Shown: one piece after another, positions 1-64,000 of the stretch
Position numbering within the stretch: the stretch's first letter is position 1
Layout of the letters: each line of letters begins with the position of its first letter
Source of the DNA: Mucilaginibacter saanensis
Lineage (GTDB): Bacteria > Bacteroidota > Bacteroidia > Sphingobacteriales > Sphingobacteriaceae
Assembly: GCF_014200575.1 (NCBI RefSeq)
Contig: NZ_JACHBZ010000019.1
Span: 60,800 to 124,799 of the forward strand
Direction of reading: 5' to 3'
Length of the DNA stretch: 64,000 nucleotides
Program-made: the position numbers and the translations under genes
The notes under the pieces: generated by a model
What the model was told of the DNA's origin: nothing
The model's database searches: none
Seen by the model: the letters and a program-made list of their open reading frames with translations, nothing else

Positions 1-540
1 CTTTAACCTTACCAAAGGAGCTATACTTATCAATAATGACGGTTTAACAGCCGTATTGTTAATAGCAAGCACATTAGCCATTACGCCAAGCGAGTGCCCT
101 ATCAATATATCAGGCGCACCATAGGTATCAATAACTGCTTCTGTAGCTTTGGAAAAAAGCAACAGGTTCGATAATTCGCCTTCCGAACTACCGTTACCCG
201 GTGCATCAAAAGCGATGATCTGTAGGTTTTCAATAGTTCTAAGCGTGTTGATCAGATCGGCAAAATCAGCCGCCTTAGATCCCCAACCGTGTGTAATAAC
301 CACCTTACAACTGCCATTACCCCATTTAAAACCATTAAATTTTAACACTGAACCGCTAAAGTGTGGATCATTAACCTGTAAACTGAATGGCTCCGCTTTA
401 TCCAATAGCTCTTGCTGCTGTAACCTTACCGGAAACTTTGGCGAATAACAGATCAGTTGCCACAGTAACCTGGCTACCTCCTTTTCATTGGTATATTGTA
501 GTTCTTTAACCTGGGCAATAATTTCTTTAAGCTTTTTCAT
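1..540 (-). CDS. alpha/beta hydrolase, C-terminus beyond window
   Basis: The minus strand is open from an ATG at 540 to the window edge, giving the first 180 residues of a larger protein. It begins MKKLKEIIAQVKELQ. A strand-turn region with THGWGSKAADF fits the oxyanion loop of alpha/beta hydrolases, and GHSLGVMA near residue 149 is the nucleophile elbow with Ser in GHSLG. FDAPGNGSS before it is the usual strand-4 loop. The Asp and His of the triad should lie beyond the edge. There is no signal peptide, so it is probably cytoplasmic. The substrate cannot be told from this part. The family call is firm and the specificity unknown. Confidence 0.8.
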   Translation of the reverse strand, partial: MKKLKEIIAQVKELQYTNEKEVARLLWQLICYSPKFPVRLQQQELLDKAEPFSLQVNDPHFSGSVLKFNGFKWGNGSCKVVITHGWGSKAADFADLINTLRTIENLQIIAFDAPGNGSSEGELSNLLLFSKATEAVIDTYGAPDILIGHSLGVMANVLAINNTAVKPSLLISIAPLVRLK

Positions 541-642
541 AGATGGGTTGCAACTATCAAAGGTATAAACCCACATCCAAAGTCCTTCTTTTTTAGTAAA
601 GTCTTTAAAAAAAATGACATCAGCTTTAAAAAGATCCAGGTG

Positions 643-1491
643 CTACTTTTTACCGGCTCCCAACCATAGCAGTGTATTGATGATCAGCTTATTTTGAATA
701 TCGTTATCAAATGTTTGGGATTGTTCTTTATCGGTTCCACCATCATAATCAATGGCGTTGTGGCCCATGTTAAAATAAACCATGCGGTAGTTCTTATTTG
801 TCCAAACCACGGGATAGTAGCCACTATGCCATATCTCGCTTTGTTTTGGCCCCGTACCAAGCGGAAAACTTGTTGAATCAATAGCCAGTAATATATCAAT
901 AGCCGGATTGGTACGCAAATCGTGCTCCCATCTGTACCATTCATTGGGCGATGCTTTAAAGGTTTTAGGCAAGCCCTTGGTTACCGGATGTTTGGTATCC
1001 TCAACTCTTAAAATAGCCGATGTAGGGTGCCAGGTATTACTACTATACTGTCCTGATCCCAGGAACTCATCATGATACCAATCCCAGTTTTGAGGATAGT
1101 CTGACGGTGTAAGTGCAAATGCCGAAAAATGGAACCCTATCCAGCCGCCGCCTTTTTTTATGTACTGCTCAAATGCAGCCCTTTGTGAAGCATCATCGGG
1201 CCTGGTATCTAAAAATATCACTATCTGGTATTTGGCCAAAAATTCCGGATTCATATTGTTCCAGTTTTTGGTGGAGTCATAAGTAAAATTATATTTCTTA
1301 GCCATTTCAGGGAACCAGCGGTTAGCCTCATGCATAAAGCTGATATGCGCCTTATCGTTTCGGCCGGTGTAAAAGGCTATTACCTTAAACTTGGCTTTAT
1401 GGTCTTGTGCTTTAGCATTATAAAAGCTAAAACATAATACAATTACCGTCACAAATGCAGCAATTTTTTGAATACGGGTACGAGCAATCAT
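643..1491 (-). CDS. secreted ThuA-like domain protein
   Basis: This is a 282-residue protein with a clear signal peptide: a basic start, a hydrophobic core at about 10-23, and likely cleavage after AKA near residue 28. The rest matches the ThuA (trehalose utilisation) fold, a class-I glutamine-amidotransferase-like domain without its own catalytic triad. It has IVIFLDTRPDD, GGGWIGFHFSAF, HPVTKGLP, EWYRWEHD and a closing VYFNMGHNAIDYDGG block. In Bacteroidota such exported proteins are common near glycan or sugar-oxidation genes and are often fused to other domains. Here the domain stands alone. A role in periplasmic sugar metabolism is inference. It does not form an obvious operon with the hydrolase downstream, which starts about 100 bases further on. 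Confidence 0.8.
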   Translation of the reverse strand: MIARTRIQKIAAFVTVIVLCFSFYNAKAQDHKAKFKVIAFYTGRNDKAHISFMHEANRWFPEMAKKYNFTYDSTKNWNNMNPEFLAKYQIVIFLDTRPDDASQRAAFEQYIKKGGGWIGFHFSAFALTPSDYPQNWDWYHDEFLGSGQYSSNTWHPTSAILRVEDTKHPVTKGLPKTFKASPNEWYRWEHDLRTNPAIDILLAIDSTSFPLGTGPKQSEIWHSGYYPVVWTNKNYRMVYFNMGHNAIDYDGGTDKEQSQTFDNDIQNKLIINTLLWLGAGKK

Positions 1492-1781
1492 GGTTAAAAT
1501 GGGTATTGGTTTACAATTACAATCATAAAACTACCTGTTTTTGCAGAACGTTTAATACCTAAAGCAAGTATGAGAGGTAATGTAGGGGCAAAATGCTCCT
1601 GATTAATACAACACTACAGCACGCAGATGCGTAACAGTAACCCAATCAGGTGCAAAAGCCGTCAAAGCTCCTTTTATTTTATGAGCATATTAATTAGTAT
1701 AAAAGATGTAAGTAAAAATATCATACATTAAGCAACCATAACAGCACCGTGCCGTTATGCTAAAGCATAATTTATACCAAC

Positions 1782-2204
1782 ATGCAAATATACCAGCAAG
1801 CACTTCAGCTCAAAGAACGGAAACGCGGCTTTCATTTGATCACCAATGATATAGTATATGCCCTACCGGCAATTGGCCATATTAAAACAGGGATATTGCA
1901 GGTTTTTATACAGCATACATCAGCATCATTAACTATTAATGAAAACGCCGACCCAGCCGTACGCAGGGACTTTGAAATGTATTTTAGCAAAACCGTACCA
2001 GAAAATGATCCCGATTACTTACATGATGACGAAGGCCCGGATGATATGCCTGCCCATTTAAAGGCAGCTTTACTGGGCTGCTCGGTTATGATACCTATAC
2101 GCCATGGTAAACTGGCGCTTGGTACATGGCAGGGCATTTATTTATGTGAACACCGTAATTATGGCGGCCCGCGTAGTTTGGTGATCACAGCCTGGGGCGA
2201 ATAG
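1782..2204 (+). CDS. YjbQ/UPF0047 family protein
   Basis: This is a 140-residue, single-domain cytoplasmic protein of the usual length for the YjbQ (UPF0047) family. The family signatures are present: a QHTSASLTINENADP block around residues 46-60 with the conserved His, Thr and Asn, the middle HDDEGPDDMPAHLK segment with its acid/His cluster, and a final CEHRNYGGPR motif. Members have weak thiamine-phosphate-synthase activity when overexpressed, but the physiological role is unsettled. It is monocistronic, with about 290 bases upstream and 225 downstream free of genes. The family assignment is confident and the function is not. Confidence 0.85.
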   Translation: MQIYQQALQLKERKRGFHLITNDIVYALPAIGHIKTGILQVFIQHTSASLTINENADPAVRRDFEMYFSKTVPENDPDYLHDDEGPDDMPAHLKAALLGCSVMIPIRHGKLALGTWQGIYLCEHRNYGGPRSLVITAWGE

Positions 2205-2430
2205 CTATATATCACTTTTTTATTATTATCTGTTATTAATTTAAAATATCAAAACCAATTAAATAATTATCTTTAACTATTAGCACAATACTTAAAAACC
2301 TATTTGTTCCTGTTATACCAAACACGTTTTAATAATAAATTAACTCGGCGTAGTTTTATTTCGTATAACAACAAATGGATTATAAACCTTAGCCCGGCAA
2401 TAAACGACTAACCCGTGTAACTATTAATTA

Positions 2431-4299
2431 ATGAAGCAACTTTTAGTATTTTTTATGTTATTGATATTCACTGTTACCTGCGGTTATGGCCAGGTAAAGG
2501 ATATTAATGGCATCAGAAAAAAGCTTCCTTATATTACTGATAGTATTAAATACGTAGATGCGCTGAATCGTTTAGGGATACTCATGTATGAGAGCAACGT
2601 TGATAGCGCTTTTTACTACGCCACAAGGGCCAGAACCATTGCCGAAAGATTAAAGTACATACATGGTTACGCGGATGCATTAAATACCATAGGAATAGTT
2701 TTTGATCTGAAAGGCAACCTGCAATTATCCTTGCGCTACTATAATGATGCCTATAATCATTATCAGGACATACATGACACGGCCAACGTAGTACAAACCC
2801 TCATGAACATTGGCCTGGTGTTTAATGAAAATAAAGAGGATAATAAGGCTATTGAAATACTAAACAAAGCCATGTACCTGGGTAGCAATCTTAAAAAAGA
2901 TTCCATCATGTCGCTTTTGTTATGCAATTATTTACTCACTTATCCTGAAGAGATCCCGAAAGATTCTGTGAGTATTTATCTTGACAAGGCAAGAGAAATA
3001 GCCACCAGATATAAGGACAACCGTGTTCTATTGGTTACAGACCAGATACAGGCGCAACTATATTTTAAAAGTAATGAGCCCGATAAAGGCATTAACCTAT
3101 TGCAAAAAACGGCCGCAGAGGGTATAGCGATGGACCTGAATTACCTTAGTTTAGATATGATTCAGAGTTTGGGTGATTTTTATAGCGCTGCGGACACTAA
3201 TAAAGCCATAACCTATTACAAACAGGGCCTGCGTATTGCCGATTTAAAAGGCTACCACTTTTATGAAAAAGTATTCGGGAAAAAGCTGTTTGATATTTAT
3301 ATAATAAAGCATGACCTATCGGCGATACAACAATATAGCTTTAAACTATTAAAGCTTTATGATGACGAGGAAAAGTTCACCAACACTTCGGGCTTTGATT
3401 ATATTGATTACGCCTTAAAAGATAAGGAGCTGGAAGCCACCAATATCAGAAGCCATAACCGGCAAATACTCGTTGTTATATTAGGTATTTTGTTTGTGTT
3501 AACAGCCGTAACCATGCTTATTATTTATCGCCTGTACCGCCTTAAGCAAAAGCATACAGTAACCCTGGAAGCACTTAACAGATCGGTATTACTGCGTAAT
3601 AAACAACTCGAAATTGATCACGAATTTAACAACCGCCTGGTATCTATCCTGGCACATGATTTCAGACAGCCCATTGGTACCCTAAAAACGCTGGCCACTG
3701 TTTTAAAAGATGCCGACTCCTTTACGCGTGAGGAACTGATGGAACTGGTTGACACCATGGAACACTCCTCCAGCATTTCACTGGAGATATTCGAAAACAT
3801 ATTACAATGGATTAAGCAGCAGCTTTCTGGTTTTAGCTATCAACCGGTTTCGCTGCCGCTTAAAGATCTGATAGATGAAGCCCTGCAGCCTTTCAAACTT
3901 ATTGCCGAAGAGTATCAGCTCAAATTTATTAATAACGTTGACAGCAGCAACGTAATTCATGCTGATAAAGAACTGGTACAGTTTATCCATCGTAATTTTA
4001 TACATAATGCTATAAAATTTTCGCCAAGGTATTCCACCATATCCATCTCCTCCTCCGTACGTCCGGGCGAAACTACCGTTTGTGTACTTGATGAGGGCAA
4101 AGGTATCTCTCCCGAAAAAATTGGCCATATATTCAACTTCAAGGCCGAGATGCAATACAGCAACGAAAAGGAAAAAGGAGCTGGTGTTGCCCTGATGATC
4201 TGTAAAGACTTTGTTGAAAAAATGAGCGGCCGCATCTGGGTTGAGAATGGCGCCGAAAAAGGGGCCGCCTTTTGTTATGCCCTGCCAAATCTGGAATAG
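2431..4299 (+). CDS. TPR-containing sensor histidine kinase
   Basis: This is a 622-residue protein with a signal peptide (about 1-20, ending GYG-Q). A periplasmic array of tetratricopeptide-like helices covers about 30-340, with repeats such as DALNTIGIVFDLKGNL and NVVQTLMNIGLVFNEN. One membrane span lies at about 346-368, followed by a cytoplasmic kinase core. The dimerisation box LAHDFRQPIG has its phospho-acceptor at His409. The ATPase domain has an N-box (FIHNAIKFSP), a G1 box (DEGKGISPEKIG) and a G2 region (GAGVALMICKDF). This architecture is typical of Bacteroidota, where TPRs replace a PAS sensor. No response regulator is adjacent, so the partner is unknown. A symmetric terminator follows. 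Confidence 0.88.
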   Translation: MKQLLVFFMLLIFTVTCGYGQVKDINGIRKKLPYITDSIKYVDALNRLGILMYESNVDSAFYYATRARTIAERLKYIHGYADALNTIGIVFDLKGNLQLSLRYYNDAYNHYQDIHDTANVVQTLMNIGLVFNENKEDNKAIEILNKAMYLGSNLKKDSIMSLLLCNYLLTYPEEIPKDSVSIYLDKAREIATRYKDNRVLLVTDQIQAQLYFKSNEPDKGINLLQKTAAEGIAMDLNYLSLDMIQSLGDFYSAADTNKAITYYKQGLRIADLKGYHFYEKVFGKKLFDIYIIKHDLSAIQQYSFKLLKLYDDEEKFTNTSGFDYIDYALKDKELEATNIRSHNRQILVVILGILFVLTAVTMLIIYRLYRLKQKHTVTLEALNRSVLLRNKQLEIDHEFNNRLVSILAHDFRQPIGTLKTLATVLKDADSFTREELMELVDTMEHSSSISLEIFENILQWIKQQLSGFSYQPVSLPLKDLIDEALQPFKLIAEEYQLKFINNVDSSNVIHADKELVQFIHRNFIHNAIKFSPRYSTISISSSVRPGETTVCVLDEGKGISPEKIGHIFNFKAEMQYSNEKEKGAGVALMICKDFVEKMSGRIWVENGAEKGAAFCYALPNLE

Positions 4300-4308
4300 G
4301 CATTAAAA

Positions 4309-4340
4309 CAAAACCCCGGTTCTGAGGAACCAGGGTTTTG
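4309..4340. terminator. bidirectional intrinsic terminator
   Basis: Arms of 14 bases (4309-4322 and 4327-4340, one mismatch) surround a TGAG loop, with an A-run on the left and a T-rich stretch on the right. It sits between the convergent sensor kinase and Smr gene and could stop both. Confidence 0.8.
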
Positions 4341-4345
4341 TTTAT

Positions 4346-5290
4346 TTATTTAAGAATCACTTTGGTGGCCCCGTAGCCAAATTTCTCTTTACGGGCGTCC
4401 ATAAATGTTTGCACCTTGGGGTGTTTACTCAATACTTTATGCAATTCGTGTCGTAAAGTGCCATTACCCGCACCATGAATAAACACAACATCGGGCAATT
4501 GGTGAACAATGGCTGCATCAAGGGCCTTATGGAAATGGGCCATCTGTATGTTCAGCATTTCGCTGCTCTGCAAAAACTGGTAATCATCCCGCAGTTTTTC
4601 AATATGCAGGTCAACCTCACTCGCAGGTTTGTCAATTACCGTTTTTTCTTCTGGCGATTTAAAAAAGCTCTCTTTTAATTTTTGCGCATCTATCACCATT
4701 TCCGGTTCATCAAGCCGTATCATCCAGCCCGGTTCAGTTAGCAGCGGTATTGCCTTTTTAGTGGTCGAAAAATCCTTTGCCTTAAACTTCTCGTTAATAA
4801 TTAGCGGAGCAGGCGGTTCAATATTTTGTTTGGTACTGTAAATAACATTAAAGATAAACCGGGGCCACAATTGCAGATCGGCCAGTTGGGCAGAGTACAT
4901 TTTTGCTTCTGATTTTGGCCCTACTGCAGCCGCAAATTCACCTTTAAACACTTGTTGTTTTTCGGTTGTTAAAGCTGCAAGCAGCTGAAACGAGGTGTTA
5001 TTAATCAGATAAAAATGGACTACTGAACTGGCTTTGGCATCCGCAATTACACCTATATAAATACCTTTCTCTTCAAATTCGCCTAATGCTATTGGTTTAT
5101 CATCGGCAACAGCTGTTTTTGTACCAGCGGACTCATACCCGTGTACTGTAGTAACCTTACTGGCCAATACAGGTATTTCAAACTCATCTTCGCCGGTAAC
5201 GCCTATCATCTGGTCGTCAATAATACGGGTTACAAAGCCCTCCATTTTTTCATCAACAAACCGTACAAAGTCGCCTAATTTATATTTCAT
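4346..5290 (-). CDS. DUF2027 and Smr domain protein (MutS2 C-terminal-like)
   Basis: This 314-residue cytoplasmic protein starts MKYKLGDFVRFVDEKMEG. The N-terminal 60 residues look like a small beta domain. The middle (about 70-225) fits the DUF2027 region found in Bacteroidota. The last 90 residues form an Smr domain: VDLHIEKL is the opening signature and FIHGAGNGTLRHELHKVL the GxGxG-like loop region. Smr domains act as nucleases on DNA or RNA in MutS2 and in ribosome-rescue factors. Here MutS is absent, so a role in RNA or ribosome quality control or in DNA is only inferred. The stop is 6 bases from the shared terminator. Confidence 0.82.
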   Translation of the reverse strand: MKYKLGDFVRFVDEKMEGFVTRIIDDQMIGVTGEDEFEIPVLASKVTTVHGYESAGTKTAVADDKPIALGEFEEKGIYIGVIADAKASSVVHFYLINNTSFQLLAALTTEKQQVFKGEFAAAVGPKSEAKMYSAQLADLQLWPRFIFNVIYSTKQNIEPPAPLIINEKFKAKDFSTTKKAIPLLTEPGWMIRLDEPEMVIDAQKLKESFFKSPEEKTVIDKPASEVDLHIEKLRDDYQFLQSSEMLNIQMAHFHKALDAAIVHQLPDVVFIHGAGNGTLRHELHKVLSKHPKVQTFMDARKEKFGYGATKVILK

Positions 5291-5441
5291 AGCTGTATAT
5301 TTCAGTTGGCAAAGTTAGCTTATATCCGCAAATCAGAATATAAATAAAAACCCACCCTATTTAATATTACATTTGATCAAACATTTGGGTTCTTTTTCAG
5401 TTGAAATTACCGCCACACTTAACGGCTTTTATATTCATACC

Positions 5442-5635
5442 ATGAGCAACATTACCCCTCCCCCCTGGAACCACAATTACTAAGACAGGTATTTATACAC
5501 AACCTCAATCGTATTTATTTTGGCAAATGTTACCTGAACAGTAAACTTGCCCATTTAATACCGCTTGCATCATTTAATGCCCTGCAACTGGCTATACAGG
5601 AGTTTTGGGATGATATAAAGAAACAGATAGCGCGC
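5442..5635 (+). pseudogene. N-terminal part of DUF892 gene, out of frame
   Basis: An ATG at 5442 opens MSNITPPPWNHNY and then stops at 5481. In the frame of the downstream reading frame the sequence is open from 5423 and reads LLRQVFIHNLNRIYFGK and NALQLAIQEFWDDIKKQ, the first two helices expected in DUF892 (YciE/YciF) proteins. That frame offers no ATG, GTG or TTG before 5636. Adding one C to the six-C run at 5460-5465 would join the ATG at 5442 to this frame. So the gene is either truly broken, variable at the C-run, or affected by a sequencing slip. Confidence 0.55.
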
Positions 5636-5947
5636 ATGGAGGAGGTTTATAAACTTATTGACGAAACCCCGTCTGATAAAAACTGTAATCCGATCAAAGC
5701 AATAGTTAAAGACGAGTTTTGCCTGGATGAAAAACAAGCCATGCACATAATGGGCGATATGGACCTGATTATGTACCTGCAGTTGCTTGAACATATCAAC
5801 ATTACCTCATGCCGAATGCTGATAATGGTTGCAAAGCAGTTAAATTACAGCGAAGCGCAACAATTGCTTACGGAATGTTTTGACGAATCTATAGATAACG
5901 ACCAGCTATTTATACTGATATCTAAAGAATACTTAGCTGAAAATTAA
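5636..5947 (+). CDS. DUF892 (YciE/YciF ferritin-like) protein, C-terminal frame
   Basis: This is the 103-residue open frame from the only usual start codon. It carries the second half of a DUF892 domain: ARMEEVYKLIDETPSDKNC is the family's loop with its conserved Cys, DLIMYLQLLEHINITSC is the third helix, and SEAQQLLTECFDESIDNDQL the last. Family members are ferritin-like diiron proteins tied to stress. The Glu/His ligands usual in the helices are not clearly present here, so metal binding is doubtful. The first two helices lie upstream in the same frame without a start (see the companion entry). It may therefore be a decaying gene. A hairpin terminator follows. Confidence 0.6.
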   Translation: MEEVYKLIDETPSDKNCNPIKAIVKDEFCLDEKQAMHIMGDMDLIMYLQLLEHINITSCRMLIMVAKQLNYSEAQQLLTECFDESIDNDQLFILISKEYLAEN

Positions 5948-5974
5948 CGCATTAGGCGATATAGATCATAAAAA

Positions 5975-6001
5975 AAGCCATCCGCATAGCGCGAATGGCT
6001 T
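5975..6001 (+). terminator. hairpin terminator after DUF892 gene
   Basis: The inverted repeat AAGCCATcCGC/GCGaATGGCTT has one mismatch pair, with an A-run before it and TAATATT after it. It is a moderate intrinsic terminator lying 28 bases past the stop. Confidence 0.55.
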
Positions 6002-6233
6002 AATATTAGTTATTTAATACCCCTATTAAAATAACTTAAGCAAAGTAAAAAAATATATCGGATACAAGCAAAATAATTAATCTTAAATCAATTATTGTTA
6101 CAAATTTGTTACGAAATCCATAAATAACCGTTATTTCATTATAGAAATGCAAGTGTGTTTCGCCTCCAAAATGCCGTTGTTTTCTGTGTTTTTAATGCTT
6201 TTGTATTAATTTGCACCTGAATTAACTAACAAC

Positions 6234-8108
6234 ATGATCAGATCTTTTATTTTAACTGCCTTCGCCAGTTTATTACTGGTACAGGCGCAGGGCCAAAGCT
6301 TGTATGTTCCCAGAGATGTACAGCGAGCCTATAAAAACCAAACACGCTCGGTAGATGGTAAACCCGGTAAAAAATACTGGCAAAATTATGGCAGGTACAA
6401 CATTACCGTAACCGCACTCCCCCCAAGTCGCAATATTACGGGTACCGAACAGATCACTTATATTAATAATAGTCCTGACACTCTCAAAGGGCTTAATATG
6501 AAGCTGATACTAAACTCACACAAACCCGGTGCTGCAAGGTATGGCAATGCAGGGCCCGACTATTTAACTTCCGGCGTAAAAATTGATACTTTTTTAATTA
6601 ACGGACAAGCCCAAAAAGTTAGCAGCGACGATGCCACAACAAACCAAATGGTCGGTTTAAAAACTCTGCTGTTGCCGCACGATTCTGTTAAACTTGATAT
6701 TACCTGGCATTTTCAGCTCTCTCTGCAAAGCGGGCGCGAAGGGATGATTGATTCAACCACTTATTATCTGGCTTATTTTTATCCAAGGGTATCTGTTTAT
6801 GATGATTATAATGGCTGGGATAAACTGCCTTTTATTGATGGCCAGGAATTTTATAACGACTTTAATGATTACACCCTACAGGTAAAGGCCCCAAAAAACT
6901 ATATTGTTTGGGCTACCGGCACCCTGCAAAACCCTAATCAGGTATTACAGCCCGAGTATGCAAAACGCCTGCAAGCATCAATGACCAGCGACTCTACCAT
7001 ACATGTTGCCACCATGGCCGATCTGGCAAAAAAGAATGTAACCGCCCAACAGGATGTAAATACCTGGGTCTGGAAAGCTAATGATATCAGCGATATGACG
7101 GTTGGTTTAAGTAACCATTACGTATGGGATGCCGCGAGTACTGTTGTTGACGATGCCACACACCGCCGCGCCAGTATGCAGGCCGCTTACATTGATACCT
7201 GTAAGGATTTTCAACATGCCGTGCAAAATGGCCGCAACTCATTGAGCTGGCTTTCGCACAACTGGCCGGGTATCCCCTATCCTTTCCCAAAAATGACAGC
7301 ATTCCAGGGATATGCGGATATGGAATATCCTATGATGGTGAATGACAGCCATACCGATGACATTCACTTTTCTCAATTTGTACAGGATCATGAAATTGCG
7401 CATACTTATTTTCCGTTTTACATGGGTATTAACGAAAGCCGCTATGCCTTTATGGATGAGGGCTGGGCAACTACATTTGAACGTTTAATTGGCACCGCCG
7501 AAGTTGGTGCTGCAAAAGCAGATTCGCTGTATAAAAAATTCAGAGTAGTAAGGTGGATCAATGATGCATCTACCGCCCAGGATCTCCCTATTATAACCCC
7601 CTCAAGTGAATTAAAGGCCGGCTATGGTAATAACTCTTATGTAAAACCTTCTTTAAGTTATTTTGCCTTAAAAGATATGCTGGGCGATGTACTATTTAAA
7701 AAAGCGCTGCATGGTTATATGGATCGCTGGCACGGTAAACACCCAATTCCGTGGGATTATTTTAATTCCATGAGCAATGTATCAGGGCGTAATCTTAACT
7801 GGTTCTTTACCAACTGGTTTTTCACCAACAACTATATTGACCTTGGGCTGCAAAGTGTAAGTAAAGTAAACGGCGGATACATAGCAACTGTTAAAAACAT
7901 CGGTGGCTTTGTTGTTCCATTTGATGTTAAGCTCACCTACACGGATGGCACCACAGAAAGCCTGCACCAAACCCCGGCTATCTGGGAAAAAGATCAGAAA
8001 CAGGCAACTATAACCATCAAAACCGCTAAAACCATCAAGTCGGCGGTATTAGACGGCGGTATATTTATGGATGCTGATACCAACAACAATAAATTTATTG
8101 TTAAATAA
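6234..8108 (+). CDS. secreted M1 family metallopeptidase
   Basis: This is a 624-residue protein with a signal peptide (about 1-21, ending AQG-Q). It is a gluzincin of the M1 aminopeptidase family. The zinc motif is HEIAH at 386-390 with the third ligand Glu409 in DEGWATTFE, which gives exact HEXXH-x18-E spacing. The upstream ADMEYPMMV corresponds to the family's GxMEN exopeptidase motif, with Tyr-Pro in place of Asn. This is a frequent variant in Bacteroidota members. The N-terminal beta domain (about 50-240) and the C-terminal beta-sandwich-like end are present. It probably trims peptides in the periplasm or at the surface. It is monocistronic with a very strong terminator. Confidence 0.9.
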   Translation: MIRSFILTAFASLLLVQAQGQSLYVPRDVQRAYKNQTRSVDGKPGKKYWQNYGRYNITVTALPPSRNITGTEQITYINNSPDTLKGLNMKLILNSHKPGAARYGNAGPDYLTSGVKIDTFLINGQAQKVSSDDATTNQMVGLKTLLLPHDSVKLDITWHFQLSLQSGREGMIDSTTYYLAYFYPRVSVYDDYNGWDKLPFIDGQEFYNDFNDYTLQVKAPKNYIVWATGTLQNPNQVLQPEYAKRLQASMTSDSTIHVATMADLAKKNVTAQQDVNTWVWKANDISDMTVGLSNHYVWDAASTVVDDATHRRASMQAAYIDTCKDFQHAVQNGRNSLSWLSHNWPGIPYPFPKMTAFQGYADMEYPMMVNDSHTDDIHFSQFVQDHEIAHTYFPFYMGINESRYAFMDEGWATTFERLIGTAEVGAAKADSLYKKFRVVRWINDASTAQDLPIITPSSELKAGYGNNSYVKPSLSYFALKDMLGDVLFKKALHGYMDRWHGKHPIPWDYFNSMSNVSGRNLNWFFTNWFFTNNYIDLGLQSVSKVNGGYIATVKNIGGFVVPFDVKLTYTDGTTESLHQTPAIWEKDQKQATITIKTAKTIKSAVLDGGIFMDADTNNNKFIVK

Positions 8109-8121
8109 TTAAAAAGCCTAT

Positions 8122-8164
8122 AAAACAACAAAAGCCCGTGAAAATCACGGGCTTTTGTTGTTTT
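8122..8164. terminator. strong bidirectional terminator
   Basis: A perfect 20-base-pair stem (8122-8141 with 8145-8164) has an AAA loop. Its outer part is A-rich on one side and T-rich on the other. It separates the M1 peptidase from the convergent YtxH gene. Confidence 0.9.
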
Positions 8165-8179
8165 ATATAGTACTAAATA

Positions 8180-8578
8180 TTATGCGCTCTGTATAGAATT
8201 GTTCCAGTCATTAGCTGTGCCTTTAACTTTTGATTTTGCATCATGTACAGCATCCTCACCTAAATCCTTCGCTCTGTCAGCAACATCTTTAGCTTTTGAT
8301 TTTGCGGTGTCAATAGCTTCGTCGCCACGGTCATATAAATCACTTACGGTACCGTTAAACCTTGCTTTTGCCTTGTCAATAGCACTGCTGCCATATTCCT
8401 TTAAATCACTGGCAGTTGTTTGCGCTTTGTTTTTAGCTGTATCAACCAAATCATTGATGTAATCAGCAATATCGTCCCTAAGCTCACCACCTTTTTCAGG
8501 GGCCAGTAATAAACCTAATGCAGCACCCGCTGCTGCGCCTACCAAAAGTGCTGCTATAATTTTTGCTTGATCTTTCAT
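8180..8578 (-). CDS. YtxH domain protein with LEA-like helical repeats
   Basis: The start is taken at the internal ATG at 8578 (MKDQAKIIAALLVGAAAG), because the 14 residues further upstream are unlike the family. This gives 132 residues. Residues 7-27 form a glycine/alanine-rich membrane segment ending LLLAPEKGGELR, the YtxH hallmark. The remainder is an amphipathic Lys/Ala/Asp helix with an imperfect repeat of about 11 residues (such as AKDVADRAKDLGEDAV) resembling late-embryogenesis-abundant repeats. Such proteins are small stress-associated membrane proteins of unknown mechanism. The gene lies just downstream of a cold-shock gene on the same strand, but a terminator separates them. Confidence 0.8.
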   Translation of the reverse strand: MKDQAKIIAALLVGAAAGAALGLLLAPEKGGELRDDIADYINDLVDTAKNKAQTTASDLKEYGSSAIDKAKARFNGTVSDLYDRGDEAIDTAKSKAKDVADRAKDLGEDAVHDAKSKVKGTANDWNNSIQSA

Positions 8579-8670
8579 TTTGAGTTTTTTATATAGATGA
8601 TTTAACCTGTACTCATACAAACAACAACAATGCCAGTTTTGATGTTATAAAATTTATAATGCATAAAAAA

Positions 8671-8693
8671 AGGCATCCACTAAGTGAATGCCT
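8671..8693 (-). terminator. terminator of cold-shock gene
   Basis: Arms AGGCATcCACT/AGTGaATGCCT with almost no loop are followed on the minus strand by seven T. It lies 25 bases past the cold-shock stop. Confidence 0.6.
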
Positions 8694-8717
8694 GTATGCT
8701 TAATGATTATATTATAA

Positions 8718-8912
8718 TTAAATAACTTTTACATTTACCGCATTTAAGCCTTTTCTTCCGTTTTCTACTTCAAACTCCACTTTATCATTTTCACGGATTT
8801 CATCGATCAGGCCTGTTGAATGAACAAAAATGTCTTGACCACCGCTTGTTGGTGTAATAAAACCAAAACCTTTTGTTTCATTGAAAAATTTTACTGTTCC
8901 TTCTTTTTGCAT
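8718..8912 (-). CDS. cold-shock protein (CspA family)
   Basis: This is a 64-residue single OB-fold protein when started at the ATG at 8912 (MQKEGTVKFFNETKGFGFI). The longer frame adds residues unlike the family. The RNP1 motif KGFGFITP and the RNP2 motif DIFVHSTGL carry the aromatic RNA-binding residues. The family binds single-stranded nucleic acid and melts RNA secondary structure in the cytoplasm. The 140-base leader to the next gene could hold a temperature-sensing 5'UTR, but no specific structure was worked out. It has its own promoter and terminator. Confidence 0.93.
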   Translation of the reverse strand: MQKEGTVKFFNETKGFGFITPTSGGQDIFVHSTGLIDEIRENDKVEFEVENGRKGLNAVNVKVI

Positions 8913-9054
8913 TATTTTATTTATTAAAGGCGGCAAGGTAGGCAAATTTTTCAAAAATCCGAACAGCATTAAGTCATATAAAGCTTAGTAAAGCAGTAAT
9001 ACACTGGCTATAAGCACATTGTTTAGCTATAAAAACACAGCAGTAACCCAAATA

Positions 9055-10191
9055 TCAAGCAACTATGGCTAAGTGCCGGACCTGTATGGTATCTTCAGAA
9101 TCCTTAACAATATCCCTTATCTTTTCGTCAAGTTCATTGATGGTATGCTCCATCATTTTAAAGTATCCAAAGTCAATCTTTTCTATCCGCATCAGATCCA
9201 TCATACCTAATAAGGATGCCACCGGCCTGCGCAACTCATGCGATTGTATAATGGCTATACGTTGCAGGGCCTCGTTTTGTATTTTTATCTGCTCTTCGTG
9301 TTTTTTACGGGTTGTAATGTCAGTGGAATTTAACGCAACGCCTATAACCACCCCGGTGTTGTCTTTTACAGGTATAAATGAAGTTTGTTTCCAGCATGCG
9401 TGTGCCGAGTCGCGTTTCAATATCCATTCCCGTTTAATTGACCTGCCGGCCATGGCTATCGCAAAATATTTGGCAAACTGGTTTGTCAGGTATGGGTCGG
9501 TGTAGTCCATGATGTTATCACCATGGCTAAGTTTCTTGTTGTAAGTATTCCGTATAAAAACAGATGCCGATTTGTTAAACGCCAATACCTCCAATTGGCG
9601 GCCCACTAAAATATGGGTATCTTTTGAGCTGTCAAATATGGCCTTAAGCTTCATTTCTGATTCGCCTATGGTCATTTTTTGAATTTGGGTTTGCTCGTGA
9701 TGTTGCTCCAGGGCCCTCAAGCTCAGGTTCAGATCCATTAAATTAACAACCTGTTTGGCTAATACTTTTAATGATTTCACCTGCCCGGCGCTGAGCTGGG
9801 TGGGTTCAAAATCAACAATACACAAACTGCCTATTACAAAACCATCTTTAGTAACTAAGGGAGTGCCCGCATAAAACCTGGCATATTTAGTGTTTACCGG
9901 TTGTTGTTCCTGATTAAATCGTTCATCCGCGGCAGTGTCCGGAATTACAACTGCGTCATTCTGCTCAACAACGTAATTACAAAATGCAGCCTCTTTTTTT
10001 GTAAAAACAATATCGGTACCAGGGTTAGCCTTAAACCAATGCCTGTTAGTATCCAATAAAGTCACAAAGCCTAAAGACACATTACACATTTGAATGGCCA
10101 GGTCTATAATCTCATTCAAATCAGCAACAAATTGGCCTTCAAGCTCTTTAAGTTTATTCACTTTTTGCAAACGCTGCTGTTTGTTACTCAT
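9055..10191 (-). CDS. GAF-PAS protein with histidine-kinase dimerisation helix, no ATPase domain
   Basis: This 378-residue soluble protein has a GAF domain at about 20-160 (FVTLLDTNRHWFKA, FYAGTPLVTKDGFVIGSLC) and a PAS domain with PAC end at about 175-300 (ILVGRQLEVLAFNKSA, VVIGVALNSTDIT). It then has a two-helix dimerisation segment with SHELRRPVASLLG (His318). The frame stops about 60 residues later with no N, G1 or G2 box, so it cannot phosphorylate itself as a normal kinase. It may be a phospho-acceptor or a sensor acting through protein contact. No frameshift remnant of an ATPase domain is visible after the stop. A cold-shock gene lies downstream. Confidence 0.8.
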   Translation of the reverse strand: MSNKQQRLQKVNKLKELEGQFVADLNEIIDLAIQMCNVSLGFVTLLDTNRHWFKANPGTDIVFTKKEAAFCNYVVEQNDAVVIPDTAADERFNQEQQPVNTKYARFYAGTPLVTKDGFVIGSLCIVDFEPTQLSAGQVKSLKVLAKQVVNLMDLNLSLRALEQHHEQTQIQKMTIGESEMKLKAIFDSSKDTHILVGRQLEVLAFNKSASVFIRNTYNKKLSHGDNIMDYTDPYLTNQFAKYFAIAMAGRSIKREWILKRDSAHACWKQTSFIPVKDNTGVVIGVALNSTDITTRKKHEEQIKIQNEALQRIAIIQSHELRRPVASLLGMMDLMRIEKIDFGYFKMMEHTINELDEKIRDIVKDSEDTIQVRHLAIVA

Positions 10192-10294
10192 TATTAATAA
10201 AAAAGGGAGGTGATTAAATAAACTTTGAGCTTGTAAATATTACGTAATAAATAATATAAGAGTTGCCATTACTGCAATAAATATAATTATAGTG

Positions 10295-10314
10295 GTGTAA
10301 AATTCACATTACAC
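10295..10314. promoter_or_regulatory. GTGTAA-N8-TTACAC inverted repeat
   Basis: A perfect six-base inverted repeat with an eight-base spacer lies in the divergent region between the GAF-PAS gene and the HAD gene. It has operator-like symmetry. The same half-sites occur as a tighter palindrome before pfkA. The bound protein is unknown. Confidence 0.3.
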
Positions 10315-10389
10315 AGCAAATATTTTTATGATTTTTTCTACGCTGGAAGATATTAAAAAATTTGATGTTTTGCTAGGATTAAACTGCCA

Positions 10390-10425
10390 TTTGGAATTTT
10401 TAATTTTTATAAAAATGTAAGTTTG
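10390..10425 (+). promoter_or_regulatory. Bacteroidota-type promoter for HAD gene
   Basis: TTTG at 10390-10393 and an exact TAnnTTTG element (TAAGTTTG, 10418-10425) match the Bacteroidota sigma-A consensus. The spacer of 24 bases is slightly long. The coding start is 20 bases downstream. Confidence 0.5.
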
Positions 10426-10444
10426 CGCAAAAAACAATTTACAC

Positions 10445-11098
10445 ATGAAAGCCTTTATTTTTGACCTTAACGGAACCATGATCAACGATATGACCTATCA
10501 TACCAAAGCATGGCAAACCCTTTTAAACGACCAATTGGGCGGCAGTTTTACCTGGGACGAAGTAAAACAGCAGATGTACGGCAAAAACCCGGAAGTATTG
10601 GTAAGGATGTTTGGCCCCAACCATTTCACCCTTGAAGAAATGAACAGCCTGTCGTACCAGAAAGAAGAAAAATATCAGGAAGAGTTTTTACCACATTTGG
10701 CTCTTATACCCGGTTTACATGAGTTTTTGGAGGCCGCTTATCAAAAAAATATTCCCATGGCTATTGGCTCAGCAGCAATCCCGTTCAATATTGATTTTGT
10801 TTTAGATAATTTGAATATCAGGCATTACTTTAAAGCCATTGTAAGTGCTGATGATGTGGTACTGAGCAAGCCGCACCCCGAAACTTTTTTAAAGGCCGCG
10901 TCATTATTAAATGCAACGCCTGCAGAATGTGTTGTATTTGAAGACGTACCTAAAGGAGCCGAGGCCGCAGCCAATGCAGGCATGAACGCCGTAGTGATCA
11001 CCACTACGCATGAGCCCCAGGAGTTTGAGAGCCTGCCCAACGTACTCAGGTTTGCTGCCGATTTTACGGAGGAATATTTTAAAGAGTTGCTGGGATAG
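10445..11098 (+). CDS. HAD-family, beta-phosphoglucomutase-like protein with DLN motif
   Basis: This 217-residue protein has the cap-bearing HAD fold of the beta-phosphoglucomutase/sugar-phosphatase subgroup. Motif I reads FDLNGTMIND: Asp7 is the nucleophile, but the acid/base Asp two positions later is Asn9. Motif II is IGSAAIP, motif III the Lys in SKPHPETF, and motif IV VVFEDVPKGAEAA. The YHTKAW segment after motif I and the cap helices are intact, so the fold is preserved. In the family, loss of the second Asp weakens phosphoryl-enzyme turnover. Substrate and activity are therefore uncertain. It is a single-gene unit followed by an inverted-repeat element. Confidence 0.85.
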   Translation: MKAFIFDLNGTMINDMTYHTKAWQTLLNDQLGGSFTWDEVKQQMYGKNPEVLVRMFGPNHFTLEEMNSLSYQKEEKYQEEFLPHLALIPGLHEFLEAAYQKNIPMAIGSAAIPFNIDFVLDNLNIRHYFKAIVSADDVVLSKPHPETFLKAASLLNATPAECVVFEDVPKGAEAAANAGMNAVVITTTHEPQEFESLPNVLRFAADFTEEYFKELLG

Positions 11099-11115
11099 CC
11101 CTCTAACAATTTATT

Positions 11116-11187
11116 ATCCTGAGCGAAGAATCTGCTAACGAACTAGTTAAAGTCGCTAATAGATTCTTCGCTTCGCTCAGAATGACA
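11116..11187. repeat. dispersed inverted-repeat element, copy 1
   Basis: The left arm (11116-11133) and right arm (11161-11183) are imperfect inverted repeats, with a small CTTCG insertion in the right arm. The right end, AGATTCTTCGCTTCGCTCAG then AATGACA, is closely matched at 31130-31158. It lies between convergent genes, where it could also end transcription. It resembles a miniature palindromic repeat family. Confidence 0.6.
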
Positions 11188-11207
11188 AAACTACATTTTA
11201 ATAACTT

Positions 11208-12377
11208 TTAAGCCGAGTATACGCTCCCCACTCTATCGCGCAGATTATAGCCCGATGCCATCACCTCGCCGTAAGCTCCGGCAGTACGTACGGCTATCAG
11301 GTCGCCACGGAATGATTCGGGCATGTCAACATCTTTTTGGAAACAATCGGTACTTTCACAAATAGGGCCAACAACATCGTATTTTATGCTCGTCGCAGCG
11401 TCCGGGTTACCGGCTTCGGATGATCTGCTTAAATTCTCAATTTGATGATAAGCCTGGTACAGCATCGGCCGTATCAATTCGGTCATACCGGCATCTAAGA
11501 TCAGGAAATTCTTTTTTAGTCCGTTTTTCACATACAGTACCCTTGATATGAGTGATGCACTTTGCGCCACCAATGCTCGGCCAAGTTCAAAATGCACTTC
11601 CTGGCCCGGCTTAACATTCAAAAAGTTCTTAAATACCTGAAAATAGTTCTCAAAGTCGGCAATGTCATTATCCGGGCTGTAGTAATCAACACCAAGGCCG
11701 CCGCCTGCATTCAGCACCTTAACCTGAAAGCCATGATCCTCAAACCAGTCCTGCATTTCATTAATACGGGTACACAGGTTTTTATACACTTCCAGATCGG
11801 TGATTTGTGAACCTATGTGAAAGTGGATACCTAAAAACTGCAGGTTGCTGCAAGCACGCAAAGCCACGGCTACATCGGGCAGTTGCCATATATTAATGCC
11901 AAACTTATTTTCGTCAAGCCCGGTAGTAATAAAGTGGTGGGTATGTGCATCAACATTAGGGTTTATGCGGATAGCCACATTGGCCCTGGTGCCTTTGGCA
12001 CCGGCCAGCTCATTAATTACCTCCAGTTCCTGAATAGATTCCACGTTAAAGCAGAAGATACCGGCATCAAGAGCAAGGTTTATTTCCCGGTCTGATTTAC
12101 CTACGCCCGCAAAAACAACCTTTCCTTTGTCAAAACCATGATCAATGGCTGCCTTTACTTCATTACCGCTCACGCAATCGGCACCAAAACCAAAGGACTG
12201 TATCATATCAATCACCTTGGGGTTAAAATTGGCTTTCATGGCGTAATGTACATGAAAACCATGCTTTGCCGATGCATCACGACAGGCATCAAGCGTTTGG
12301 CGCAATACCTCCATATCGTAGTAATAAAACGGGGTTTCTAAATCCTTAAATTTATTTATATTAGCTTTACTAATCAT
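11208..12377 (-). CDS. lysA: diaminopimelate decarboxylase
   Basis: This 389-residue PLP enzyme makes lysine from meso-diaminopimelate, the last step of the pathway. The PLP lysine is K48 in HYAMKANFNP. HFHIGSQ and NAGGGLGVDY bind the phosphate, and GPICESTDCF is the C-terminal active-site Cys-Glu motif supplied across the dimer. The length is normal for the short Bacteroidota form. Aspartokinase lies just upstream on the same strand with a 190-base interval that holds a small opposite-strand gene. The two are therefore clustered but not a tight operon. Confidence 0.95.
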   Translation of the reverse strand: MISKANINKFKDLETPFYYYDMEVLRQTLDACRDASAKHGFHVHYAMKANFNPKVIDMIQSFGFGADCVSGNEVKAAIDHGFDKGKVVFAGVGKSDREINLALDAGIFCFNVESIQELEVINELAGAKGTRANVAIRINPNVDAHTHHFITTGLDENKFGINIWQLPDVAVALRACSNLQFLGIHFHIGSQITDLEVYKNLCTRINEMQDWFEDHGFQVKVLNAGGGLGVDYYSPDNDIADFENYFQVFKNFLNVKPGQEVHFELGRALVAQSASLISRVLYVKNGLKKNFLILDAGMTELIRPMLYQAYHQIENLSRSSEAGNPDAATSIKYDVVGPICESTDCFQKDVDMPESFRGDLIAVRTAGAYGEVMASGYNLRDRVGSVYSA

Positions 12378-12383
12378 GTTAAT

Positions 12384-12557
12384 ATGAGTCCGGTTTTCTT
12401 TATTTGTTTTATTGTTATTATGGCAGCTGGGCTTTCAATAAGCTGGAAAAATTATAAAGCGGGAAAAATTCCCAAAAAATCATTCGTCTTATTTGCCTGT
12501 CTGTCCGTTGTTTTTGTTGCCCTGGGAGCATTTCTGCTCATGCACTCCAAATTATAA
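12384..12557 (+). CDS. small two-span membrane protein, unknown
   Basis: This is a 57-residue frame starting MSPVFFICFIVIMAAG, with a first hydrophobic span (about 3-19), a basic loop (SWKNYKAGKIPKKS) and a second span (about 34-53). It fits the gap between lysC and lysA almost exactly and is divergent from lysA, starting 7 bases from its start codon. Alternating hydrophobic and basic blocks and a clean stop suggest a real small membrane protein. No family is recognised. Confidence 0.6.
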   Translation: MSPVFFICFIVIMAAGLSISWKNYKAGKIPKKSFVLFACLSVVFVALGAFLLMHSKL

Positions 12558-12566
12558 CCGGGCCTG

Positions 12567-13877
12567 TTAAAACAGCCTGTTATGTAAACTCCTTAAAATC
12601 TCAATCTTATCTTCGGTTTTGATCAGTAACGATAGGTTATGATCGCTGCCGCCGTAAGATATCATTCTTAAGGGGATGTGCTTTACTGCCTCCAGAACCC
12701 GTGCGGCATAACCATGCTTTTCGGCACCAAAATCACCTACTACACAAATAATGGTATGGTTAACATCAAGGTCAACCGAACCAAAAGCAGTAAGTTCGCT
12801 GGTAATTTCGCCCAGGTAAGTGGTGTCATCAATAGTTAATGATACAGCCACTTCTGAGGTGGTGATCATATCTATTGACGTTTTGTAACGTTCAAATACC
12901 TCAAACACTTTTCTTAAAAAGCCATGAGCCAGCAACATGCGGCTTGATTGTATCTTAATGGCAGTAATACCATCCTTAGCGGCTATTGATTTAATTTTGT
13001 CCTTTTCGCTGGTATTCGTAATCAGGGTACCACGGGCTTGCGGATCCATGGTGTTGAGCAGGCGTACCGGAATCTTATATTTTTGCGCCGGGAACACACT
13101 TTGAGGGTGCAATATTTTTGCGCCAAAATAAGCCAGCTCGGCTGCCTCATCAAATGATAGCTGGGCAATTGGCTGTGTCCCCTTTACTATCCGCGGATCG
13201 TTATTATGCATACCGTCAATATCGGTCCAGATCTGTACTTCCTCGCTGCGGATACCGGCGCCTATTAATGATGCGGTGTAGTCACTGCCTCCGCGGCGCA
13301 GATTATCAACTTCGCCGAAGGCATTGCGGCAAATGAAGCCCTGGGTAATAAATAAATTAACCTCAGGATGCTTATCCAGTAAAGGAGTAATTTTTTCAGT
13401 GATGTGATCAACTATCGGCTCATTGTCTTCATCTATCTTCATAAAATCAAGCGCCGGCAGCAAAACCGATGGCACACCAATCTCTTTCAGATAAACGTGG
13501 TACAGCGTGGTCGACAATAGTTCGCCCTGTGCCAGTATGATCTTGTCTTCGATAGTGGTAAACAGATCATTAGCCAGGTTAGTAAGTACTAAAAAATGAT
13601 AATCAATTACTTCTTTACCTTGTTTTAAAAATTCGTCATTAGTAAACAGCTCCTTTATAAACAGCTCGTATTTATCCTTCAGGGTGCTAATCAGGCTTAC
13701 GGCCTTCTTCTTATCACCTGTAAGATAAGCTTGTCCAATTTCAACCAGGCTGTTGGTAGTGCCTGATACTGCCGAAAGCACAACAATTTGCCGTTCGGAG
13801 GGATTAATAATGTCGAGCAGATTTTTCATACGAGCGGGGCTACCCACTGATGTTCCGCCAAATTTTAAAACTTTCAT
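12567..13877 (-). CDS. lysC: aspartate kinase, monofunctional
   Basis: Started at the ATG at 13877 (MKVLKFGGTSVGSP), this is 436 residues and drops a 15-residue extension unlike the family. The amino-acid kinase domain includes the opening KFGGTSVG, the WTDIDGMHNNDPRIV substrate loop and RGGSDYTASLIG. Two ACT domains follow from about 300, for effector control. It phosphorylates aspartate, the entry to lysine, methionine, threonine and cell-wall diaminopimelate. Bacteroidota often have both a mono- and a bifunctional enzyme; this is the monofunctional type. Clustering with lysA suggests a lysine or diaminopimelate role. Confidence 0.94.
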   Translation of the reverse strand: MKVLKFGGTSVGSPARMKNLLDIINPSERQIVVLSAVSGTTNSLVEIGQAYLTGDKKKAVSLISTLKDKYELFIKELFTNDEFLKQGKEVIDYHFLVLTNLANDLFTTIEDKIILAQGELLSTTLYHVYLKEIGVPSVLLPALDFMKIDEDNEPIVDHITEKITPLLDKHPEVNLFITQGFICRNAFGEVDNLRRGGSDYTASLIGAGIRSEEVQIWTDIDGMHNNDPRIVKGTQPIAQLSFDEAAELAYFGAKILHPQSVFPAQKYKIPVRLLNTMDPQARGTLITNTSEKDKIKSIAAKDGITAIKIQSSRMLLAHGFLRKVFEVFERYKTSIDMITTSEVAVSLTIDDTTYLGEITSELTAFGSVDLDVNHTIICVVGDFGAEKHGYAARVLEAVKHIPLRMISYGGSDHNLSLLIKTEDKIEILRSLHNRLF

Positions 13878-14058
13878 TTTTATAACTGTTATACCATATA
13901 ATAACTGATAACGATGTATCAATATTGAGGCGCTAAAATTAAGATTTTAAAATGCTTATCGTTTAAAATGAGTGAAATTAAAATTTGCGCCCACATGTGG
14001 TTAATAATACGGAGGTTTTACTTACATTGCCTGCCATTAACCAATAACCTTTTACGAT

Positions 14059-14187
14059 ATGATCACACCTGATTTCAGCGAGCTTAAAAACAAACCGGTA
14101 TATAAAACACTAATGGGTATACTGATTATGCTGCTTATAATTAAAGCCGGCAAATTAGGCTACGAGCTTGGCCAGTGGCTACGATAA
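14059..14187 (+). CDS. tiny single-span membrane protein, unknown
   Basis: This is a 42-residue frame, MITPDFSELKNKPVYKTL followed by a hydrophobic stretch GILIMLLIIKAG and a short tail. The single span and polar N-terminus look like a genuine membrane microprotein. A terminator with an eight-pair stem lies 38 bases after the stop. The upstream region is a normal 180-base intergenic gap. No family is recognised. Confidence 0.55.
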   Translation: MITPDFSELKNKPVYKTLMGILIMLLIIKAGKLGYELGQWLR

Positions 14188-14224
14188 ACGATCTTAATTT
14201 ACATGCAAATGCATAAACAACCAA

Positions 14225-14256
14225 AGAGGCACATTTAACAGCGTGCCTCTTTTTTT
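14225..14256 (+). terminator. intrinsic terminator
   Basis: AGAGGCAC/GTGCCTCT form a perfect eight-pair stem with a ten-base loop, followed by seven T. It ends transcription from the tiny membrane gene upstream. Confidence 0.8.
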
Positions 14257-14386
14257 ATTGCCATACCCGCAGGCAACCGGTTTTTATTTACCTGCTGATA
14301 AAAACCTATAACATTTTGTAAGTTTTTCCCTGATGCCACGACTAATGTTGCAAAACAACATATCAGATCATCAAACAAACAACAAA

Positions 14387-14863
14387 ATGAAAGTATTAAA
14401 ATTAGCCAAATGGCTCGACGAGAAAAATGTAGCCTTTATAATATCAAGCTTCGGCATTGCCATAATCCTGTTATGGATAGGGCTATTTAAATTTACACCT
14501 ACAGAAAGTAACGGCATTGCGGGCCTGGTTAAAAACAGTCCGTTTTTGAGCTGGATGTATAGCATTTTTAGCATTACTACAACTTCGGCAATTATTGGCG
14601 TGATGGAAATTACTGCTGCCCTGGCTATCCTGGCTGGTAACTTTTTGCCCAGGGTTGGTTTTTGGGGAAGCCTGCTTTGCGTGGTTATTTTCTTTGTAAC
14701 CAGCACGTTTTTCCTGACCACTCCTGAAACCATTGCCAGGGTAGATGGCGTTTGGGCTCCATCGGGTACCGGCTCATTCCTGATAAAGGATATCAGTATT
14801 CTTGGGGCATCCTTATTTTTGCTAAGCCACTTTGCAAAAAAAGTAACTGTAAGCGCCAATTAA
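14387..14863 (+). CDS. YkgB/RclC-family (DUF417) membrane protein
   Basis: Started at the ATG at 14387 (MKVLKLAKWLDEKN), this is 158 residues with four hydrophobic segments at about 15-35, 58-80, 88-108 and 130-150. Family marks are LLWIGLFKFTPTESNGI, the FLSWMYS segment, TSTFFLTTPET and the late SFLIKDISILGASL. In E. coli the related RclC belongs to a reactive-chlorine defence regulon, but most homologues are uncharacterised inner-membrane proteins. There are no redox partners nearby. The family call is firm and the role open. Confidence 0.85.
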   Translation: MKVLKLAKWLDEKNVAFIISSFGIAIILLWIGLFKFTPTESNGIAGLVKNSPFLSWMYSIFSITTTSAIIGVMEITAALAILAGNFLPRVGFWGSLLCVVIFFVTSTFFLTTPETIARVDGVWAPSGTGSFLIKDISILGASLFLLSHFAKKVTVSAN

Positions 14864-14872
14864 TATAAAACA

Positions 14873-14901
14873 GCTCAGTAGCTTTGAGTGAGCTGCTGAG
14901 C
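14873..14901. terminator. bidirectional hairpin between convergent genes
   Basis: Arms at 14873-14883 and 14891-14901 pair with one T-G wobble around a seven-base loop, flanked by AAAAC and GTTTCTTC. It separates the YkgB-like gene from the AsmA gene. Confidence 0.6.
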
Positions 14902-14933
14902 CGTTTCTTCATGTAGTTCAATAACTTGCTCTA

Positions 14934-17900
14934 TCATTCTTCATCAGTCGTTTCTTTCAGCTCATCCTCTTTTTTAGCCCTACCCAGTTTTATTTTAGGG
15001 TTTTCCTGGGTGCCGGTCACCGTCATAGGGATGCCGAAGATGCCAAAAGGAGGCAATCCGAGTCTGAATTGCAGGTTCAACTTACCATCAAGGCTCACCT
15101 GACCGCTGAATTTAGGTCTGAACCCTGCCATCCGCATTTTGGTTTGTTCAATGGTAATGATGTTATTGGCAATGGTGGTTTTAATATCCACCTTGCTAAC
15201 ATCACCTTTGGCTAAACTATCATGCCCGGTTGTTTTACCGACCGCACTAAACAGTTTAAAGCCGTACATTTTTATTTTTTTAACCGATAGTACTCCCCCA
15301 CCTTTTATAGATGGATAAATAGGTTTCATATCACCGTTGAGCTTACCGTTCAGCTTATAATCTAACGATACAATACCTTGCACATGTGCCGCAGAGGTAG
15401 CCATGTCATGAAACATTTTCACCTCTTTATAGGCACGCTGAATATCAAATTCCTTTGCGGCAATATGGTAATCAAAATATGCCTTTTGCGGAGTAGTGCT
15501 GCCATAAGTCGCATCCATAACAACCGGGGCACCTATCAAAGTAAAACCGGTTTGCTTAAGCAATATTTGCCCGTTGCTGATACTCATTTGTCCTTTAGCA
15601 TCGCTGATGTCCAAACCCATATACTTTACCTTTTTTACATCAGCGGTAAAATCAAGGTCAAGATTGGCAGGTACCAGGATAACCCCGGTTGCCTTTGTTG
15701 GTTTTTCGGCAGCAGGCGTACCGGCAAATGCCATAAAATCATCTGCTATAATTAAATCGCTTTTAAGGTTAAACTGACCTTTAAGGGCCGAGTTTGGCTT
15801 AACTACATAATTAATAACATTTGAGAGCGCGCCATCAAGCACAATTACCGATTTACCATAATTTGCCCTGAACTGGTCAAACTTCATTTTATCCTGGTTA
15901 AAGCTAAACACCCCCGTTTTAATCAGGAAAGGCTTAGGGAAAAGCTCAGATGTAAGGGTAATATCCTTTACCTTCATGGTACCTGAGTTAGCCAATTGGT
16001 CATAACGGCCAGCGGTAGCATCACTTTGTTTACCCTTTAATGAAAAATTGGTGGTGATAAGCCCTTTTACGTTATATCCTTTTAAGGCAAATACCTGGTA
16101 AATTTTACCAATATCCAAACTGCCGCGCGATGCTACGCGGTAATCAAGATCGTCAAAATTGCGGAGGTCGGCTTTTAGTAAAAACGGCTGTCCCTCAAAC
16201 TTAAAGGATACCGGTTTAATATTCACCTTAAGCCCCTTTAATGAGCCGGTATTGTTATGAATATCAGCACTTATCTGTATATCCTGCAGCGGGTGCGGAT
16301 AGTATTTAGTTTGTATATATCCGTTTTGCAAACTTAGCTGTGCATTGGTAACCGGAAAAATCCGCCGGGCCGGGATATACCGTCCCTTGGTTTGTACGTC
16401 GGCTGTTAGGTCGCCACGGATATCGATGCTATCGGCCGGTAAAAATTGTTTAAGATCGGCCATGTGAAATTTAGCTTTTATACCTGCGTCAATCAACGCG
16501 CCGGCAGTATTGCTTAATTTCAAATAACCTTTTAAATAGTTATTAAGGGCTATAACGTTGAGGTTATCAACCTGCATGGTGGCGTGTGCTATGTCATGAT
16601 CCGGGCAGCTGGCATTCAGGTTAAAACTGATACTTTTAATGGCCTCTGGTAGAGTGGCATATTTAAAATACCCGTCCCTGAAAGTAGAGTGAAGCGTAAA
16701 CTTAGGGATGCTGGTAATTACGGTATCAACCTTTTTACGGATCAGACCACTCCTTTTTATCCCTTTGGCATATTTACCTTCGGCAAGCAGATGCAACGAG
16801 TAACGCCCCTTCAGGTCAACAGCTTTAATGCCAAAGGCACGGTTCCATTTTTCAAGGTCAAGCTCGGTATTAATCTTGGCAAAAATCTCGGGTTCCTTTA
16901 TTCCCTTCACTTTAATCACCGAGCCAAAATAATCCTTGCCTATGTTAAAGTATATAGAATCTATATTAAGGTTAAGGCTATCCGGATTTAGCCCGGGCAG
17001 CTTGGCCTCCATATTAATATACAGGTTTTTAACAGGCTCAGGTGTTTTTTTATTGGATACATACCCGTCACGTACCTTCATGCTGAAATTAAGATCGGGC
17101 ATGATGTTTTTAGAAGCAATGTATTTACCCGTAAGGGCTATTTGTATATTGCCATTGCCATCTATTTCGGTATCATCAACATATTTGGCATACTCGGCAG
17201 GCAAGGCGGTAAAAATATCACTCAGGTCGTTTTGGTCAGATGTGATACGAAAATCCATGTCGTAACCTTCTTTCAGGAACTCAAATTTACCTTTAAACTT
17301 AACCGGCAACTGATTGATCAGCAAATCATTTTTTTGAAAAGCAAACGCTAATGATTTGGTATTGATACTGGTAACCAGATCGGCATTTACCTTTTTATGC
17401 AACACATAAGGTTTATTGCCATAATAAAAATCAACCGACGAAGCCTCGGTATGGGTATGCAGATCAAACACATCTTTACTTAAATCGCCGCTGCCTTTGT
17501 AGTTAAAATCACGTGCATTAACAAGCATCGGTAGTGACCTGTCGTTATAAACCAAATGGCTCTTTTCAATCAATATCTGCTCAATACCCAACGAAGCACT
17601 GCTTGTATCGGCAGTATTGGCCGGCTTAGCCGCTTTTGATTTGTATACGTTATAGTTGGCCTTACCACTGCTGTCAACCTGTATATTAATAACGGCCTGG
17701 CTCAGGTAAATTTTATTGATATTGATTTTACTCTTAAATACCGAAGAAAGGTCAATGGCTAACGAAACCTCTTTGGCCGCAATTAATGTGTCATTCTGAA
17801 AAGGGGCACTACCGTTGAGCGAAAAATCATTTAACGTAAGCGTAAGTGACGGAAACTTTTTAAAGAAGGATAGCCGCGTACTGCTGAACGAAAGCTTACC

Positions 17901-18053
17901 GCTGATGCTGCCGGCAGCCCACTGCTTTATTTTATTGGTTACCGTTTGCGGAAAGAGATACGGCAACAAGAACATCAATAACAATAAACTTACAAATGTT
18001 ATCGCGCTTATTTTAAGCGTTTTAAATAGTATTTTTTTGATCGGCATCGGCAT
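14934..18053 (-). CDS. AsmA-family protein
   Basis: This is about 1039 residues when started at the ATG at 18053 (MPMPIKKILFKTLK). An N-terminal membrane anchor at about 13-33 is followed by a very long periplasmic beta-rich region. The N-terminal AsmA block has the typical sequence SGKLSFSSTRLSFFKKFPSL with FSLNG shortly after it. The C-terminal AsmA-like region repeats short strands and ends with GLPPFGIFGIPMTVTGTQ and an acidic tail. Large AsmA/TamB-like proteins are thought to form hydrophobic grooves bridging the envelope for lipid transport. That role is extrapolated. It is a single-gene unit on the minus strand, convergent with the YkgB-like gene. Confidence 0.88.
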   Translation of the reverse strand: MPMPIKKILFKTLKISAITFVSLLLLMFLLPYLFPQTVTNKIKQWAAGSISGKLSFSSTRLSFFKKFPSLTLTLNDFSLNGSAPFQNDTLIAAKEVSLAIDLSSVFKSKININKIYLSQAVINIQVDSSGKANYNVYKSKAAKPANTADTSSASLGIEQILIEKSHLVYNDRSLPMLVNARDFNYKGSGDLSKDVFDLHTHTEASSVDFYYGNKPYVLHKKVNADLVTSINTKSLAFAFQKNDLLINQLPVKFKGKFEFLKEGYDMDFRITSDQNDLSDIFTALPAEYAKYVDDTEIDGNGNIQIALTGKYIASKNIMPDLNFSMKVRDGYVSNKKTPEPVKNLYINMEAKLPGLNPDSLNLNIDSIYFNIGKDYFGSVIKVKGIKEPEIFAKINTELDLEKWNRAFGIKAVDLKGRYSLHLLAEGKYAKGIKRSGLIRKKVDTVITSIPKFTLHSTFRDGYFKYATLPEAIKSISFNLNASCPDHDIAHATMQVDNLNVIALNNYLKGYLKLSNTAGALIDAGIKAKFHMADLKQFLPADSIDIRGDLTADVQTKGRYIPARRIFPVTNAQLSLQNGYIQTKYYPHPLQDIQISADIHNNTGSLKGLKVNIKPVSFKFEGQPFLLKADLRNFDDLDYRVASRGSLDIGKIYQVFALKGYNVKGLITTNFSLKGKQSDATAGRYDQLANSGTMKVKDITLTSELFPKPFLIKTGVFSFNQDKMKFDQFRANYGKSVIVLDGALSNVINYVVKPNSALKGQFNLKSDLIIADDFMAFAGTPAAEKPTKATGVILVPANLDLDFTADVKKVKYMGLDISDAKGQMSISNGQILLKQTGFTLIGAPVVMDATYGSTTPQKAYFDYHIAAKEFDIQRAYKEVKMFHDMATSAAHVQGIVSLDYKLNGKLNGDMKPIYPSIKGGGVLSVKKIKMYGFKLFSAVGKTTGHDSLAKGDVSKVDIKTTIANNIITIEQTKMRMAGFRPKFSGQVSLDGKLNLQFRLGLPPFGIFGIPMTVTGTQENPKIKLGRAKKEDELKETTDEE

Positions 18054-18318
18054 ATAAATAATTGCTGACAAGGCGGTATGAAGATAACGATAAAAGCTAA
18101 GTGTAGCGGATGAAATTATTATTATGCTTACTTAACGCCTTTTTTAACCAATGCTTAAAACATGCCCACATTACTTACCAGTAGGTTAATTAAACGGGGG
18201 TAAATACACTGAATAATACCCGCCAAAGCATTTGGCATGTTTTTTAGAATAATTAGGTGTAATTACCGGTTTACTATATATACAAATGCCCAACCGGATA
18301 ACCAATGTATAGATAAAC

Positions 18319-19185
18319 GTGCAGTTTCTGAACTTAATGGTGCAAAATATTATAAAGATTGTAAGACGACTGCTTTTTAGCGGCAGTGCGTACGTCAATA
18401 TTAATCAGCAATTAAAAGTTATAGATGTATTGAAGCCCTTTATACAGGATAAATACATCCATTATCGTATTTATGTAATCTATCTGTTCTCCTATTTGTC
18501 ACGGGCCTTTGATACAGATACCAAACGGCAGATACTCATTAATCATTACCAGTTGCTGCAAGACAGGTTCCCGCCTGCTCAGCTTAACAAATTATTTAAA
18601 AGCGGAATTGTTTGCTACAGCGATAATTGCGGCTCCAACCACTATGAGTTGATACTTGCCTCCAGTGCAACACTTGAGTTTGAGGGATCGTTATCCTTAT
18701 TCTTCACCATGAATGAGATAAAAATCTCTACCCTGTCATTCACTATAGCACCGGGCAAGCTCTTTGGCCTGGCAGATGATCATGTCATTTACATATCGCG
18801 CCTGCAAAGGGCGGGCAACCACAACCAAAACATTCATACTGCCATCAAGTACTTTAATGACATTATCCCTTCGGTTATATTGATGAAAGTTCTTGAGGCG
18901 GTGGCGGCAGCATTGCACATACACACCTGCATAGGAATTTCAAGCGATAATCAGCTATCTACCTATATGGAACCAGAGGCCGAAAAGTTTTATTCTATTT
19001 ATGACCAATTCTGGATAAATAATGGTGCAACGCTTAAAAACGGAAACTATATTATTCCTCTGCCTATCGCCCAAAAGCCATTGGAGCTAATTAAGCAAAC
19101 CCACAGAAATAGGGCAATCAAAAAACGCAACAAGCTCTGTTGTATTTATAATATCAGCTATCAAAACATACTTACCGCACTTTAA
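18319..19185 (+). CDS. VirK/YbjX (DUF535) family protein
   Basis: This 288-residue soluble protein matches the DUF535 pattern. It has HYELILASSATLEFEGSL in the first half, then ISRLQRAGNHNQNI followed by an alpha-helical segment NDIIPSVILMKVLEAVAAA and HTCIGISSDNQ. At the C-terminus come YSIYDQFWINNGA and a basic KKRNKLCCIYN end. Homologues VirK and YbjX are linked to envelope stress and virulence in enteric bacteria, with no known biochemistry. It is monocistronic, with about 160 bases to the next gene. The assignment rests on motif order and is fairly secure. Confidence 0.75.
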   Translation: MQFLNLMVQNIIKIVRRLLFSGSAYVNINQQLKVIDVLKPFIQDKYIHYRIYVIYLFSYLSRAFDTDTKRQILINHYQLLQDRFPPAQLNKLFKSGIVCYSDNCGSNHYELILASSATLEFEGSLSLFFTMNEIKISTLSFTIAPGKLFGLADDHVIYISRLQRAGNHNQNIHTAIKYFNDIIPSVILMKVLEAVAAALHIHTCIGISSDNQLSTYMEPEAEKFYSIYDQFWINNGATLKNGNYIIPLPIAQKPLELIKQTHRNRAIKKRNKLCCIYNISYQNILTAL

Positions 19186-19345
19186 ACCAGCACCTTTTAC
19201 TTGCCTGTTATCCCATAATATTTGGTGTGGCTAAACGTTATTTGCTTATACTCCTGCTGAATAAATTACCTAATATTTTAGCTACTGTAGCAAACTGTTT
19301 GTTTGCTACGTAAAGTCATTTAAAGTTATACTAATTATTCAGTTT

Positions 19346-20068
19346 ATGAAAAACGTTCAGCAAAATTTAAAAAGGCGCGCAGGCATAGTCGGGATGGTAT
19401 GTTTGCTGGCAGGGCTGCTTACCTCTTGTTCAAAAGATCGTCACGACAACAATTATGTAGTACCTCCAGCGGCGCTATTATCGGTAATCAATGCTTCGCC
19501 GGATGCGCAACCAGTAAATTTCTTTTTAGACCAAAATCAAGCCAATCAGTTTCCCATCCGTTACGGGCACGGACTGGATTATCTTCGTGCCTTCAACGGC
19601 AAGCGTGTGGCCACTTTCACCCTGGCTGGCAGCTCAACAAAAATCAAGTCGGACACGATAAACCTGGTCGACAAAAAATTCTATTCTATTTACTTGACAA
19701 ACCTGGTAAGCAAACCTGATATTATATTACTGGGCGACTCCATTGCCCGCCCGGATGCAGGTAAAGCAACTATCCGTTTTGTAAATGTTAGTCCGGATGC
19801 ACCTGCTGTTGACCTTGGAATAAAAGGCGGCGCTGTGCTGGCAGCCAATAAAACCTACAAAGGATACTCACTTTTTACACCAGTACAAGGTGACGCTACC
19901 TATACTTTAGAAGTACGCAAAGCGGGCACCGCTACCGTATTAGTAAGCCTTAGCAATATCACCCTCCGCAGTGGTTCAATATACACCGTATGGTTACATG
20001 GCCTTACTGCCGCTACAGACCAAACCAAGTTGGCCGCAGACATACAAACTAACGCCTTTTATTATTGA
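19346..20068 (+). CDS. DUF4397 lipoprotein
   Basis: This is 240 residues with a lipoprotein signal peptide: a basic start, a hydrophobic core and the lipobox LLTSC, so Cys28 is lipidated. Two similar beta-sandwich units follow, each opening with a related phrase: LLSVINASPDAQPVNFFLD and IRFVNVSPDAPAVDLGIKG. They end with YSIYLTNLV and YTVWLHGLT respectively. This internal duplication is the DUF4397 pattern seen in exported Bacteroidota and Firmicutes proteins of unknown function. The protein is probably anchored in the outer membrane or facing the periplasm. A terminator follows at 20097. Confidence 0.88.
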   Translation: MKNVQQNLKRRAGIVGMVCLLAGLLTSCSKDRHDNNYVVPPAALLSVINASPDAQPVNFFLDQNQANQFPIRYGHGLDYLRAFNGKRVATFTLAGSSTKIKSDTINLVDKKFYSIYLTNLVSKPDIILLGDSIARPDAGKATIRFVNVSPDAPAVDLGIKGGAVLAANKTYKGYSLFTPVQGDATYTLEVRKAGTATVLVSLSNITLRSGSIYTVWLHGLTAATDQTKLAADIQTNAFYY

Positions 20069-20096
20069 TTTGCTTAAAATTCACGTTGATAAAATC

Positions 20097-20127
20097 AAAA
20101 GCCTCCTGATTACCTCAGGGGGCTTTT
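20097..20127 (+). terminator. intrinsic terminator after DUF4397 gene
   Basis: Arms AAAAGCCTCCTGA/TCAGGGGGCTTTT with one wobble-type mismatch surround a five-base loop. The stem sequence is close to that of the terminator after tRNA-Arg (20842). Confidence 0.75.
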
Positions 20128-20550
20128 ACTTTATAGGGTACTTTAGCCTGTTATTTTCTGGGAAGAATCCTTACAGCGAATAAGCATATTAAGCAGCTGC
20201 AAACCAACACAGCATATATTATAAATACAATCATTAAAAGTTTATGCCAATAAAAATACTTAGTTAACTGGTGTATGGTAAAATTAAAGCCCCCTTACTC
20301 TCGCAGCTCAGAGGCTTTACCTAAACCTTATCACAAGTCAAGACAGTTGCCTTAACAGCACTAACGTACAATATCATTACTTAAAAATTTATAAGAATCG
20401 ATGAATAGCAGGTATTTACCGATAAAATGGCACGACAATATAAGATGAGGAGTATTAAACAGTCGGAAAATCCACTGCAATGCCGCATTTCCAACCCCAT
20501 CCAAGCCGCGTAAAACAAAAAAGAGAAGTGAGAACTTCTCCTTTAAATGC

Positions 20551-20583
20551 CACACCCCCGCTTTACCACTAAGCTATGCCCCC
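20551..20583 (-). pseudogene. tRNA-like 5' half
   Basis: Read on the minus strand it gives GGGGGCATAGCTTAGTGGTA followed by AAGC. That is a seven-base acceptor strand, T8-A9 and a perfect four-pair D-stem with AGTGGTA loop. The anticodon arm cannot be completed afterwards and no matching T-arm follows, so it is a truncated tRNA. Confidence 0.45.
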
Positions 20584-20607
20584 AAATTGTACTTGTTATT
20601 TAATGAG

Positions 20608-20641
20608 TGGAGTGCAAAAGGAATCGAACCTATGACTGGGG
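20608..20641 (-). pseudogene. tRNA-like 3' half
   Basis: On the minus strand the segment AGGTTCGATTCC is a T-arm signature followed by a seven-base acceptor-like strand and CA. Stem pairing is imperfect, and no D-arm or anticodon arm is found before it. It lies upstream of the 5' half, so the two could be remains of a decayed tRNA pair. Confidence 0.4.
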
Positions 20642-20841
20642 TGTAAATATCTTTTTATCTTTCTTTTATAAAATTAATGTAAAACACTGATAAAAAGCAA
20701 GTTTAACCATGTAACAAATACGTTATAATTAACCTGGAATCAAGTATAATTACAGGGTGTGATTGGCAACGTCTGGATGCCATCAGTACGATGTTAAAAG
20801 AGTTAAAAGAACCATGAAGTAAAATACTTATCTCCAACAAA

Positions 20842-20871
20842 AAAGCCTCCTGATTTTCATCAGGAGGCTTT
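20842..20871 (-). terminator. terminator of tRNA-Arg
   Basis: A perfect stem of about thirteen pairs (20842-20854 with 20859-20871) has a four-base loop, followed on the minus strand by T residues. It lies seven bases past the tRNA end. Confidence 0.85.
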
Positions 20872-20877
20872 ACCAGG

Positions 20878-20951
20878 TGATCTCATCTGGATTCGAACCA
20901 GAGACCTACTGCTTAGAAGGCAGTTGCTCTATCCAGCTGAGCTATGAGACC
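20878..20951 (-). tRNA. tRNA-Arg (anticodon TCT)
   Basis: The minus strand gives a complete 74-base cloverleaf. The acceptor is GGTCTCA/TGAGATC with one G-U pair, with a D-arm GCTCAGCTGGATAGAGC. The anticodon arm ACTGC-CTTCTAA-GCAGT has anticodon TCT. The T-arm TCTGG-TTCGAAT-CCAGA is perfect. CCA is not encoded. It reads AGA/AGG arginine codons. Confidence 0.96.
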
Positions 20952-21050
20952 ATCGCGTTTTTTTCGCGGTGCAAAGATGCAAAAATAAGCTGAATTACCA
21001 ATCAAAATTGTGATTGTTTTATTGAAGCATGATTTATCCTATGCAAAATC

Positions 21051-21380
21051 TCACCATAATGACGGTGTATTACGGTAATTAATTATCTTTTCAACAAGCT
21101 CCTGTATTTCAAATACGGATAACCTTTGGGAGCCATCAGCTATATAACTCAATGACTCCTGTGGCGACTCAAAAAAAATAGTTCCCATATAATCAGGGTC
21201 ATTTTTCTTTTCCAGATGCAACTTGCTTTCTCTCCGTATCAGTAAATCGCCTGTTTGATGTCTGTTACGATAAATACTATAACTGGCGGTAATAGCAACG
21301 TGGCCGTCAAGATGGGCTTCGCTGTCAGGTATTATTATTAAGTCAAGGCTGTTTTTAATCGTAATAAATATAGGTTTCAT
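21051..21380 (-). CDS. hypothetical protein
   Basis: This is 109 residues from the ATG at 21380 (MKPIFITIKNSLDLII). It is a soluble alpha/beta-looking protein with DGHVAITASYSIYRN, a charged middle (RRESKLHLEKKNDPD) and an amphipathic C-terminal helix EIQELVEKIINY. I do not recognise the family. It sits alone between tRNA-Arg and a lone response-regulator receiver. Composition is natural and the frame is well formed, so it is probably real. Confidence 0.6.
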   Translation of the reverse strand: MKPIFITIKNSLDLIIIPDSEAHLDGHVAITASYSIYRNRHQTGDLLIRRESKLHLEKKNDPDYMGTIFFESPQESLSYIADGSQRLSVFEIQELVEKIINYRNTPSLW

Positions 21381-21664
21381 GATTATCACATTAATAAACA
21401 AATATTAACATTAAATATTTTGTTATAATAATATTAAACTATAATAATAAGTCATGAAAAAGTTATCCGTTACAACCTATTATAGAAACAAAATTAGCTT
21501 GTTAACACAAGCTTTACAACTATTATGCGTAAAAACCACCATAAAATACCGTGAAAACACTCTTTTCAGCTCCAATAGTTATTTATATTTTTACCCACGC
21601 GGGTTATTTATAACTTTATTGTAGGCATAAATTGATTTTTTAATATTAATATTCTTATAATAAC

Positions 21665-22069
21665 ATGACTATTAACGATTTATTTACCAAGGTTTTTTGC
21701 ATTGATGACGATAATATAAATCATTATATATCTGAAAAATATATTAACAGTCTTTTAGTAAATCCACAAATTACAACTTTCATTAATTGTAAAGACGCAA
21801 TCAATGAGCTACTTAACAGAAGCAGTGCGGATGAGTTACCCGATTACATTTTATTAGATATCAACATGCCGGTTATGAATGGGTGGGATTTTCTGGATGA
21901 GTTTAATCGTTTAAAGATTGACCCCTGGGGTAAAATTGAAATTTACATAGTAAGTTCATCAATTTTTGCACATGATAAAGATAAATCGCTGCAGTATCCT
22001 ATTGTTAAAGAATTTATATCAAAGCCTCTTAGCCAGGACAAACTTAAGCAGGTATTTAAGGTAAATTAA
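21665..22069 (+). CDS. single-domain response regulator
   Basis: This is a 134-residue CheY-like receiver with no output domain. CIDDDN carries the acidic pocket, LLDINMPVMNGWDF holds the phosphorylated Asp, VSSS the switch Ser/Thr and ISKPLS the conserved Lys. Such stand-alone receivers in Bacteroidota act as phosphorelay links or by protein contact. The convergent neighbour is a PAS-only membrane protein, and the nearest kinase in the window is kilobases away, so the partner is unknown. Confidence 0.9.
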   Translation: MTINDLFTKVFCIDDDNINHYISEKYINSLLVNPQITTFINCKDAINELLNRSSADELPDYILLDINMPVMNGWDFLDEFNRLKIDPWGKIEIYIVSSSIFAHDKDKSLQYPIVKEFISKPLSQDKLKQVFKVN

Positions 22070-22097
22070 TTGGTACCATCAGGGCATTACCGCTTAC

Positions 22098-23123
22098 TTA
22101 GTCATTGGTTATTACAATATTACCTGATAGGGTTGATGCTTCTCCCTTGTTGTTATAAACAATACTACCCGACGCCTTTAACCACCTGGGTTTACTGCCG
22201 TCAAGCGGATTTATCTTAAACTCTTTAATATAACTAACGCCGTTTTTAATTGCGTCCTCCATAACCCTGGCAATTTCTTCCTGATACTCCTCGGCAGCTA
22301 TCTTTAAGCCATCTGCCAGTGTTAATTTAATTTCATTTTTAATACCATGCATGGCCATTCCGTTGTTAGAAAAGGTTAGCTCTTGTGTTTCCAGATCTAC
22401 CGACCAAAATCCAATGTCTTTCAGCTCAATTTTAACACTTAAATAGTCTAGGGCCTCTAATAATCTGGTGCTCAACCTATCGGCATTTACGTATGCAAGC
22501 TCCAGCTCACTCCCGGTAGCTATCAATTCCTCTTTTACTTCGACTAAATTTGCAGTTAAACTTTTGTTAATATCTACTAACTTTTTGTTGTTCAAATAAC
22601 TTTCGGTAACGTCAGTAGTAATTTGCAGTATGTAAAGCATTTCATCATCAGCATCCTTAACAGCTTTATACTCCGAATCAAAATATAAGGTTTGCTGCAC
22701 TCCATTAACAAGTAGTGTATTGGCAACATGATTATTATTTAGTGTAACTCCGTTGTCCCAAACAGTTTCCAGTAATCCTAAAAGTGGCATGTATTTCAGG
22801 TTTGGCAGCGCCTCGCTAATTGATTTGTTCAGCACACGCCGGTCCTTGTTCCAATAAGCCAGCATCGCATCGTTGGCATATTCAATACAAAAATCTTCAG
22901 TAGCGTATATGGCTATAGCACTTGATGATCCCGACAATATTTTTGAAAAGTCAATATTGTATGGAAGAACAGCAGCTTTTCCGATCTTATCTTTCCGTTT
23001 AACAAAATAAAAATTCATATAAACTAAAGCACTTATCAGGCCATAAAAAAATAAGTTTTGATACCAATTACCCACACTAAATTGCTTAGCGAGAGATAAA
23101 CCATAGGGGCTTAAGGCATTCAT
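22098..23123 (-). CDS. membrane-anchored tandem-PAS protein without output domain
   Basis: This 341-residue protein has one N-terminal membrane span (about 22-42, LFFYGLISALVYMNFYFV). A first PAS domain follows at about 58-175 (AIYATEDFCIEYANDAML, closing ILQITTDVTE). A helical coiled segment covers about 176-225 (NKKLVDINKSLTANLVEVKE), then a second PAS domain runs to the end (LKDIGFWSVDLETQELTFS and LSGNIVITND). There is no kinase, cyclase, GGDEF or DNA-binding domain. It could transmit signals by complexing with a kinase. It is convergent with the lone receiver, with 28 bases between the stops. Confidence 0.8.
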   Translation of the reverse strand: MNALSPYGLSLAKQFSVGNWYQNLFFYGLISALVYMNFYFVKRKDKIGKAAVLPYNIDFSKILSGSSSAIAIYATEDFCIEYANDAMLAYWNKDRRVLNKSISEALPNLKYMPLLGLLETVWDNGVTLNNNHVANTLLVNGVQQTLYFDSEYKAVKDADDEMLYILQITTDVTESYLNNKKLVDINKSLTANLVEVKEELIATGSELELAYVNADRLSTRLLEALDYLSVKIELKDIGFWSVDLETQELTFSNNGMAMHGIKNEIKLTLADGLKIAAEEYQEEIARVMEDAIKNGVSYIKEFKINPLDGSKPRWLKASGSIVYNNKGEASTLSGNIVITND

Positions 23124-23286
23124 AGGGGCAGCAGGGGTTAGACGAAATAAAGATAATACTTAATTGTATAATAAACCACGGCCGTACATACAATAACTGT
23201 TAATTTCACATTATTTTAATAAAAAAAAGACGTATTCGTTAGTAATATCACATTTAACAATACTTAAAAGTGCCATTCAGATTTTT

Positions 23287-23294
23287 TATATTTG
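23287..23294 (+). promoter_or_regulatory. TAnnTTTG promoter element
   Basis: TATATTTG matches the Bacteroidota -7 consensus exactly and lies 19 bases before the Nif3-like start. No clear TTTG box is visible at the expected upstream spacing, so it is a partial match. Confidence 0.4.
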
Positions 23295-23313
23295 ATCAAT
23301 TCCCATAAACATC

Positions 23314-24249
23314 ATGAGCACAACAAAAACACTGTTCCCATTGGCTGCAGACCTTGGCCGGCGAAAGTTTATTTATAACCTTAGCAAGGTAGCGGGCGCT
23401 GCCGCGTTTTTAACCTTGCCCCTCGCTGGCAAAGCAGGCACCTTTTTAAATATCAAGGACGAGATCACCGTGGGCCAGATCATGGATATGTTTATGAGCC
23501 AGGTACCGGGTGGGCCCTTAACCGATACCGTTGACACCCTAAAAGCCGGCAACCGCGACATTAAAGTTACCGGCATTGTAACCACCATGTTTGCTACTAT
23601 TGATGTTATAAAGCAAACCATAGCCCTCGGAGCCAATTTTATTATAGCCCATGAGCCTACTTTTTACAATCATCAGGACGAAACCGACTGGCTGGCCCAT
23701 GATGATGTTTATCGTTACAAAGCCGACTTATTAAAACAACACAACATAGCCGTATGGCGCAATCATGACCATATACACCATCTAAATCCCGATGGCGTGA
23801 GAATGGGGCTGTTAAAACAGCTTAACTGGTCTGGTTACTACAACCCTGCAGCAAGCAATGTGTTAATGCTTCCGGCAAGGTCGTTAAGTTCACTCATTAA
23901 ATATTTAAAGCAGAAACTGTTTATAGACAAGGTAAGGTACATAGGTAACCTACAGCAAAACTGCCATAAAATATTGCTGATGCCTGGCGCAGCGGGCGGT
24001 ACAAGTCAGATACAGGCCATGAGTAAAGAGAAACCTGACGTTTTAATATGCGGCGAAATACAGGAATGGGAAACCGCAGAGTATATCCGTGACGCGCGGG
24101 CAGAAGGGCGAAAATTATCGCTGATAGTACTGGGCCATATCGCCAGTGAAGAACCCGGTTCAGAATTTATGGCTGCCTGGCTAAAAGAAAAAGTACCGGG
24201 CATCAAAACAACCCACATCCGCTCTAATAACTCCTTGTCATTTCTATAA
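23314..24249 (+). CDS. Nif3-like dinuclear metal protein with export-type N-terminus
   Basis: This is 311 residues. The C-terminal 250 match the Nif3/YbgI fold: the metal-ligand block IAHEPTFY with HNIAVWRNHDHIHH following, and at the end ICGEIQEWETAEY and VLGHIASEEPGSEFMAAWL. The N-terminus is unusual. DLGRRKFIYNLSKVAGAAAF looks like a twin-arginine-type signal with hydrophobic core and AGKAG cleavage region. Most Nif3 proteins are cytosolic and begin directly at the domain. The function of the family is unknown despite wide conservation. Export via Tat is inferred from the RRKF motif and needs support. Confidence 0.8.
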   Translation: MSTTKTLFPLAADLGRRKFIYNLSKVAGAAAFLTLPLAGKAGTFLNIKDEITVGQIMDMFMSQVPGGPLTDTVDTLKAGNRDIKVTGIVTTMFATIDVIKQTIALGANFIIAHEPTFYNHQDETDWLAHDDVYRYKADLLKQHNIAVWRNHDHIHHLNPDGVRMGLLKQLNWSGYYNPAASNVLMLPARSLSSLIKYLKQKLFIDKVRYIGNLQQNCHKILLMPGAAGGTSQIQAMSKEKPDVLICGEIQEWETAEYIRDARAEGRKLSLIVLGHIASEEPGSEFMAAWLKEKVPGIKTTHIRSNNSLSFL

Positions 24250-24555
24250 CCTGTAATGTATGGATTATAAAACATATTTGTTGTTAAATAATTTAACATT
24301 ACGTACAATTGCAGATAAAATATTTTAATAGCAGGCTTGCTAATAACATGTTAATCATACAGTTGTTAATATTTATACAATTTTTGATAAAGTGATTGTG
24401 AGCGCCTCTGATTGAGGTATTTTAAACATTTTTTGTACAAAAAGTATGTATAATTGATACAAAAACGGCATTTTTTATATTTTAAAATAGAAAGTGTTTT
24501 TTTTACAATAAGTTAATCATACTTTTAACCCAATTTTTTTAATAAAACTTAATTT
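24250..24555. other. AT-rich regulatory interval before sugar kinase
   Basis: This 306-base region has no gene and very high AT. It contains the palindrome at 24430-24443 and a nearby TACAAAAA half-site. It probably carries the promoter of the kinase gene at 24556. Confidence 0.5.
24430..24443. promoter_or_regulatory. TTTTTGTACAAAAA palindrome
   Basis: A perfect 14-base palindrome lies 112 bases before the kinase start, with a TACAAAAA half-site repeated about 16 bases downstream. It has operator-like symmetry. The binding protein is unknown. Confidence 0.35.
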
Positions 24556-25416
24556 ATGATCATAATTGCTGACGGTGGCTCAACTAAAACAAACTGGTGT
24601 CTGGTTACCGAAGAAGGTAAAAAAGTGTATTTTAACACTGAGGGCTATAACCCTTATTTTTCTGGTACGGAGTATATCATACAATCTTTAAATGAAAGTT
24701 TGCCAACCGACCTTGAAAAAGACGAAATAACCGAAGTAAACTATTACGGTGCTGGTTGTTCAACACCCGAAATGCGTAAAATTGTTGAAGAAGCCATGAA
24801 AGCCGTTTTCACCAAATCAAAGGTGAACATAGGTCATGACCTGCTTGCCGCAGCCCGTGCCCTGTTAGGTAACAATGAAGGTTTTGCCGCTATTTTAGGC
24901 ACAGGTACCAATACCTGTATTTATGATGGTAAAGAAGTAGTTAATAATATTGATTCAGGAGCTTACATCCTGGGTGATGAAGGCAGCGGATGCTACATTG
25001 GTAAAAAATTATTAGCCGATTATCTGCGCGGCTACATGCCTGAGCCGGTACGCGCCTTGTTTTGGGAAACCTTTAAACTTACACCTGATGATATAAATGA
25101 ACAGGTTTATACCCAGCCGCGTGCAAACCGTTTTTGCGCAAGTTTCAGCAAGTTTGTTTATGACAACAATGTACATATTGAATACTCACGTAATTTGGTA
25201 CGTACCTCATTTGAGGATTTTTTCCGCAACCTGGTAACACATTACCCAGATTATCAAAAATATACATTTAACTGTATTGGTTCGGTTGGTTACAACTTCC
25301 GCAACGTGCTGGAAGAGGTTGTTACCGAAAACGGAATGGTAGTTGGTAACATCATCCGCTCGCCTATAGATAACCTGGTTAAATATCACTTAGACTTAGC
25401 CCCAAGCTCTTTGTAA
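24556..25416 (+). CDS. BadF/BadG/BcrA-type sugar kinase (N-acetylglucosamine kinase-like)
   Basis: This is a 286-residue ASKHA-fold kinase. The phosphate-1 motif ADGGSTKTNW (Asp6, Lys11, Thr12) is intact, the catalytic Asp is in IGHDLLAA, phosphate-2 is LGTGTNTC, and YILGDEGSGCYIGKKLL is the adenosine-side signature of the family. Relatives phosphorylate N-acetylglucosamine, muramic-acid sugars or glucose; which one here cannot be told. It stands upstream of a pfkA-gap operon and is paralogous to the gene at 27340. Unlike that paralogue it keeps all catalytic residues. A strong terminator follows. Confidence 0.85.
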   Translation: MIIIADGGSTKTNWCLVTEEGKKVYFNTEGYNPYFSGTEYIIQSLNESLPTDLEKDEITEVNYYGAGCSTPEMRKIVEEAMKAVFTKSKVNIGHDLLAAARALLGNNEGFAAILGTGTNTCIYDGKEVVNNIDSGAYILGDEGSGCYIGKKLLADYLRGYMPEPVRALFWETFKLTPDDINEQVYTQPRANRFCASFSKFVYDNNVHIEYSRNLVRTSFEDFFRNLVTHYPDYQKYTFNCIGSVGYNFRNVLEEVVTENGMVVGNIIRSPIDNLVKYHLDLAPSSL

Positions 25417-25465
25417 GATAAAAGACACTTAAATAAAGTACTTTTTCAAAAAAGGGCACAAAAAG

Positions 25466-25492
25466 AAGGGCCGGAAAATTATTCCGGCCCTT
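25466..25492. terminator. bidirectional terminator
   Basis: AAGGGCCGGAA/TTCCGGCCCTT form a perfect eleven-pair GC-rich stem with a five-base loop, A-rich on the left and TTTT on the right. It lies between the convergent kinase and Nudix-regulator genes. Confidence 0.9.
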
Positions 25493-25526
25493 TTATGTTT
25501 TAATCTGTTAGAAGCTTCTTCCCGGT

Positions 25527-26219
25527 TTAAACAATATTCATTTCGCCCTGAAAAATCTTGCCGTATTTACGCTTGTCAAACTTGTACAATTTGGCAGCCC
25601 GGTATGATACACCTTTCTGCTTTTCATCAAGCTCCTTTAAAAATCCGTAGCTCAGCATTTTTTTCCTGAAATTTCTTTTATCCAGCTTTTTATTTAAAAC
25701 TGCTTCGTACAGCGACTGCAACTGGGTAAGCGTAAATTTCTCGGGCAGCAACTCAAAAGCGATTGGCTGATAATGCAGGCGCCTGCGAATTTTGTTAAAT
25801 CCGGTATTAAAGATTTCGCTGTGATCAAATGCCAGTTTTGACAATTCACTAACCGGGTGCCAAAATGCCTTTTTTGCATATTGGGTAACCGGCCTTAATT
25901 CCTTTTGCCCGTTTATGCGGATCAGTGCGTAATAGGCCACGGTAATAACCCTGCCCTGCGGGTGCCGGTTTACCTCACCAAAGGTATGAAACTGTTGCAT
26001 GTGCATATCTCGCAAACCGGTAAGCTCATACAATATACGCTCGGCAGCATCATCAATACTCTCGTCCTGCTCAACAATATAACCGGGCAACGCCAGCCAA
26101 TCTTTATACGGCTCTTCGTTACGTTCAATCAGCAAAATTTTAAGCTCGCCGGCTTCAAAGCCAAAAATTACGCAGTCAATAGAGAATACGGAATCAAACT
26201 TGGGTAGCATCACTTCCAA
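25527..26219 (-). CDS. NrtR-type transcriptional regulator with degraded Nudix box
   Basis: This 230-residue protein has an N-terminal Nudix fold (about 8-145, opening SIDCVIFGFEAGELKILLIER) and a C-terminal winged helix (about 155-225, with KRNFRKKMLSYGFLKE). This is the architecture of NrtR/AraR regulators. The Nudix box at 46-69 reads GYIVEQDESIDDAAERILYE with LTGL after it: the canonical REUxEE is RILYEL, so two of the catalytic glutamates are gone and hydrolysis is unlikely. Family members sense ADP-ribose or sugar ligands. It is divergent from pfkA, and a palindrome sits in the pfkA promoter, so it probably controls that operon (inference). Confidence 0.85.
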   Translation of the reverse strand: MEVMLPKFDSVFSIDCVIFGFEAGELKILLIERNEEPYKDWLALPGYIVEQDESIDDAAERILYELTGLRDMHMQQFHTFGEVNRHPQGRVITVAYYALIRINGQKELRPVTQYAKKAFWHPVSELSKLAFDHSEIFNTGFNKIRRRLHYQPIAFELLPEKFTLTQLQSLYEAVLNKKLDKRNFRKKMLSYGFLKELDEKQKGVSYRAAKLYKFDKRKYGKIFQGEMNIV

Positions 26220-26299
26220 AACTATACGGGGATTTAAGTTTAATTGTTAAATATATGGCCTTAATTCCTAATCCAAAAAAAAATAAATAAAATTTAATG

Positions 26300-26324
26300 G
26301 TGTAAGTTACACACAGTATCTTCG
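26300..26324 (+). promoter_or_regulatory. pfkA promoter with overlapping palindromic operator candidate
   Basis: GTGTAA-G-TTACAC at 26300-26312 is a perfect palindrome. Four bases later TATCTTCG (26317-26324) resembles the TAnnTTTG -7 element with one change. A further GTGTAA half-site lies at 26341-26346, just before the pfkA start. The placement would suit repression or activation by the divergent Nudix-type regulator. Confidence 0.45.
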
Positions 26325-26349
26325 TAGCACAAATTTAAGTGGTGTAAAG

Positions 26350-27336
26350 ATGCATAAAATTTCAAAAATTGCAGTTTTAACTTCGGGCGGCGATGCCCCC
26401 GGGATGAACCCCTGCATAAGGGCGGTTGTTAGAACAGCATTATATAACGGTCTTGAGGTTGTAGGTGTAAGGCAAGGTTACAAAGGGCTTATCGAAAACG
26501 ACATGTACGACATGAGTACCCGTTCGGTAAGTAACATACTTAATTTGGGCGGTACTATTTTAAAAACGGCCCGTTGCCTGCCTTTTAAAGAAGATGCAGG
26601 TATGGACACGGCCTACAAACATTTAAAAGAACGTGGTGTTGATGCCCTGGTAGTTATTGGCGGTGATGGTACTTTCACCGGCGCTTTACGCTTTTCCAGA
26701 AAATTTCCTGATATAGCCGTAATGGGCGTACCCGGAACTATTGATAATGACCTTTGCGGATCAACCTATACCCTCGGTTTTGATACGGCAACCAATACCG
26801 TTATCGAGGCTATTGATAAAATACGCGATACTGCTGATGCACATGACCGCCTGTTCTTTATTGAAGTAATGGGTCGTGATTCTGGAGCTATTGCCCTGCG
26901 CGCGGGCATTTCATGCGGAGCTGAAGCCATTTTACTCCCTGAAAAACAAACTGCCATTGAGGATCTGATCAAGAACCTGAAAGAGGGTAAATCAAACAAA
27001 AAATCATCAAGCATAGTGATTGTTGCCGAAGGCGATAAAAACGGCGGTGTTTATGACGTAGCCAAGGCGGTTCAAAAAGAAATTAATGACTACGATATTA
27101 AAGTAACTATATTAGGCCACTTGCAAAGAGGCGGCAGCCCGTCAAGCTTTGACCGTATTTTGGGCAGCAGACTTGGCTTTGCCGCTGTAAATGCGTTAAT
27201 TGCAGGCGAAACACAAAAAATGGTAGGTTTGCAGGCCAACCACATCCTGCTTACCAGTTTAGAAGATGCCCTTAACAATCATGAATTTAAGCTGGAAGCC
27301 GATCTGTTGCAGATGGTTGAGGTATTATCAATATAG
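26350..27336 (+). CDS. pfkA: ATP-dependent 6-phosphofructokinase
   Basis: This is 328 residues, normal for bacterial Pfk-1. TSGGDAPGMNPCIRA binds ATP, and VIGGDGTFTG carries the Gly typical of ATP- rather than pyrophosphate-dependent enzymes. GVPGTIDNDLCG holds the catalytic Asp and Thr, MGRDSGAIA and LGHLQRGGSPSSFDR bind fructose-6-phosphate. It commits glucose to glycolysis in the cytoplasm. It is the first gene of a tight operon: the next start is 3 bases after its stop, and gap follows. Regulation by the divergent Nudix-type protein is likely from layout. Confidence 0.96.
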   Translation: MHKISKIAVLTSGGDAPGMNPCIRAVVRTALYNGLEVVGVRQGYKGLIENDMYDMSTRSVSNILNLGGTILKTARCLPFKEDAGMDTAYKHLKERGVDALVVIGGDGTFTGALRFSRKFPDIAVMGVPGTIDNDLCGSTYTLGFDTATNTVIEAIDKIRDTADAHDRLFFIEVMGRDSGAIALRAGISCGAEAILLPEKQTAIEDLIKNLKEGKSNKKSSSIVIVAEGDKNGGVYDVAKAVQKEINDYDIKVTILGHLQRGGSPSSFDRILGSRLGFAAVNALIAGETQKMVGLQANHILLTSLEDALNNHEFKLEADLLQMVEVLSI

Positions 27337-27339
27337 TTA

Positions 27340-28188
27340 ATGATTGCAGTTGTATATAGCGGTTCGTATTTTGCACATTGGCGCCTGGCCGATAAGGGCA
27401 GAACTGTGGCCTCTTTTAAAACCAATGGCATAAACCCCTATTTTAACGACGAGAAGCACATACTGCAACTGCTCAACAAAAACATTAACCTCATACACCA
27501 TGCCGAAGAAATAAAACGTATTTATTTTTTTGGTGCCGGTGCATCATCAAATGAGCGCAAGCAAATTGTTCATAATGCACTCTCGGCCTTTTTTAAGTTT
27601 GGTAAAGTAACTGTTGAACATGATATTACCGCGGCTGCAATTGCCTGCTGTAAAAACTCACCGGGCATTATCAGCATTTGTGGCAGCGGCTCAAACGCGG
27701 GCTGGTACGATGGCAGAAAAGTGCAGCCAAACAATTATGGCCTGGGCTATATTTTGGCAGATGAAGGCTCGGGCAACTGGCTGGGCCGGCAGCTGATCAA
27801 AGGATTTATGAATGAAACCCTGCCGCCCAACATCCGCAAAAAATTCATCCATAAATACGATGCAGACCGCAAAACGCTGCTTGAAAAAGTTTACAGGCAA
27901 AAACAACCCGCCTTGTTTTTAAGTTCGTTTACCGATTTTTACCTGGAAAACCGTGATGATCATCATCTGCAAAGCGTCATAAAAAAAGGATTTAGCAAGC
28001 TAATTTCTACATATTTATTACCTTTATCTAAGCAACATCCCGGAGCCTCCATTCATTTTGCGGGCACGGTAGCTGCTAACTTTCAGGAACATTTATATGA
28101 AGCTGCTGCCGAGGCTAACCTTCAAATAGCAAACATTATAAAAGAACCCATAAATAATTTATTAACCTACTATTCAAATAAAAATTAA
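27340..28188 (+). CDS. BadF/BadG-like kinase paralogue lacking phosphate-1 motif
   Basis: This 282-residue protein aligns over its whole length with the kinase at 24556: NPYFNDEKHILQLLN, YFFGAGASS, VEHDITAAAI, YILADEGSGNWLGRQLI and IANIIKEPINNL all correspond. But residues 6-12, DGGSTKT in the paralogue, read YSGSYFA here. The Mg/phosphate-binding Asp, Thr and Lys are all lost, while the phosphate-2 loop (CGSGSNAG) and central Asp survive. It is probably a pseudokinase that may still bind a sugar or nucleotide. It is sandwiched between pfkA (3-base gap) and gap (6-base gap), so it is co-expressed with glycolysis. Confidence 0.82.
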   Translation: MIAVVYSGSYFAHWRLADKGRTVASFKTNGINPYFNDEKHILQLLNKNINLIHHAEEIKRIYFFGAGASSNERKQIVHNALSAFFKFGKVTVEHDITAAAIACCKNSPGIISICGSGSNAGWYDGRKVQPNNYGLGYILADEGSGNWLGRQLIKGFMNETLPPNIRKKFIHKYDADRKTLLEKVYRQKQPALFLSSFTDFYLENRDDHHLQSVIKKGFSKLISTYLLPLSKQHPGASIHFAGTVAANFQEHLYEAAAEANLQIANIIKEPINNLLTYYSNKN

Positions 28189-29190
<1,002 letters not shown>

Positions 29191-29216
29191 TCTTAACTCA
29201 TCAATCTTTAATTTAT

Positions 29217-29252
29217 ACAACAAAGCCCTGGTAATAATCGGGGCTTTGTTGT
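29217..29252 (+). terminator. terminator of pfkA-gap operon
   Basis: ACAACAAAGCCC/GGGCTTTGTTGT form a perfect twelve-pair stem with a twelve-base loop, followed by TTTTT. It lies 27 bases after the gap stop. Confidence 0.85.
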
Positions 29253-29310
29253 TTTTTGAAAAAAATGCAATGGCATCCTTTCATTTCCTATATACCTTTT
29301 CCCGTTCAAA

Positions 29311-30036
29311 CTACCACGGTGTTTCGCCGTAATCGCTTACAAATTTACCGGTGGGGCCATCGGCAGCCAGCATAGCATATTGAACAATTGGAGCAGCAGC
29401 ATCCTCTACCTTTTTATACCCTCTGTTTTGATTAAACTCGGTATTAGTATAACCTGGGTTTACAGCATTTACCTTAAAGGTATCCTTCAATTCAAAAGCC
29501 AAAGCAACGGTGTAAGCATTTAGTGCTGTTTTTGACGGACCATAAGCTGCAGATTTATAAGGATAAAACTCCCATGCAGGATCATTATGTAACGTAAGTG
29601 AAGCAAGATCAGAGCTTACATTCACTATTCTTGGATTTGCAGACTTTTTAAGCAGATCCATAAATATGCGTACCGTACGTATAGCGCCAAAAAAATTGGT
29701 GTCAAACACTTTTCTAAGATTAGCATCAGAAGCACCCGAAGCAACCTCCGTAAATATACCCGGGATACCCGCGTTATTGATCAATACATCAAGTTTATCC
29801 GTGCGTTTTGCCAGGCTATCATGTGCTTGCTTTACTGATTGTTCGTCGGTAACATCAATCAGCAGCAATTCTACATCCGCGAATCCTTCTAACTGTAATT
29901 GCTCAACAGCTTTTTTGCCGTTGTCCTGATCCCTGCTTCCTAAAAAAATATGGTAACCGGCTTTTGCCAGCTGGCGTGCGGTTTCCAGGCCAATACCTTT
30001 ATTGGCTCCGGTTATTAAAACTGTTTGTTTATTCAT
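29311..30036 (-). CDS. SDR-family oxidoreductase
   Basis: This is a 241-residue classical short-chain dehydrogenase. The cofactor motif is TGANKGIGLETA, with SRDQDN after strand 2 suggesting NADP preference. NNAG is at 87-90, Ser141/142 are in VNVSSDL, and Tyr165 and Lys169 are in YGPSK. The VNAVNPGYTNTEFN loop and NRGYKKVEDAA tail resemble carbonyl-reductase-like SDRs of Bacteroidota. The substrate is unknown. It starts 52 bases before the stop-proximal end of an AraC-type regulator on the same strand, which may control it. Confidence 0.93.
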   Translation of the reverse strand: MNKQTVLITGANKGIGLETARQLAKAGYHIFLGSRDQDNGKKAVEQLQLEGFADVELLLIDVTDEQSVKQAHDSLAKRTDKLDVLINNAGIPGIFTEVASGASDANLRKVFDTNFFGAIRTVRIFMDLLKKSANPRIVNVSSDLASLTLHNDPAWEFYPYKSAAYGPSKTALNAYTVALAFELKDTFKVNAVNPGYTNTEFNQNRGYKKVEDAAAPIVQYAMLAADGPTGKFVSDYGETPW

Positions 30037-30087
30037 ATAGCAAAGCTACAGTGGCAATTTTCAATAGCTGCTGTACTTAGCGCGGCA

Positions 30088-30993
30088 TTACTGGTACATT
30101 TCCCGGATTTGCTGGCGATAACTTACCGGGGTAGTATCGGCAATACGCTTAAAAAAATGGTTAAAATAAGCGGCATCTTCAAAACCAAGCTCGTTTGCAA
30201 TTTGCTTAACCGAAAGTTCCGTATGTAACAGCCTTCGTTTGGCCTCCACAATAAGCCGGTGATGGATATGGGTAATAGCCGTTTTGCCGCTCTGCTGCTT
30301 CACCAGGTCATTCAGATAACCCGGTGTTAGGTTCAATTTATCTGCATAGGTTGCTACCTCATGCAGCTCATGATAATGCCTGCTGATAAGCTCCTGAAAG
30401 CTTTTAAGCACAAAATGATTGGGGTTGACGCGACTTTTGGCAAATTGGTTGGTATACAACCGGCTCAGATATATCACCAGTACACGCAGCCATGAGCCAA
30501 GCATCTGGTTGCGCCAATTACTATCTGCGTTAAATTCGGCAACCATTTTAAGCATCACCTCTTCAACAAAGCGAATATCCTCTGCACTTAGCAACAACTC
30601 GTGCCCCGCTGCCGGATTTTGTATAATGGGCAGCTGTTTTAAAGTGCGGTTCTCTTCCAGCTGCAGAAACTCGTCGGTAAAACTGGCCATAAGCCCTTCC
30701 ATGGGGCCCGCATGTTCTTTAAGATGCACCTGCTGCGGAACGGTAAAATAAAAGGTATCCGCTTTAACAGTATAGGGCATAAAATCAATCCAGTGACGGT
30801 TATTTCCTTGCTTTACCAGTACAAACAGGTAATAATCTTTACGATGGGGTAGCAGAAAAGCAGGATCCAGTCTAAACTCACCACAGCTTGCCTGGGCTTG
30901 GTGCACCTCAATCATGCTGTTGCCAACGCCGTTACTTTGCGTGAGCGGATAAGTAGGTATTGTCGGTTTTTCGGCAGCTGTTAGCGTTGACAT
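30088..30993 (-). CDS. AraC-family transcriptional regulator
   Basis: This is 301 residues. The N-terminal half is a cupin-like ligand domain (HWIDFMPYTVKADTFYFTVP, QQVHLKEHAGPMEG). The C-terminal 100 residues are the double helix-turn-helix, with LNLTPGYLNDLVKQQSGK as the first recognition region and LSVKQIANELGFEDAAYFNH as the second, ending FFKRIADTTPVSYRQ. The SDR gene follows on the same strand with a 51-base gap. An SDR directly downstream of such a regulator is a common arrangement, so it probably regulates that gene in response to a small molecule. Confidence 0.92.
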   Translation of the reverse strand: MSTLTAAEKPTIPTYPLTQSNGVGNSMIEVHQAQASCGEFRLDPAFLLPHRKDYYLFVLVKQGNNRHWIDFMPYTVKADTFYFTVPQQVHLKEHAGPMEGLMASFTDEFLQLEENRTLKQLPIIQNPAAGHELLLSAEDIRFVEEVMLKMVAEFNADSNWRNQMLGSWLRVLVIYLSRLYTNQFAKSRVNPNHFVLKSFQELISRHYHELHEVATYADKLNLTPGYLNDLVKQQSGKTAITHIHHRLIVEAKRRLLHTELSVKQIANELGFEDAAYFNHFFKRIADTTPVSYRQQIREMYQ

Positions 30994-31077
30994 ACGTTAA
31001 AATAACGAAATTTATAGGAAAATCATATCAGCCGGTTGTAACAGCGACGAACTTAAAAATCAAAAACTCGTTATTAT

Positions 31078-31160
31078 AAGGAGCGAACTATCTATTATGC
31101 AGCGTGTATGTAAACCTCGGTATCAATAGATAGATTCTTCACTCTCGCTCAGGATGACAA
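31078..31160. repeat. dispersed inverted-repeat element, copy 2
   Basis: The left arm GAGCGAACTATCTATT and a right arm from 31125 (AATAGATAGATTCTTC onward) are imperfect inverted repeats. The right end TAGATTCTTC...CGCTCAGGATGACA closely matches the right end of the element at 11116-11187. The central part differs, which suggests an old family with conserved ends. Confidence 0.55.
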
Positions 31161-31174
31161 CTTTTTAAATGATA

Positions 31175-31366
31175 TCACATCAACTCGCTATCTTTCTTTT
31201 CGTGATAGGTTTTATAGGCCAGGTAAAAAAACAACAGGGCGGGCAGTGCATTAAGCAACACCGCTTTAGGGCTGACGTCGGGGTAGGTTACAATAACCTC
31301 CACTATCAGCGAAATCAATAAAATTGAACCTATAACGATATACAGGTAACGAAATTTAGGATTCAT
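31175..31366 (-). CDS. small two-span membrane protein
   Basis: Started at the ATG at 31366 (MNPKFRYLYIVIGSILL), this is 63 residues: a first span at about 9-26, a loop VTYPDVSPKAV, a second span at about 37-53, and a charged tail HEKKDSELM. No family is recognised. It lies 66 bases downstream of the glycogen branching enzyme on the same strand and may be transcribed with it. Confidence 0.6.
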   Translation of the reverse strand: MNPKFRYLYIVIGSILLISLIVEVIVTYPDVSPKAVLLNALPALLFFYLAYKTYHEKKDSELM

Positions 31367-31432
31367 GGATAATAAATAAAACAACGTAACCATTAGCCTG
31401 GTTACATTGTTTTAAAGAATATGTTGGAATTA

Positions 31433-33607
31433 TCAGCGTTTCAACTCATATTTTGGCGGCGCATCACTTACTCTTTTTAATATTACGGCGCCCAACGGCG
31501 GTAAGGTAATACTTACAGAGTTTTCTTTGCCATGCCACTTTTGCGGTTCGGTATTTACCGGATCGTAGTTGATGAGCCCGCTACCCCAGAATTTTTCAGC
31601 ATCGGAGTTAAATATCTCTTTCCATTTACCGGCAGCTGTTACGCCAATACGGTAGTTATGACGTGGCACAGGTGTTAAGTTTAAAATAATAACCAGGTTA
31701 TCTTTTTCATGATGCCCCATACGGCCATAAACCAGTACAGAATCATTGGCGTTTCCGCCGTCTATCCATTCAAAACCGGTAAAGTCAAAGCCTTTTTCGT
31801 ATAATGCCGGTTCATCACGGTATAAATGGTTCAGGGCTTTAACCGTTGCTGACATCCCCTGGTGATTGGCATACTCCATTACATGCCATTGTAACGACTG
31901 GCCAAAATCCCATTCCTCGCCCTGGCCAAATTCGGCCCCCATAAACAGCAACTTGGTACCCGGATGCGTAAACATGTACGCGTACATGGAGCGCAGATTG
32001 GCAAATTGCTGCCACTCATCGCCAGGCATTTTACGCAGCATAGAGCCCTTGCCATACACTACCTCATCATGCGAGAAGGGCAGCATAAAGTTTTCGGTAA
32101 AGGCATATATGGTACTAAAGGTAATTTCGTTTTGATGATATTTACGATTGATGGGATCTTCTTTAAAATAGTCTATAGTATCGTGCATCCAGCCCATCAT
32201 CCATTTCATACCGAAACCTAAACCACCCAAATAAACCGGGCGACTAACACCTGTAAAGGAGGTTGACTCTTCGGCAATGGTTTGTGTTGACGGGAAATGG
32301 CTATAAACGGCTACGTTAAACTCCTTTAAGAAAGATATGGCTTCCAGGTTTTCGTTACCGCCGTAAATGTTAGCCTCCCACTCGCCATGTTTGCGCGAAT
32401 AATCGAGGTAAAGCATAGAGGCTACCGCGTCAACACGTAAGCCGTCGGCATGGTAACGGTCAAGCCAAAACAGGGCGTTACTGATCAGGAAAGCCCTTAC
32501 CTCATTACGGCCGTAATTAAATATGTATGATTTCCAGTCGGGATGGAAGCCTTTACGGGCATCTGCATGTTCATACAGGTGCGTGCCGTCAAACTTGTAA
32601 AGGGCATGTATATCACCCGGGAAGTGAGAAGGAACCCAATCCAGTATAACCCCAATGCCTGCAGCATGAAACTGCTCTATCAGGTACATCAGTTCCTGTG
32701 GCGAGCCATAGCGTGAAGCTGCGGCAAAATAACCAGATATCTGGTATCCCCAGCTCGGATAATATGGGTGCTCCATAATAGGCATAAACTCTACATGCGT
32801 AAAGCCCATTTCCTTCACATAGGGTACTAATTTATGTGCCAGTTCCGTATAGGTTAAAAACTGATCAGGGCTTTCGGGGCTACGTGCCCATGAGCCTAAA
32901 TGTACCTCGTAAACACTGTAGGGTTTATCAAGCCCATTGTGTTCATGACGGTTAGCCATCCAGTCGTTATCTTTCCATTCATAAAAGGTATCCGCAACAA
33001 TTGATGCTGTGCTCGGGGGTACTTCCCAGCGCAGCGCAAACGGATCGGCCTTTTCCAGGTCCTCGCCAGTTGATGATTTAATGTAATATTTATAGGTTTC
33101 GCCAACACCAATGTTCGGTATAAAACCCTCCCAGATACCTGACGAGTCCCACCGGGCATTTAAGCTGTGCGAACCGCGGTTCCAGCCGTTAAAATTGGCA
33201 ATAACTGATACATACTGCGCATTTGGCGCCCAAACTGCAAAATAGGTCCCCACCACTCCATTCAACTCCTCTACATGCGAACCAAACTTCTCATACAGCT
33301 TATAATGTTTACCCGATTTAAATAAACCAATATCAAAATCAGTAAAACGACTGTAAGGCTCAACCGCCTTTGAGATTACGTGCGTTTTTTGTTCTGCAGC
33401 CTTGGCTTTAACTGCTTTGGTTTTAGGCGCCGCAGTTTTTTCGGCTTCGGCAGCCTTTACCTTAGGCTTAGCCACTTTTTTTGTTGAAGCAACTTCTGCT
33501 GCGGGTGCAACAGTTTTATCTGCTGCTTTTGCTTTTACAGCTTTTTTTTCTTTTACGGGCTTTGCTTCGGGTAAAGAGGGTTCGGTTTTCTTAGTTTGTT
33601 TGGCCAT
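31433..33607 (-). CDS. glgB: 1,4-alpha-glucan branching enzyme with basic N-terminal tail
   Basis: This is 724 residues. The last 640 are a complete GH13 branching enzyme: a CBM48 domain (GTYFAVWAPNAQYVSVIANF) and a TIM barrel with nucleophile Asp in DGLRVDAVASMLY. The acid Glu is in TIAEESTSF, and PFSHDEVVYGKGSM holds the third acidic residue. It makes alpha-1,6 branches in glycogen. The first 85 residues are a Lys/Ala/Pro-rich low-complexity tail (KEKKAVKAKAADKT, PKTKAVKAKAAEQK) resembling histone-H1-like tails and not usual for GlgB. It has its own unit, because a terminator separates it from GH31 upstream. Confidence 0.94.
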   Translation of the reverse strand: MAKQTKKTEPSLPEAKPVKEKKAVKAKAADKTVAPAAEVASTKKVAKPKVKAAEAEKTAAPKTKAVKAKAAEQKTHVISKAVEPYSRFTDFDIGLFKSGKHYKLYEKFGSHVEELNGVVGTYFAVWAPNAQYVSVIANFNGWNRGSHSLNARWDSSGIWEGFIPNIGVGETYKYYIKSSTGEDLEKADPFALRWEVPPSTASIVADTFYEWKDNDWMANRHEHNGLDKPYSVYEVHLGSWARSPESPDQFLTYTELAHKLVPYVKEMGFTHVEFMPIMEHPYYPSWGYQISGYFAAASRYGSPQELMYLIEQFHAAGIGVILDWVPSHFPGDIHALYKFDGTHLYEHADARKGFHPDWKSYIFNYGRNEVRAFLISNALFWLDRYHADGLRVDAVASMLYLDYSRKHGEWEANIYGGNENLEAISFLKEFNVAVYSHFPSTQTIAEESTSFTGVSRPVYLGGLGFGMKWMMGWMHDTIDYFKEDPINRKYHQNEITFSTIYAFTENFMLPFSHDEVVYGKGSMLRKMPGDEWQQFANLRSMYAYMFTHPGTKLLFMGAEFGQGEEWDFGQSLQWHVMEYANHQGMSATVKALNHLYRDEPALYEKGFDFTGFEWIDGGNANDSVLVYGRMGHHEKDNLVIILNLTPVPRHNYRIGVTAAGKWKEIFNSDAEKFWGSGLINYDPVNTEPQKWHGKENSVSITLPPLGAVILKRVSDAPPKYELKR

Positions 33608-33857
33608 GATATAATAACCGGTTAAGGTATGTTAGAATAACCCAATTTACGGGAATGAGTTTGGTTTATATAATATCAAATATATTAATATCCCAACACG
33701 ATCAAAGGATTATGCAATATTTAGGGATTTATTTTTGATTTGGCCATAAATTATCAGTTGGTAAACTAATCCTACTCCGCCATACCTGATGCATAAGGCT
33801 CACATTGGGAAAATCAACTACTCAGATCATTTGCTTACCCAAAAGGCTTTTAAGTAA

Positions 33858-33882
33858 AAAGGCTCCGTTTACCGGAGCCTTT
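33858..33882 (-). terminator. terminator after GH31 gene
   Basis: AAAGGCTCCG/CGGAGCCTTT form a perfect ten-pair stem with a five-base loop, followed on the minus strand by T residues. It lies four bases after the GH31 stop, so GH31 and glgB are separate units. Confidence 0.85.
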
Positions 33883-33886
33883 CTGA

Positions 33887-36361
33887 TTATTTTGTGATTT
33901 CGATATACTTAAAATTCTTACTGAATTTAAACTCTACCGTACCATCGGTGTTGATGCTGAAGTCGCTCACTGTCTTGCCATCGGCAATTATTTTGCCTGG
34001 TTTAAATGGTAAGCCAATAATATTGAGGTGGTAGCCCTCATAACGCGGGGTATACAAACCTTCCATACTTTGACTTATACTAAACAGACGTGAAGTTCCG
34101 TTTACTACAAATTTTTTCTCCAGATAAATATCCTGCTCATAGGCAAATGTTTCGCCATAATCTTCAAACAGGAAGGAGTTAACTTCGTAATCGGTATAGT
34201 AAACATTTAGCTTAACCTCTTCAATTTCATGCTGGCCTACGTATTGCATTACCGGATACTCGGGTATTACAGAACCTGCCTTGATAAATACCGGCAGTGT
34301 TTCCAGCGGTGTTTGTACCAATACCTCTTTGCCACCATCAACTGTTTCATGACTCCAGAAGTTAAACCACTTCCCTTTAGGCAAATATACATTACGACTG
34401 GTTTGACCAGGTTCCATTACCGGACATATCAGTATTTTATCACCATAAGTAAACTCATCCTGCCTGAAGTGATTTAACATCAAATCCTGCTCATGCATCA
34501 CTATGGGTCTTAAAATAGGGAAACCATAGCGGTGGTGCTCCCAAAAAGTAGAATATAAATAAGGCAGCAATCGGTAACGCAGCTCAATAAACTTGCGGTT
34601 AATGGCTGTAAATGGTTCACCAAAGCTCCAGGGCTCACGCTCCTTGGTATCGCCGGCAGAGTGCGCCCGCATAAATGGCGAAAATGTACCCATTTGTATC
34701 CAGCGGGTAAACAGCTCACCATCGGGCTCGCCGCTAAAGCCGCCTATATCTGTACCACAAAACGGTATACCTGATATAGACAGGCGCTGGCATTGGATAT
34801 TACCTAATTTAAGATGCTCCCATGATGCCACGTTATCGCCCGTCCAAACAGATGAAAAACGTTGCACACCTGAATAACCTGCCCTGGTAATAGTGAACGG
34901 ACGTTTATTTTTCATAATGTTGCGTAATCCCTCATAGGTTGAGCGCACCATTTGCATGCCATACACATTATGCGCCTTGCGGTGCGATCCACGGAAACCG
35001 TCATACTGGTGGCGCACATCATCAGGGAAAGTGCCGGCGCCAAACACAGCAGGTTCATTCATATCGTTCCATACTCCGGCTACGCCCATTTGTACCAGCT
35101 CATCAAACAAACCACCCCACCAGGTACGTACCTCTGGGTTGGTAAAATCAGGAAACTGGCAGCGGCCCGGCCATACGTGGCCTTCCATAAAGTAGTCATC
35201 ACTGCGGCGGCAGAAATATCTGTTCTCTTTACCCTGCTTAAATACTTCGTAATTATCATCAACCCGTATACCTGGATCAATGATCACCACGGTTTTAAAA
35301 CCATCGGCAGCTAGTTCGCTGATCATCTTTTTAGGATCAGGGAAATACTTGCGGTTCCAGGTGAAACAACGGTACCCATCCATATAGTCAATATCCAAGT
35401 AAATGCCATCACAAGGGATCTTGTTTTCGCGGAAACCATTGGTGATCTTTTTTACCTTGGCCTCGGGATAGTAGCTCCAGCGGCATTGGTGATAACCCAG
35501 TGCCCACAGAGGTGGCATAGGATGCGTACCGGTTAAAATATGGTAGCTTTTAACCACATCCATCATGTGCGGCCCGTGGATATAATAATATTGCAGCTCA
35601 CCGCCATCGGCCCAGAAACTTGTTTTGGTGGCATCCTCGCCGCCAAAGTCAAACTGTGCCTTAAAGGTATTATCAAAGAAAATACCGTGTGCAATACCCT
35701 CATTTACGCTGATATAAAACGGAATGCTGCGATAAAGCGGATCCTGGTTCCATTGAAATGAATAGGCATCGGTATTCCAGTTTTTTAACCTTTTACCGCG
35801 CAGATTAAACTCGGTTGGTTTATCGCCCAGGCCAAAAAAGCTTTCGTTCGGGCTGCATGTTTTGGTACAAAAAACGTAGTAACCGCCAAACTTCACATTC
35901 TCTTCCCAGTGCATAGGCACTGCATCGGCGCTGGTTATGTGGTTGTTACTATCAGAAAAAGATATAAAAAAGTCTTCTTTACGGATATGACAGTTTATCG
36001 ATTTAGTGGCTACCCGAAATTCAGTATCATCTTCATATAAAGTAAATTCCGCTGCGTTATGCACCAGCTTGGGTACTGCATAAGAAAACTCTTCCAGAAA
36101 AACACTGTGCGGTGCGAGCCTTACGCGTATAATTTCGTCAGTTACAACAACAACCTCAACCTTGGCATCACCATCAGTAAAGTAGAATTTATTACCCAAT
36201 TGGTCGGCGTGATTGGGAACGCCCAGATATTTTTTGATGATGGGCTTAATGCCATCAGCGGGATTATTTAAGTGGTGAAACTCCTCTTCTTCCTCAAGTA
36301 AATTTTCGGCTTCAACTAACTTGCTGGTTATCAGCTCCTCGTTTGGTATATTACTTTCCAT
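33887..36361 (-). CDS. GH31 alpha-glucosidase, cytoplasmic
   Basis: This is 824 residues without a signal peptide. An N-terminal beta domain (to about 235) precedes the catalytic barrel. GVWNDMNEPAVF carries the nucleophile Asp, and the acid/base lies in the MRAHSAGDTKEREPW region. YLDIDYMDGYRCFTWN and YHQCRWSYY shape the -1 subsite, as in alpha-glucosidase II-type enzymes. It would release glucose from non-reducing ends of maltodextrins. The absence of export signals in this and in the neighbouring GH13 and GH65 indicates intracellular breakdown. The start is 160 bases downstream of the GH13 stop, with a short TTAATGA/TCATTAA palindrome in the gap. Confidence 0.93.
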   Translation of the reverse strand: MESNIPNEELITSKLVEAENLLEEEEEFHHLNNPADGIKPIIKKYLGVPNHADQLGNKFYFTDGDAKVEVVVVTDEIIRVRLAPHSVFLEEFSYAVPKLVHNAAEFTLYEDDTEFRVATKSINCHIRKEDFFISFSDSNNHITSADAVPMHWEENVKFGGYYVFCTKTCSPNESFFGLGDKPTEFNLRGKRLKNWNTDAYSFQWNQDPLYRSIPFYISVNEGIAHGIFFDNTFKAQFDFGGEDATKTSFWADGGELQYYYIHGPHMMDVVKSYHILTGTHPMPPLWALGYHQCRWSYYPEAKVKKITNGFRENKIPCDGIYLDIDYMDGYRCFTWNRKYFPDPKKMISELAADGFKTVVIIDPGIRVDDNYEVFKQGKENRYFCRRSDDYFMEGHVWPGRCQFPDFTNPEVRTWWGGLFDELVQMGVAGVWNDMNEPAVFGAGTFPDDVRHQYDGFRGSHRKAHNVYGMQMVRSTYEGLRNIMKNKRPFTITRAGYSGVQRFSSVWTGDNVASWEHLKLGNIQCQRLSISGIPFCGTDIGGFSGEPDGELFTRWIQMGTFSPFMRAHSAGDTKEREPWSFGEPFTAINRKFIELRYRLLPYLYSTFWEHHRYGFPILRPIVMHEQDLMLNHFRQDEFTYGDKILICPVMEPGQTSRNVYLPKGKWFNFWSHETVDGGKEVLVQTPLETLPVFIKAGSVIPEYPVMQYVGQHEIEEVKLNVYYTDYEVNSFLFEDYGETFAYEQDIYLEKKFVVNGTSRLFSISQSMEGLYTPRYEGYHLNIIGLPFKPGKIIADGKTVSDFSINTDGTVEFKFSKNFKYIEITK

Positions 36362-36521
36362 TCAAATTTATTAGGTGGTTCTGTAAATATGTATAATGTG
36401 TACTTACTACGCAATATACAACAATTGAATTAATGAAAAATCATTAACCATGCCATTAAAAGCAATTTGACGCATTAAATTTATTTTTTTTGTTAACAAT
36501 TGTGAATCAGGATTGTGACCA

Positions 36522-38240
36522 TTAAATCAGTTCCAGCAACATCCCGCTCATACCCTGCAATTCTATATCCACACCATCTTGTACGTTACCGGTATCAAAT
36601 TGGGTTGCGCTTAACAGGTCCTTAAATTGTTTTTTACCAGCCAGCGTTAATTTAGCCAGTAAATCATCGGGCAGCTTAATACGTATCCTGCGATAATCAT
36701 GGTTAAAATTGGTGATCACCAGTATTTGCTGCTTATCGGTATATCTCATATAGATATACAGCAACTGGTCAAAGCCGGGTTGGTGCTCATTGGCCATCAT
36801 CAGTTCATAAAAACTACCACTTTTTAATGCATCGTTATTATTAACCGTGTTTAGCAGTGTTTGGTAAAAACCACGCAGCTTCTTTTGATCATCTGATAAG
36901 CGGCCGCCATCAAACGCACCGTTATTAAGCCATTTCTGATGCTCAGGAACACCGCAATAGTCAAAAATAGAGGTGCGGCCATCGTTACCGCTAAAACCCT
37001 GGTTGCCGTTAGCAGGTTCGCCAACTTCCTGACCAGAGTAAATCATTACAGGGCCGGTATTCAGCGTTGCTGTCACAATCATGCCCGGGACGGCCAGCCA
37101 GGGGTTGCCGGCAAAATCATTACAGGCTATGCGCTGCTCGTCATGGTTTTCCATAAAGCGCAGCATATGCTGGTCAATATCCCAGCAGTGATGATTCCAA
37201 ACACTGTTTATTTCCCAGGTGCTTGCGCCGTACTCATTACGGGTTAAGCGTTTAATAACATCATACAAACCTACCTTGTCATACAGATAATCAAAGTGGC
37301 CTTTAAAAATGTAATCGTTGTATTTGTTTTTGTCGTACGCCTCGCCTATAAACACGGTACCGGGGTACGCTTCTTTTAATTTAGGTATTACCCATGCCCA
37401 AAATTCAATAGGCACCATCTCTACCATATCGCAGCGGAAACCATCAACTCCTTTTTTGCTCCAATACGTCAAAATATCATATATCTTATTCCACAGCGGA
37501 GGTATCGGGTTAAAGTGACCATAACGGTTATCCATATAATCAACCCCGTAGTTCAGTTTCATGGTCTCGAACCAATCATTAATAGATGGTGTAGCGCTGA
37601 ATACATCATTACCCGTTGCTTTTGCCGGATTTTCATCAAAACGGCCATCTTTAAGCGGGCTTATAAATTCGTCGCCACCGGGGTTGTAACCCGCCGGTAC
37701 TACAAAGGACTGCCCGGGGATATAATAAAAATCATTAGCGGCATCAAAAGCTTTGCCGGTATCATCGTCCTGCCCAAAATCCCGTACATCGGCAGGCTTT
37801 ACATCTGATGCATAAGTGCGAGCTACGTGATTGGGCACCAGATCCATTAAAACCTTAAGGCCGTTACTATGCGTGCGCTGTATCAGCGCTTCATACTCGG
37901 ATATGCGGTTGTTAACATCAACGGCCAAATCAGACGCTATGTCATAATAATCTTTAATAGCATACGGTGAGCCTGCCCTGCCCTTCACAATATCCGGATC
38001 ATCATTGGCGATGCCAAAGGCAGAATAATCGGTCATGGTGGCGTGTTCAATAACGCCGGTGTACCATACATGGGTAAAACCCATGCCCCTAATTTCCTGC
38101 AGGGCTTTATCATTAATATCATTCAGCTTACCAACCCCATTTTCCTCAATAGAGCCATTTATCTTATTAAGGGTTTGGGTATTGCCAAACAAGCGCGGCA
38201 ATAACTGGTATATAATCAATTTATGATCTGTGGTGTCCAT
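36522..38240 (-). CDS. GH13 alpha-amylase-family enzyme, cytoplasmic
   Basis: This 572-residue protein has no signal peptide. It has the GH13 barrel: region I DLVPNHV, region II GFRCDMVEM (nucleophile Asp), region III FIGEAYDK (acid Glu) and region IV ENHDEQR (transition-state Asp). The N-terminus starts directly at the barrel (KLIIYQLLPRLFGN) as in intracellular maltodextrin-cleaving enzymes. The exact specificity (alpha-amylase, neopullulanase or glucosidase) cannot be read from the sequence. It starts five bases after the GH65 stop, so it is in one operon with GH65. Confidence 0.93.
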   Translation of the reverse strand: MDTTDHKLIIYQLLPRLFGNTQTLNKINGSIEENGVGKLNDINDKALQEIRGMGFTHVWYTGVIEHATMTDYSAFGIANDDPDIVKGRAGSPYAIKDYYDIASDLAVDVNNRISEYEALIQRTHSNGLKVLMDLVPNHVARTYASDVKPADVRDFGQDDDTGKAFDAANDFYYIPGQSFVVPAGYNPGGDEFISPLKDGRFDENPAKATGNDVFSATPSINDWFETMKLNYGVDYMDNRYGHFNPIPPLWNKIYDILTYWSKKGVDGFRCDMVEMVPIEFWAWVIPKLKEAYPGTVFIGEAYDKNKYNDYIFKGHFDYLYDKVGLYDVIKRLTRNEYGASTWEINSVWNHHCWDIDQHMLRFMENHDEQRIACNDFAGNPWLAVPGMIVTATLNTGPVMIYSGQEVGEPANGNQGFSGNDGRTSIFDYCGVPEHQKWLNNGAFDGGRLSDDQKKLRGFYQTLLNTVNNNDALKSGSFYELMMANEHQPGFDQLLYIYMRYTDKQQILVITNFNHDYRRIRIKLPDDLLAKLTLAGKKQFKDLLSATQFDTGNVQDGVDIELQGMSGMLLELI

Positions 38241-38245
38241 TTTTG

Positions 38246-40555
38246 TTACCCTTTTACTAATAATTCGCTATTTGCACCAACAGATTGTTCTTCGTTGTAA
38301 ACTATCACGCTTACAGGCTTTTCTGACAGATTTTTTAATTGTACCCCATCCTTACTCACCTTTACATTAAGCAACGATCCTCTGAACCCGATATGAAATG
38401 AGAAAGATGTCCACTTTTCAGGAATAAAGGGCTGAAACAATAACTTGCCATCCCGAACGCGCATACCGCCAAAACCTTCTACTACTGACATCCAGGTGCC
38501 CGCCATGGAGGTGATGTGACAACCATCTTCGGTATCATTGTTATAATCGTCCAGATCAAGGCGGGCCGTGCGGAGATAAAACTCATAGGCACGGGCTTCA
38601 TCGCCCAGCTTAGCGGCTAAAATAGCATGTACACAGGGCGACAGGGATGACTCATGCACCGTACGCGGCTCGTAAAAATTAAAATTACGGCGGATGGTTT
38701 CCGTATCGTAACGATCTTCAAAAAAGTAGATACCCTGCAATACATCGGCCTGTTTGATATAGCAGGAACGGAGAATCCTGTCCCAACTCCATTTCTGGTT
38801 CAGCGGGCGATCTGCGGCGGGCAGATCCTTTACCAATATCTGTTCCTTATCAAGGTAACCGTCCTGTTGTAAAAACACCTGCTGCTTTTCGTCATAGCCA
38901 TAATACATTTTTTCGATAATGTGTTTATATCTGGAGGTTTCCACGGCTTCGTCAAAATTTATTTTAGCTGCCAGCGCGGTATATTTTTCATGGGCAGTGG
39001 CTTTTACTTTTTCTATCACCTGCATGGTATAATCCATACACCAGGTGGCCATGGTGGTCGTGTACCAGTTGTTGTTAATGTTGTTTTCGTACTCGTTTGG
39101 CCCGGTTACGCCAAGCATCACATATTGCTGCTTATCCTGCGACCAAGTAATGCGCTGCGACCAGAAACGGGCAATGGCTACCAGCACCTCCAGGCCATAA
39201 TCGGCCAGATATGCTTCATCGCCGGTATAACGCACATAGTTAAAAATGGCGAAGGCAATGGCTCCATTACGGTGTATCTCCTCAAAGGTTATTTCCCACT
39301 CGTTATGACATTCGGTGCCATCCATAGTAACCATAGGGTAAAGGGCAGCGCCGTTTTTGAACCCCAAAAGGGTGGCATTTTCAATAGCTTCGCCCAATTG
39401 TTTATACCTGTACAACAGCAAATTACGGGTAACTTTTTGCGGAGCGGTAGCCAAGTAAAAAGGCACACAATACGCCTCGGTATCCCAATAGGTTGAGCCA
39501 CCGTATTTTTCGCCGGTAAACCCTTTGGGGCCAATGTTCAGGCGGTCGTCCTCGCCCGTATAGGTTTGGTTAAGCTGGAATATATTGAAGCGGATAGCCT
39601 GCTGAGCCGACACGTCGCCCTCGATAATAATATCATTACGCTCCCATTTTTTAGCCCAGGCGGCGGCCTGTTCGGCCAGCATCGTGTCAAAGCCCTTTTG
39701 GCTAACGCGGCTTAACGTTTCATTAAGCTGATTAACCAGATCTTCGGGCTTGTAATTTTGCGACGACAAGTTAGCTACATATTTAATAATACTGATAGCC
39801 TGCCCCTGCTGTGCCTGCAACTCAATTACCGAAGCTACGTACTTTTCTTTAACAACAGGTTTAACCTGTGGCTGTACCGGCTTGCCATTTTGCGCGATAC
39901 TGCATTTCATACCGGTTGCTACCTCAAAGCCAGTTTTTTTAGTACGCATTACTACATAACCACCATCAGACTGGCTGGCCTTACTAACCTCGTCCCAAAA
40001 TTTTTCATCGTAATTGGAATCTTTATTAGCAATATCGCCGTCAATAGCTGGGGTTATGGTAATGGTACCACTAAAGTTTACCGGCGTTATGGTATAACTA
40101 ATGGCCGCAGCTTCGTCATCAACCATGCTGCAAAAACGTATGGCTTCTACCTTAACTATTTTACCGCTTGTTGTTTGGGCTTCAAAGTTTCTTTTCAGGT
40201 ACCCCTCTTTCATGTTAAGTTCACGGCGAAAGCTGCTTACCACACATTTATCAAAATCAAGCTGTTCACCATCTAAATTAATATCAATAATAGTCCAGTT
40301 GGCGGCATTCAATACCTTGGCAAAATACTCGGGGTAACCGTTTTTCCACCAGCCTACACGGGTTTTATCGGGATAATATACCCCAGCCACGTAGTTACCT
40401 AATAACGATTGACCGCTATAAGCTTCCTCAAAATTGGCACGCTGCCCCATACGGCCGTTACCCAAACTAAATATACTCTCAGATATTTGGTGATGATGTG
40501 GATCGAAGCTTTCTTCAATGATGCTCCACTCATCTGCTTTTATGTAGTTTTTCAT
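38246..40555 (-). CDS. GH65 glycoside phosphorylase, maltose phosphorylase-like
   Basis: Start chosen at the ATG at 40555 (MKNYIKADEWSIIEESFDPH). The longer frame runs into an inverted-repeat element. It is 769 residues with the GH65 layout: an N-terminal beta-sandwich (to about 270), a linker, an (alpha/alpha)6 barrel with YWDTEAYCVPFYL and ECHNEWEITFEEIHRNGAIA, and a small C-terminal jelly roll. Family members phosphorolyse maltose, trehalose or kojibiose by inversion, releasing beta-glucose-1-phosphate. pgmB next to it fits this. Maltose is the likely substrate given the GH13/GH31 neighbours, but trehalose is possible. Confidence 0.92.
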   Translation of the reverse strand: MKNYIKADEWSIIEESFDPHHHQISESIFSLGNGRMGQRANFEEAYSGQSLLGNYVAGVYYPDKTRVGWWKNGYPEYFAKVLNAANWTIIDINLDGEQLDFDKCVVSSFRRELNMKEGYLKRNFEAQTTSGKIVKVEAIRFCSMVDDEAAAISYTITPVNFSGTITITPAIDGDIANKDSNYDEKFWDEVSKASQSDGGYVVMRTKKTGFEVATGMKCSIAQNGKPVQPQVKPVVKEKYVASVIELQAQQGQAISIIKYVANLSSQNYKPEDLVNQLNETLSRVSQKGFDTMLAEQAAAWAKKWERNDIIIEGDVSAQQAIRFNIFQLNQTYTGEDDRLNIGPKGFTGEKYGGSTYWDTEAYCVPFYLATAPQKVTRNLLLYRYKQLGEAIENATLLGFKNGAALYPMVTMDGTECHNEWEITFEEIHRNGAIAFAIFNYVRYTGDEAYLADYGLEVLVAIARFWSQRITWSQDKQQYVMLGVTGPNEYENNINNNWYTTTMATWCMDYTMQVIEKVKATAHEKYTALAAKINFDEAVETSRYKHIIEKMYYGYDEKQQVFLQQDGYLDKEQILVKDLPAADRPLNQKWSWDRILRSCYIKQADVLQGIYFFEDRYDTETIRRNFNFYEPRTVHESSLSPCVHAILAAKLGDEARAYEFYLRTARLDLDDYNNDTEDGCHITSMAGTWMSVVEGFGGMRVRDGKLLFQPFIPEKWTSFSFHIGFRGSLLNVKVSKDGVQLKNLSEKPVSVIVYNEEQSVGANSELLVKG

Positions 40556-40565
40556 TAGCCCGCAT

Positions 40566-40634
40566 CCCCTAAAGGGGAGTATTTTAAATTTATATTTTAT
40601 TAAATACCCACTCTCCAACTCCCCCTTTAGGGGG
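40566..40634. repeat. inverted-repeat element between GH65 and pgmB
   Basis: The left arm CCCCTAAAGGGGAGTATTT (40566-40584) and the right arm around ACTCCCCCTTTAGGGG (40619-40634) are inverted repeats with one extra C. Inner arms GTATTTTA/TAAATAC also pair. CTTTAGGGG-type hairpins like this recur in Bacteroidota intergenic regions. This copy overlaps the 3' end of pgmB. Confidence 0.6.
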
Positions 40635-41264
40635 CCGGGGGACTTTATCTAACCCGCTCACCACCAAATCAGCCTCATGCAGCACTTCAGGATCCCCTAT
40701 GCCTATGGCTTTCATGCCGCCGGCTTTGGCTGCCTCAACGCCGGCAATGGCATCTTCAAATACTACGCAGTATTTGGGTTCAACATCCAACTCCTGTGCT
40801 CCTTTTAAAAACACTTCGGGATCGGGTTTGGCCTTGCTTACCTTATTACCATCAATTATGGCATCAAAGAGGTGGGTTATCTGCAATTTATCTAATATGG
40901 TCATGGAGTTTTTACTGGCCGAGCCCAGGGCTGTTTTAATATCGGCAGCGCGGCAGGCCTCAACAAACTCACGGGCTCCGGGCAAAATTTCGGCCGGGGT
41001 CATTTGGTTTACCATTTCCATGTACCAGGTATTTTTTTGGGTGGCCAGTTGTTCCTGTTCTGCTTCGGTTTTGGTGATACCTCCCCATCCTAATATCAGT
41101 TGCAGCGAGCGCACCCTGCTCACCCCTTTTAACTGTTCGTTATAGGCTTCGGTAAAATCAAAACCCAGCTCATTAGCCAGGCGTTTCCAGGCTTTATAAT
41201 GATAAACAGCCGTATCAACAATTACACCGTCGAGGTCAAAAATACAGGCTTTTATATCATTCAT
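40590..41264 (-). CDS. pgmB: beta-phosphoglucomutase
   Basis: This 224-residue HAD enzyme converts beta-glucose-1-phosphate to glucose-6-phosphate. Motif I is FDLDGVIVDTAVYHYKAW with both Asp10 and Asp12. LKGVSRVRSL is the cap substrate loop, LGSASKNS motif II, KAKPDPEVF motif III and VVFEDAIAGVEAAKAGG motif IV. It completes the maltose route begun by GH65. The last residues (RPPKGGVGEWVFNKI) are encoded by the right arm of an inverted-repeat element and are unlike the family, so the original stop was probably replaced by the element. The next gene starts 34 bases on. Confidence 0.93.
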   Translation of the reverse strand: MNDIKACIFDLDGVIVDTAVYHYKAWKRLANELGFDFTEAYNEQLKGVSRVRSLQLILGWGGITKTEAEQEQLATQKNTWYMEMVNQMTPAEILPGAREFVEACRAADIKTALGSASKNSMTILDKLQITHLFDAIIDGNKVSKAKPDPEVFLKGAQELDVEPKYCVVFEDAIAGVEAAKAGGMKAIGIGDPEVLHEADLVVSGLDKVPRPPKGGVGEWVFNKI

Positions 41265-41433
41265 CTTTTTACGCTATGTATACAGACCCTAAAGTATTAA
41301 AAACTAAATACAATGTATATAAAACACACAATTATAACATTGCCTGCACCAGTAACCTACCCAGCCAACAATAATTATTATTTTTCACTTTATTTGGATT
41401 AATTATAAATAATGATAATCTTTGCCCTGTTAT

Positions 41434-41796
41434 ATGATCACCACTACTACAGCAATCAATCAATGGACAGATGTTTTCGGCACATCGGCAGGTGCCATTT
41501 ACCAAAGCGACGAAGAACGTTGCTGGTATGTTGATTTTGCAGGTAAGGTGGCTAAATTTGATTACCGCTGCCTGCTAAAGCTGCGCAAAGCGGTTTATCA
41601 TATTGATATTGAACAGGTTTTGCTTACCTCCTCCAAGGCACCTGACGTTGAGATCATATTTATATGCGCCTGCGATCATTGCTACGTGCTATCTCTGGTA
41701 CAAATTATAGCACTTAAGGAGCTGTTGGAAGGCACCTTTGTGATGCTTGAACTGAACCACATACTACATGACCGCCTCTGCGGTATTCACGTATAG
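41434..41796 (+). CDS. hypothetical protein
   Basis: This is 120 residues from the ATG at 41434 (MITTTTAINQWTDVF); an upstream TTG at 41422 adds four residues. It is a soluble alpha/beta-looking protein, with CWYVDFAGKVAKFDYRCL and a Cys-containing core IIFICACDHCYVLSL, then a helical end. Several short Sphingobacteriaceae proteins look like this, but I recognise no function. It is divergent from pgmB and upstream of ferritin with a 113-base gap. Confidence 0.65.
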   Translation: MITTTTAINQWTDVFGTSAGAIYQSDEERCWYVDFAGKVAKFDYRCLLKLRKAVYHIDIEQVLLTSSKAPDVEIIFICACDHCYVLSLVQIIALKELLEGTFVMLELNHILHDRLCGIHV

Positions 41797-41909
41797 CTAT
41801 TTAGATTAAATTCATATTGTTTTTAAATTGAGCTAATGTAAACTTATAGCACTATTATTGTTTATAATATTGATTATAAGTTTATTTAACTACTCAATTT
41901 AGCACTCCT

Positions 41910-42440
41910 ATGAAAGACCTACTCCGCATAAAAAGCCTTATTTCAAGTGAAATTGAAACGCTTTTAAATCAGCAAGTAAAAAAAGAAGCATATTCATCAT
42001 CAGTATATTTATCAATGGCGTCATGGTGTAACCGTAATGGTTATGATTTTTCGTCTGACTACTTTTTTAAACAAGCCGAAGAGGAAAGACACCATCAATT
42101 AAAATTTTATAAATATATACTGGATATGGGCGGCAACGCTGTATCACCAGAAATTACCGGCATTAAGCAAGAATATAACGCTTTCCGCGAAGTATTTGAA
42201 GAAGCTTTGGACCAGGAAATCAGCGTTACTCAATCAATAAAAAACATATACGCCCGCTGCATGAAAGAGCAGGATTTTGTAACCATGGAGTTTTTAAACT
42301 GGTTCCTGAAAGAGCAGCGTGAAGAAGAATACAAAGCCCGCCGTGCCCTTGAACTGTTTGAAGTTATTGGCGAAGAAGGTACCGGCAGATGGCAGATTGA
42401 TAAGCATGTTGGCCAAATCAAATACGATAGCGAAGCCTAA
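41910..42440 (+). CDS. ferritin
   Basis: This is a 176-residue non-haem ferritin of the bacterial FtnA type. The four-helix bundle holds ferroxidase ligands in QQVKKEAYSSSVYLSMASW (Glu), QAEEERHHQL (Glu-Glu-x-His) and EALDQEISVTQSI (Glu). The last long helix FLNWFLKEQREEEYKARRAL contributes the remaining ligand. It stores iron as ferric mineral in the cytoplasm. There is no haem-binding Met at the bacterioferritin position. A strong terminator separates it from the convergent ferredoxin-like gene. Confidence 0.95.
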   Translation: MKDLLRIKSLISSEIETLLNQQVKKEAYSSSVYLSMASWCNRNGYDFSSDYFFKQAEEERHHQLKFYKYILDMGGNAVSPEITGIKQEYNAFREVFEEALDQEISVTQSIKNIYARCMKEQDFVTMEFLNWFLKEQREEEYKARRALELFEVIGEEGTGRWQIDKHVGQIKYDSEA

Positions 42441-42455
42441 GCTTAACCTTTTCAT

Positions 42456-42499
42456 AAATAAGAAAGCCCTTCCTCTAAATAACAAGGGCTTTCTTATTT
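42456..42499. terminator. bidirectional terminator
   Basis: A perfect sixteen-pair stem (42456-42471 with 42484-42499), with AAATAAG at one end and CTTATTT at the other, lies between ferritin and the ferredoxin gene. Confidence 0.9.
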
Positions 42500-42509
42500 A
42501 AGACCGCTG

Positions 42510-42767
42510 CTATATCAGATCAAGCAGCTTTAGTACATCCTTGGCATGATATTCTTTTAACCAGGTATTGCCCGGCTGTATACTGCATACCGGTGCAAAC
42601 TTGCACCTGTCTGTACATTCTGTTTCTATTACTTCAATTTCTTCCGGGCCGTGATGGTGCTTGGCATAACTACGCGCCAGCTTATACATATCCTTACCGC
42701 CTCTTTTTCCGCATTTGCTGCCGGTGCATACATACAGTACTTTATCCGGTATGGTAAATTTACTCAT
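42510..42767 (-). CDS. thioredoxin-like [2Fe-2S] ferredoxin
   Basis: This 85-residue protein has the thioredoxin-fold ferredoxin pattern. Cys14 and Cys19 are in YVCTGSKCGK, Cys51 and Cys55 in ETECTDRCKFAP, and an extra Cys61 follows. These hold a [2Fe-2S] cluster in related proteins and in NuoE-type domains. It would carry single electrons in the cytoplasm, or act in iron or cobalamin metabolism. The partner is unknown. It is beside ferritin but in a separate transcript. Confidence 0.88.
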   Translation of the reverse strand: MSKFTIPDKVLYVCTGSKCGKRGGKDMYKLARSYAKHHHGPEEIEVIETECTDRCKFAPVCSIQPGNTWLKEYHAKDVLKLLDLI

Positions 42768-42963
42768 CAGTATATTGATTTACTGCAGCCTTGTCCCTGT
42801 TACTCAGCCTGATTCAATAACAAAGATAAAATAAATAAAATTCTATTTGTGTAACCCAACAGTCGCATATATGTTTAACAAAACAACAGTTAAGCAATAT
42901 CAAAAGAGATTTTGTTATATATAGACAAAAGCGCCCGATGTATGGTTAATCAGCAGGCAATAA

Positions 42964-43794
42964 CTAAGCAGGTAGCATATAGGTCATCAATTCATCCTGC
43001 AGCTGCCTGGCCGATTCAATAAGCACACTGTCGGTTATATATGATTTTATATCTATGTCTTCGCCTATGTGGTCTTCCTTAAAAATATCGCTAAAGCTGG
43101 AGTATTTTAAAGAAAATTTCCAGTTGTTTTCCAAATGCTCAAAAAGCCGGACATCGGTTTGGTTTAACATGGTGTAACTTATCACCACAAAGGCATCGGT
43201 ATTTAATGTTTTAATGCAATTTAAAATATCCTGATTGTAGGCTATCCACACTTTCAGAAATTCCTGGGCATGTTCAATATAAAAACTCTGTTGCCTGCGG
43301 ACGTGTCTGAACTTTTGCCATACCAACCTGGACAGGTATTTCCGGGCCATGTATTTTTTATCAATCACCTTGAAGCCGCGTCTTAATAATGAGCTTACTA
43401 CTGATTGGTAATCGCGCAGAATGATAAGGTAACAGGCATCAGGTAACAACTCCTGGTACACGTCCAAAAACAGGCAAGTACGCGGATCTTTCCACCCCCA
43501 TTGGTCATAAAGCCGCTGTTTAACCCTGATGATACTTTTTAATTTTTCCTTTTCATAAACGGAGAGATGATCAATATGAGCATCGGTTAGGCCCGATGTA
43601 GGCAGGTTATGATCGGCCAGCACCTCCTCGTGCATTTTTAAAAACTCCATATCTTCAAAATGCCCGTCGGCATTTCCAGAGCCGGGACCCAGCTGCCTTT
43701 CGCCCAATTGCAAGCCGCACCTAGCCAGCCATTGCGAAATAAGCGAGGTACCGGAGCGATGCATCCCGGCAATGATAAGTGTTCTTTTCTGCAT
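42964..43794 (-). CDS. sulfotransferase
   Basis: This is a 276-residue P-loop sulfotransferase. The 5'-phosphosulfate loop is near the N-terminus (IIAGMHRSGTSLISQWLARC), and YQSVVSSLLRR around residue 130 matches the 3'-phosphate-binding region. There is no signal peptide or membrane span. It would move sulfate from PAPS to a lipid, glycan or small molecule. Its upstream neighbour on the same strand encodes APS kinase, which makes PAPS, with a 40-base gap. The pair strongly suggests a dedicated sulfation unit. The acceptor is unknown. Confidence 0.88.
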   Translation of the reverse strand: MQKRTLIIAGMHRSGTSLISQWLARCGLQLGERQLGPGSGNADGHFEDMEFLKMHEEVLADHNLPTSGLTDAHIDHLSVYEKEKLKSIIRVKQRLYDQWGWKDPRTCLFLDVYQELLPDACYLIILRDYQSVVSSLLRRGFKVIDKKYMARKYLSRLVWQKFRHVRRQQSFYIEHAQEFLKVWIAYNQDILNCIKTLNTDAFVVISYTMLNQTDVRLFEHLENNWKFSLKYSSFSDIFKEDHIGEDIDIKSYITDSVLIESARQLQDELMTYMLPA

Positions 43795-43834
43795 ATATTA
43801 TAAAAGGACAAATGATTAAAATGCGTGATGCAGC

Positions 43835-44398
43835 TTAAAAACTATTGGTCATTTTACTTAGTACTTTTTCGGCCGGATGAAGGTTATTTAAGATATAGTA
43901 AAGCAATAAAGAGGTACTTTGCTGTACGGTACTTTCGCTGGTGTTTATATATAGATCGGCATCGTAAGGCGCATCAAACTGATCATTGATGCCAGTAAGA
44001 TTTATTAATTTATCGGGATGACCTTCGGGTAAAAGTGCTCTTTTGTAAAGCCCCTTGGTGTCGCGGTTAATCAGCTGGTTAACCGGGCAATCAACATGTA
44101 CAATATTTACATGGTCGTATTTTTCAACAAGCTCACGCCTTACTTCATCATAAGGATTTATGGCGCTCACAATAGTAACTATACCATGAGCCGAAAACCG
44201 GCTGGCTACAAAGCCTAACCGCCTGATGTTTTCGCACCGGTCATGTTTTGAAAAACCAAGATCTTTGCAAATTTCTTTGCGGTATTCGTCACCGTCAATT
44301 ACTTCAATCTTTATTCCAAGTTCAGTAAGTTCGGTAGCAACACTTTTTGCTAATGTTGTTTTCCCTGCTCCGGATAATCCGCAAAATAAAAGTATCAT
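43835..44398 (-). CDS. cysC: adenylylsulfate (APS) kinase
   Basis: This 187-residue kinase has the Walker A GLSGAGKTT (7-15). The DGDEYRKEICKDLGFSKHDR segment and NIRRLGFVA form the APS-binding region, and IVSAINPYDEVRRE and VHVDCPVNQL follow. It phosphorylates APS to PAPS. No ATP-sulfurylase (cysDN or sat) is in the window, so APS comes from elsewhere. Linkage to a sulfotransferase rather than to assimilation genes suggests a role in sulfate-ester synthesis. Confidence 0.93.
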   Translation of the reverse strand: MILLFCGLSGAGKTTLAKSVATELTELGIKIEVIDGDEYRKEICKDLGFSKHDRCENIRRLGFVASRFSAHGIVTIVSAINPYDEVRRELVEKYDHVNIVHVDCPVNQLINRDTKGLYKRALLPEGHPDKLINLTGINDQFDAPYDADLYINTSESTVQQSTSLLLYYILNNLHPAEKVLSKMTNSF

Positions 44399-44700
44399 AC
44401 GCCAATAATTTATGTTTAAGTAACATTATCAGAAAGCCCTGCAGGACGCTTTCTGAACGTGAACTTAAAAAATTACGTGCCCGTTATAATGAGCCTCTGT
44501 GTAAATTATCCTTTACAAACAGTCAATATACTTTCGTTAAAATAAATAATTAGCGGCAAAATCGCTTAAAACAAGTACAGTAGAGCTGATTTTCGATTTT
44601 CAAGCCTGGCTACGTATACAACCTTTAAAATGCTACACCTAACAAAAATGTTACGCTTTTTAATGGCAGGTTCAACACAATATGACCTTGCAGGGAAGTA
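44399..44700. other. intergenic region with a hairpin
   Basis: No gene is convincing in these 302 bases. A nine-pair hairpin with TCAGAAAGC/GCTTTCTGA arms lies at 44429-44456, with CCTGCAGG in its loop. The remainder is AT-rich and probably carries the promoter of cysC. Confidence 0.45.
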
Positions 44701-45723
44701 TTAGTGCAGTATTTTAAACATCAGCTCTTTCATCAACTCGCCATGAGGAGCGTTTGATTCAACGCCTTTACTTTTTAAATCATACTCACGCAGATAGCTG
44801 ATGATCTGCATGGTTTTTGGGTAATTATAATTGCGGCCGGCCTGCTCATAATCCTTCACAAAATAGGGGTTTACACCAAGCTCCCGTGCCAGGTTTTGTT
44901 GCGATTTATCCTTTACATAGTGGTAGGCCAGCACTTTGCTAAAATAATTATTTAAATTACCCAATACCAATACAATAGGATTAGCCTTTGGGTTAGCTTC
45001 AAAATAATTGATAATCTGGTTTACCTTGTAGGCATCCTTTTTACTAAGGGCAGCTTGCAGTTCAAATACATTATACTCCTTACTGATGCCAATATTATCA
45101 TGAATATGTTTTAAGGTTATCTCCTGCCCGGCAGCAACATTCAGCATCAGTTTCTCAAGCTCGTTTGCAATCTTCGACAGATCGTTACCCAGGTACTCCG
45201 ATAGCATGGCAGATGCCTGCTGATTTATTTTATAGCCTTTATCGCTGATGTAACCTTCAATCCAGGCTGGTATTTTACTGTCATATAACGGCGCCGACTC
45301 AAAAATAAGTCCGTTTTTTTCAATGGCCTTATAGGTCTTTTTCCGTTTGTCAAACTTGCCGTATTTATAACAAAACACTAATATGGTGCTGGGCAGCGGC
45401 TTTTCCAGATAGCTCAGCAAGGGGTCGATGCCTTTTTTACCGTCATCATCTTTACCCCATTTCATGTCCTGCGCCTCTTTTACCAGTACAACCTGATAAT
45501 CGGCCATCATAGGGTACCGTTTGGCTGCGTTAAGCACGGCCATCATCTCGGTATCCTTACCGTACACTACGGTTTGGTTAAAACCTTTCTCGGCTTCGCT
45601 AAGCAGGTTATGTTCGATGTAGTTGCCTACCAGATCAATAAAATAAGGCTCCTCGCCATGCAGCAGGTACAAGGGTTTGTACTTTCGGTTCTTAATATCT
45701 TTTAATATATCTGCTGCGGTCAT
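44701..45723 (-). CDS. holA: DNA polymerase III subunit delta
   Basis: This 340-residue protein opens DILKDIKNRKYKPLYLLHGE and EEPYFIDLVGNYIEHNLL, the HolA signature. It continues with LNAAKRYPMMADYQVVLVKEA, EKLMLNVAAGQEITLKHIHD and the C-terminal helical collar domain (FVKDYEQAGRNYNYP). It opens the sliding clamp as part of the clamp loader. It is divergent from the HsdR-N-like gene. Confidence 0.95.
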   Translation of the reverse strand: MTAADILKDIKNRKYKPLYLLHGEEPYFIDLVGNYIEHNLLSEAEKGFNQTVVYGKDTEMMAVLNAAKRYPMMADYQVVLVKEAQDMKWGKDDDGKKGIDPLLSYLEKPLPSTILVFCYKYGKFDKRKKTYKAIEKNGLIFESAPLYDSKIPAWIEGYISDKGYKINQQASAMLSEYLGNDLSKIANELEKLMLNVAAGQEITLKHIHDNIGISKEYNVFELQAALSKKDAYKVNQIINYFEANPKANPIVLVLGNLNNYFSKVLAYHYVKDKSQQNLARELGVNPYFVKDYEQAGRNYNYPKTMQIISYLREYDLKSKGVESNAPHGELMKELMFKILH

Positions 45724-45888
45724 TTTATCAGTTCAAAAGTAAAAATTCAAAAGCCAAAAACCTTTTGCATTCAAAATTAAAAATTCAAAATGGCAAAGCC
45801 GGAGTTTTATGCGGAATGTGGAAAGTAAAATTAAAAACAGGGAAGCTTATCGGTTTTACTTTTTAATTTTGACTTTTGAATTTAAAAA

Positions 45889-46350
45889 ATGGATTTGCTG
45901 CAACCGCTTAACCTACCACCCTACCCCTTTAAAATAAGCGACCATAATGGGCAGCTAAGCTTGTTTGATGAGATCAGGAAGAAAAACATCATCATTACGC
46001 CCGAAGAGTGGGTACGCCAGCATTTTGTGCAATATCTCATTAAACAAAAAAACTACCCGCGCTCGCTTATTAAACTGGAAGGCGGCATGAAACTTAACGG
46101 ACTACAGAAACGGACTGATATTGTTGTATTTGACAACACCGGAAAAAGAATACTCATGGTAGAATGTAAAGCACCATCAGTAACCATTGATCAAAAAACA
46201 TTTGACCAGATAGCTCGCTATAATATGGTACATCAGGTATCGTTGCTGGCCGTTAGCAATGGCTTACAGCACTATTACTGCAACATTGATCTTGATAAGC
46301 GGCAATATCAGTTTATAACCGACTTGCCTGCTTACACAAACCCGGTTTAG
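45889..46350 (+). CDS. HsdR N-terminal-like nuclease-fold protein
   Basis: This 153-residue protein consists only of the type I restriction HsdR-N (PD-(D/E)xK) fold. The residues around RTDIVVFDNTGKRILMVECK with AP after it give the Asp and Glu-x-Lys of the nuclease motif, and IDQKTFDQIARYNMVHQV follows. There is no motor domain and no methylase or specificity gene nearby. Such solitary proteins, often next to holA in Bacteroidota, are not restriction enzymes in any known sense. Their role is unknown. Its stop overlaps that of the convergent hybrid kinase by four bases. Confidence 0.85.
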   Translation: MDLLQPLNLPPYPFKISDHNGQLSLFDEIRKKNIIITPEEWVRQHFVQYLIKQKNYPRSLIKLEGGMKLNGLQKRTDIVVFDNTGKRILMVECKAPSVTIDQKTFDQIARYNMVHQVSLLAVSNGLQHYYCNIDLDKRQYQFITDLPAYTNPV

Positions 46351-48155
46351 GTTAAGGCTACCAGGCTTTGTATTTTTTCAATAAGCTCATCAGGTTTAAA
46401 GGGTTTTGATACATAATCGTTCATTCCTGCATCATACACCTGATCTTTAATATCAACCATGGCCGAGGCCGTAAGTGCAATAATGGGCACGGTGGCCTTT
46501 TTGGGATCGGCCATTTTCCTGATCTCGCGTGCTGCATCAAAGCCATTCATAACGGGCATCTGTAAATCCATTAATATAATGTCAAAGTTACCGTATTGCA
46601 TAAACTCCACGGCACGTTCGCCATTTTCGGCTATAACCGGTATAATCTCCCATCGTGACAGCAGCTTTTTCATCAGCATCACATTTACCATATTATCTTC
46701 GGCAATAAGCATTCTTAAAGTCACCAGGCTACCTTCGTGGGTTTCTTCTGTCGGCTTATCAATTTTTGGCACAAGCGGCAGCACGGTTGATACCGGCAGC
46801 TCCATCTGAAATGAGAACTCCGATCCCTCACCAATTTTGCTGGCTACATCCAGATGCAGCTCCTGCATATCAAGCAGCCTTTTTACTATAGCCAGCCCCA
46901 AACCTGTTCCACCGTATTGCCGCGTAGTGGCTAATGACTCCTGCGTAAAGGGCTCAAATATACTGCTCAGGTTTGTTTGATGTATACCTATGCCTGTATC
47001 TTTTACCGAAAACTTAACCATTACCTTATTATGCCGATCTTCCATGCAGGTTACTTTAACCCATACGTTTCCCTCCGAGGTAAATTTTATGGCGTTGCTT
47101 ACCAGGTTAAAAATCACCTGCGTTATACGGGTTGGATCGCCAAAGAACACCTTGTTTTTAAGCTGATGGTCAAGCTCCAGCCCAAACTGCAAACCCTTTT
47201 CGCGGGCCTTTAAAATTTGCCCTCCGCAAATGTTGGTCATGAGCTCAAGTAAGTCAAAACTAATATTTTCAAACACCAGCTTGCCCGATTCTATCTTGTT
47301 AAAATCAAGCACATCATTTACAATAGCCAGCAGGTTATTTGCAGAAAATTTTAATATCTCCAGGTTTTCCTTTTGCTCGGGCCGTGGGCTGCCCATCATC
47401 AGCAAATTGCTCATTCCTATTACCGCGTTAAGCGGGGTACGAATCTCGTGCGACATGGTAGACAGAAATTCAGACTTAGCCCGCGTTGATTTTTCGGCCT
47501 TTTCAATAGCCTTTTCAAGCTCCAGGTTAAGCTTTACCTGCTCGTCCCGGCTTTCTTTAAGCTGCCTGGTATTTTTTAAAAAAGAGTTATAAAAATGGCT
47601 TTGAATAAATATCAGCACTATAAAATTGGCAAACAGGCTTATAATAATGGTAGCCTGATCAATTTTGTCGGGTTTAATGCGCAGCACGTAGCTGTTATTA
47701 TATTCAATAAGCAAAAATAGCAATACCGGCACCGTATTTAGCAGCGAATATATTAGGCCCCAGTTTTGCCCAAGCATATAATAGCTAAATACTATAACAA
47801 TTATAATAACCTGCACCGTTACAATATTGATGGATTGCAGCGATACATACACAATACTAATGTTAACTAAAGTACCTATAACAAGCAAAATATGTGATAT
47901 AGCGCTCCAGTTGGGCCTGTACGTTAATGCCTTAAATAATATAGCAACGCTAAACATTAAGCAACCGGCGGTATAAGCCAGCAAACGCTGCCCCTGGAAA
48001 TAAACGCTTAAGAATAAAGCACCTGAGGCTACAAATACCAGGAAAAAACCATAGTACAATAAACGTATTCGTGCCTGATCAAGATAGGATTGCTCCCGGG
48101 AAATTATAGGGTAGATGGAAAAATTAAAAAAACTTACTTTTTTGGGCATATTCAA
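46347..48155 (-). CDS. hybrid sensor histidine kinase/response regulator
   Basis: This is 602 residues: about six membrane spans at roughly 30-200 (LYYGFFLVFVASGALFLSVY onward), then a coiled segment and a dimerisation domain. The phospho-acceptor is in STMSHEIRTPLNAVIGMSN. The ATPase has the N-box FNLVSNAIKFTSEG, the G1 VKDTGIGIHQTN and the G2 GGTGLGLAIVKRL. A C-terminal receiver carries ILMDLQMPVMNGFDA (phospho-Asp). The membrane part itself is the likely sensor, since there is no periplasmic loop of size. No output regulator lies next to it. The strand and spacing place it downstream of valS. Confidence 0.92.
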   Translation of the reverse strand: MNMPKKVSFFNFSIYPIISREQSYLDQARIRLLYYGFFLVFVASGALFLSVYFQGQRLLAYTAGCLMFSVAILFKALTYRPNWSAISHILLVIGTLVNISIVYVSLQSINIVTVQVIIIVIVFSYYMLGQNWGLIYSLLNTVPVLLFLLIEYNNSYVLRIKPDKIDQATIIISLFANFIVLIFIQSHFYNSFLKNTRQLKESRDEQVKLNLELEKAIEKAEKSTRAKSEFLSTMSHEIRTPLNAVIGMSNLLMMGSPRPEQKENLEILKFSANNLLAIVNDVLDFNKIESGKLVFENISFDLLELMTNICGGQILKAREKGLQFGLELDHQLKNKVFFGDPTRITQVIFNLVSNAIKFTSEGNVWVKVTCMEDRHNKVMVKFSVKDTGIGIHQTNLSSIFEPFTQESLATTRQYGGTGLGLAIVKRLLDMQELHLDVASKIGEGSEFSFQMELPVSTVLPLVPKIDKPTEETHEGSLVTLRMLIAEDNMVNVMLMKKLLSRWEIIPVIAENGERAVEFMQYGNFDIILMDLQMPVMNGFDAAREIRKMADPKKATVPIIALTASAMVDIKDQVYDAGMNDYVSKPFKPDELIEKIQSLVALT

Positions 48156-48174
48156 ATCGCAAACATTTTAGTAA

Positions 48175-48229
48175 TGCAGTTATCTGTAACCGTTGCTCAA
48201 AAGATGATAAACGGTTACAGATAACTGCA
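48175..48229. repeat. perfect 20-base inverted repeat
   Basis: The arms 48175-48194 and 48210-48229 are exact reverse complements with a 15-base loop. They lie between the valS stop and the hybrid-kinase start. There is no T-run after the stem on either strand, so it is not a standard terminator, though it could still stop or process the valS transcript. Confidence 0.7.
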
Positions 48230-48253
48230 GTTTGCAACAAGTATGCTAAGCAA

Positions 48254-50896
48254 TTAATCAGCCAAAGCGGCCAGATTTTCCTCGAGTATGGTTAATTTGG
48301 CCTCTGCATCGGCCCTCTTTTTTTGTTCAATATCAATAATTTCGGGCTTGGCGTTGCTCATAAAACGTTCGTTTGAAAGCTTGGCATTTACCGATTTAAG
48401 AAAACCTGTTAAATACTCTCTTTCCTTTTCTAAGCGGGCACGCTCAGCAACCGGGTCAACATTCTCACTTAATGGCACGTAAAACTCGTCTGTTGATGCT
48501 ATAAAGCTGATAGTACCATTCACTTTATCGGCAACAACATTAAACTGGCTGATATTTCCAAGCTTAACTATAATAGATTCATATTGCTGATATGGCAATC
48601 CTGAATTTATTTTTACAGCAAGCTCCAATGCCTCTTTAGGAGATATTTGTTTGGTGTTACGAATATTCCTGATCTGCGTAATAATTATTTTTACGATCTC
48701 TAAATGGCTCAAAACCTGGGGACTTATTTCCCCAACGCTTGGCAATAGCGCAACAATACAACAATCTTTTTCATCGCGTTCGCCAAACAGTTCGTCATGC
48801 CATAACTCCTCTGAAAGGAAAGGCATAAATGGGTGCAACACCTTTAAAATATTTTCAAAGAACTCAACCGTAGCAGTGTAGGTGGCCCTATCAATCGGCT
48901 GCTGATACACTGGTTTAATCATTTCCAAATACCAGGCACAAAAATCGTCCCATACCAGCTTGTAGGTGGCCATTAATGCCTCTGACAGCTTGTATTGTGC
49001 AAAATCATCTTCAATTTCACTAAGGGCCTGGTTAAAGCGACCGCCGAACCATTCAATGGCTATACCATTTGGATTTTCAAGGCTGTCATCAACCTCCCAG
49101 CCCTTGATCAGCTTAAAGGCATTCCATATTTTGTTGGCAAAATTACGGCCTTGCTCGCAGTAGCTTTCATCAAACATTAAATCGTTACCGGCAGGTGAGC
49201 ATAATAACATCCCTACCCTAACACCATCGGCACCGTATTTTTCAATCAGGTCCAGCGGATCAGGAGAGTTACCCAATGATTTCGACATTTTGCGGCCCAG
49301 CTTATCCCGTACAATACCGGTGAGGTATACGTTTTTAAACGGCGCCTGTCCCCTAAACTCGTGCCCCGCCATGATCATCCTGGCTACCCAGAAAAACAGG
49401 ATCTCGGGTGCAGTTACCAGATCATTAGTTGGATAGTAGTAATTGATATCGGCATTGTTAGGATCTTTAAATCCGTCAAATACAGATATTGGCCATAACC
49501 ATGATGAAAACCAGGTATCAACCACATCTTCTTCCTGCGTCAGATCGGCAGCAGTAAGTGATGGGTCGGCCAATCGGGCTTCAGCCAAAGCCTCCTCAAT
49601 ATTTTTAGCAATGACATATTTACCATTAGGAAGGTACCATGCCGGGATCTGCTGTCCCCACCATAACTGGCGGCTAATACACCAATCCTTTACATTCTCC
49701 ATCCAGTGGCGGTAGGTATTTACAAATTTCTCAGGAATGAGCTTCACCTCACCGTTTAATACATAATCAAGGGCAGGCTTAGCCATCTCCTCCATTTTGC
49801 AGAACCATTGCATAGATAGTTTGGGCTCAATAACCGCATCTGTACGCTCGCTAAAACCTATCTGTGATTTATAATCCTCTACTTTTTGCAATGCGCCGGC
49901 TTCCTCTAACAATACCGCAATTTTTTTACGGGCCGCAAAACGATCTTCGCCAACTAATATCTGCGCCTTTTCGTTCAGCGTACCATCGTCATTTAAAATA
50001 TCAATAACCGGCAGGTTGTGTTTCTGGCCCAGTTCATAGTCATTCAGATCATGCGCCGGGGTAACCTTTAAGCAGCCGGTACCAAAATCCATGGTCACAT
50101 ACTCATCCAGTATAACCGGTATTTCGCGGTTAATCAATGGAATAAACACCCGTTTACCGTGCAGGTGCAGGTAACGTTCATCATAAGGGTTAATACAGAT
50201 TGCGGCATCAGCCATGATAGTTTCAGGGCGGGTGGTGGCTATTGTTAAATAGTTTCCACTCAAAGCTGATGGCTCATCACCCGCTACTGCATAGCGTATA
50301 TAATAAAGTTTCTGATTAACCTCTTTACGGATAACTTCTTCATCAGATACGGCAGTTTTTCCTTGCGGGTCCCAGTTTACCATGCGTATGCCACGGTATA
50401 TAAGGCCCTTTTTGTATAAATGGATAAAGGTATCAATAACGGCATCAGACAGTTCCTCATCCATGGTAAACCGGGTACGGTCCCAATCGCATGAAGCGCC
50501 CAGCTTTTTAAGCTGATCTAATATAATGCCGCCATATTTCTCTTTCCACTCCCAGGCATAAGCCAAAAACTCAGGCCGGGTAAGATCTTTTTTGCTGATA
50601 CCGCGCTCCTTAAGCATGGCCACTACCTTAGCTTCGGTAGCAATACTGGCATGGTCTGTTCCGGGAACCCAGCAGGCGTTTTTTCCTTTCATGCGGGCGC
50701 GGCGTACCAGTACATCCTGTATGGTATTGTTTAACATGTGCCCCATGTGTAAAACCCCGGTAACATTTGGCGGCGGAATAACTATGGTATAAGGTTCACG
50801 CTCATCAGGAACCGATTTAAAAAAATCGTGCTTTAACCAGTAGCTGTACCACTTATCTTCGGTCTCTTTAGGCAGGTATGTTTTAGAAATACTCAT
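48254..50896 (-). CDS. valS: valyl-tRNA synthetase
   Basis: Start chosen at the ATG at 50896 (MSISKTYLPKETEDKWY); the longer frame enters a tandem repeat. It is about 880 residues, normal for bacterial ValRS. The class I motifs are PPNVTGVLHMGHML (HIGH) and KMSKSLGN (KMSKS). The editing domain has TTRPETIMADAA and TPAHDLNDYELG, and a C-terminal coiled arm (DPVAERARLEKEREYL and onward) is present. It charges tRNA-Val. The heptamer array at 50993-51062 begins 97 bases before the start. Confidence 0.96.
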   Translation of the reverse strand: MSISKTYLPKETEDKWYSYWLKHDFFKSVPDEREPYTIVIPPPNVTGVLHMGHMLNNTIQDVLVRRARMKGKNACWVPGTDHASIATEAKVVAMLKERGISKKDLTRPEFLAYAWEWKEKYGGIILDQLKKLGASCDWDRTRFTMDEELSDAVIDTFIHLYKKGLIYRGIRMVNWDPQGKTAVSDEEVIRKEVNQKLYYIRYAVAGDEPSALSGNYLTIATTRPETIMADAAICINPYDERYLHLHGKRVFIPLINREIPVILDEYVTMDFGTGCLKVTPAHDLNDYELGQKHNLPVIDILNDDGTLNEKAQILVGEDRFAARKKIAVLLEEAGALQKVEDYKSQIGFSERTDAVIEPKLSMQWFCKMEEMAKPALDYVLNGEVKLIPEKFVNTYRHWMENVKDWCISRQLWWGQQIPAWYLPNGKYVIAKNIEEALAEARLADPSLTAADLTQEEDVVDTWFSSWLWPISVFDGFKDPNNADINYYYPTNDLVTAPEILFFWVARMIMAGHEFRGQAPFKNVYLTGIVRDKLGRKMSKSLGNSPDPLDLIEKYGADGVRVGMLLCSPAGNDLMFDESYCEQGRNFANKIWNAFKLIKGWEVDDSLENPNGIAIEWFGGRFNQALSEIEDDFAQYKLSEALMATYKLVWDDFCAWYLEMIKPVYQQPIDRATYTATVEFFENILKVLHPFMPFLSEELWHDELFGERDEKDCCIVALLPSVGEISPQVLSHLEIVKIIITQIRNIRNTKQISPKEALELAVKINSGLPYQQYESIIVKLGNISQFNVVADKVNGTISFIASTDEFYVPLSENVDPVAERARLEKEREYLTGFLKSVNAKLSNERFMSNAKPEIIDIEQKKRADAEAKLTILEENLAALAD

Positions 50897-51270
50897 AACG
50901 CGCAAAAATAATGATTTAATCACATAATGTGATCGAAAAAAACATCTGCATGTCCGGCAAATTGAACTATCTTGTTTAGCTATTTTCCTAAACCACTCAC
51001 CACTCACCACTCACCACTCACCACTCACCACTCACCACTCACCACTCACCACTCACCACTCTTTATCACAATAATTTTACAATTGGGTCGTTTTTATACT
51101 ATTCAATCTTAACAGCCATGAAATCAATGCATTTACACCGCGTTTGGCTTGATATTTTAAAAAGATCAAAGCTTTCGTTTTTTATAAACTGGTTTAACCG
51201 CTAAACCGGCTTTTTCAGCAGCTTGCGTGCATTTACTATAATTTCTTAACTTTAGTTTTTATAAATTAAC
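50897..51270. other. divergent intergenic region with tandem heptamers
   Basis: The 374 bases between valS and the M13 peptidase gene hold the tandem array at 50993-51062, promoters for both genes, and a 28-codon plus-strand frame at 51118 (MKSMHLHRVWLDILKRSK) that I do not accept as a gene. Confidence 0.5.
50993..51062. repeat. CCACTCA heptanucleotide tandem repeat, about 10 copies
   Basis: Nine perfect copies of CCACTCA are followed by a tenth with a changed last base, 70 bases in all with no interruption. It lies within the region that probably carries the valS promoter or leader. Copy number is likely to vary by slippage. Confidence 0.95.
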
Positions 51271-53343
51271 ATGAAACTGAAGTTCTCGTATTTAATGCTG
51301 GCAGGCACCATCATGCTGTCGGCCAATAGTTTTGCTGCCGATGGTAGCACCTCTCCCAAACCCAAACAAAAGCCCACGGCTCCAAAAAAATTCATTGATC
51401 CGGCCAATATGGACGCTACCATTAAGCCTGGTGATGATTTTTTTGACTACGCCAATGGCAACTGGATTAAACGCAACGCAATTCCGGCCAAAGCCACCCG
51501 CTGGGGAAGCTTTAACATATTAGGTCAGGAAAATACCGATAAATTACTTGGCCTGCTTAAAGAGGTAAGCCAAACATCGGCCACACAACCCAAAGGTAGT
51601 TTAAAACAACGCGTTGGCGACCTGTATGCCAGCGGCATGGATAGCGTAACCATTGAAAAACGCGGTTATGATCCTATTAAACCCGATGTGCAGCGTATTG
51701 ACGCCATAGCCGACCTGGACGCCGTTATCGCCGAGCTGGTTTACCAGCGTGTGAATGGCGAGGGCAGCCCGCTGTTCAGATTTGGTGTTGGCCAGGACGA
51801 AAAAAATGTAAACAAATACGTTGTTGGCCTTGACCAGGGCGGTACCAGCCTGCCAGATCGTGATTATTATTTAAAAAACGACGAGCGTACAAAAGGTATA
51901 CAAAGTGCGTATAAAAAATACATAGTTGCCCTGTTTACCTTAACTGGCAGCAGTAATGACGAGGCAACCAAAAACGCCGGTATTATTGTTAATATTGAAA
52001 CCGCACTGGCCAAAGCACAACTAAGCCGCGTGGCCATGCGTGATCCTAACGTTACTTATAATAAATTTTCTGTTGATGCCTTTAGCAAAACCACGCCGCA
52101 CTTAAACTGGGCAAAGTTATTGCCGCAGATGAAAGCTAACGGCCAGGATACCGTTCTGGTAGGGCAGCCTGCCTTTTTTAAAGCAGCGGACTCACTACTG
52201 GCAGTTACCCCTGTTACCGACTGGAAGGTTTACCTGAAATGGAATATACTTAAAGGTTCGGCAACGGCATTAAGCTCGCCTTTTGTAAATGCCAGCTTTG
52301 ATTTTACCAAAGCATTAAGCGGTCAAAAAGTGCAAACCCCACGTACAGAACGTATGTCTGGGCTGGTTGATGGTACTTTAGGCGAATTGCTTGGTCAACT
52401 GTTTGTTGAAAAATACTTTACCCCAGCTGCAAAGCAATACATGGTTGACCTGGTGAACAATTTAAAGGTAACCCTGGGCGACCGTATTAAAAGGCTTGAC
52501 TGGATGAGCCCTGAAACTAAAGAACGCGCCCTTAAAAAGCTGGCCGCCTTTACCGTTAAAATTGGCTATCCTGATAAATGGGAACAATATGACGGCGTTA
52601 CCATTAATCGCGATGATTATGCCGGCAACCTGAAAACACTATCAGTATGGCGTTATAATTTTACGGTAGGTAAACTGGGCAAGCCTGTTGATAAGGCTCG
52701 CTGGGGTATGACACCGCCAACCGTTAACGCCTATTACAATCCAACTAACAACGAGATCGTTTTCCCGGCCGGAATACTACAGTTCCCGTTTTTTGATTTT
52801 AAGGCCGACGATGCAGTGAACTATGGCGGCATAGGCGCTGTAATTGGCCACGAAATGACCCATGGATTTGATGATCAGGGCAGACAATATGATGCCGATG
52901 GCACGCTGCGCGACTGGTGGACCAAAACCGATGCCGATAAGTTTAAAGTACGCGCCAACCAGGTGGTTGACCAATATAATGCCTTTACCGTGCTTGATAC
53001 CCTGCACGTGAACGGCAAGCTAACCCTTGGCGAAAACCTTGCCGATTTAGGAGGTTTAAACATTGCTTACGAAGCCTTCAAGAAAACCAAACAAGGCCAG
53101 GAAAATAAAAAGATAGACGGCTTTACAGGCGATCAGCGTTTCTTTTTGTCATGGGCACAGGTTTGGCGCGGCTCGCAACGTCCCGAGGCTGCTGCGCAAC
53201 GTATCCTGACTGATCCGCACTCGCCTGAGCAATACCGCACCAATGCGCCTATTACCAATATTGATGCCTGGTATAAAGCATTTAACATACAACCCGGCGA
53301 TAAGCTATACAAAAAGCCTGCGGACCGGATAAAAGTCTGGTAA
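51271..53343 (+). CDS. M13 family metallopeptidase (PepO/neprilysin-like), secreted
   Basis: This is 690 residues with a signal peptide (about 1-22, ending SFAAD). The neprilysin fold is complete: DFFDYANGNWIKRNAIPAK at the N-terminus, NAYYNPTNNEIVFPAGIL, the zinc motif HEMTH in VIGHEMTHGFDDQG, the third ligand Glu in GENLADLGGL, and a C-terminal DKLYKKPADRIKVW end. It would cut small peptides outside the cytoplasm. A Pro/Lys-rich spacer (SPKPKQKPTAPKK) follows the signal. It is a single gene unit. Confidence 0.95.
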   Translation: MKLKFSYLMLAGTIMLSANSFAADGSTSPKPKQKPTAPKKFIDPANMDATIKPGDDFFDYANGNWIKRNAIPAKATRWGSFNILGQENTDKLLGLLKEVSQTSATQPKGSLKQRVGDLYASGMDSVTIEKRGYDPIKPDVQRIDAIADLDAVIAELVYQRVNGEGSPLFRFGVGQDEKNVNKYVVGLDQGGTSLPDRDYYLKNDERTKGIQSAYKKYIVALFTLTGSSNDEATKNAGIIVNIETALAKAQLSRVAMRDPNVTYNKFSVDAFSKTTPHLNWAKLLPQMKANGQDTVLVGQPAFFKAADSLLAVTPVTDWKVYLKWNILKGSATALSSPFVNASFDFTKALSGQKVQTPRTERMSGLVDGTLGELLGQLFVEKYFTPAAKQYMVDLVNNLKVTLGDRIKRLDWMSPETKERALKKLAAFTVKIGYPDKWEQYDGVTINRDDYAGNLKTLSVWRYNFTVGKLGKPVDKARWGMTPPTVNAYYNPTNNEIVFPAGILQFPFFDFKADDAVNYGGIGAVIGHEMTHGFDDQGRQYDADGTLRDWWTKTDADKFKVRANQVVDQYNAFTVLDTLHVNGKLTLGENLADLGGLNIAYEAFKKTKQGQENKKIDGFTGDQRFFLSWAQVWRGSQRPEAAAQRILTDPHSPEQYRTNAPITNIDAWYKAFNIQPGDKLYKKPADRIKVW

Positions 53344-53597
53344 TTTTAATTACATTATTGCAAAACCTGGTGAAAGCCGGGCTTTGTTGTTTTCATTAAA
53401 CCCGACCATCATCTAACCTACACAACTATCTCTTGACCGCAGGAAAGACCTTGTAGTGTTCACGTTCACGCCCGGTGAACAGTTATGAACACCTGAAATA
53501 ATACTCTTTTTAAGTAATCGTACCCCATCATTTTACTTTGCTCAAACTTAACAGCGTCTATCTATTACATTCAAACACTTACCTTTGCTGTTATATT

Positions 53598-54944
53598 ATG
53601 ATAGTTCATCAGTTTTACGATAAGGGTTTGGCACATGCATCTTATGCAGTGATCCGTACAGGCAAAATGATTGTGATTGATCCAGCCCGCAACCCGCAGC
53701 CTTATTATGATTTTGCAACCCAGCATGATGCCGATATTGTGGGCGTTATTGAAACGCATCCCCATGCTGATTTTGTGAGTTCGCACCTGGAAATTCACGA
53801 AACCACCAATGCCATCATTTATTGCAGCAGGCTTACTGGTGCCACCTACCCGCATGAAACTTTTGATGATGGCGATACCATACAGCTTAATGACATCAAG
53901 CTCAAAGCTATTAATACCCCCGGCCATTCGCCCGATTCTATTTGCATTTTGGTGGAGGACGAAAACGGAAATGAAAAAGCCATTTTTACCGGTGATACCC
54001 TGTTTGTTGGCGATGTTGGTCGCCCGGATCTGCGCGAGAATGTTGGCAACATCACGGCTAAAAAGGAAGAACTGGCTAAGCAAATGTACCATAGCACCCG
54101 TCATAAATTAATGACTTTGCCCAAAAATGTGGTGGTTTACCCGGCACATGGCCCCGGCTCGTTATGCGGTAAAAACATGAGCCCCGATCTGGAAAGCACC
54201 ATAGGCCGCGAACTGCGCGAAAACTATGCACTGCAAATCATGGACGAGTTTACCTTTGTAAAAAACTTAACTACCGATCAGCCTTTTGTGCCGCATTATT
54301 TTGGTTACGATGTTGATTTGAATAAAACCGGTGCCCAGGCATTTAAACAAAGCGTTGATGCCGTTGTCAGGTTTAAATCCGAAACTCCTTTAGAAAAAGA
54401 CATTACCATTATTGATGCACGCCCTAAACAGCAATTCAGAAATGGACACCTGCATGGCGCTATTAACCTGCAGGATGGCGATAAATTTGAAACCTGGCTT
54501 GGATCATTATTAAAACCCGATGAGCCTTTTTACCTGATAGCTGAAAATCAGGACGCTATAAATACCCTGATAAAAAAAGCTGCCAAAATAGGTTATGAAA
54601 CCAATATAAAAGCAGCATTGGTAACCCCACTGGGTGCAACCGAGATATCAGCCAACCTTGATCTGGATAAATTCAGGGCCAATCCGGATGATTATCATAT
54701 TATTGATGTACGCAACGTAAGCGAAGTTAATGAGGGACTGGTATTTAAAAATGCCATCGCCATACCGCTACCCGAGCTGCGCGGACGCCTTAATGAAATA
54801 CCTGTCGACAAACCCATTGTAGTGCATTGCGCAGCAGGCTACCGCTCGGCAGCGGCCAGCAGCATCATTGCAGCAAAAATACAACAGACACCTGTATTTG
54901 ATCTGGGCGAAGCCGTGGTAGCTATGATGGCCGTTAACTCATAA
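53598..54944 (+). CDS. MBL-fold persulfide dioxygenase-like protein with two rhodanese domains
   Basis: Start chosen at the ATG at 53598 (MIVHQFYDKGLAHASY); an upstream TTG extends it but adds unrelated sequence. It is 449 residues: a metallo-beta-lactamase domain with ETHPHADFVSSH and GDTLFVGDVGRPDL, then a first rhodanese-like unit (TIIDARPKQQFRNGHLHGA) with no Cys at the active position, then a second unit with the active loop VHCAAGYRSAAA. Related enzymes oxidise persulfide sulfur with a single iron. HADF instead of HADH fits the one-metal type. It likely detoxifies sulfide or persulfide. Confidence 0.9.
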   Translation: MIVHQFYDKGLAHASYAVIRTGKMIVIDPARNPQPYYDFATQHDADIVGVIETHPHADFVSSHLEIHETTNAIIYCSRLTGATYPHETFDDGDTIQLNDIKLKAINTPGHSPDSICILVEDENGNEKAIFTGDTLFVGDVGRPDLRENVGNITAKKEELAKQMYHSTRHKLMTLPKNVVVYPAHGPGSLCGKNMSPDLESTIGRELRENYALQIMDEFTFVKNLTTDQPFVPHYFGYDVDLNKTGAQAFKQSVDAVVRFKSETPLEKDITIIDARPKQQFRNGHLHGAINLQDGDKFETWLGSLLKPDEPFYLIAENQDAINTLIKKAAKIGYETNIKAALVTPLGATEISANLDLDKFRANPDDYHIIDVRNVSEVNEGLVFKNAIAIPLPELRGRLNEIPVDKPIVVHCAAGYRSAAASSIIAAKIQQTPVFDLGEAVVAMMAVNS

Positions 54945-54984
54945 TCCATTTACCATAAAACTATACATTAATTACGCGCAACGC

Positions 54985-55692
54985 ATGGCCGATAAAAACC
55001 TGGAAATAGTTACCACTGCCGATGGTTCTAAAACCATTTACAATGCCGAGGTTGGCGAACTTTATCACTCCCGCAACGGGGCTTTGCAGGAGAGCCAGCA
55101 TGTGTTTGTAAACTCGGGCTTACACTATTTTTTAGCACAGAACAACGCCAAAGAAGTAAGCATACTGGAAGTTGGTTTTGGTACCGGGTTAAATTTTTTA
55201 TTGAGTGCCGATGTATGCACCGCAAATAATATAGCGCTCAATTATACAGGTATAGAAGCCTATCCGCTGGATGCTGAAATGATGGCCCAAACCGGGTATG
55301 AGCAATACACATCCGCAACATTATGGGAAAGCTACGTAACAAATTATCCACAGGCATTAGCAAACAAGGTAACTCTTGATGCTTACGGCCAGCTGCAAAT
55401 TGCCCATATCAAACTGATGGAGTTTAATACCGACGAACGGTATGACATTATTTATTTTGATGCCTTTGCATCTGCCCGCCAGCCTGAAATGTGGGAACAG
55501 GAAGCCATCAGCCACGTGATTACCTTTTTAAAACCAGGCGGCGTGTTTGTAACCTATGCCATAACCGGCAACCTGAAAAGAATGCTGAAAGCCCTGGGTT
55601 TAAAAATAGAAAAAGTACCCGGAGCAGCCGGCAAACGCGAAATGCTGCGCGGCGTACTTTCAGTTACAAATGCTGACCTGGGAGCTTATTAA
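54985..55692 (+). CDS. mnmD: tRNA 5-methylaminomethyl-2-thiouridine methyltransferase
   Basis: This 235-residue protein is the stand-alone MnmD (DUF752) domain: LEVGFGTGLNFLLS binds S-adenosylmethionine, IIYFDAFASARQPEMW is the catalytic loop, and KKPGG-type LKPGGVFVTYAITG and KVPGAAGKREML end it. It makes the last methylation of the wobble uridine in tRNAs for Lys, Glu, Gln and others. In E. coli it is fused to an oxidase (MnmC); here it is alone, as usual in Bacteroidota. The gap to the MBL gene is 40 bases, so co-transcription is possible. Confidence 0.93.
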   Translation: MADKNLEIVTTADGSKTIYNAEVGELYHSRNGALQESQHVFVNSGLHYFLAQNNAKEVSILEVGFGTGLNFLLSADVCTANNIALNYTGIEAYPLDAEMMAQTGYEQYTSATLWESYVTNYPQALANKVTLDAYGQLQIAHIKLMEFNTDERYDIIYFDAFASARQPEMWEQEAISHVITFLKPGGVFVTYAITGNLKRMLKALGLKIEKVPGAAGKREMLRGVLSVTNADLGAY

Positions 55693-55802
55693 AAAAATAC
55701 GACAGGTGACCATTCCGGTGATTTAGTTTTATCTTCTCCTTCTGCATCTTTTCCGGGCCTCTTAAATCTGTTATCTTTACAACATTAAAAAAATATAAAA
55801 AT

Positions 55803-56606
55803 ATGCCGTTACAAGCACCAGCAACTGCTGCTACCCCTGCAACCGGATTTGAGCGTTTGCTCAGCATTATGGATGACCTGAGAGCCAATTGTCCGTGGGA
55901 TAAAAAACAAACACTGGAAAGCCTGCGGCACCTCACTATTGAAGAAACGTATGAGCTTAGCGATGCCATATTAGGCGATGACAAGCAGGAAATAAAAAAA
56001 GAACTTGGTGATATCATGCTTCACCTGGTTTTTTATGCCAAAATAGCTTCAGAAACTAATGATTTTACCATCACCGATGTATTGAATAGCGTATGCGAAA
56101 AGCTGATTAACCGCCATCCGCATATTTACGGTGATGTTGAGGTACAAAACGAGGAAGATGTAAAGCGCAATTGGGAACAGATTAAGCTAAAAGAGGGCAA
56201 TAAATCGGTTCTGGGTGGAGTGCCTGCATCATTACCGGCACTGGTGAAAGCATCACGCATACAGGAAAAAGCGCGGGGCGTAGGGTTTGACTGGGAAGAA
56301 AAAAACCAGGTATGGGCCAAGGTTGAAGAGGAAATGCAGGAGTTTAAAAATGAATTTAACGCCGAAGACGAAAGTGCCATTGACCATGAAAAGGCCGAAG
56401 GTGAATTTGGCGACCTTTTATTTTCGCTCATCAATTATGCGCGTTTCATCAATATCAACCCGGAAAATGCGCTTGAAAAAACAAATAAAAAATTCATTAA
56501 ACGGTTTCAATACCTGGAACTTAAAGCCCGCGAAAACGGCAAACAATTACAGGACATGACCCTTGCCGAAATGGATATATTTTGGGACGAGGCAAAAAAA
56601 CTTTAA
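55803..56606 (+). CDS. mazG: MazG nucleoside triphosphate pyrophosphohydrolase
   Basis: This is 267 residues with two MazG all-alpha domains. The first has RANCPWDKKQTLESLRHLTI and EETYELSDAI with the Glu pair, then KKELGDIMLHLVFYAKIA. The second has WAKVEEEMQEFKNEF and EGEFGDLLFSLINYAR. It hydrolyses NTPs to NMPs and pyrophosphate, cleaning nucleotide pools and in some bacteria modulating ppGpp levels. A TATCTTTA promoter-like element lies 31 bases upstream. Confidence 0.94.
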   Translation: MPLQAPATAATPATGFERLLSIMDDLRANCPWDKKQTLESLRHLTIEETYELSDAILGDDKQEIKKELGDIMLHLVFYAKIASETNDFTITDVLNSVCEKLINRHPHIYGDVEVQNEEDVKRNWEQIKLKEGNKSVLGGVPASLPALVKASRIQEKARGVGFDWEEKNQVWAKVEEEMQEFKNEFNAEDESAIDHEKAEGEFGDLLFSLINYARFININPENALEKTNKKFIKRFQYLELKARENGKQLQDMTLAEMDIFWDEAKKL

Positions 56607-56670
56607 AAATATTAAGGTACCCTTGTAGCGTTTAGATAATTATTGTCGTAATAGCTAAAAATACAAGATT

Positions 56671-57105
56671 ATGAAACGCAATTTATTTTACTTATTACCA
56701 CTATTACTAATACTTGGCGAAGCGTGTACGCCAAAATCAGACAACACCCCGATCCCTGTTCCATCGGGTACTTTTAAAGGAAAATTCAGGTTAGTTACCA
56801 GAAAAGCTACCGGCGGGGCCGATACATTAAAAGATACAGCTCTTGTTATCAAATTAACATCGCCTTACCACTTTGCAATAACCGGTGATACTATCAAAGT
56901 ACACGCAGGCAGCAAAGGAAACTTTGGCTATGATGGCTATAACATGAGTTTCTTAGATAGTACTTACAAAGCAGGACCGCAAGTTAAATACCATTTGGTT
57001 GGTATTTATCAGTATTTCTATAACGGTACCCTATTGCAGCTGCAACGTACCAATGCAACCGGCGATACTGTATTGAGATACGACTTTAACAAAACTTCAA
57101 ATTAA
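56671..57105 (+). CDS. small lipoprotein, unknown
   Basis: This 144-residue protein has a lipoprotein signal: MKRNLFYLLPLLLILGEAC with lipid Cys19. The mature part is a beta-rich domain with YHFAITGDTIKVHAGSKG and NMSFLDSTYKAGPQVKYHL and a Thr/Asp-rich character. No family is recognised, but the fold resembles small lipocalin-like Bacteroidota lipoproteins. It is single-gene, with a terminator 19 bases after the stop. Confidence 0.7.
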   Translation: MKRNLFYLLPLLLILGEACTPKSDNTPIPVPSGTFKGKFRLVTRKATGGADTLKDTALVIKLTSPYHFAITGDTIKVHAGSKGNFGYDGYNMSFLDSTYKAGPQVKYHLVGIYQYFYNGTLLQLQRTNATGDTVLRYDFNKTSN

Positions 57106-57123
57106 TTATTGTTTTAATTTATG

Positions 57124-57154
57124 CCGTCGCTTTTTTTAGGGCGGCGGTTTTTTT
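57124..57154 (+). terminator. intrinsic terminator after lipoprotein gene
   Basis: CCGTCGC/GCGGCGG form a seven-pair stem (with one G-T pair) around a T-rich loop, followed by seven T. Confidence 0.7.
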
Positions 57155-57184
57155 ATCATCAACACCATCTACCTGTGTAAAATT

Positions 57185-57213
57185 ATAACCGGCGGAAAAT
57201 AACCGCCGGTTAT
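57185..57213. other. eleven-pair hairpin without T-run
   Basis: ATAACCGGCGG/CCGCCGGTTAT is perfect with a seven-base loop, lying 30 bases beyond the preceding terminator and 170 bases before the sigma-factor start. It could be a backup terminator or a 5'-region structure. Confidence 0.45.
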
Positions 57214-57382
57214 TAATGTTTATAAACAAACCCGATATGGTGAAGTAACAAGAATGATAAATTGAAACAGGCAAAATTGATCATCTGAAAAAAATGTTTT
57301 TTTTATTTGTATCAAATATGTTCTTTACTGCGTAAAGGATTAAAAATCAACAACAATATTTAAGCGGAATTAAAAATACTTA

Positions 57383-57937
57383 ATGTCTCTACCCCCACGC
57401 ATTACTGAAGAAGAAATCATCAGCCAATGCAAAACAGGCAGTCTTAAATACCAGGAAATGCTGTATAAGCTATTCTATGGCTATGCTATGGGGATAAGTC
57501 TACGTTATAGTTTAAACCGCGACGATGCATTGGAGGCCGTAAATGACGCTTTTATTAAAGTATTTAATGCTATACATAATTACCACATTGATAAGCCATT
57601 TAAAGCATGGCTGCGCACCATTGTAGTAAACACCGCCATTGACCGCAGGCGTAAGGATCTGAAGTTTCAGCTCAATGTTGAGCTGGACAACGCTTCGCCT
57701 TTAAGCAGCCACGTAGGTACGGTTGATAATTTAAACGTGCAGGATATTTTAAAACTGATGAAGGAGCTGCCTGCTATACAGCTCACCATCTTTAACTTAT
57801 ACGAAATAGACGGATACAATCACGACGAAATTGCAAATATGCTCACTATACCCGTAAGTTCATCACGGGTTTACCTGAGCCGAGCTAAAGAAAAATTGAG
57901 AAAAATGTTAAGGAAAGAAACACAAAGCCATGGATGA
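57383..57937 (+). CDS. ECF-type sigma factor
   Basis: This is 184 residues. Sigma-70 region 2 has YGMGISLRYS-like sequence (GYAMGISLRYSLNRDDALEA then NDAFIKVFNAIHNY), a short linker and WLRTIVVNTAIDRRR. Region 4 is the helix-turn-helix LYEIDGYNHDEIANMLTI followed by SSSRVYLSRAKEKLRKML. The length and layout fit the extracytoplasmic-function type. It overlaps the next gene by eight bases, so the two are translationally coupled, as expected for a sigma/anti-sigma pair. Confidence 0.93.
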   Translation: MSLPPRITEEEIISQCKTGSLKYQEMLYKLFYGYAMGISLRYSLNRDDALEAVNDAFIKVFNAIHNYHIDKPFKAWLRTIVVNTAIDRRRKDLKFQLNVELDNASPLSSHVGTVDNLNVQDILKLMKELPAIQLTIFNLYEIDGYNHDEIANMLTIPVSSSRVYLSRAKEKLRKMLRKETQSHG

Positions 57938-59597
57938 GCAGTTGGATAACGACTTAAACAGCCGCATCAGGGAGGTGTTTGATAATTTTGATGACCCATC
58001 CTACCCCTCTGCTGATGAAGGATGGTTAATGCTCAGGGAGAAATTCCCTGAAATGGAAGAGGTACGCCCGGCCGAAAAGAAACGCCCGGTAACCTGGCTT
58101 TGGTGGAGCAGCATGGCTGCGGCCATATTATTATTTATTGGCATAGGCTTATGGGTTACCGATAAAAAACAACACCCGGAAACCATGGCCGCAAAAACAA
58201 AGCAACATCAGGAGCAATCATTAACCGATAGCGATAAGCTATTGGCAACAAAGCAAACCCCTGTTATTAAAAACAACACCGCTAATACGGCAACTGATAG
58301 TGCTGCTCATAGCAGTGCAATAACAGCACCTGCAAATCAACTGGCACAAAATACGGCTGCAACTCCTGCAACAGCGAATAAAACACCTGCTTATGCCAAT
58401 ACAAATGCCGGCACTGCACAACATTTAAATAATGCAGGCATTAACCCTGTAAAAAACAACCAGCTAAACGATAGCATCAACACCGCTATTGCTAAGGCAA
58501 ACACGCAGCAGCATATTGTTAATGCACCGGCCATTGCCAATGCAAACACTACAATCACAAGTCAAAATAATAACCCGGCTGCTATTACCCAGCCTGCTGC
58601 TAAAACAACTATGCAGCAGCACAATACCGTGAATGCACCGGCTACAGCCAATGTAAACAGTACTGCCGTAGCTCAAAATAACAAACCCGCAGATGCAAAT
58701 CAGCCTGCTGCTGTGGTTAAAACAAATACGCCGCAGTATGCTGCCAATCCTGTTACCGGTTTCGGAAAAGGAGTTCCGGCAAATACGGCTAATACGCCTG
58801 TAACTGCCGGTTCAAGCATCATGCTTCAGCAAACTGCTAAAGTGACCAAACCGGCACCTAATTCTATGGCTGCCTTGTTTGCCAGCGAACAACCCGCAAC
58901 CAAAAAGCCCGACGAAAAATACGACGAGGACAGAAAAGTACGTTTTGGCGTATATGCCGCAACATTTTTCAATTATGCCAAAGGCAGCAACAACCAGATT
59001 AACGCGGGAGCCGGTTTTACGTCTGACATTAAATTAAGCAAAAACATAAAGCTTTCTACAGGTTTGGCATTGGCTCAAAATACGTTAAGCTATAATAGCG
59101 CCCCTCCGGTTACTGCCGACGCGGTGTTAAAAACACAGGCGCTGGTTGCTTATCAGCAAAAAGATATGCTGTCTGTCGCTACGGCTTTCCCTATCCTTAA
59201 AAACTACAATGCCAATTTAGTGGGTCTGGATATTCCGCTGAATCTTAAATACGAGTTTAATCCGCAAAAGAGTGATGCTTATGTTTCTGCCGGTTTAAGT
59301 TCCGGTACCTTTATAAACGAGGCCTATACGTCGGTTTATGGTTTTGCGCCGTCATCAGTAGCGGCCGGGGCGCCACAGCAAACTACTGACGATGTAACCC
59401 GAAAAAGTTTCAGTGGTTTCTACTTTGCAAAAACGCTGAATGTTTCGTTCGGGGTGGGCTATCCTGTAGGCAAGGGCAACAGGCTTATTATTGAACCGTT
59501 TTTAAAATACCCGCTTGATGGAATGGGTTCGCAGCAACTGCGTTTTGGCGCGGGCGGCTTAAACCTGAAACTTAATTTCACGTCGCAAAAAAAATGA
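57930..59597 (+). CDS. inner-membrane anti-sigma segment fused to outer-membrane barrel (Dma-like)
   Basis: This 555-residue protein has an unusual order. Residues 1-53 are a soluble acidic/helical N-terminus (DNDLNSRIREVFDNF, DEGWLMLREKFPE) typical of short Bacteroidota anti-sigma domains. Residues 54-76 form one membrane span (VTWLWWSSMAAAILLFIGIG). About 77-335 is a Thr/Ala/Asn/Gln-rich disordered linker with two related units of about 40 residues (around QQHIVNAPAIANAN and QQHNTVNAPATANVN). Residues 336-555 form an outer-membrane beta-barrel of OMP_b-brl type (KVRFGVYAATFFNY to RFGAGGLNLKLNF). It overlaps the sigma gene at its start and the next gene at its end. This layout matches the dual-membrane-spanning anti-sigma (Dma) proteins reported in Bacteroides. 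Confidence 0.75.
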   Translation: MDEQLDNDLNSRIREVFDNFDDPSYPSADEGWLMLREKFPEMEEVRPAEKKRPVTWLWWSSMAAAILLFIGIGLWVTDKKQHPETMAAKTKQHQEQSLTDSDKLLATKQTPVIKNNTANTATDSAAHSSAITAPANQLAQNTAATPATANKTPAYANTNAGTAQHLNNAGINPVKNNQLNDSINTAIAKANTQQHIVNAPAIANANTTITSQNNNPAAITQPAAKTTMQQHNTVNAPATANVNSTAVAQNNKPADANQPAAVVKTNTPQYAANPVTGFGKGVPANTANTPVTAGSSIMLQQTAKVTKPAPNSMAALFASEQPATKKPDEKYDEDRKVRFGVYAATFFNYAKGSNNQINAGAGFTSDIKLSKNIKLSTGLALAQNTLSYNSAPPVTADAVLKTQALVAYQQKDMLSVATAFPILKNYNANLVGLDIPLNLKYEFNPQKSDAYVSAGLSSGTFINEAYTSVYGFAPSSVAAGAPQQTTDDVTRKSFSGFYFAKTLNVSFGVGYPVGKGNRLIIEPFLKYPLDGMGSQQLRFGAGGLNLKLNFTSQKK

Positions 59598-60352
59598 AAA
59601 GGTTATTACTTACCTTGATGGTTTTGCTTACAGGCTTGCCTTTGTTTGCCCAAAAAATCGAGGTATCGCTGCAAGCCAACTCGGGGCTGTTTCACTTTGG
59701 CGGTCTGTCTGCTACTGCTAATTCAAGCATTATTCAGTCTTCGGTAACCGGCTCCACTCAAAATTATACCAATAACCCCTACGGCAGCCGTAATGCTGTT
59801 AGTTACGGCTTTGGTGCACAGGTACAGGCCGTGTCAAAAAGTAATTTTATTGTTGGCTTACAGGCCACGTATGACTTTTTAGCAAGTAAGGTAAATATCA
59901 ATCAGTATACCCCATATTCGCCAGCCGTATTTGATAATGATCCTGATGCTTCTTACATCACTGCCCCCAGCGCTAACATGGCTGTTAAGGGCTCAACCAA
60001 CCTGCAAACCCGATTCATTAACCTTAACCCTTATATTGGATACAGGGTACAATTGCAAAAGGTTAAGTTAGATATTTTACCAGGGATAGATATTGGCTTT
60101 AATTTAAGCGGTTATGACAAGGGCACCGTTAAAGATGCCGATGATAAAGTTTACATCATTAACAACAAAATAAACGCCCCATCTACAGACATCCGTTTAA
60201 GACTTGGCCTGGCGGCCACTTACAACCAATTTGGTATAACCGCCAGCTATGCCCGTGGCCTAACTAACTATGAAGGTAATATGCTTGGAGATGTCAAAAT
60301 TGAGGCCCACAGCCAACTGATCAGGTTTGGCATCAGTTACCGCATATTTTAA
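59594..60352 (+). CDS. outer-membrane beta-barrel protein
   Basis: This 252-residue protein has a signal peptide (about 1-19, LLLTLMVLLTGLPLFAQ) and a predicted small barrel: alternating strands such as IEVSLQANSGLFHFGG, VSYGFGAQVQAVSKS, FIVGLQATYDFLAS, LNPYIGYRVQLQK, IRLRLGLAATYNQFGITASY and the final LIRFGISYRIF with terminal Phe. It starts with ATGA overlap to the barrel-fused protein upstream, so the three genes form one operon. It may be a partner or target of the anti-sigma protein. Confidence 0.82.
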   Translation: MKRLLLTLMVLLTGLPLFAQKIEVSLQANSGLFHFGGLSATANSSIIQSSVTGSTQNYTNNPYGSRNAVSYGFGAQVQAVSKSNFIVGLQATYDFLASKVNINQYTPYSPAVFDNDPDASYITAPSANMAVKGSTNLQTRFINLNPYIGYRVQLQKVKLDILPGIDIGFNLSGYDKGTVKDADDKVYIINNKINAPSTDIRLRLGLAATYNQFGITASYARGLTNYEGNMLGDVKIEAHSQLIRFGISYRIF

Positions 60353-60353
60353 C

Positions 60354-61574
60354 CTATTTAAACCTAATTGCCTTTACCGGCGATATTTTGCTCACCAGCA
60401 TGGAAGGGATAACGAGTACCAGCAGGCAAATAACCAGTGTACCCGCATTAAGCATTAAAATGTCAGATATACCAAATTCAACCGGCACAAAGGTCATGTA
60501 GTATGACGCCTGATCGAGCTTAAAAAAATGTGTTTGCTGTTGAAAAAAGCCCAGGCCTAATCCCAATGCATTACCCAGCAACAGGCCAAGCCCTATCAGG
60601 TAAGTGGCATTTAGCAAAAATACCTTTTGAATGTTCCAGTTAGTTGCTCCCATTGCTTTAAACATACCAATCATGGCGGTTCGTTCCAGGATCATGATAA
60701 GCAGGGCCGATATCATATTAATTACTGCCACTATAACCATCAGCACCAGCATTACAACCGAATTAACGTCAAGCAGGCCAAGCCACTCAAATATGGCAGG
60801 ATAATCTTCCAGTACAGTATATGTTTTTAATTTTACTGGCAGTATATCATCCAGTTTATCGGCAGCATAGTTTACGTCATCAAAATCAGACACACGTAAT
60901 TCGTACTCGCCTATTTCGCCCGGTTTCCAGTTATTAAGGCGGTTAATTAATGACAGTGAGCCTACCACAAAGGTTTTATCAACCTCCTCAACCCCAATGT
61001 TAAATATGCCTTTTATTTTAAACTGACGCTTACGCAGCGGCTCCTGTACAAAATACATCAGCAGTTTATCACCCACCTTTAATTTTAGGCGGTTGGCCGT
61101 GGTCTGTGATAGCATGATCTCCTTTTGGGCCTCTACTGAGTCGGTAAAATCAATTACACTGCCAGCCACCATCATTTTTTTAAAGTAGGTCCAGTCGTAA
61201 CTTTTATCTACCCCTTTTAATACCACGCCTTCAATTTCATTGTTGGCCTTAATAATACCCGGCTTGGTGGCAAAGGGCATTACATGGGTAATCAGCGGGC
61301 TTTTCAGCGCACGTTTTACAAAGTTACTGTCAGCCTCAAACGGCGAACTTTCATACGAGCTATTCAGGTCAAACTTCACCACGCGGATATCTCCAGCAAA
61401 GCCGCGAACTTTTTCGCGTATCTCGTGTTTAAATCCTTTAACAATAGCTAAGGAAAGTATCATAACCCCCAGCCCAAGCATAATACCAATAATGGCTATG
61501 CGCACTATCAATTTTGAAAAAGTGCGTTTTGACTTAAATGTTATGCGGGCTGATATAAAAGAGGCGAAACTCAA
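60354..61574 (-). CDS. LolC/LolE-type ABC transporter permease
   Basis: This 406-residue membrane protein has one N-terminal span (about 25-47, IVRIAIIGIMLGLGVMILSL). A periplasmic MacB-type domain follows at about 50-270. Three more spans lie at about 272-297, 325-350 and 375-398 in the FtsX fold. The N-terminus FASFISARITFKSKRTFSK and the NWNIQKVFLLNATYLIGLG segment are typical of lipoprotein-releasing permeases. It would extract lipoproteins or other lipids for transport to the outer membrane with an ATPase encoded elsewhere. It is convergent with the barrel-protein operon, one base apart. Confidence 0.88.
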   Translation of the reverse strand: MSFASFISARITFKSKRTFSKLIVRIAIIGIMLGLGVMILSLAIVKGFKHEIREKVRGFAGDIRVVKFDLNSSYESSPFEADSNFVKRALKSPLITHVMPFATKPGIIKANNEIEGVVLKGVDKSYDWTYFKKMMVAGSVIDFTDSVEAQKEIMLSQTTANRLKLKVGDKLLMYFVQEPLRKRQFKIKGIFNIGVEEVDKTFVVGSLSLINRLNNWKPGEIGEYELRVSDFDDVNYAADKLDDILPVKLKTYTVLEDYPAIFEWLGLLDVNSVVMLVLMVIVAVINMISALLIMILERTAMIGMFKAMGATNWNIQKVFLLNATYLIGLGLLLGNALGLGLGFFQQQTHFFKLDQASYYMTFVPVEFGISDILMLNAGTLVICLLVLVIPSMLVSKISPVKAIRFK

Positions 61575-61659
61575 TGCAGAATGATTTTTTGTACCTTCGC
61601 AAATATGCGGTTTTGATACTAAACCTGCTACTTTTAAAATTGTTTAACCATAATATTTT

Positions 61660-62910
61660 ATGATAAAAACACGCATTTTTTTCCGATGTGCTTTAATAAC
61701 AATTTTATGTGCGGCTACCACCTATCACAAAGCGGCCGCTTATACCCCGCAAGATTCGGTTATCGCCAAAACACACGAAAAAATAATTCCCGAAATAATT
61801 ACCGGGGCCGATCAGATTCCGCTGTATATTGATTATCTTAAGGGAAAAAATATTGGGATGGTTGTAAATCAAACTTCTGTTATTGGTAAAACCCTTACGC
61901 CCAGTGTTGACACCCTGTTAAAAGCAGGCATAACCATAAAAAAGATATTTGGCCCCGAACACGGTTTCAGGGGTGATGCCAGCAACGGCGCCAGTGTTAA
62001 TGACGCTACTGATGCCAAAACCGGGCTTCCTGTAATATCCCTATATGGCAACAAACATTACAAACCCACCGCCGATGACCTGAAGGGTATTGACCTCATG
62101 ATATTTGATATACAGGATGTTGGCGCCAGGTTTTATACCTACATAGCCACCCTTCACTACGTTATGGAAGCCTGTGCCGAAAATAATGTGGAGTTAATGA
62201 TATTTGACAGGCCCAACCCTAACGGATACCTGGTTGATGGCCCTGTACTTGATACCGTTACCGTAAACCATGCTTTTGTGGGTATGCACCCCATACCCAT
62301 TAGCCACGGCATGACCATTGCCGAATACGCCCAGATGATTAACGGCGAAGGCTGGCTAAAGAATGGCATAAAATGCAAGCTTAACATTATCAAGGCGGCC
62401 AACTACAAACATTCGTTACCTTACAGGTTGCCGGTAAATCCCTCGCCCAATTTAAATACAGATCAATCGGTACTGCTGTATCCAAGTATTTGCCTGTTTG
62501 AAGGCACTACCTGCAGCCTGGGCCGGGGTACTTTTTTTCCTTTTCTGGAGGTTGGGCATCCGGCATTAAAGGGCAAATACAGTTTCTCTTTTACACCGGT
62601 GAGCATAGCAGGTATGAGCGAGAACCCGCCGCAAAAAGATAAGCTGTGTTATGGCGTTAATTTAAAAGACAAAAGTGCTGACCAAATCAGGGCTAAAGGC
62701 CGTATTGACCTGTCATTACTGATAGCTTTTTATAAGGCTTTTCCAGATAAGGCACATTTTTTTAATGCTTATTTTACCAAACTGGCAGGTACCACCAAGC
62801 TGCGTGAACAAATTGAAGCCGGAAAAACCGAGGCCGAAATACGCCGTAGTTGGCAGCCGGACTTAAAGAAGTTTAATGCCGTACGCAGCAAATATTTATT
62901 GTACGAGTAA
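61660..62910 (+). CDS. namZ: exo-beta-N-acetylmuramidase NamZ (DUF1343) family
   Basis: This is 416 residues with a signal peptide (about 1-27, LCAATTYHKAAA). The DUF1343/NamZ fold is clear: NIGMVVNQTSVIGK, KKIFGPEHGFRGDASNGASV, IFDIQDVGARFYTYIATLHY, IFDRPNPNG and LEVGHPALKGKY. NamZ of Tannerella-like bacteria cleaves terminal N-acetylmuramic acid from peptidoglycan fragments. The protein probably recycles or degrades wall material in the periplasm. It sits before fmt with a 31-base gap. Confidence 0.85.
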   Translation: MIKTRIFFRCALITILCAATTYHKAAAYTPQDSVIAKTHEKIIPEIITGADQIPLYIDYLKGKNIGMVVNQTSVIGKTLTPSVDTLLKAGITIKKIFGPEHGFRGDASNGASVNDATDAKTGLPVISLYGNKHYKPTADDLKGIDLMIFDIQDVGARFYTYIATLHYVMEACAENNVELMIFDRPNPNGYLVDGPVLDTVTVNHAFVGMHPIPISHGMTIAEYAQMINGEGWLKNGIKCKLNIIKAANYKHSLPYRLPVNPSPNLNTDQSVLLYPSICLFEGTTCSLGRGTFFPFLEVGHPALKGKYSFSFTPVSIAGMSENPPQKDKLCYGVNLKDKSADQIRAKGRIDLSLLIAFYKAFPDKAHFFNAYFTKLAGTTKLREQIEAGKTEAEIRRSWQPDLKKFNAVRSKYLLYE

Positions 62911-62941
62911 CAGAAAGAAGCACTATCAAATATAGAATAAC

Positions 62942-63859
62942 ATGAGAATTGTATTTATGGGCACCCCCCAGTTTGCCGTTGCATCATTAGATGCATTAAT
63001 TAAAGCAGGTAGTGATATTGTAGGTGTAATTACCGCTCCGGATAAACCTGCCGGCAGGGGCCAAAAGGTAAGCGAGTCGGCTGTGAAACAATATGCGGTG
63101 GCTAACGGCCTGAGAGTGCTTCAACCCGAGAAATTAAAAAGTCCTGAATTTTTAGCCGATCTTAAAGCATTACATGCCGATTTACAGGTAGTAGTGGCTT
63201 TCCGTATGCTGCCTGAGGCAGTTTGGGCCATGCCGCCAAAGGGTACCATTAACTTACATGCTTCATTGTTACCTCAATACCGCGGTGCTGCTCCTATTAA
63301 CTGGGTACTAATAAACGGTGAAAAAGAAAGTGGTGCCACCACATTTTTCCTGAAACATGAAATTGATACCGGCGATGTGCTGTTTACCGAAAAAGTAACA
63401 CTAAGTGGTCATGAAACTGCCGGCACCCTGCATGACTGGCTCATGAACAAAGGTGCCGGACTCTTGGTAAAAACGGTAAAAGCAGTGGAAAGCGGCCGTT
63501 ACCATGAACATCCGCAGGCTCAATTGCATACCGGCGAAGAACTAAGACACGCGCCAAAAATTTTTAAAGAGGATTGCCTGATTGACTGGGCTGAACCCGC
63601 CCAGCAGATCTACAATAAAATACGCGGCCTAAGCCCTATCCCTACCGCTTACACAGACCTGAATGGTAAAGTTTTAAAAGTATACGGGTCTGACCTACAA
63701 CTGGAAGAACCGGCCATACAACCGGGCGGTTTCCTGACAGACAATAAAACTTACCTGAAATTTGCTGCCTCAGATGGTTTTATCAGCGTAACTGATATTC
63801 AGCTGGAAGGCAAAAAACGCATGGGCATTGAGGACTTTTTAAGGGGGGTGAAGTTGTAG
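62942..63859 (+). CDS. fmt: methionyl-tRNA formyltransferase
   Basis: This 305-residue protein has the full Fmt layout. FMGTPQFAVASLDALIKAG is the N-terminal Rossmann start, ASLLPQYRGAAPINW carries the formyl-donor binding loop (SLLPxYRGAAPI), and FFLKHEIDTGDVL the Asp. A C-terminal OB-like domain (ILNGLSPIPTAY-like, IRGLSPIPTAYTDLNGKVL) ends it. It formylates Met-tRNAfMet for translation initiation. Nothing beyond it is annotated; an ATG at 63970 opens a frame to the window edge that is too short to judge. Confidence 0.96.
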   Translation: MRIVFMGTPQFAVASLDALIKAGSDIVGVITAPDKPAGRGQKVSESAVKQYAVANGLRVLQPEKLKSPEFLADLKALHADLQVVVAFRMLPEAVWAMPPKGTINLHASLLPQYRGAAPINWVLINGEKESGATTFFLKHEIDTGDVLFTEKVTLSGHETAGTLHDWLMNKGAGLLVKTVKAVESGRYHEHPQAQLHTGEELRHAPKIFKEDCLIDWAEPAQQIYNKIRGLSPIPTAYTDLNGKVLKVYGSDLQLEEPAIQPGGFLTDNKTYLKFAASDGFISVTDIQLEGKKRMGIEDFLRGVKL

Positions 63860-64000
63860 TTGATATTACTGAGGTGATACCTTTACATTACACATTGTCA
63901 ATTCTGAGATTCTGTGTTGATATACAAGTAATCTGCATAATTTATTTACATTTGATTTAAGGCGGCTTTATGTTAGCCTGTTTAGAGCGGTTGCTTTTTA
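63860..64000. other. window end, no gene seen
   Basis: The last 141 bases hold no supported feature. An ATG at 63970 starts a frame cut by the edge (MLACLERLLF), which could be a gene start. Confidence 0.3.

Follow-up and report, generated by a model that had tools for sequence, protein, structure and literature searches.

In the FecI-FecR-FecA system, an outer-membrane barrel and a single-span anti-sigma relay what happens at the outer membrane to an ECF sigma factor in the cytoplasm. In RseA/RpoE an ECF sigma factor is held by a membrane anti-sigma and envelope genes are the output; RseA is without an outer-membrane domain, and release occurs by proteolysis that is triggered by unassembled porins. 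The proteins Dma1, Dma2 and Dma3 of Bacteroides thetaiotaomicron are dual membrane-spanning anti-sigma factors, and the Das sigma factors belong to ECF21 (PMC13088901). These Dma proteins carry an N-terminal sigma-binding part, one membrane span, a long disordered tether and a C-terminal barrel (PMC13088901). Deletion of dma2 raises das2 (Log2FC 4.54) together with neighbouring genes, a rise that would fit autoregulation, and Dma1 works via another gene, nigD1/NigD1 (PMC13088901).

Here a predicted Mucilaginibacter case of the Dma-type switch is described, from a stretch of 64,000 nucleotides of the Mucilaginibacter saanensis genome (the window); the core idea is already in print for gut Bacteroides. 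In FecI-FecR-FecA the parts are separate and the barrel is a TonB-dependent receptor, whereas the anti-sigma and barrel of the window form one polypeptide and the barrels here are small OmpA/OmpW-like folds. With RseA/RpoE the window system shares, as predicted, an ECF sigma factor held by a membrane anti-sigma and an envelope-gene output, but RseA has no outer-membrane domain. The Dma proteins of B. thetaiotaomicron are alike in their four-part architecture and adjacent ECF sigma gene, the parallel being drawn on architecture and logic (PMC13088901). They are flanked by DUF4858 and DUF4943 genes, whereas the neighbours in the window are a small upstream lipoprotein gene and an optional downstream barrel gene; the window system further differs by a predicted promoter and a predicted lipoprotein-rich target set.

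Four points are new and testable: a predicted promoter, a predicted lipoprotein regulon, the status of the third barrel as an accessory, and a split form of the system. No report of these four was found among titles and the starts of abstracts, most subscription journals lying outside the scope of the search, or in the portion of PMC13088901 considered. Among the papers found on Mucilaginibacter and anti-sigma factors, none dealt with the window system, as judged by title and abstract start.

Results

Gene arrangement of the sigma-Dma operon

Three genes in the window overlap one another:

57383..57937, + strand, ECF sigma factor gene (184 aa; PF04542, PF08281 and TIGR02937 all above cut-off)
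57930..59597, + strand, gene for a predicted Dma-type anti-sigma with a C-terminal outer-membrane barrel (555 aa; from the ORF, alignments and AlphaFold2)
59594..60352, + strand, third gene, predicted to encode a secreted, accessory outer-membrane barrel (252 aa)

The ORF coordinates confirm the gene arrangement given in an earlier note on this DNA, with a sigma/Dma overlap of 8 nt, a Dma/third-gene overlap of 4 nt and a middle protein of 555 residues. A search for Dma-like proteins and their neighbours, as that note had suggested, disclosed an overlapping sigma gene in 81/81 Mucilaginibacter loci, all collected with a full-length Dma query; the overlap was 8 nt in 51 loci, 20 nt in 18, 4 nt in six, 23 nt in three, 17 nt in two and 35 nt in one. 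Dma matches occurred in 59 of 61 genomes of the genus, namely the window's own, 52 with strong orthologues and six with weak, paralogue-like matches only, leaving two without. The sigma orthologue adjoins the Dma gene in all 52 genomes with a strong orthologue and in the window. The best NCBIfam match of the sigma factor was NF058625 (sigma_PG0214), at 77.3 bits and thus below its cut-off of 130. The window's genome holds 47 ECF-model matches.

Anatomy of the middle protein

The middle protein was divided into the following segments:

57930..58085, + strand, predicted sigma-binding segment, residues 1-52 (W32 invariant in alignments A4 and A8; 62% identity in the genus)
58089..58160, + strand, predicted single membrane-spanning helix, residues 54-77 (AlphaFold2 helix; hydropathy peak similarly placed in most relatives)
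58164..58931, + strand, predicted disordered Ala/Thr/Asn-rich tether, residues 79-334 (low pLDDT; 19% mean identity)
58505..58712, + strand, two diverged copies of a 97-nt repeat within the tether (58505-58601 and 58616-58712)
58932..59585, + strand, predicted OmpA-like outer-membrane beta-barrel, residues 335-552

Structure prediction, a check proposed in the earlier note, gave the helix at residues 54-77, low pLDDT over residues about 78-335, and a barrel. Mean pairwise identity across the Dma proteins of the genus was 62% in the N-terminus, 51% in the span, 19% in the linker and 58% in the barrel. Anatomy, structure prediction and conservation agree on the earlier reading of the middle protein as Dma-like, encoded beside an overlapping ECF sigma gene, and support the conclusion that the window operon encodes a Dma-type protein with a predicted cytosol-side N-terminus, one span, a tether and a C-terminal barrel. 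A single Mucilaginibacter protein probably holds a sigma factor in the cytoplasm and reaches an outer-membrane barrel through both membranes, as judged from sequence and structure models; we infer sigma holding, double anchoring and the regulon presented below.

The linker, taken between the two domain matches, was 130-255 residues long in 99 proteins, with none below 130, and that of the window, at 255 aa, was the longest of them. The proposal that the linker repeat sets the reach across the periplasm was not supported: sequence is not conserved among these linkers of 130-255 residues, and that of the window stands out only as the longest; a search for a repeat array in the linker gave nothing beyond the one diverged pair. 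Compared with solved structures, the N-terminus matched no anti-sigma, the best hit (E 0.051) being an unrelated TMED9 chain, and Dma had no match among PDB sequences up to E 1. The Dma model matched mainly phage barrel proteins in a viral structure library, which was uninformative. A Pfam scan that accepted E values up to 1 found neither a TonB-dependent receptor domain nor a plug domain in Dma or in the third protein.

A lipoprotein gene and a promoter motif at the locus

A further gene and two promoter-like sites precede the sigma gene; the earlier note mentioned neither the lipoprotein gene nor the promoter that it has in common with the sigma operon:

56624..56650, + strand, TGTAGC-N17-CGTA, putative ECF-type promoter for the lipoprotein gene (64 such sites before this gene in 81 loci)
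56671..57105, + strand, small lipoprotein gene upstream of sigma, predicted regulon member (144 aa, lipobox Cys19)
57308..57334, + strand, TGTATC-N17-CGTA, putative promoter for the sigma-Dma operon (comparable site in 65/81 loci)

In an alignment of 24 relatives (A5) the lipobox Cys19 is invariant. The window's lipoprotein fell into no Pfam family; among the 24 members each family that matched did so in one at most, DUF4943 was not among the families matched, and comparison with the PDB gave no match worth naming, so that nothing was found to tie this lipoprotein to BT_1557, which belongs to the dma2 operon. In two loci (L181 and L346) a tandem pair of small lipoprotein genes stands before sigma, each with its own motif.

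The pattern TGTA[AGT]C-N-CGTA lies at most 220 nt 5' of sigma in 65/81 loci. With spacers of 12-23 nt tried, only 17 (58 loci) and 16 (seven loci) were found at these sites. The 81 loci contain 138 occurrences of the pattern as against 15.2 in block shuffles, 66 sites standing before sigma, 65 before another ORF, which is read as the neighbouring lipoprotein gene nearly always, and seven before none. The 16 loci in which the 220 nt before sigma are free of the motif include ten in which the upstream lipoprotein gene has a site and six in which it has none.

Outside the genus, GTA-N-C...CGT[AT] was found within 250 nt of sigma in 8/18 orthologous loci (L112, L113, L115, L117, L118, L121, L123 and L149); for L120, counted among the misses, the distance had been taken from a wrong ORF. 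Two more distant pairs (L135 and L141) also have GTAGC-type sites, far upstream of sigma. Elsewhere in the window, TGTAGC-N17-CGTA matches at 44611-44637 on the minus strand, 239 nt before a kinase-like ORF of 187 aa, possibly by chance.

Predicted regulon

At some distance from the operon, the motif precedes a second lipoprotein gene in the window:

19286..19312, + strand, promoter motif before the DUF4397 lipoprotein gene (kept with no more than one mismatch in 28/30 genus homologues)
19346..20068, + strand, DUF4397 lipoprotein gene (L240), predicted regulon member (240 aa; PF14344, E 4.6e-29)

A looser pattern gave 14 sites in the window's genome and 12 in the reversed control and is therefore not enriched there by itself. 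Apart from the two locus sites, the 14 include three that precede the lipoprotein genes L237, L240 and L245 by 46-60 nt; the L245-type lipoprotein was found in 7/61 genomes, a number too small for footprinting. Among the DUF4397 homologues of the genus, 27 of the 28 motifs lie 55-72 nt before the start, where shuffles reach such a match in 0-3%, and the two failures, L247 and L248, are close relatives. In 20 further DUF4397 loci, mostly more distant, the motif was present in 7/14 from Dma-bearing genomes and in 5/6 from genomes with no detected Dma orthologue. These five comprise three one-mismatch sites with CGTTT as the -10 and two full sites in a single, 71%-complete genome, and their presence suggests that another sigma factor may read a similar sequence. 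Some genomes (G026, G029 and G009, and that of L200) have the DUF4397 gene next to the sigma locus.

A strict motif, TGTAGCGTTT-N13/14-CGTA, gave 28 sites against three in reversed controls in 13 genomes of the genus, and with a further A 48 against three in 61 genomes. An ORF start follows within 15-130 nt at 45 of the 49 distinct strict sites for which flanking DNA was available, the other four having none within 130 nt. These 45 targets are the locus lipoprotein (16), the sigma gene of the Dma pair (3), which is the sole sigma gene behind these 49 sites, and 26 others: 21 lipoprotein-like genes, four sugar transferases and one unclear. Counted by family, 12/14 are lipoprotein-like. Among the remaining predicted genes of the loci with 100 residues or more, the same rough lipoprotein test picks out 76/771; against this background the 21/26 has a binomial probability of 3e-17, which is overstated since the species are related. 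FKBP_C and Inhibitor_I42 are among the domains met in a scan of ten targets, and PF02397 was found in the one sugar transferase tested of the four (E 9.8e-64). In the window's own genome the strict motif stands before a sugar transferase gene with PF02397 on contig C5 (L235:1501-2949), and homologues lie behind it in three other genomes of the genus (L338, L343 and L352).

Third barrel gene

The third gene lies 3' of Dma in 28/81 genus loci, with a 4-nt overlap in 23 of them. It is missing from the other 53, in which the sigma-Dma pair is intact, and often an opposite-strand gene that we label permease-like comes next. Explaining its distribution on the sigma+Dma tree takes 17 changes, of which starred branches force 13 or more. 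Its absence from 53/81 loci and repeated gain or loss point to an accessory role, and the earlier suggestion of a partner or sensor, if meant as a necessary one, is not supported, the gene being missing also from the window's five nearest rows of the tree. In L186, which shares a contig with L065, two tandem copies follow the Dma gene.

A barrel fold is predicted for the third protein. Derivation from a duplicated Dma barrel had no profile support (hhalign probability 0.7%, E 0.085), though both are predicted small barrels; against the separate barrel of the split systems described next, hhalign gave 39.6% over 85 columns.

Split forms and paralogous pairs

In another genus of the same family (L128-L131), the gene next after the ECF sigma gene encodes an anti-sigma of 248-277 residues and the one after that a separate secreted barrel, that of L130 matching PF13568 (E 7.7e-12). 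The short protein has the same N-terminus as Dma and one span, without the barrel. A phylum search gave ten further short matches; a separate barrel comes next in eight of them (L315-L322), which include other families as well as the window's genus (L320) and in one of which (L318) a small opposite ORF lies between short protein and barrel. In L323 the next protein, of 372 residues, matched no barrel profile, and in L324 there was none. Examples are L130:3439-5558 and L320:1909-4081, and the split anti-sigmas range from 239 to 277 aa. These relatives have the same three parts as FecI-FecR-FecA, in separate genes.

The N-termini of fused and split proteins are homologous (hhalign 97%, E 1e-10). 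A relationship between the Dma barrel and that of the split systems had no support (hhalign 0.6%). Seven short proteins (L128-L131, L317, L318 and L320) have a conserved C-terminal tail, which could dock to the separate barrel. Fused and split forms coexist in G125 (L122 and L128) and in G004 (L042 and L320).

Upstream of sigma in L128-L131 and L320, a GCAACC element, read by eye, replaces TGTAGC, so that the sigma factors of the split systems may prefer another promoter. The window's own genome has a second, paralogous sigma-Dma pair on contig C14 (L325:2326-4250) with a Dma of 431 aa; in this and other same-genus paralogous pairs (L144-L147) an element GGCAACC...CGTG, again read by eye, is found instead.

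Discussion

The reading preferred here, at a probability of about 0.65, is a Dma-type trans-envelope switch that has a lipoprotein regulon as its output and the third barrel as an accessory. The N-terminus of Dma would keep the sigma factor inactive at the inner membrane, while BAM would insert the barrel of the still anchored protein. An outer-membrane event, be it a ligand of the barrel, its misassembly or an altered lipoprotein state, would act as the trigger, and the signal would pass down the tether, directly or via cleavage, to free the sigma factor. Once freed, this would read TGTAGC-N16/17-CGTA promoters of its own operon, of the neighbouring lipoprotein gene and of the DUF4397 lipoprotein gene, and its targets would extend to other lipoprotein genes and, in certain species, to a gene for a sugar transferase, such that the lipoprotein coat of the cell surface is remodelled. 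The third barrel may modulate or receive the signal in a minority of species.

Anti-sigmas of the RseA and FecR types signal by regulated proteolysis, and Dma might similarly be cut after synthesis into two proteins, the fusion serving only to equalise their amounts and proteolysis of the inner-membrane half giving the signal. The two-gene form of the same parts in relatives, with N-termini homologous at 97% (E 1e-10), and the little constrained linker sequence are consistent with such a cut; we nevertheless consider it somewhat unlikely, as none of 99 proteins has a linker below 130 residues and the one-gene form is present in 81/81 genus loci, these having been found with a full-length Dma query.

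That another ECF sigma factor of similar preference reads the lipoprotein promoters, the pair acting on its own genes alone, or perhaps on the adjoining lipoprotein gene as well, is unlikely. The genome offers 47 ECF-model matches, and one-mismatch sites persist in three genomes with no detected Dma orthologue, but the sigma gene of the Dma pair is the only one behind the strict motif (3/49 genus sites) and the same-genus paralogous pairs show a different element. A role for the third barrel as the true sensor, with the Dma barrel serving just as an anchor, is very improbable: the third gene is absent from 53/81 loci with an intact pair, with at least 13 forced changes. In favour of such a role stand the 4-nt overlap with Dma, seen at 23 of the 28 loci in which the third gene occurs, and the predicted barrel fold of its product.

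On the preferred reading of a trans-envelope switch, a wider picture can be offered tentatively, at somewhat less than even odds, in which a relay of the Bacteroidota comes in single tethered form, in split form with a docking tail or with an extra barrel, and in Mucilaginibacter monitors the outer membrane and adjusts, via one promoter, the lipoprotein coat and a sugar transferase that starts exopolysaccharide. If the switch operates as proposed, Dma systems would have a definite output in the form of a lipoprotein regulon whose promoter can be read, and what Dma senses would become a question for reporter assays, with fusions of the 57308 or 56624 promoter exposed to envelope stresses. The natural split form would allow fused and split systems to be compared within one genus, and so to ask if the covalent tether is needed or if docking is enough.
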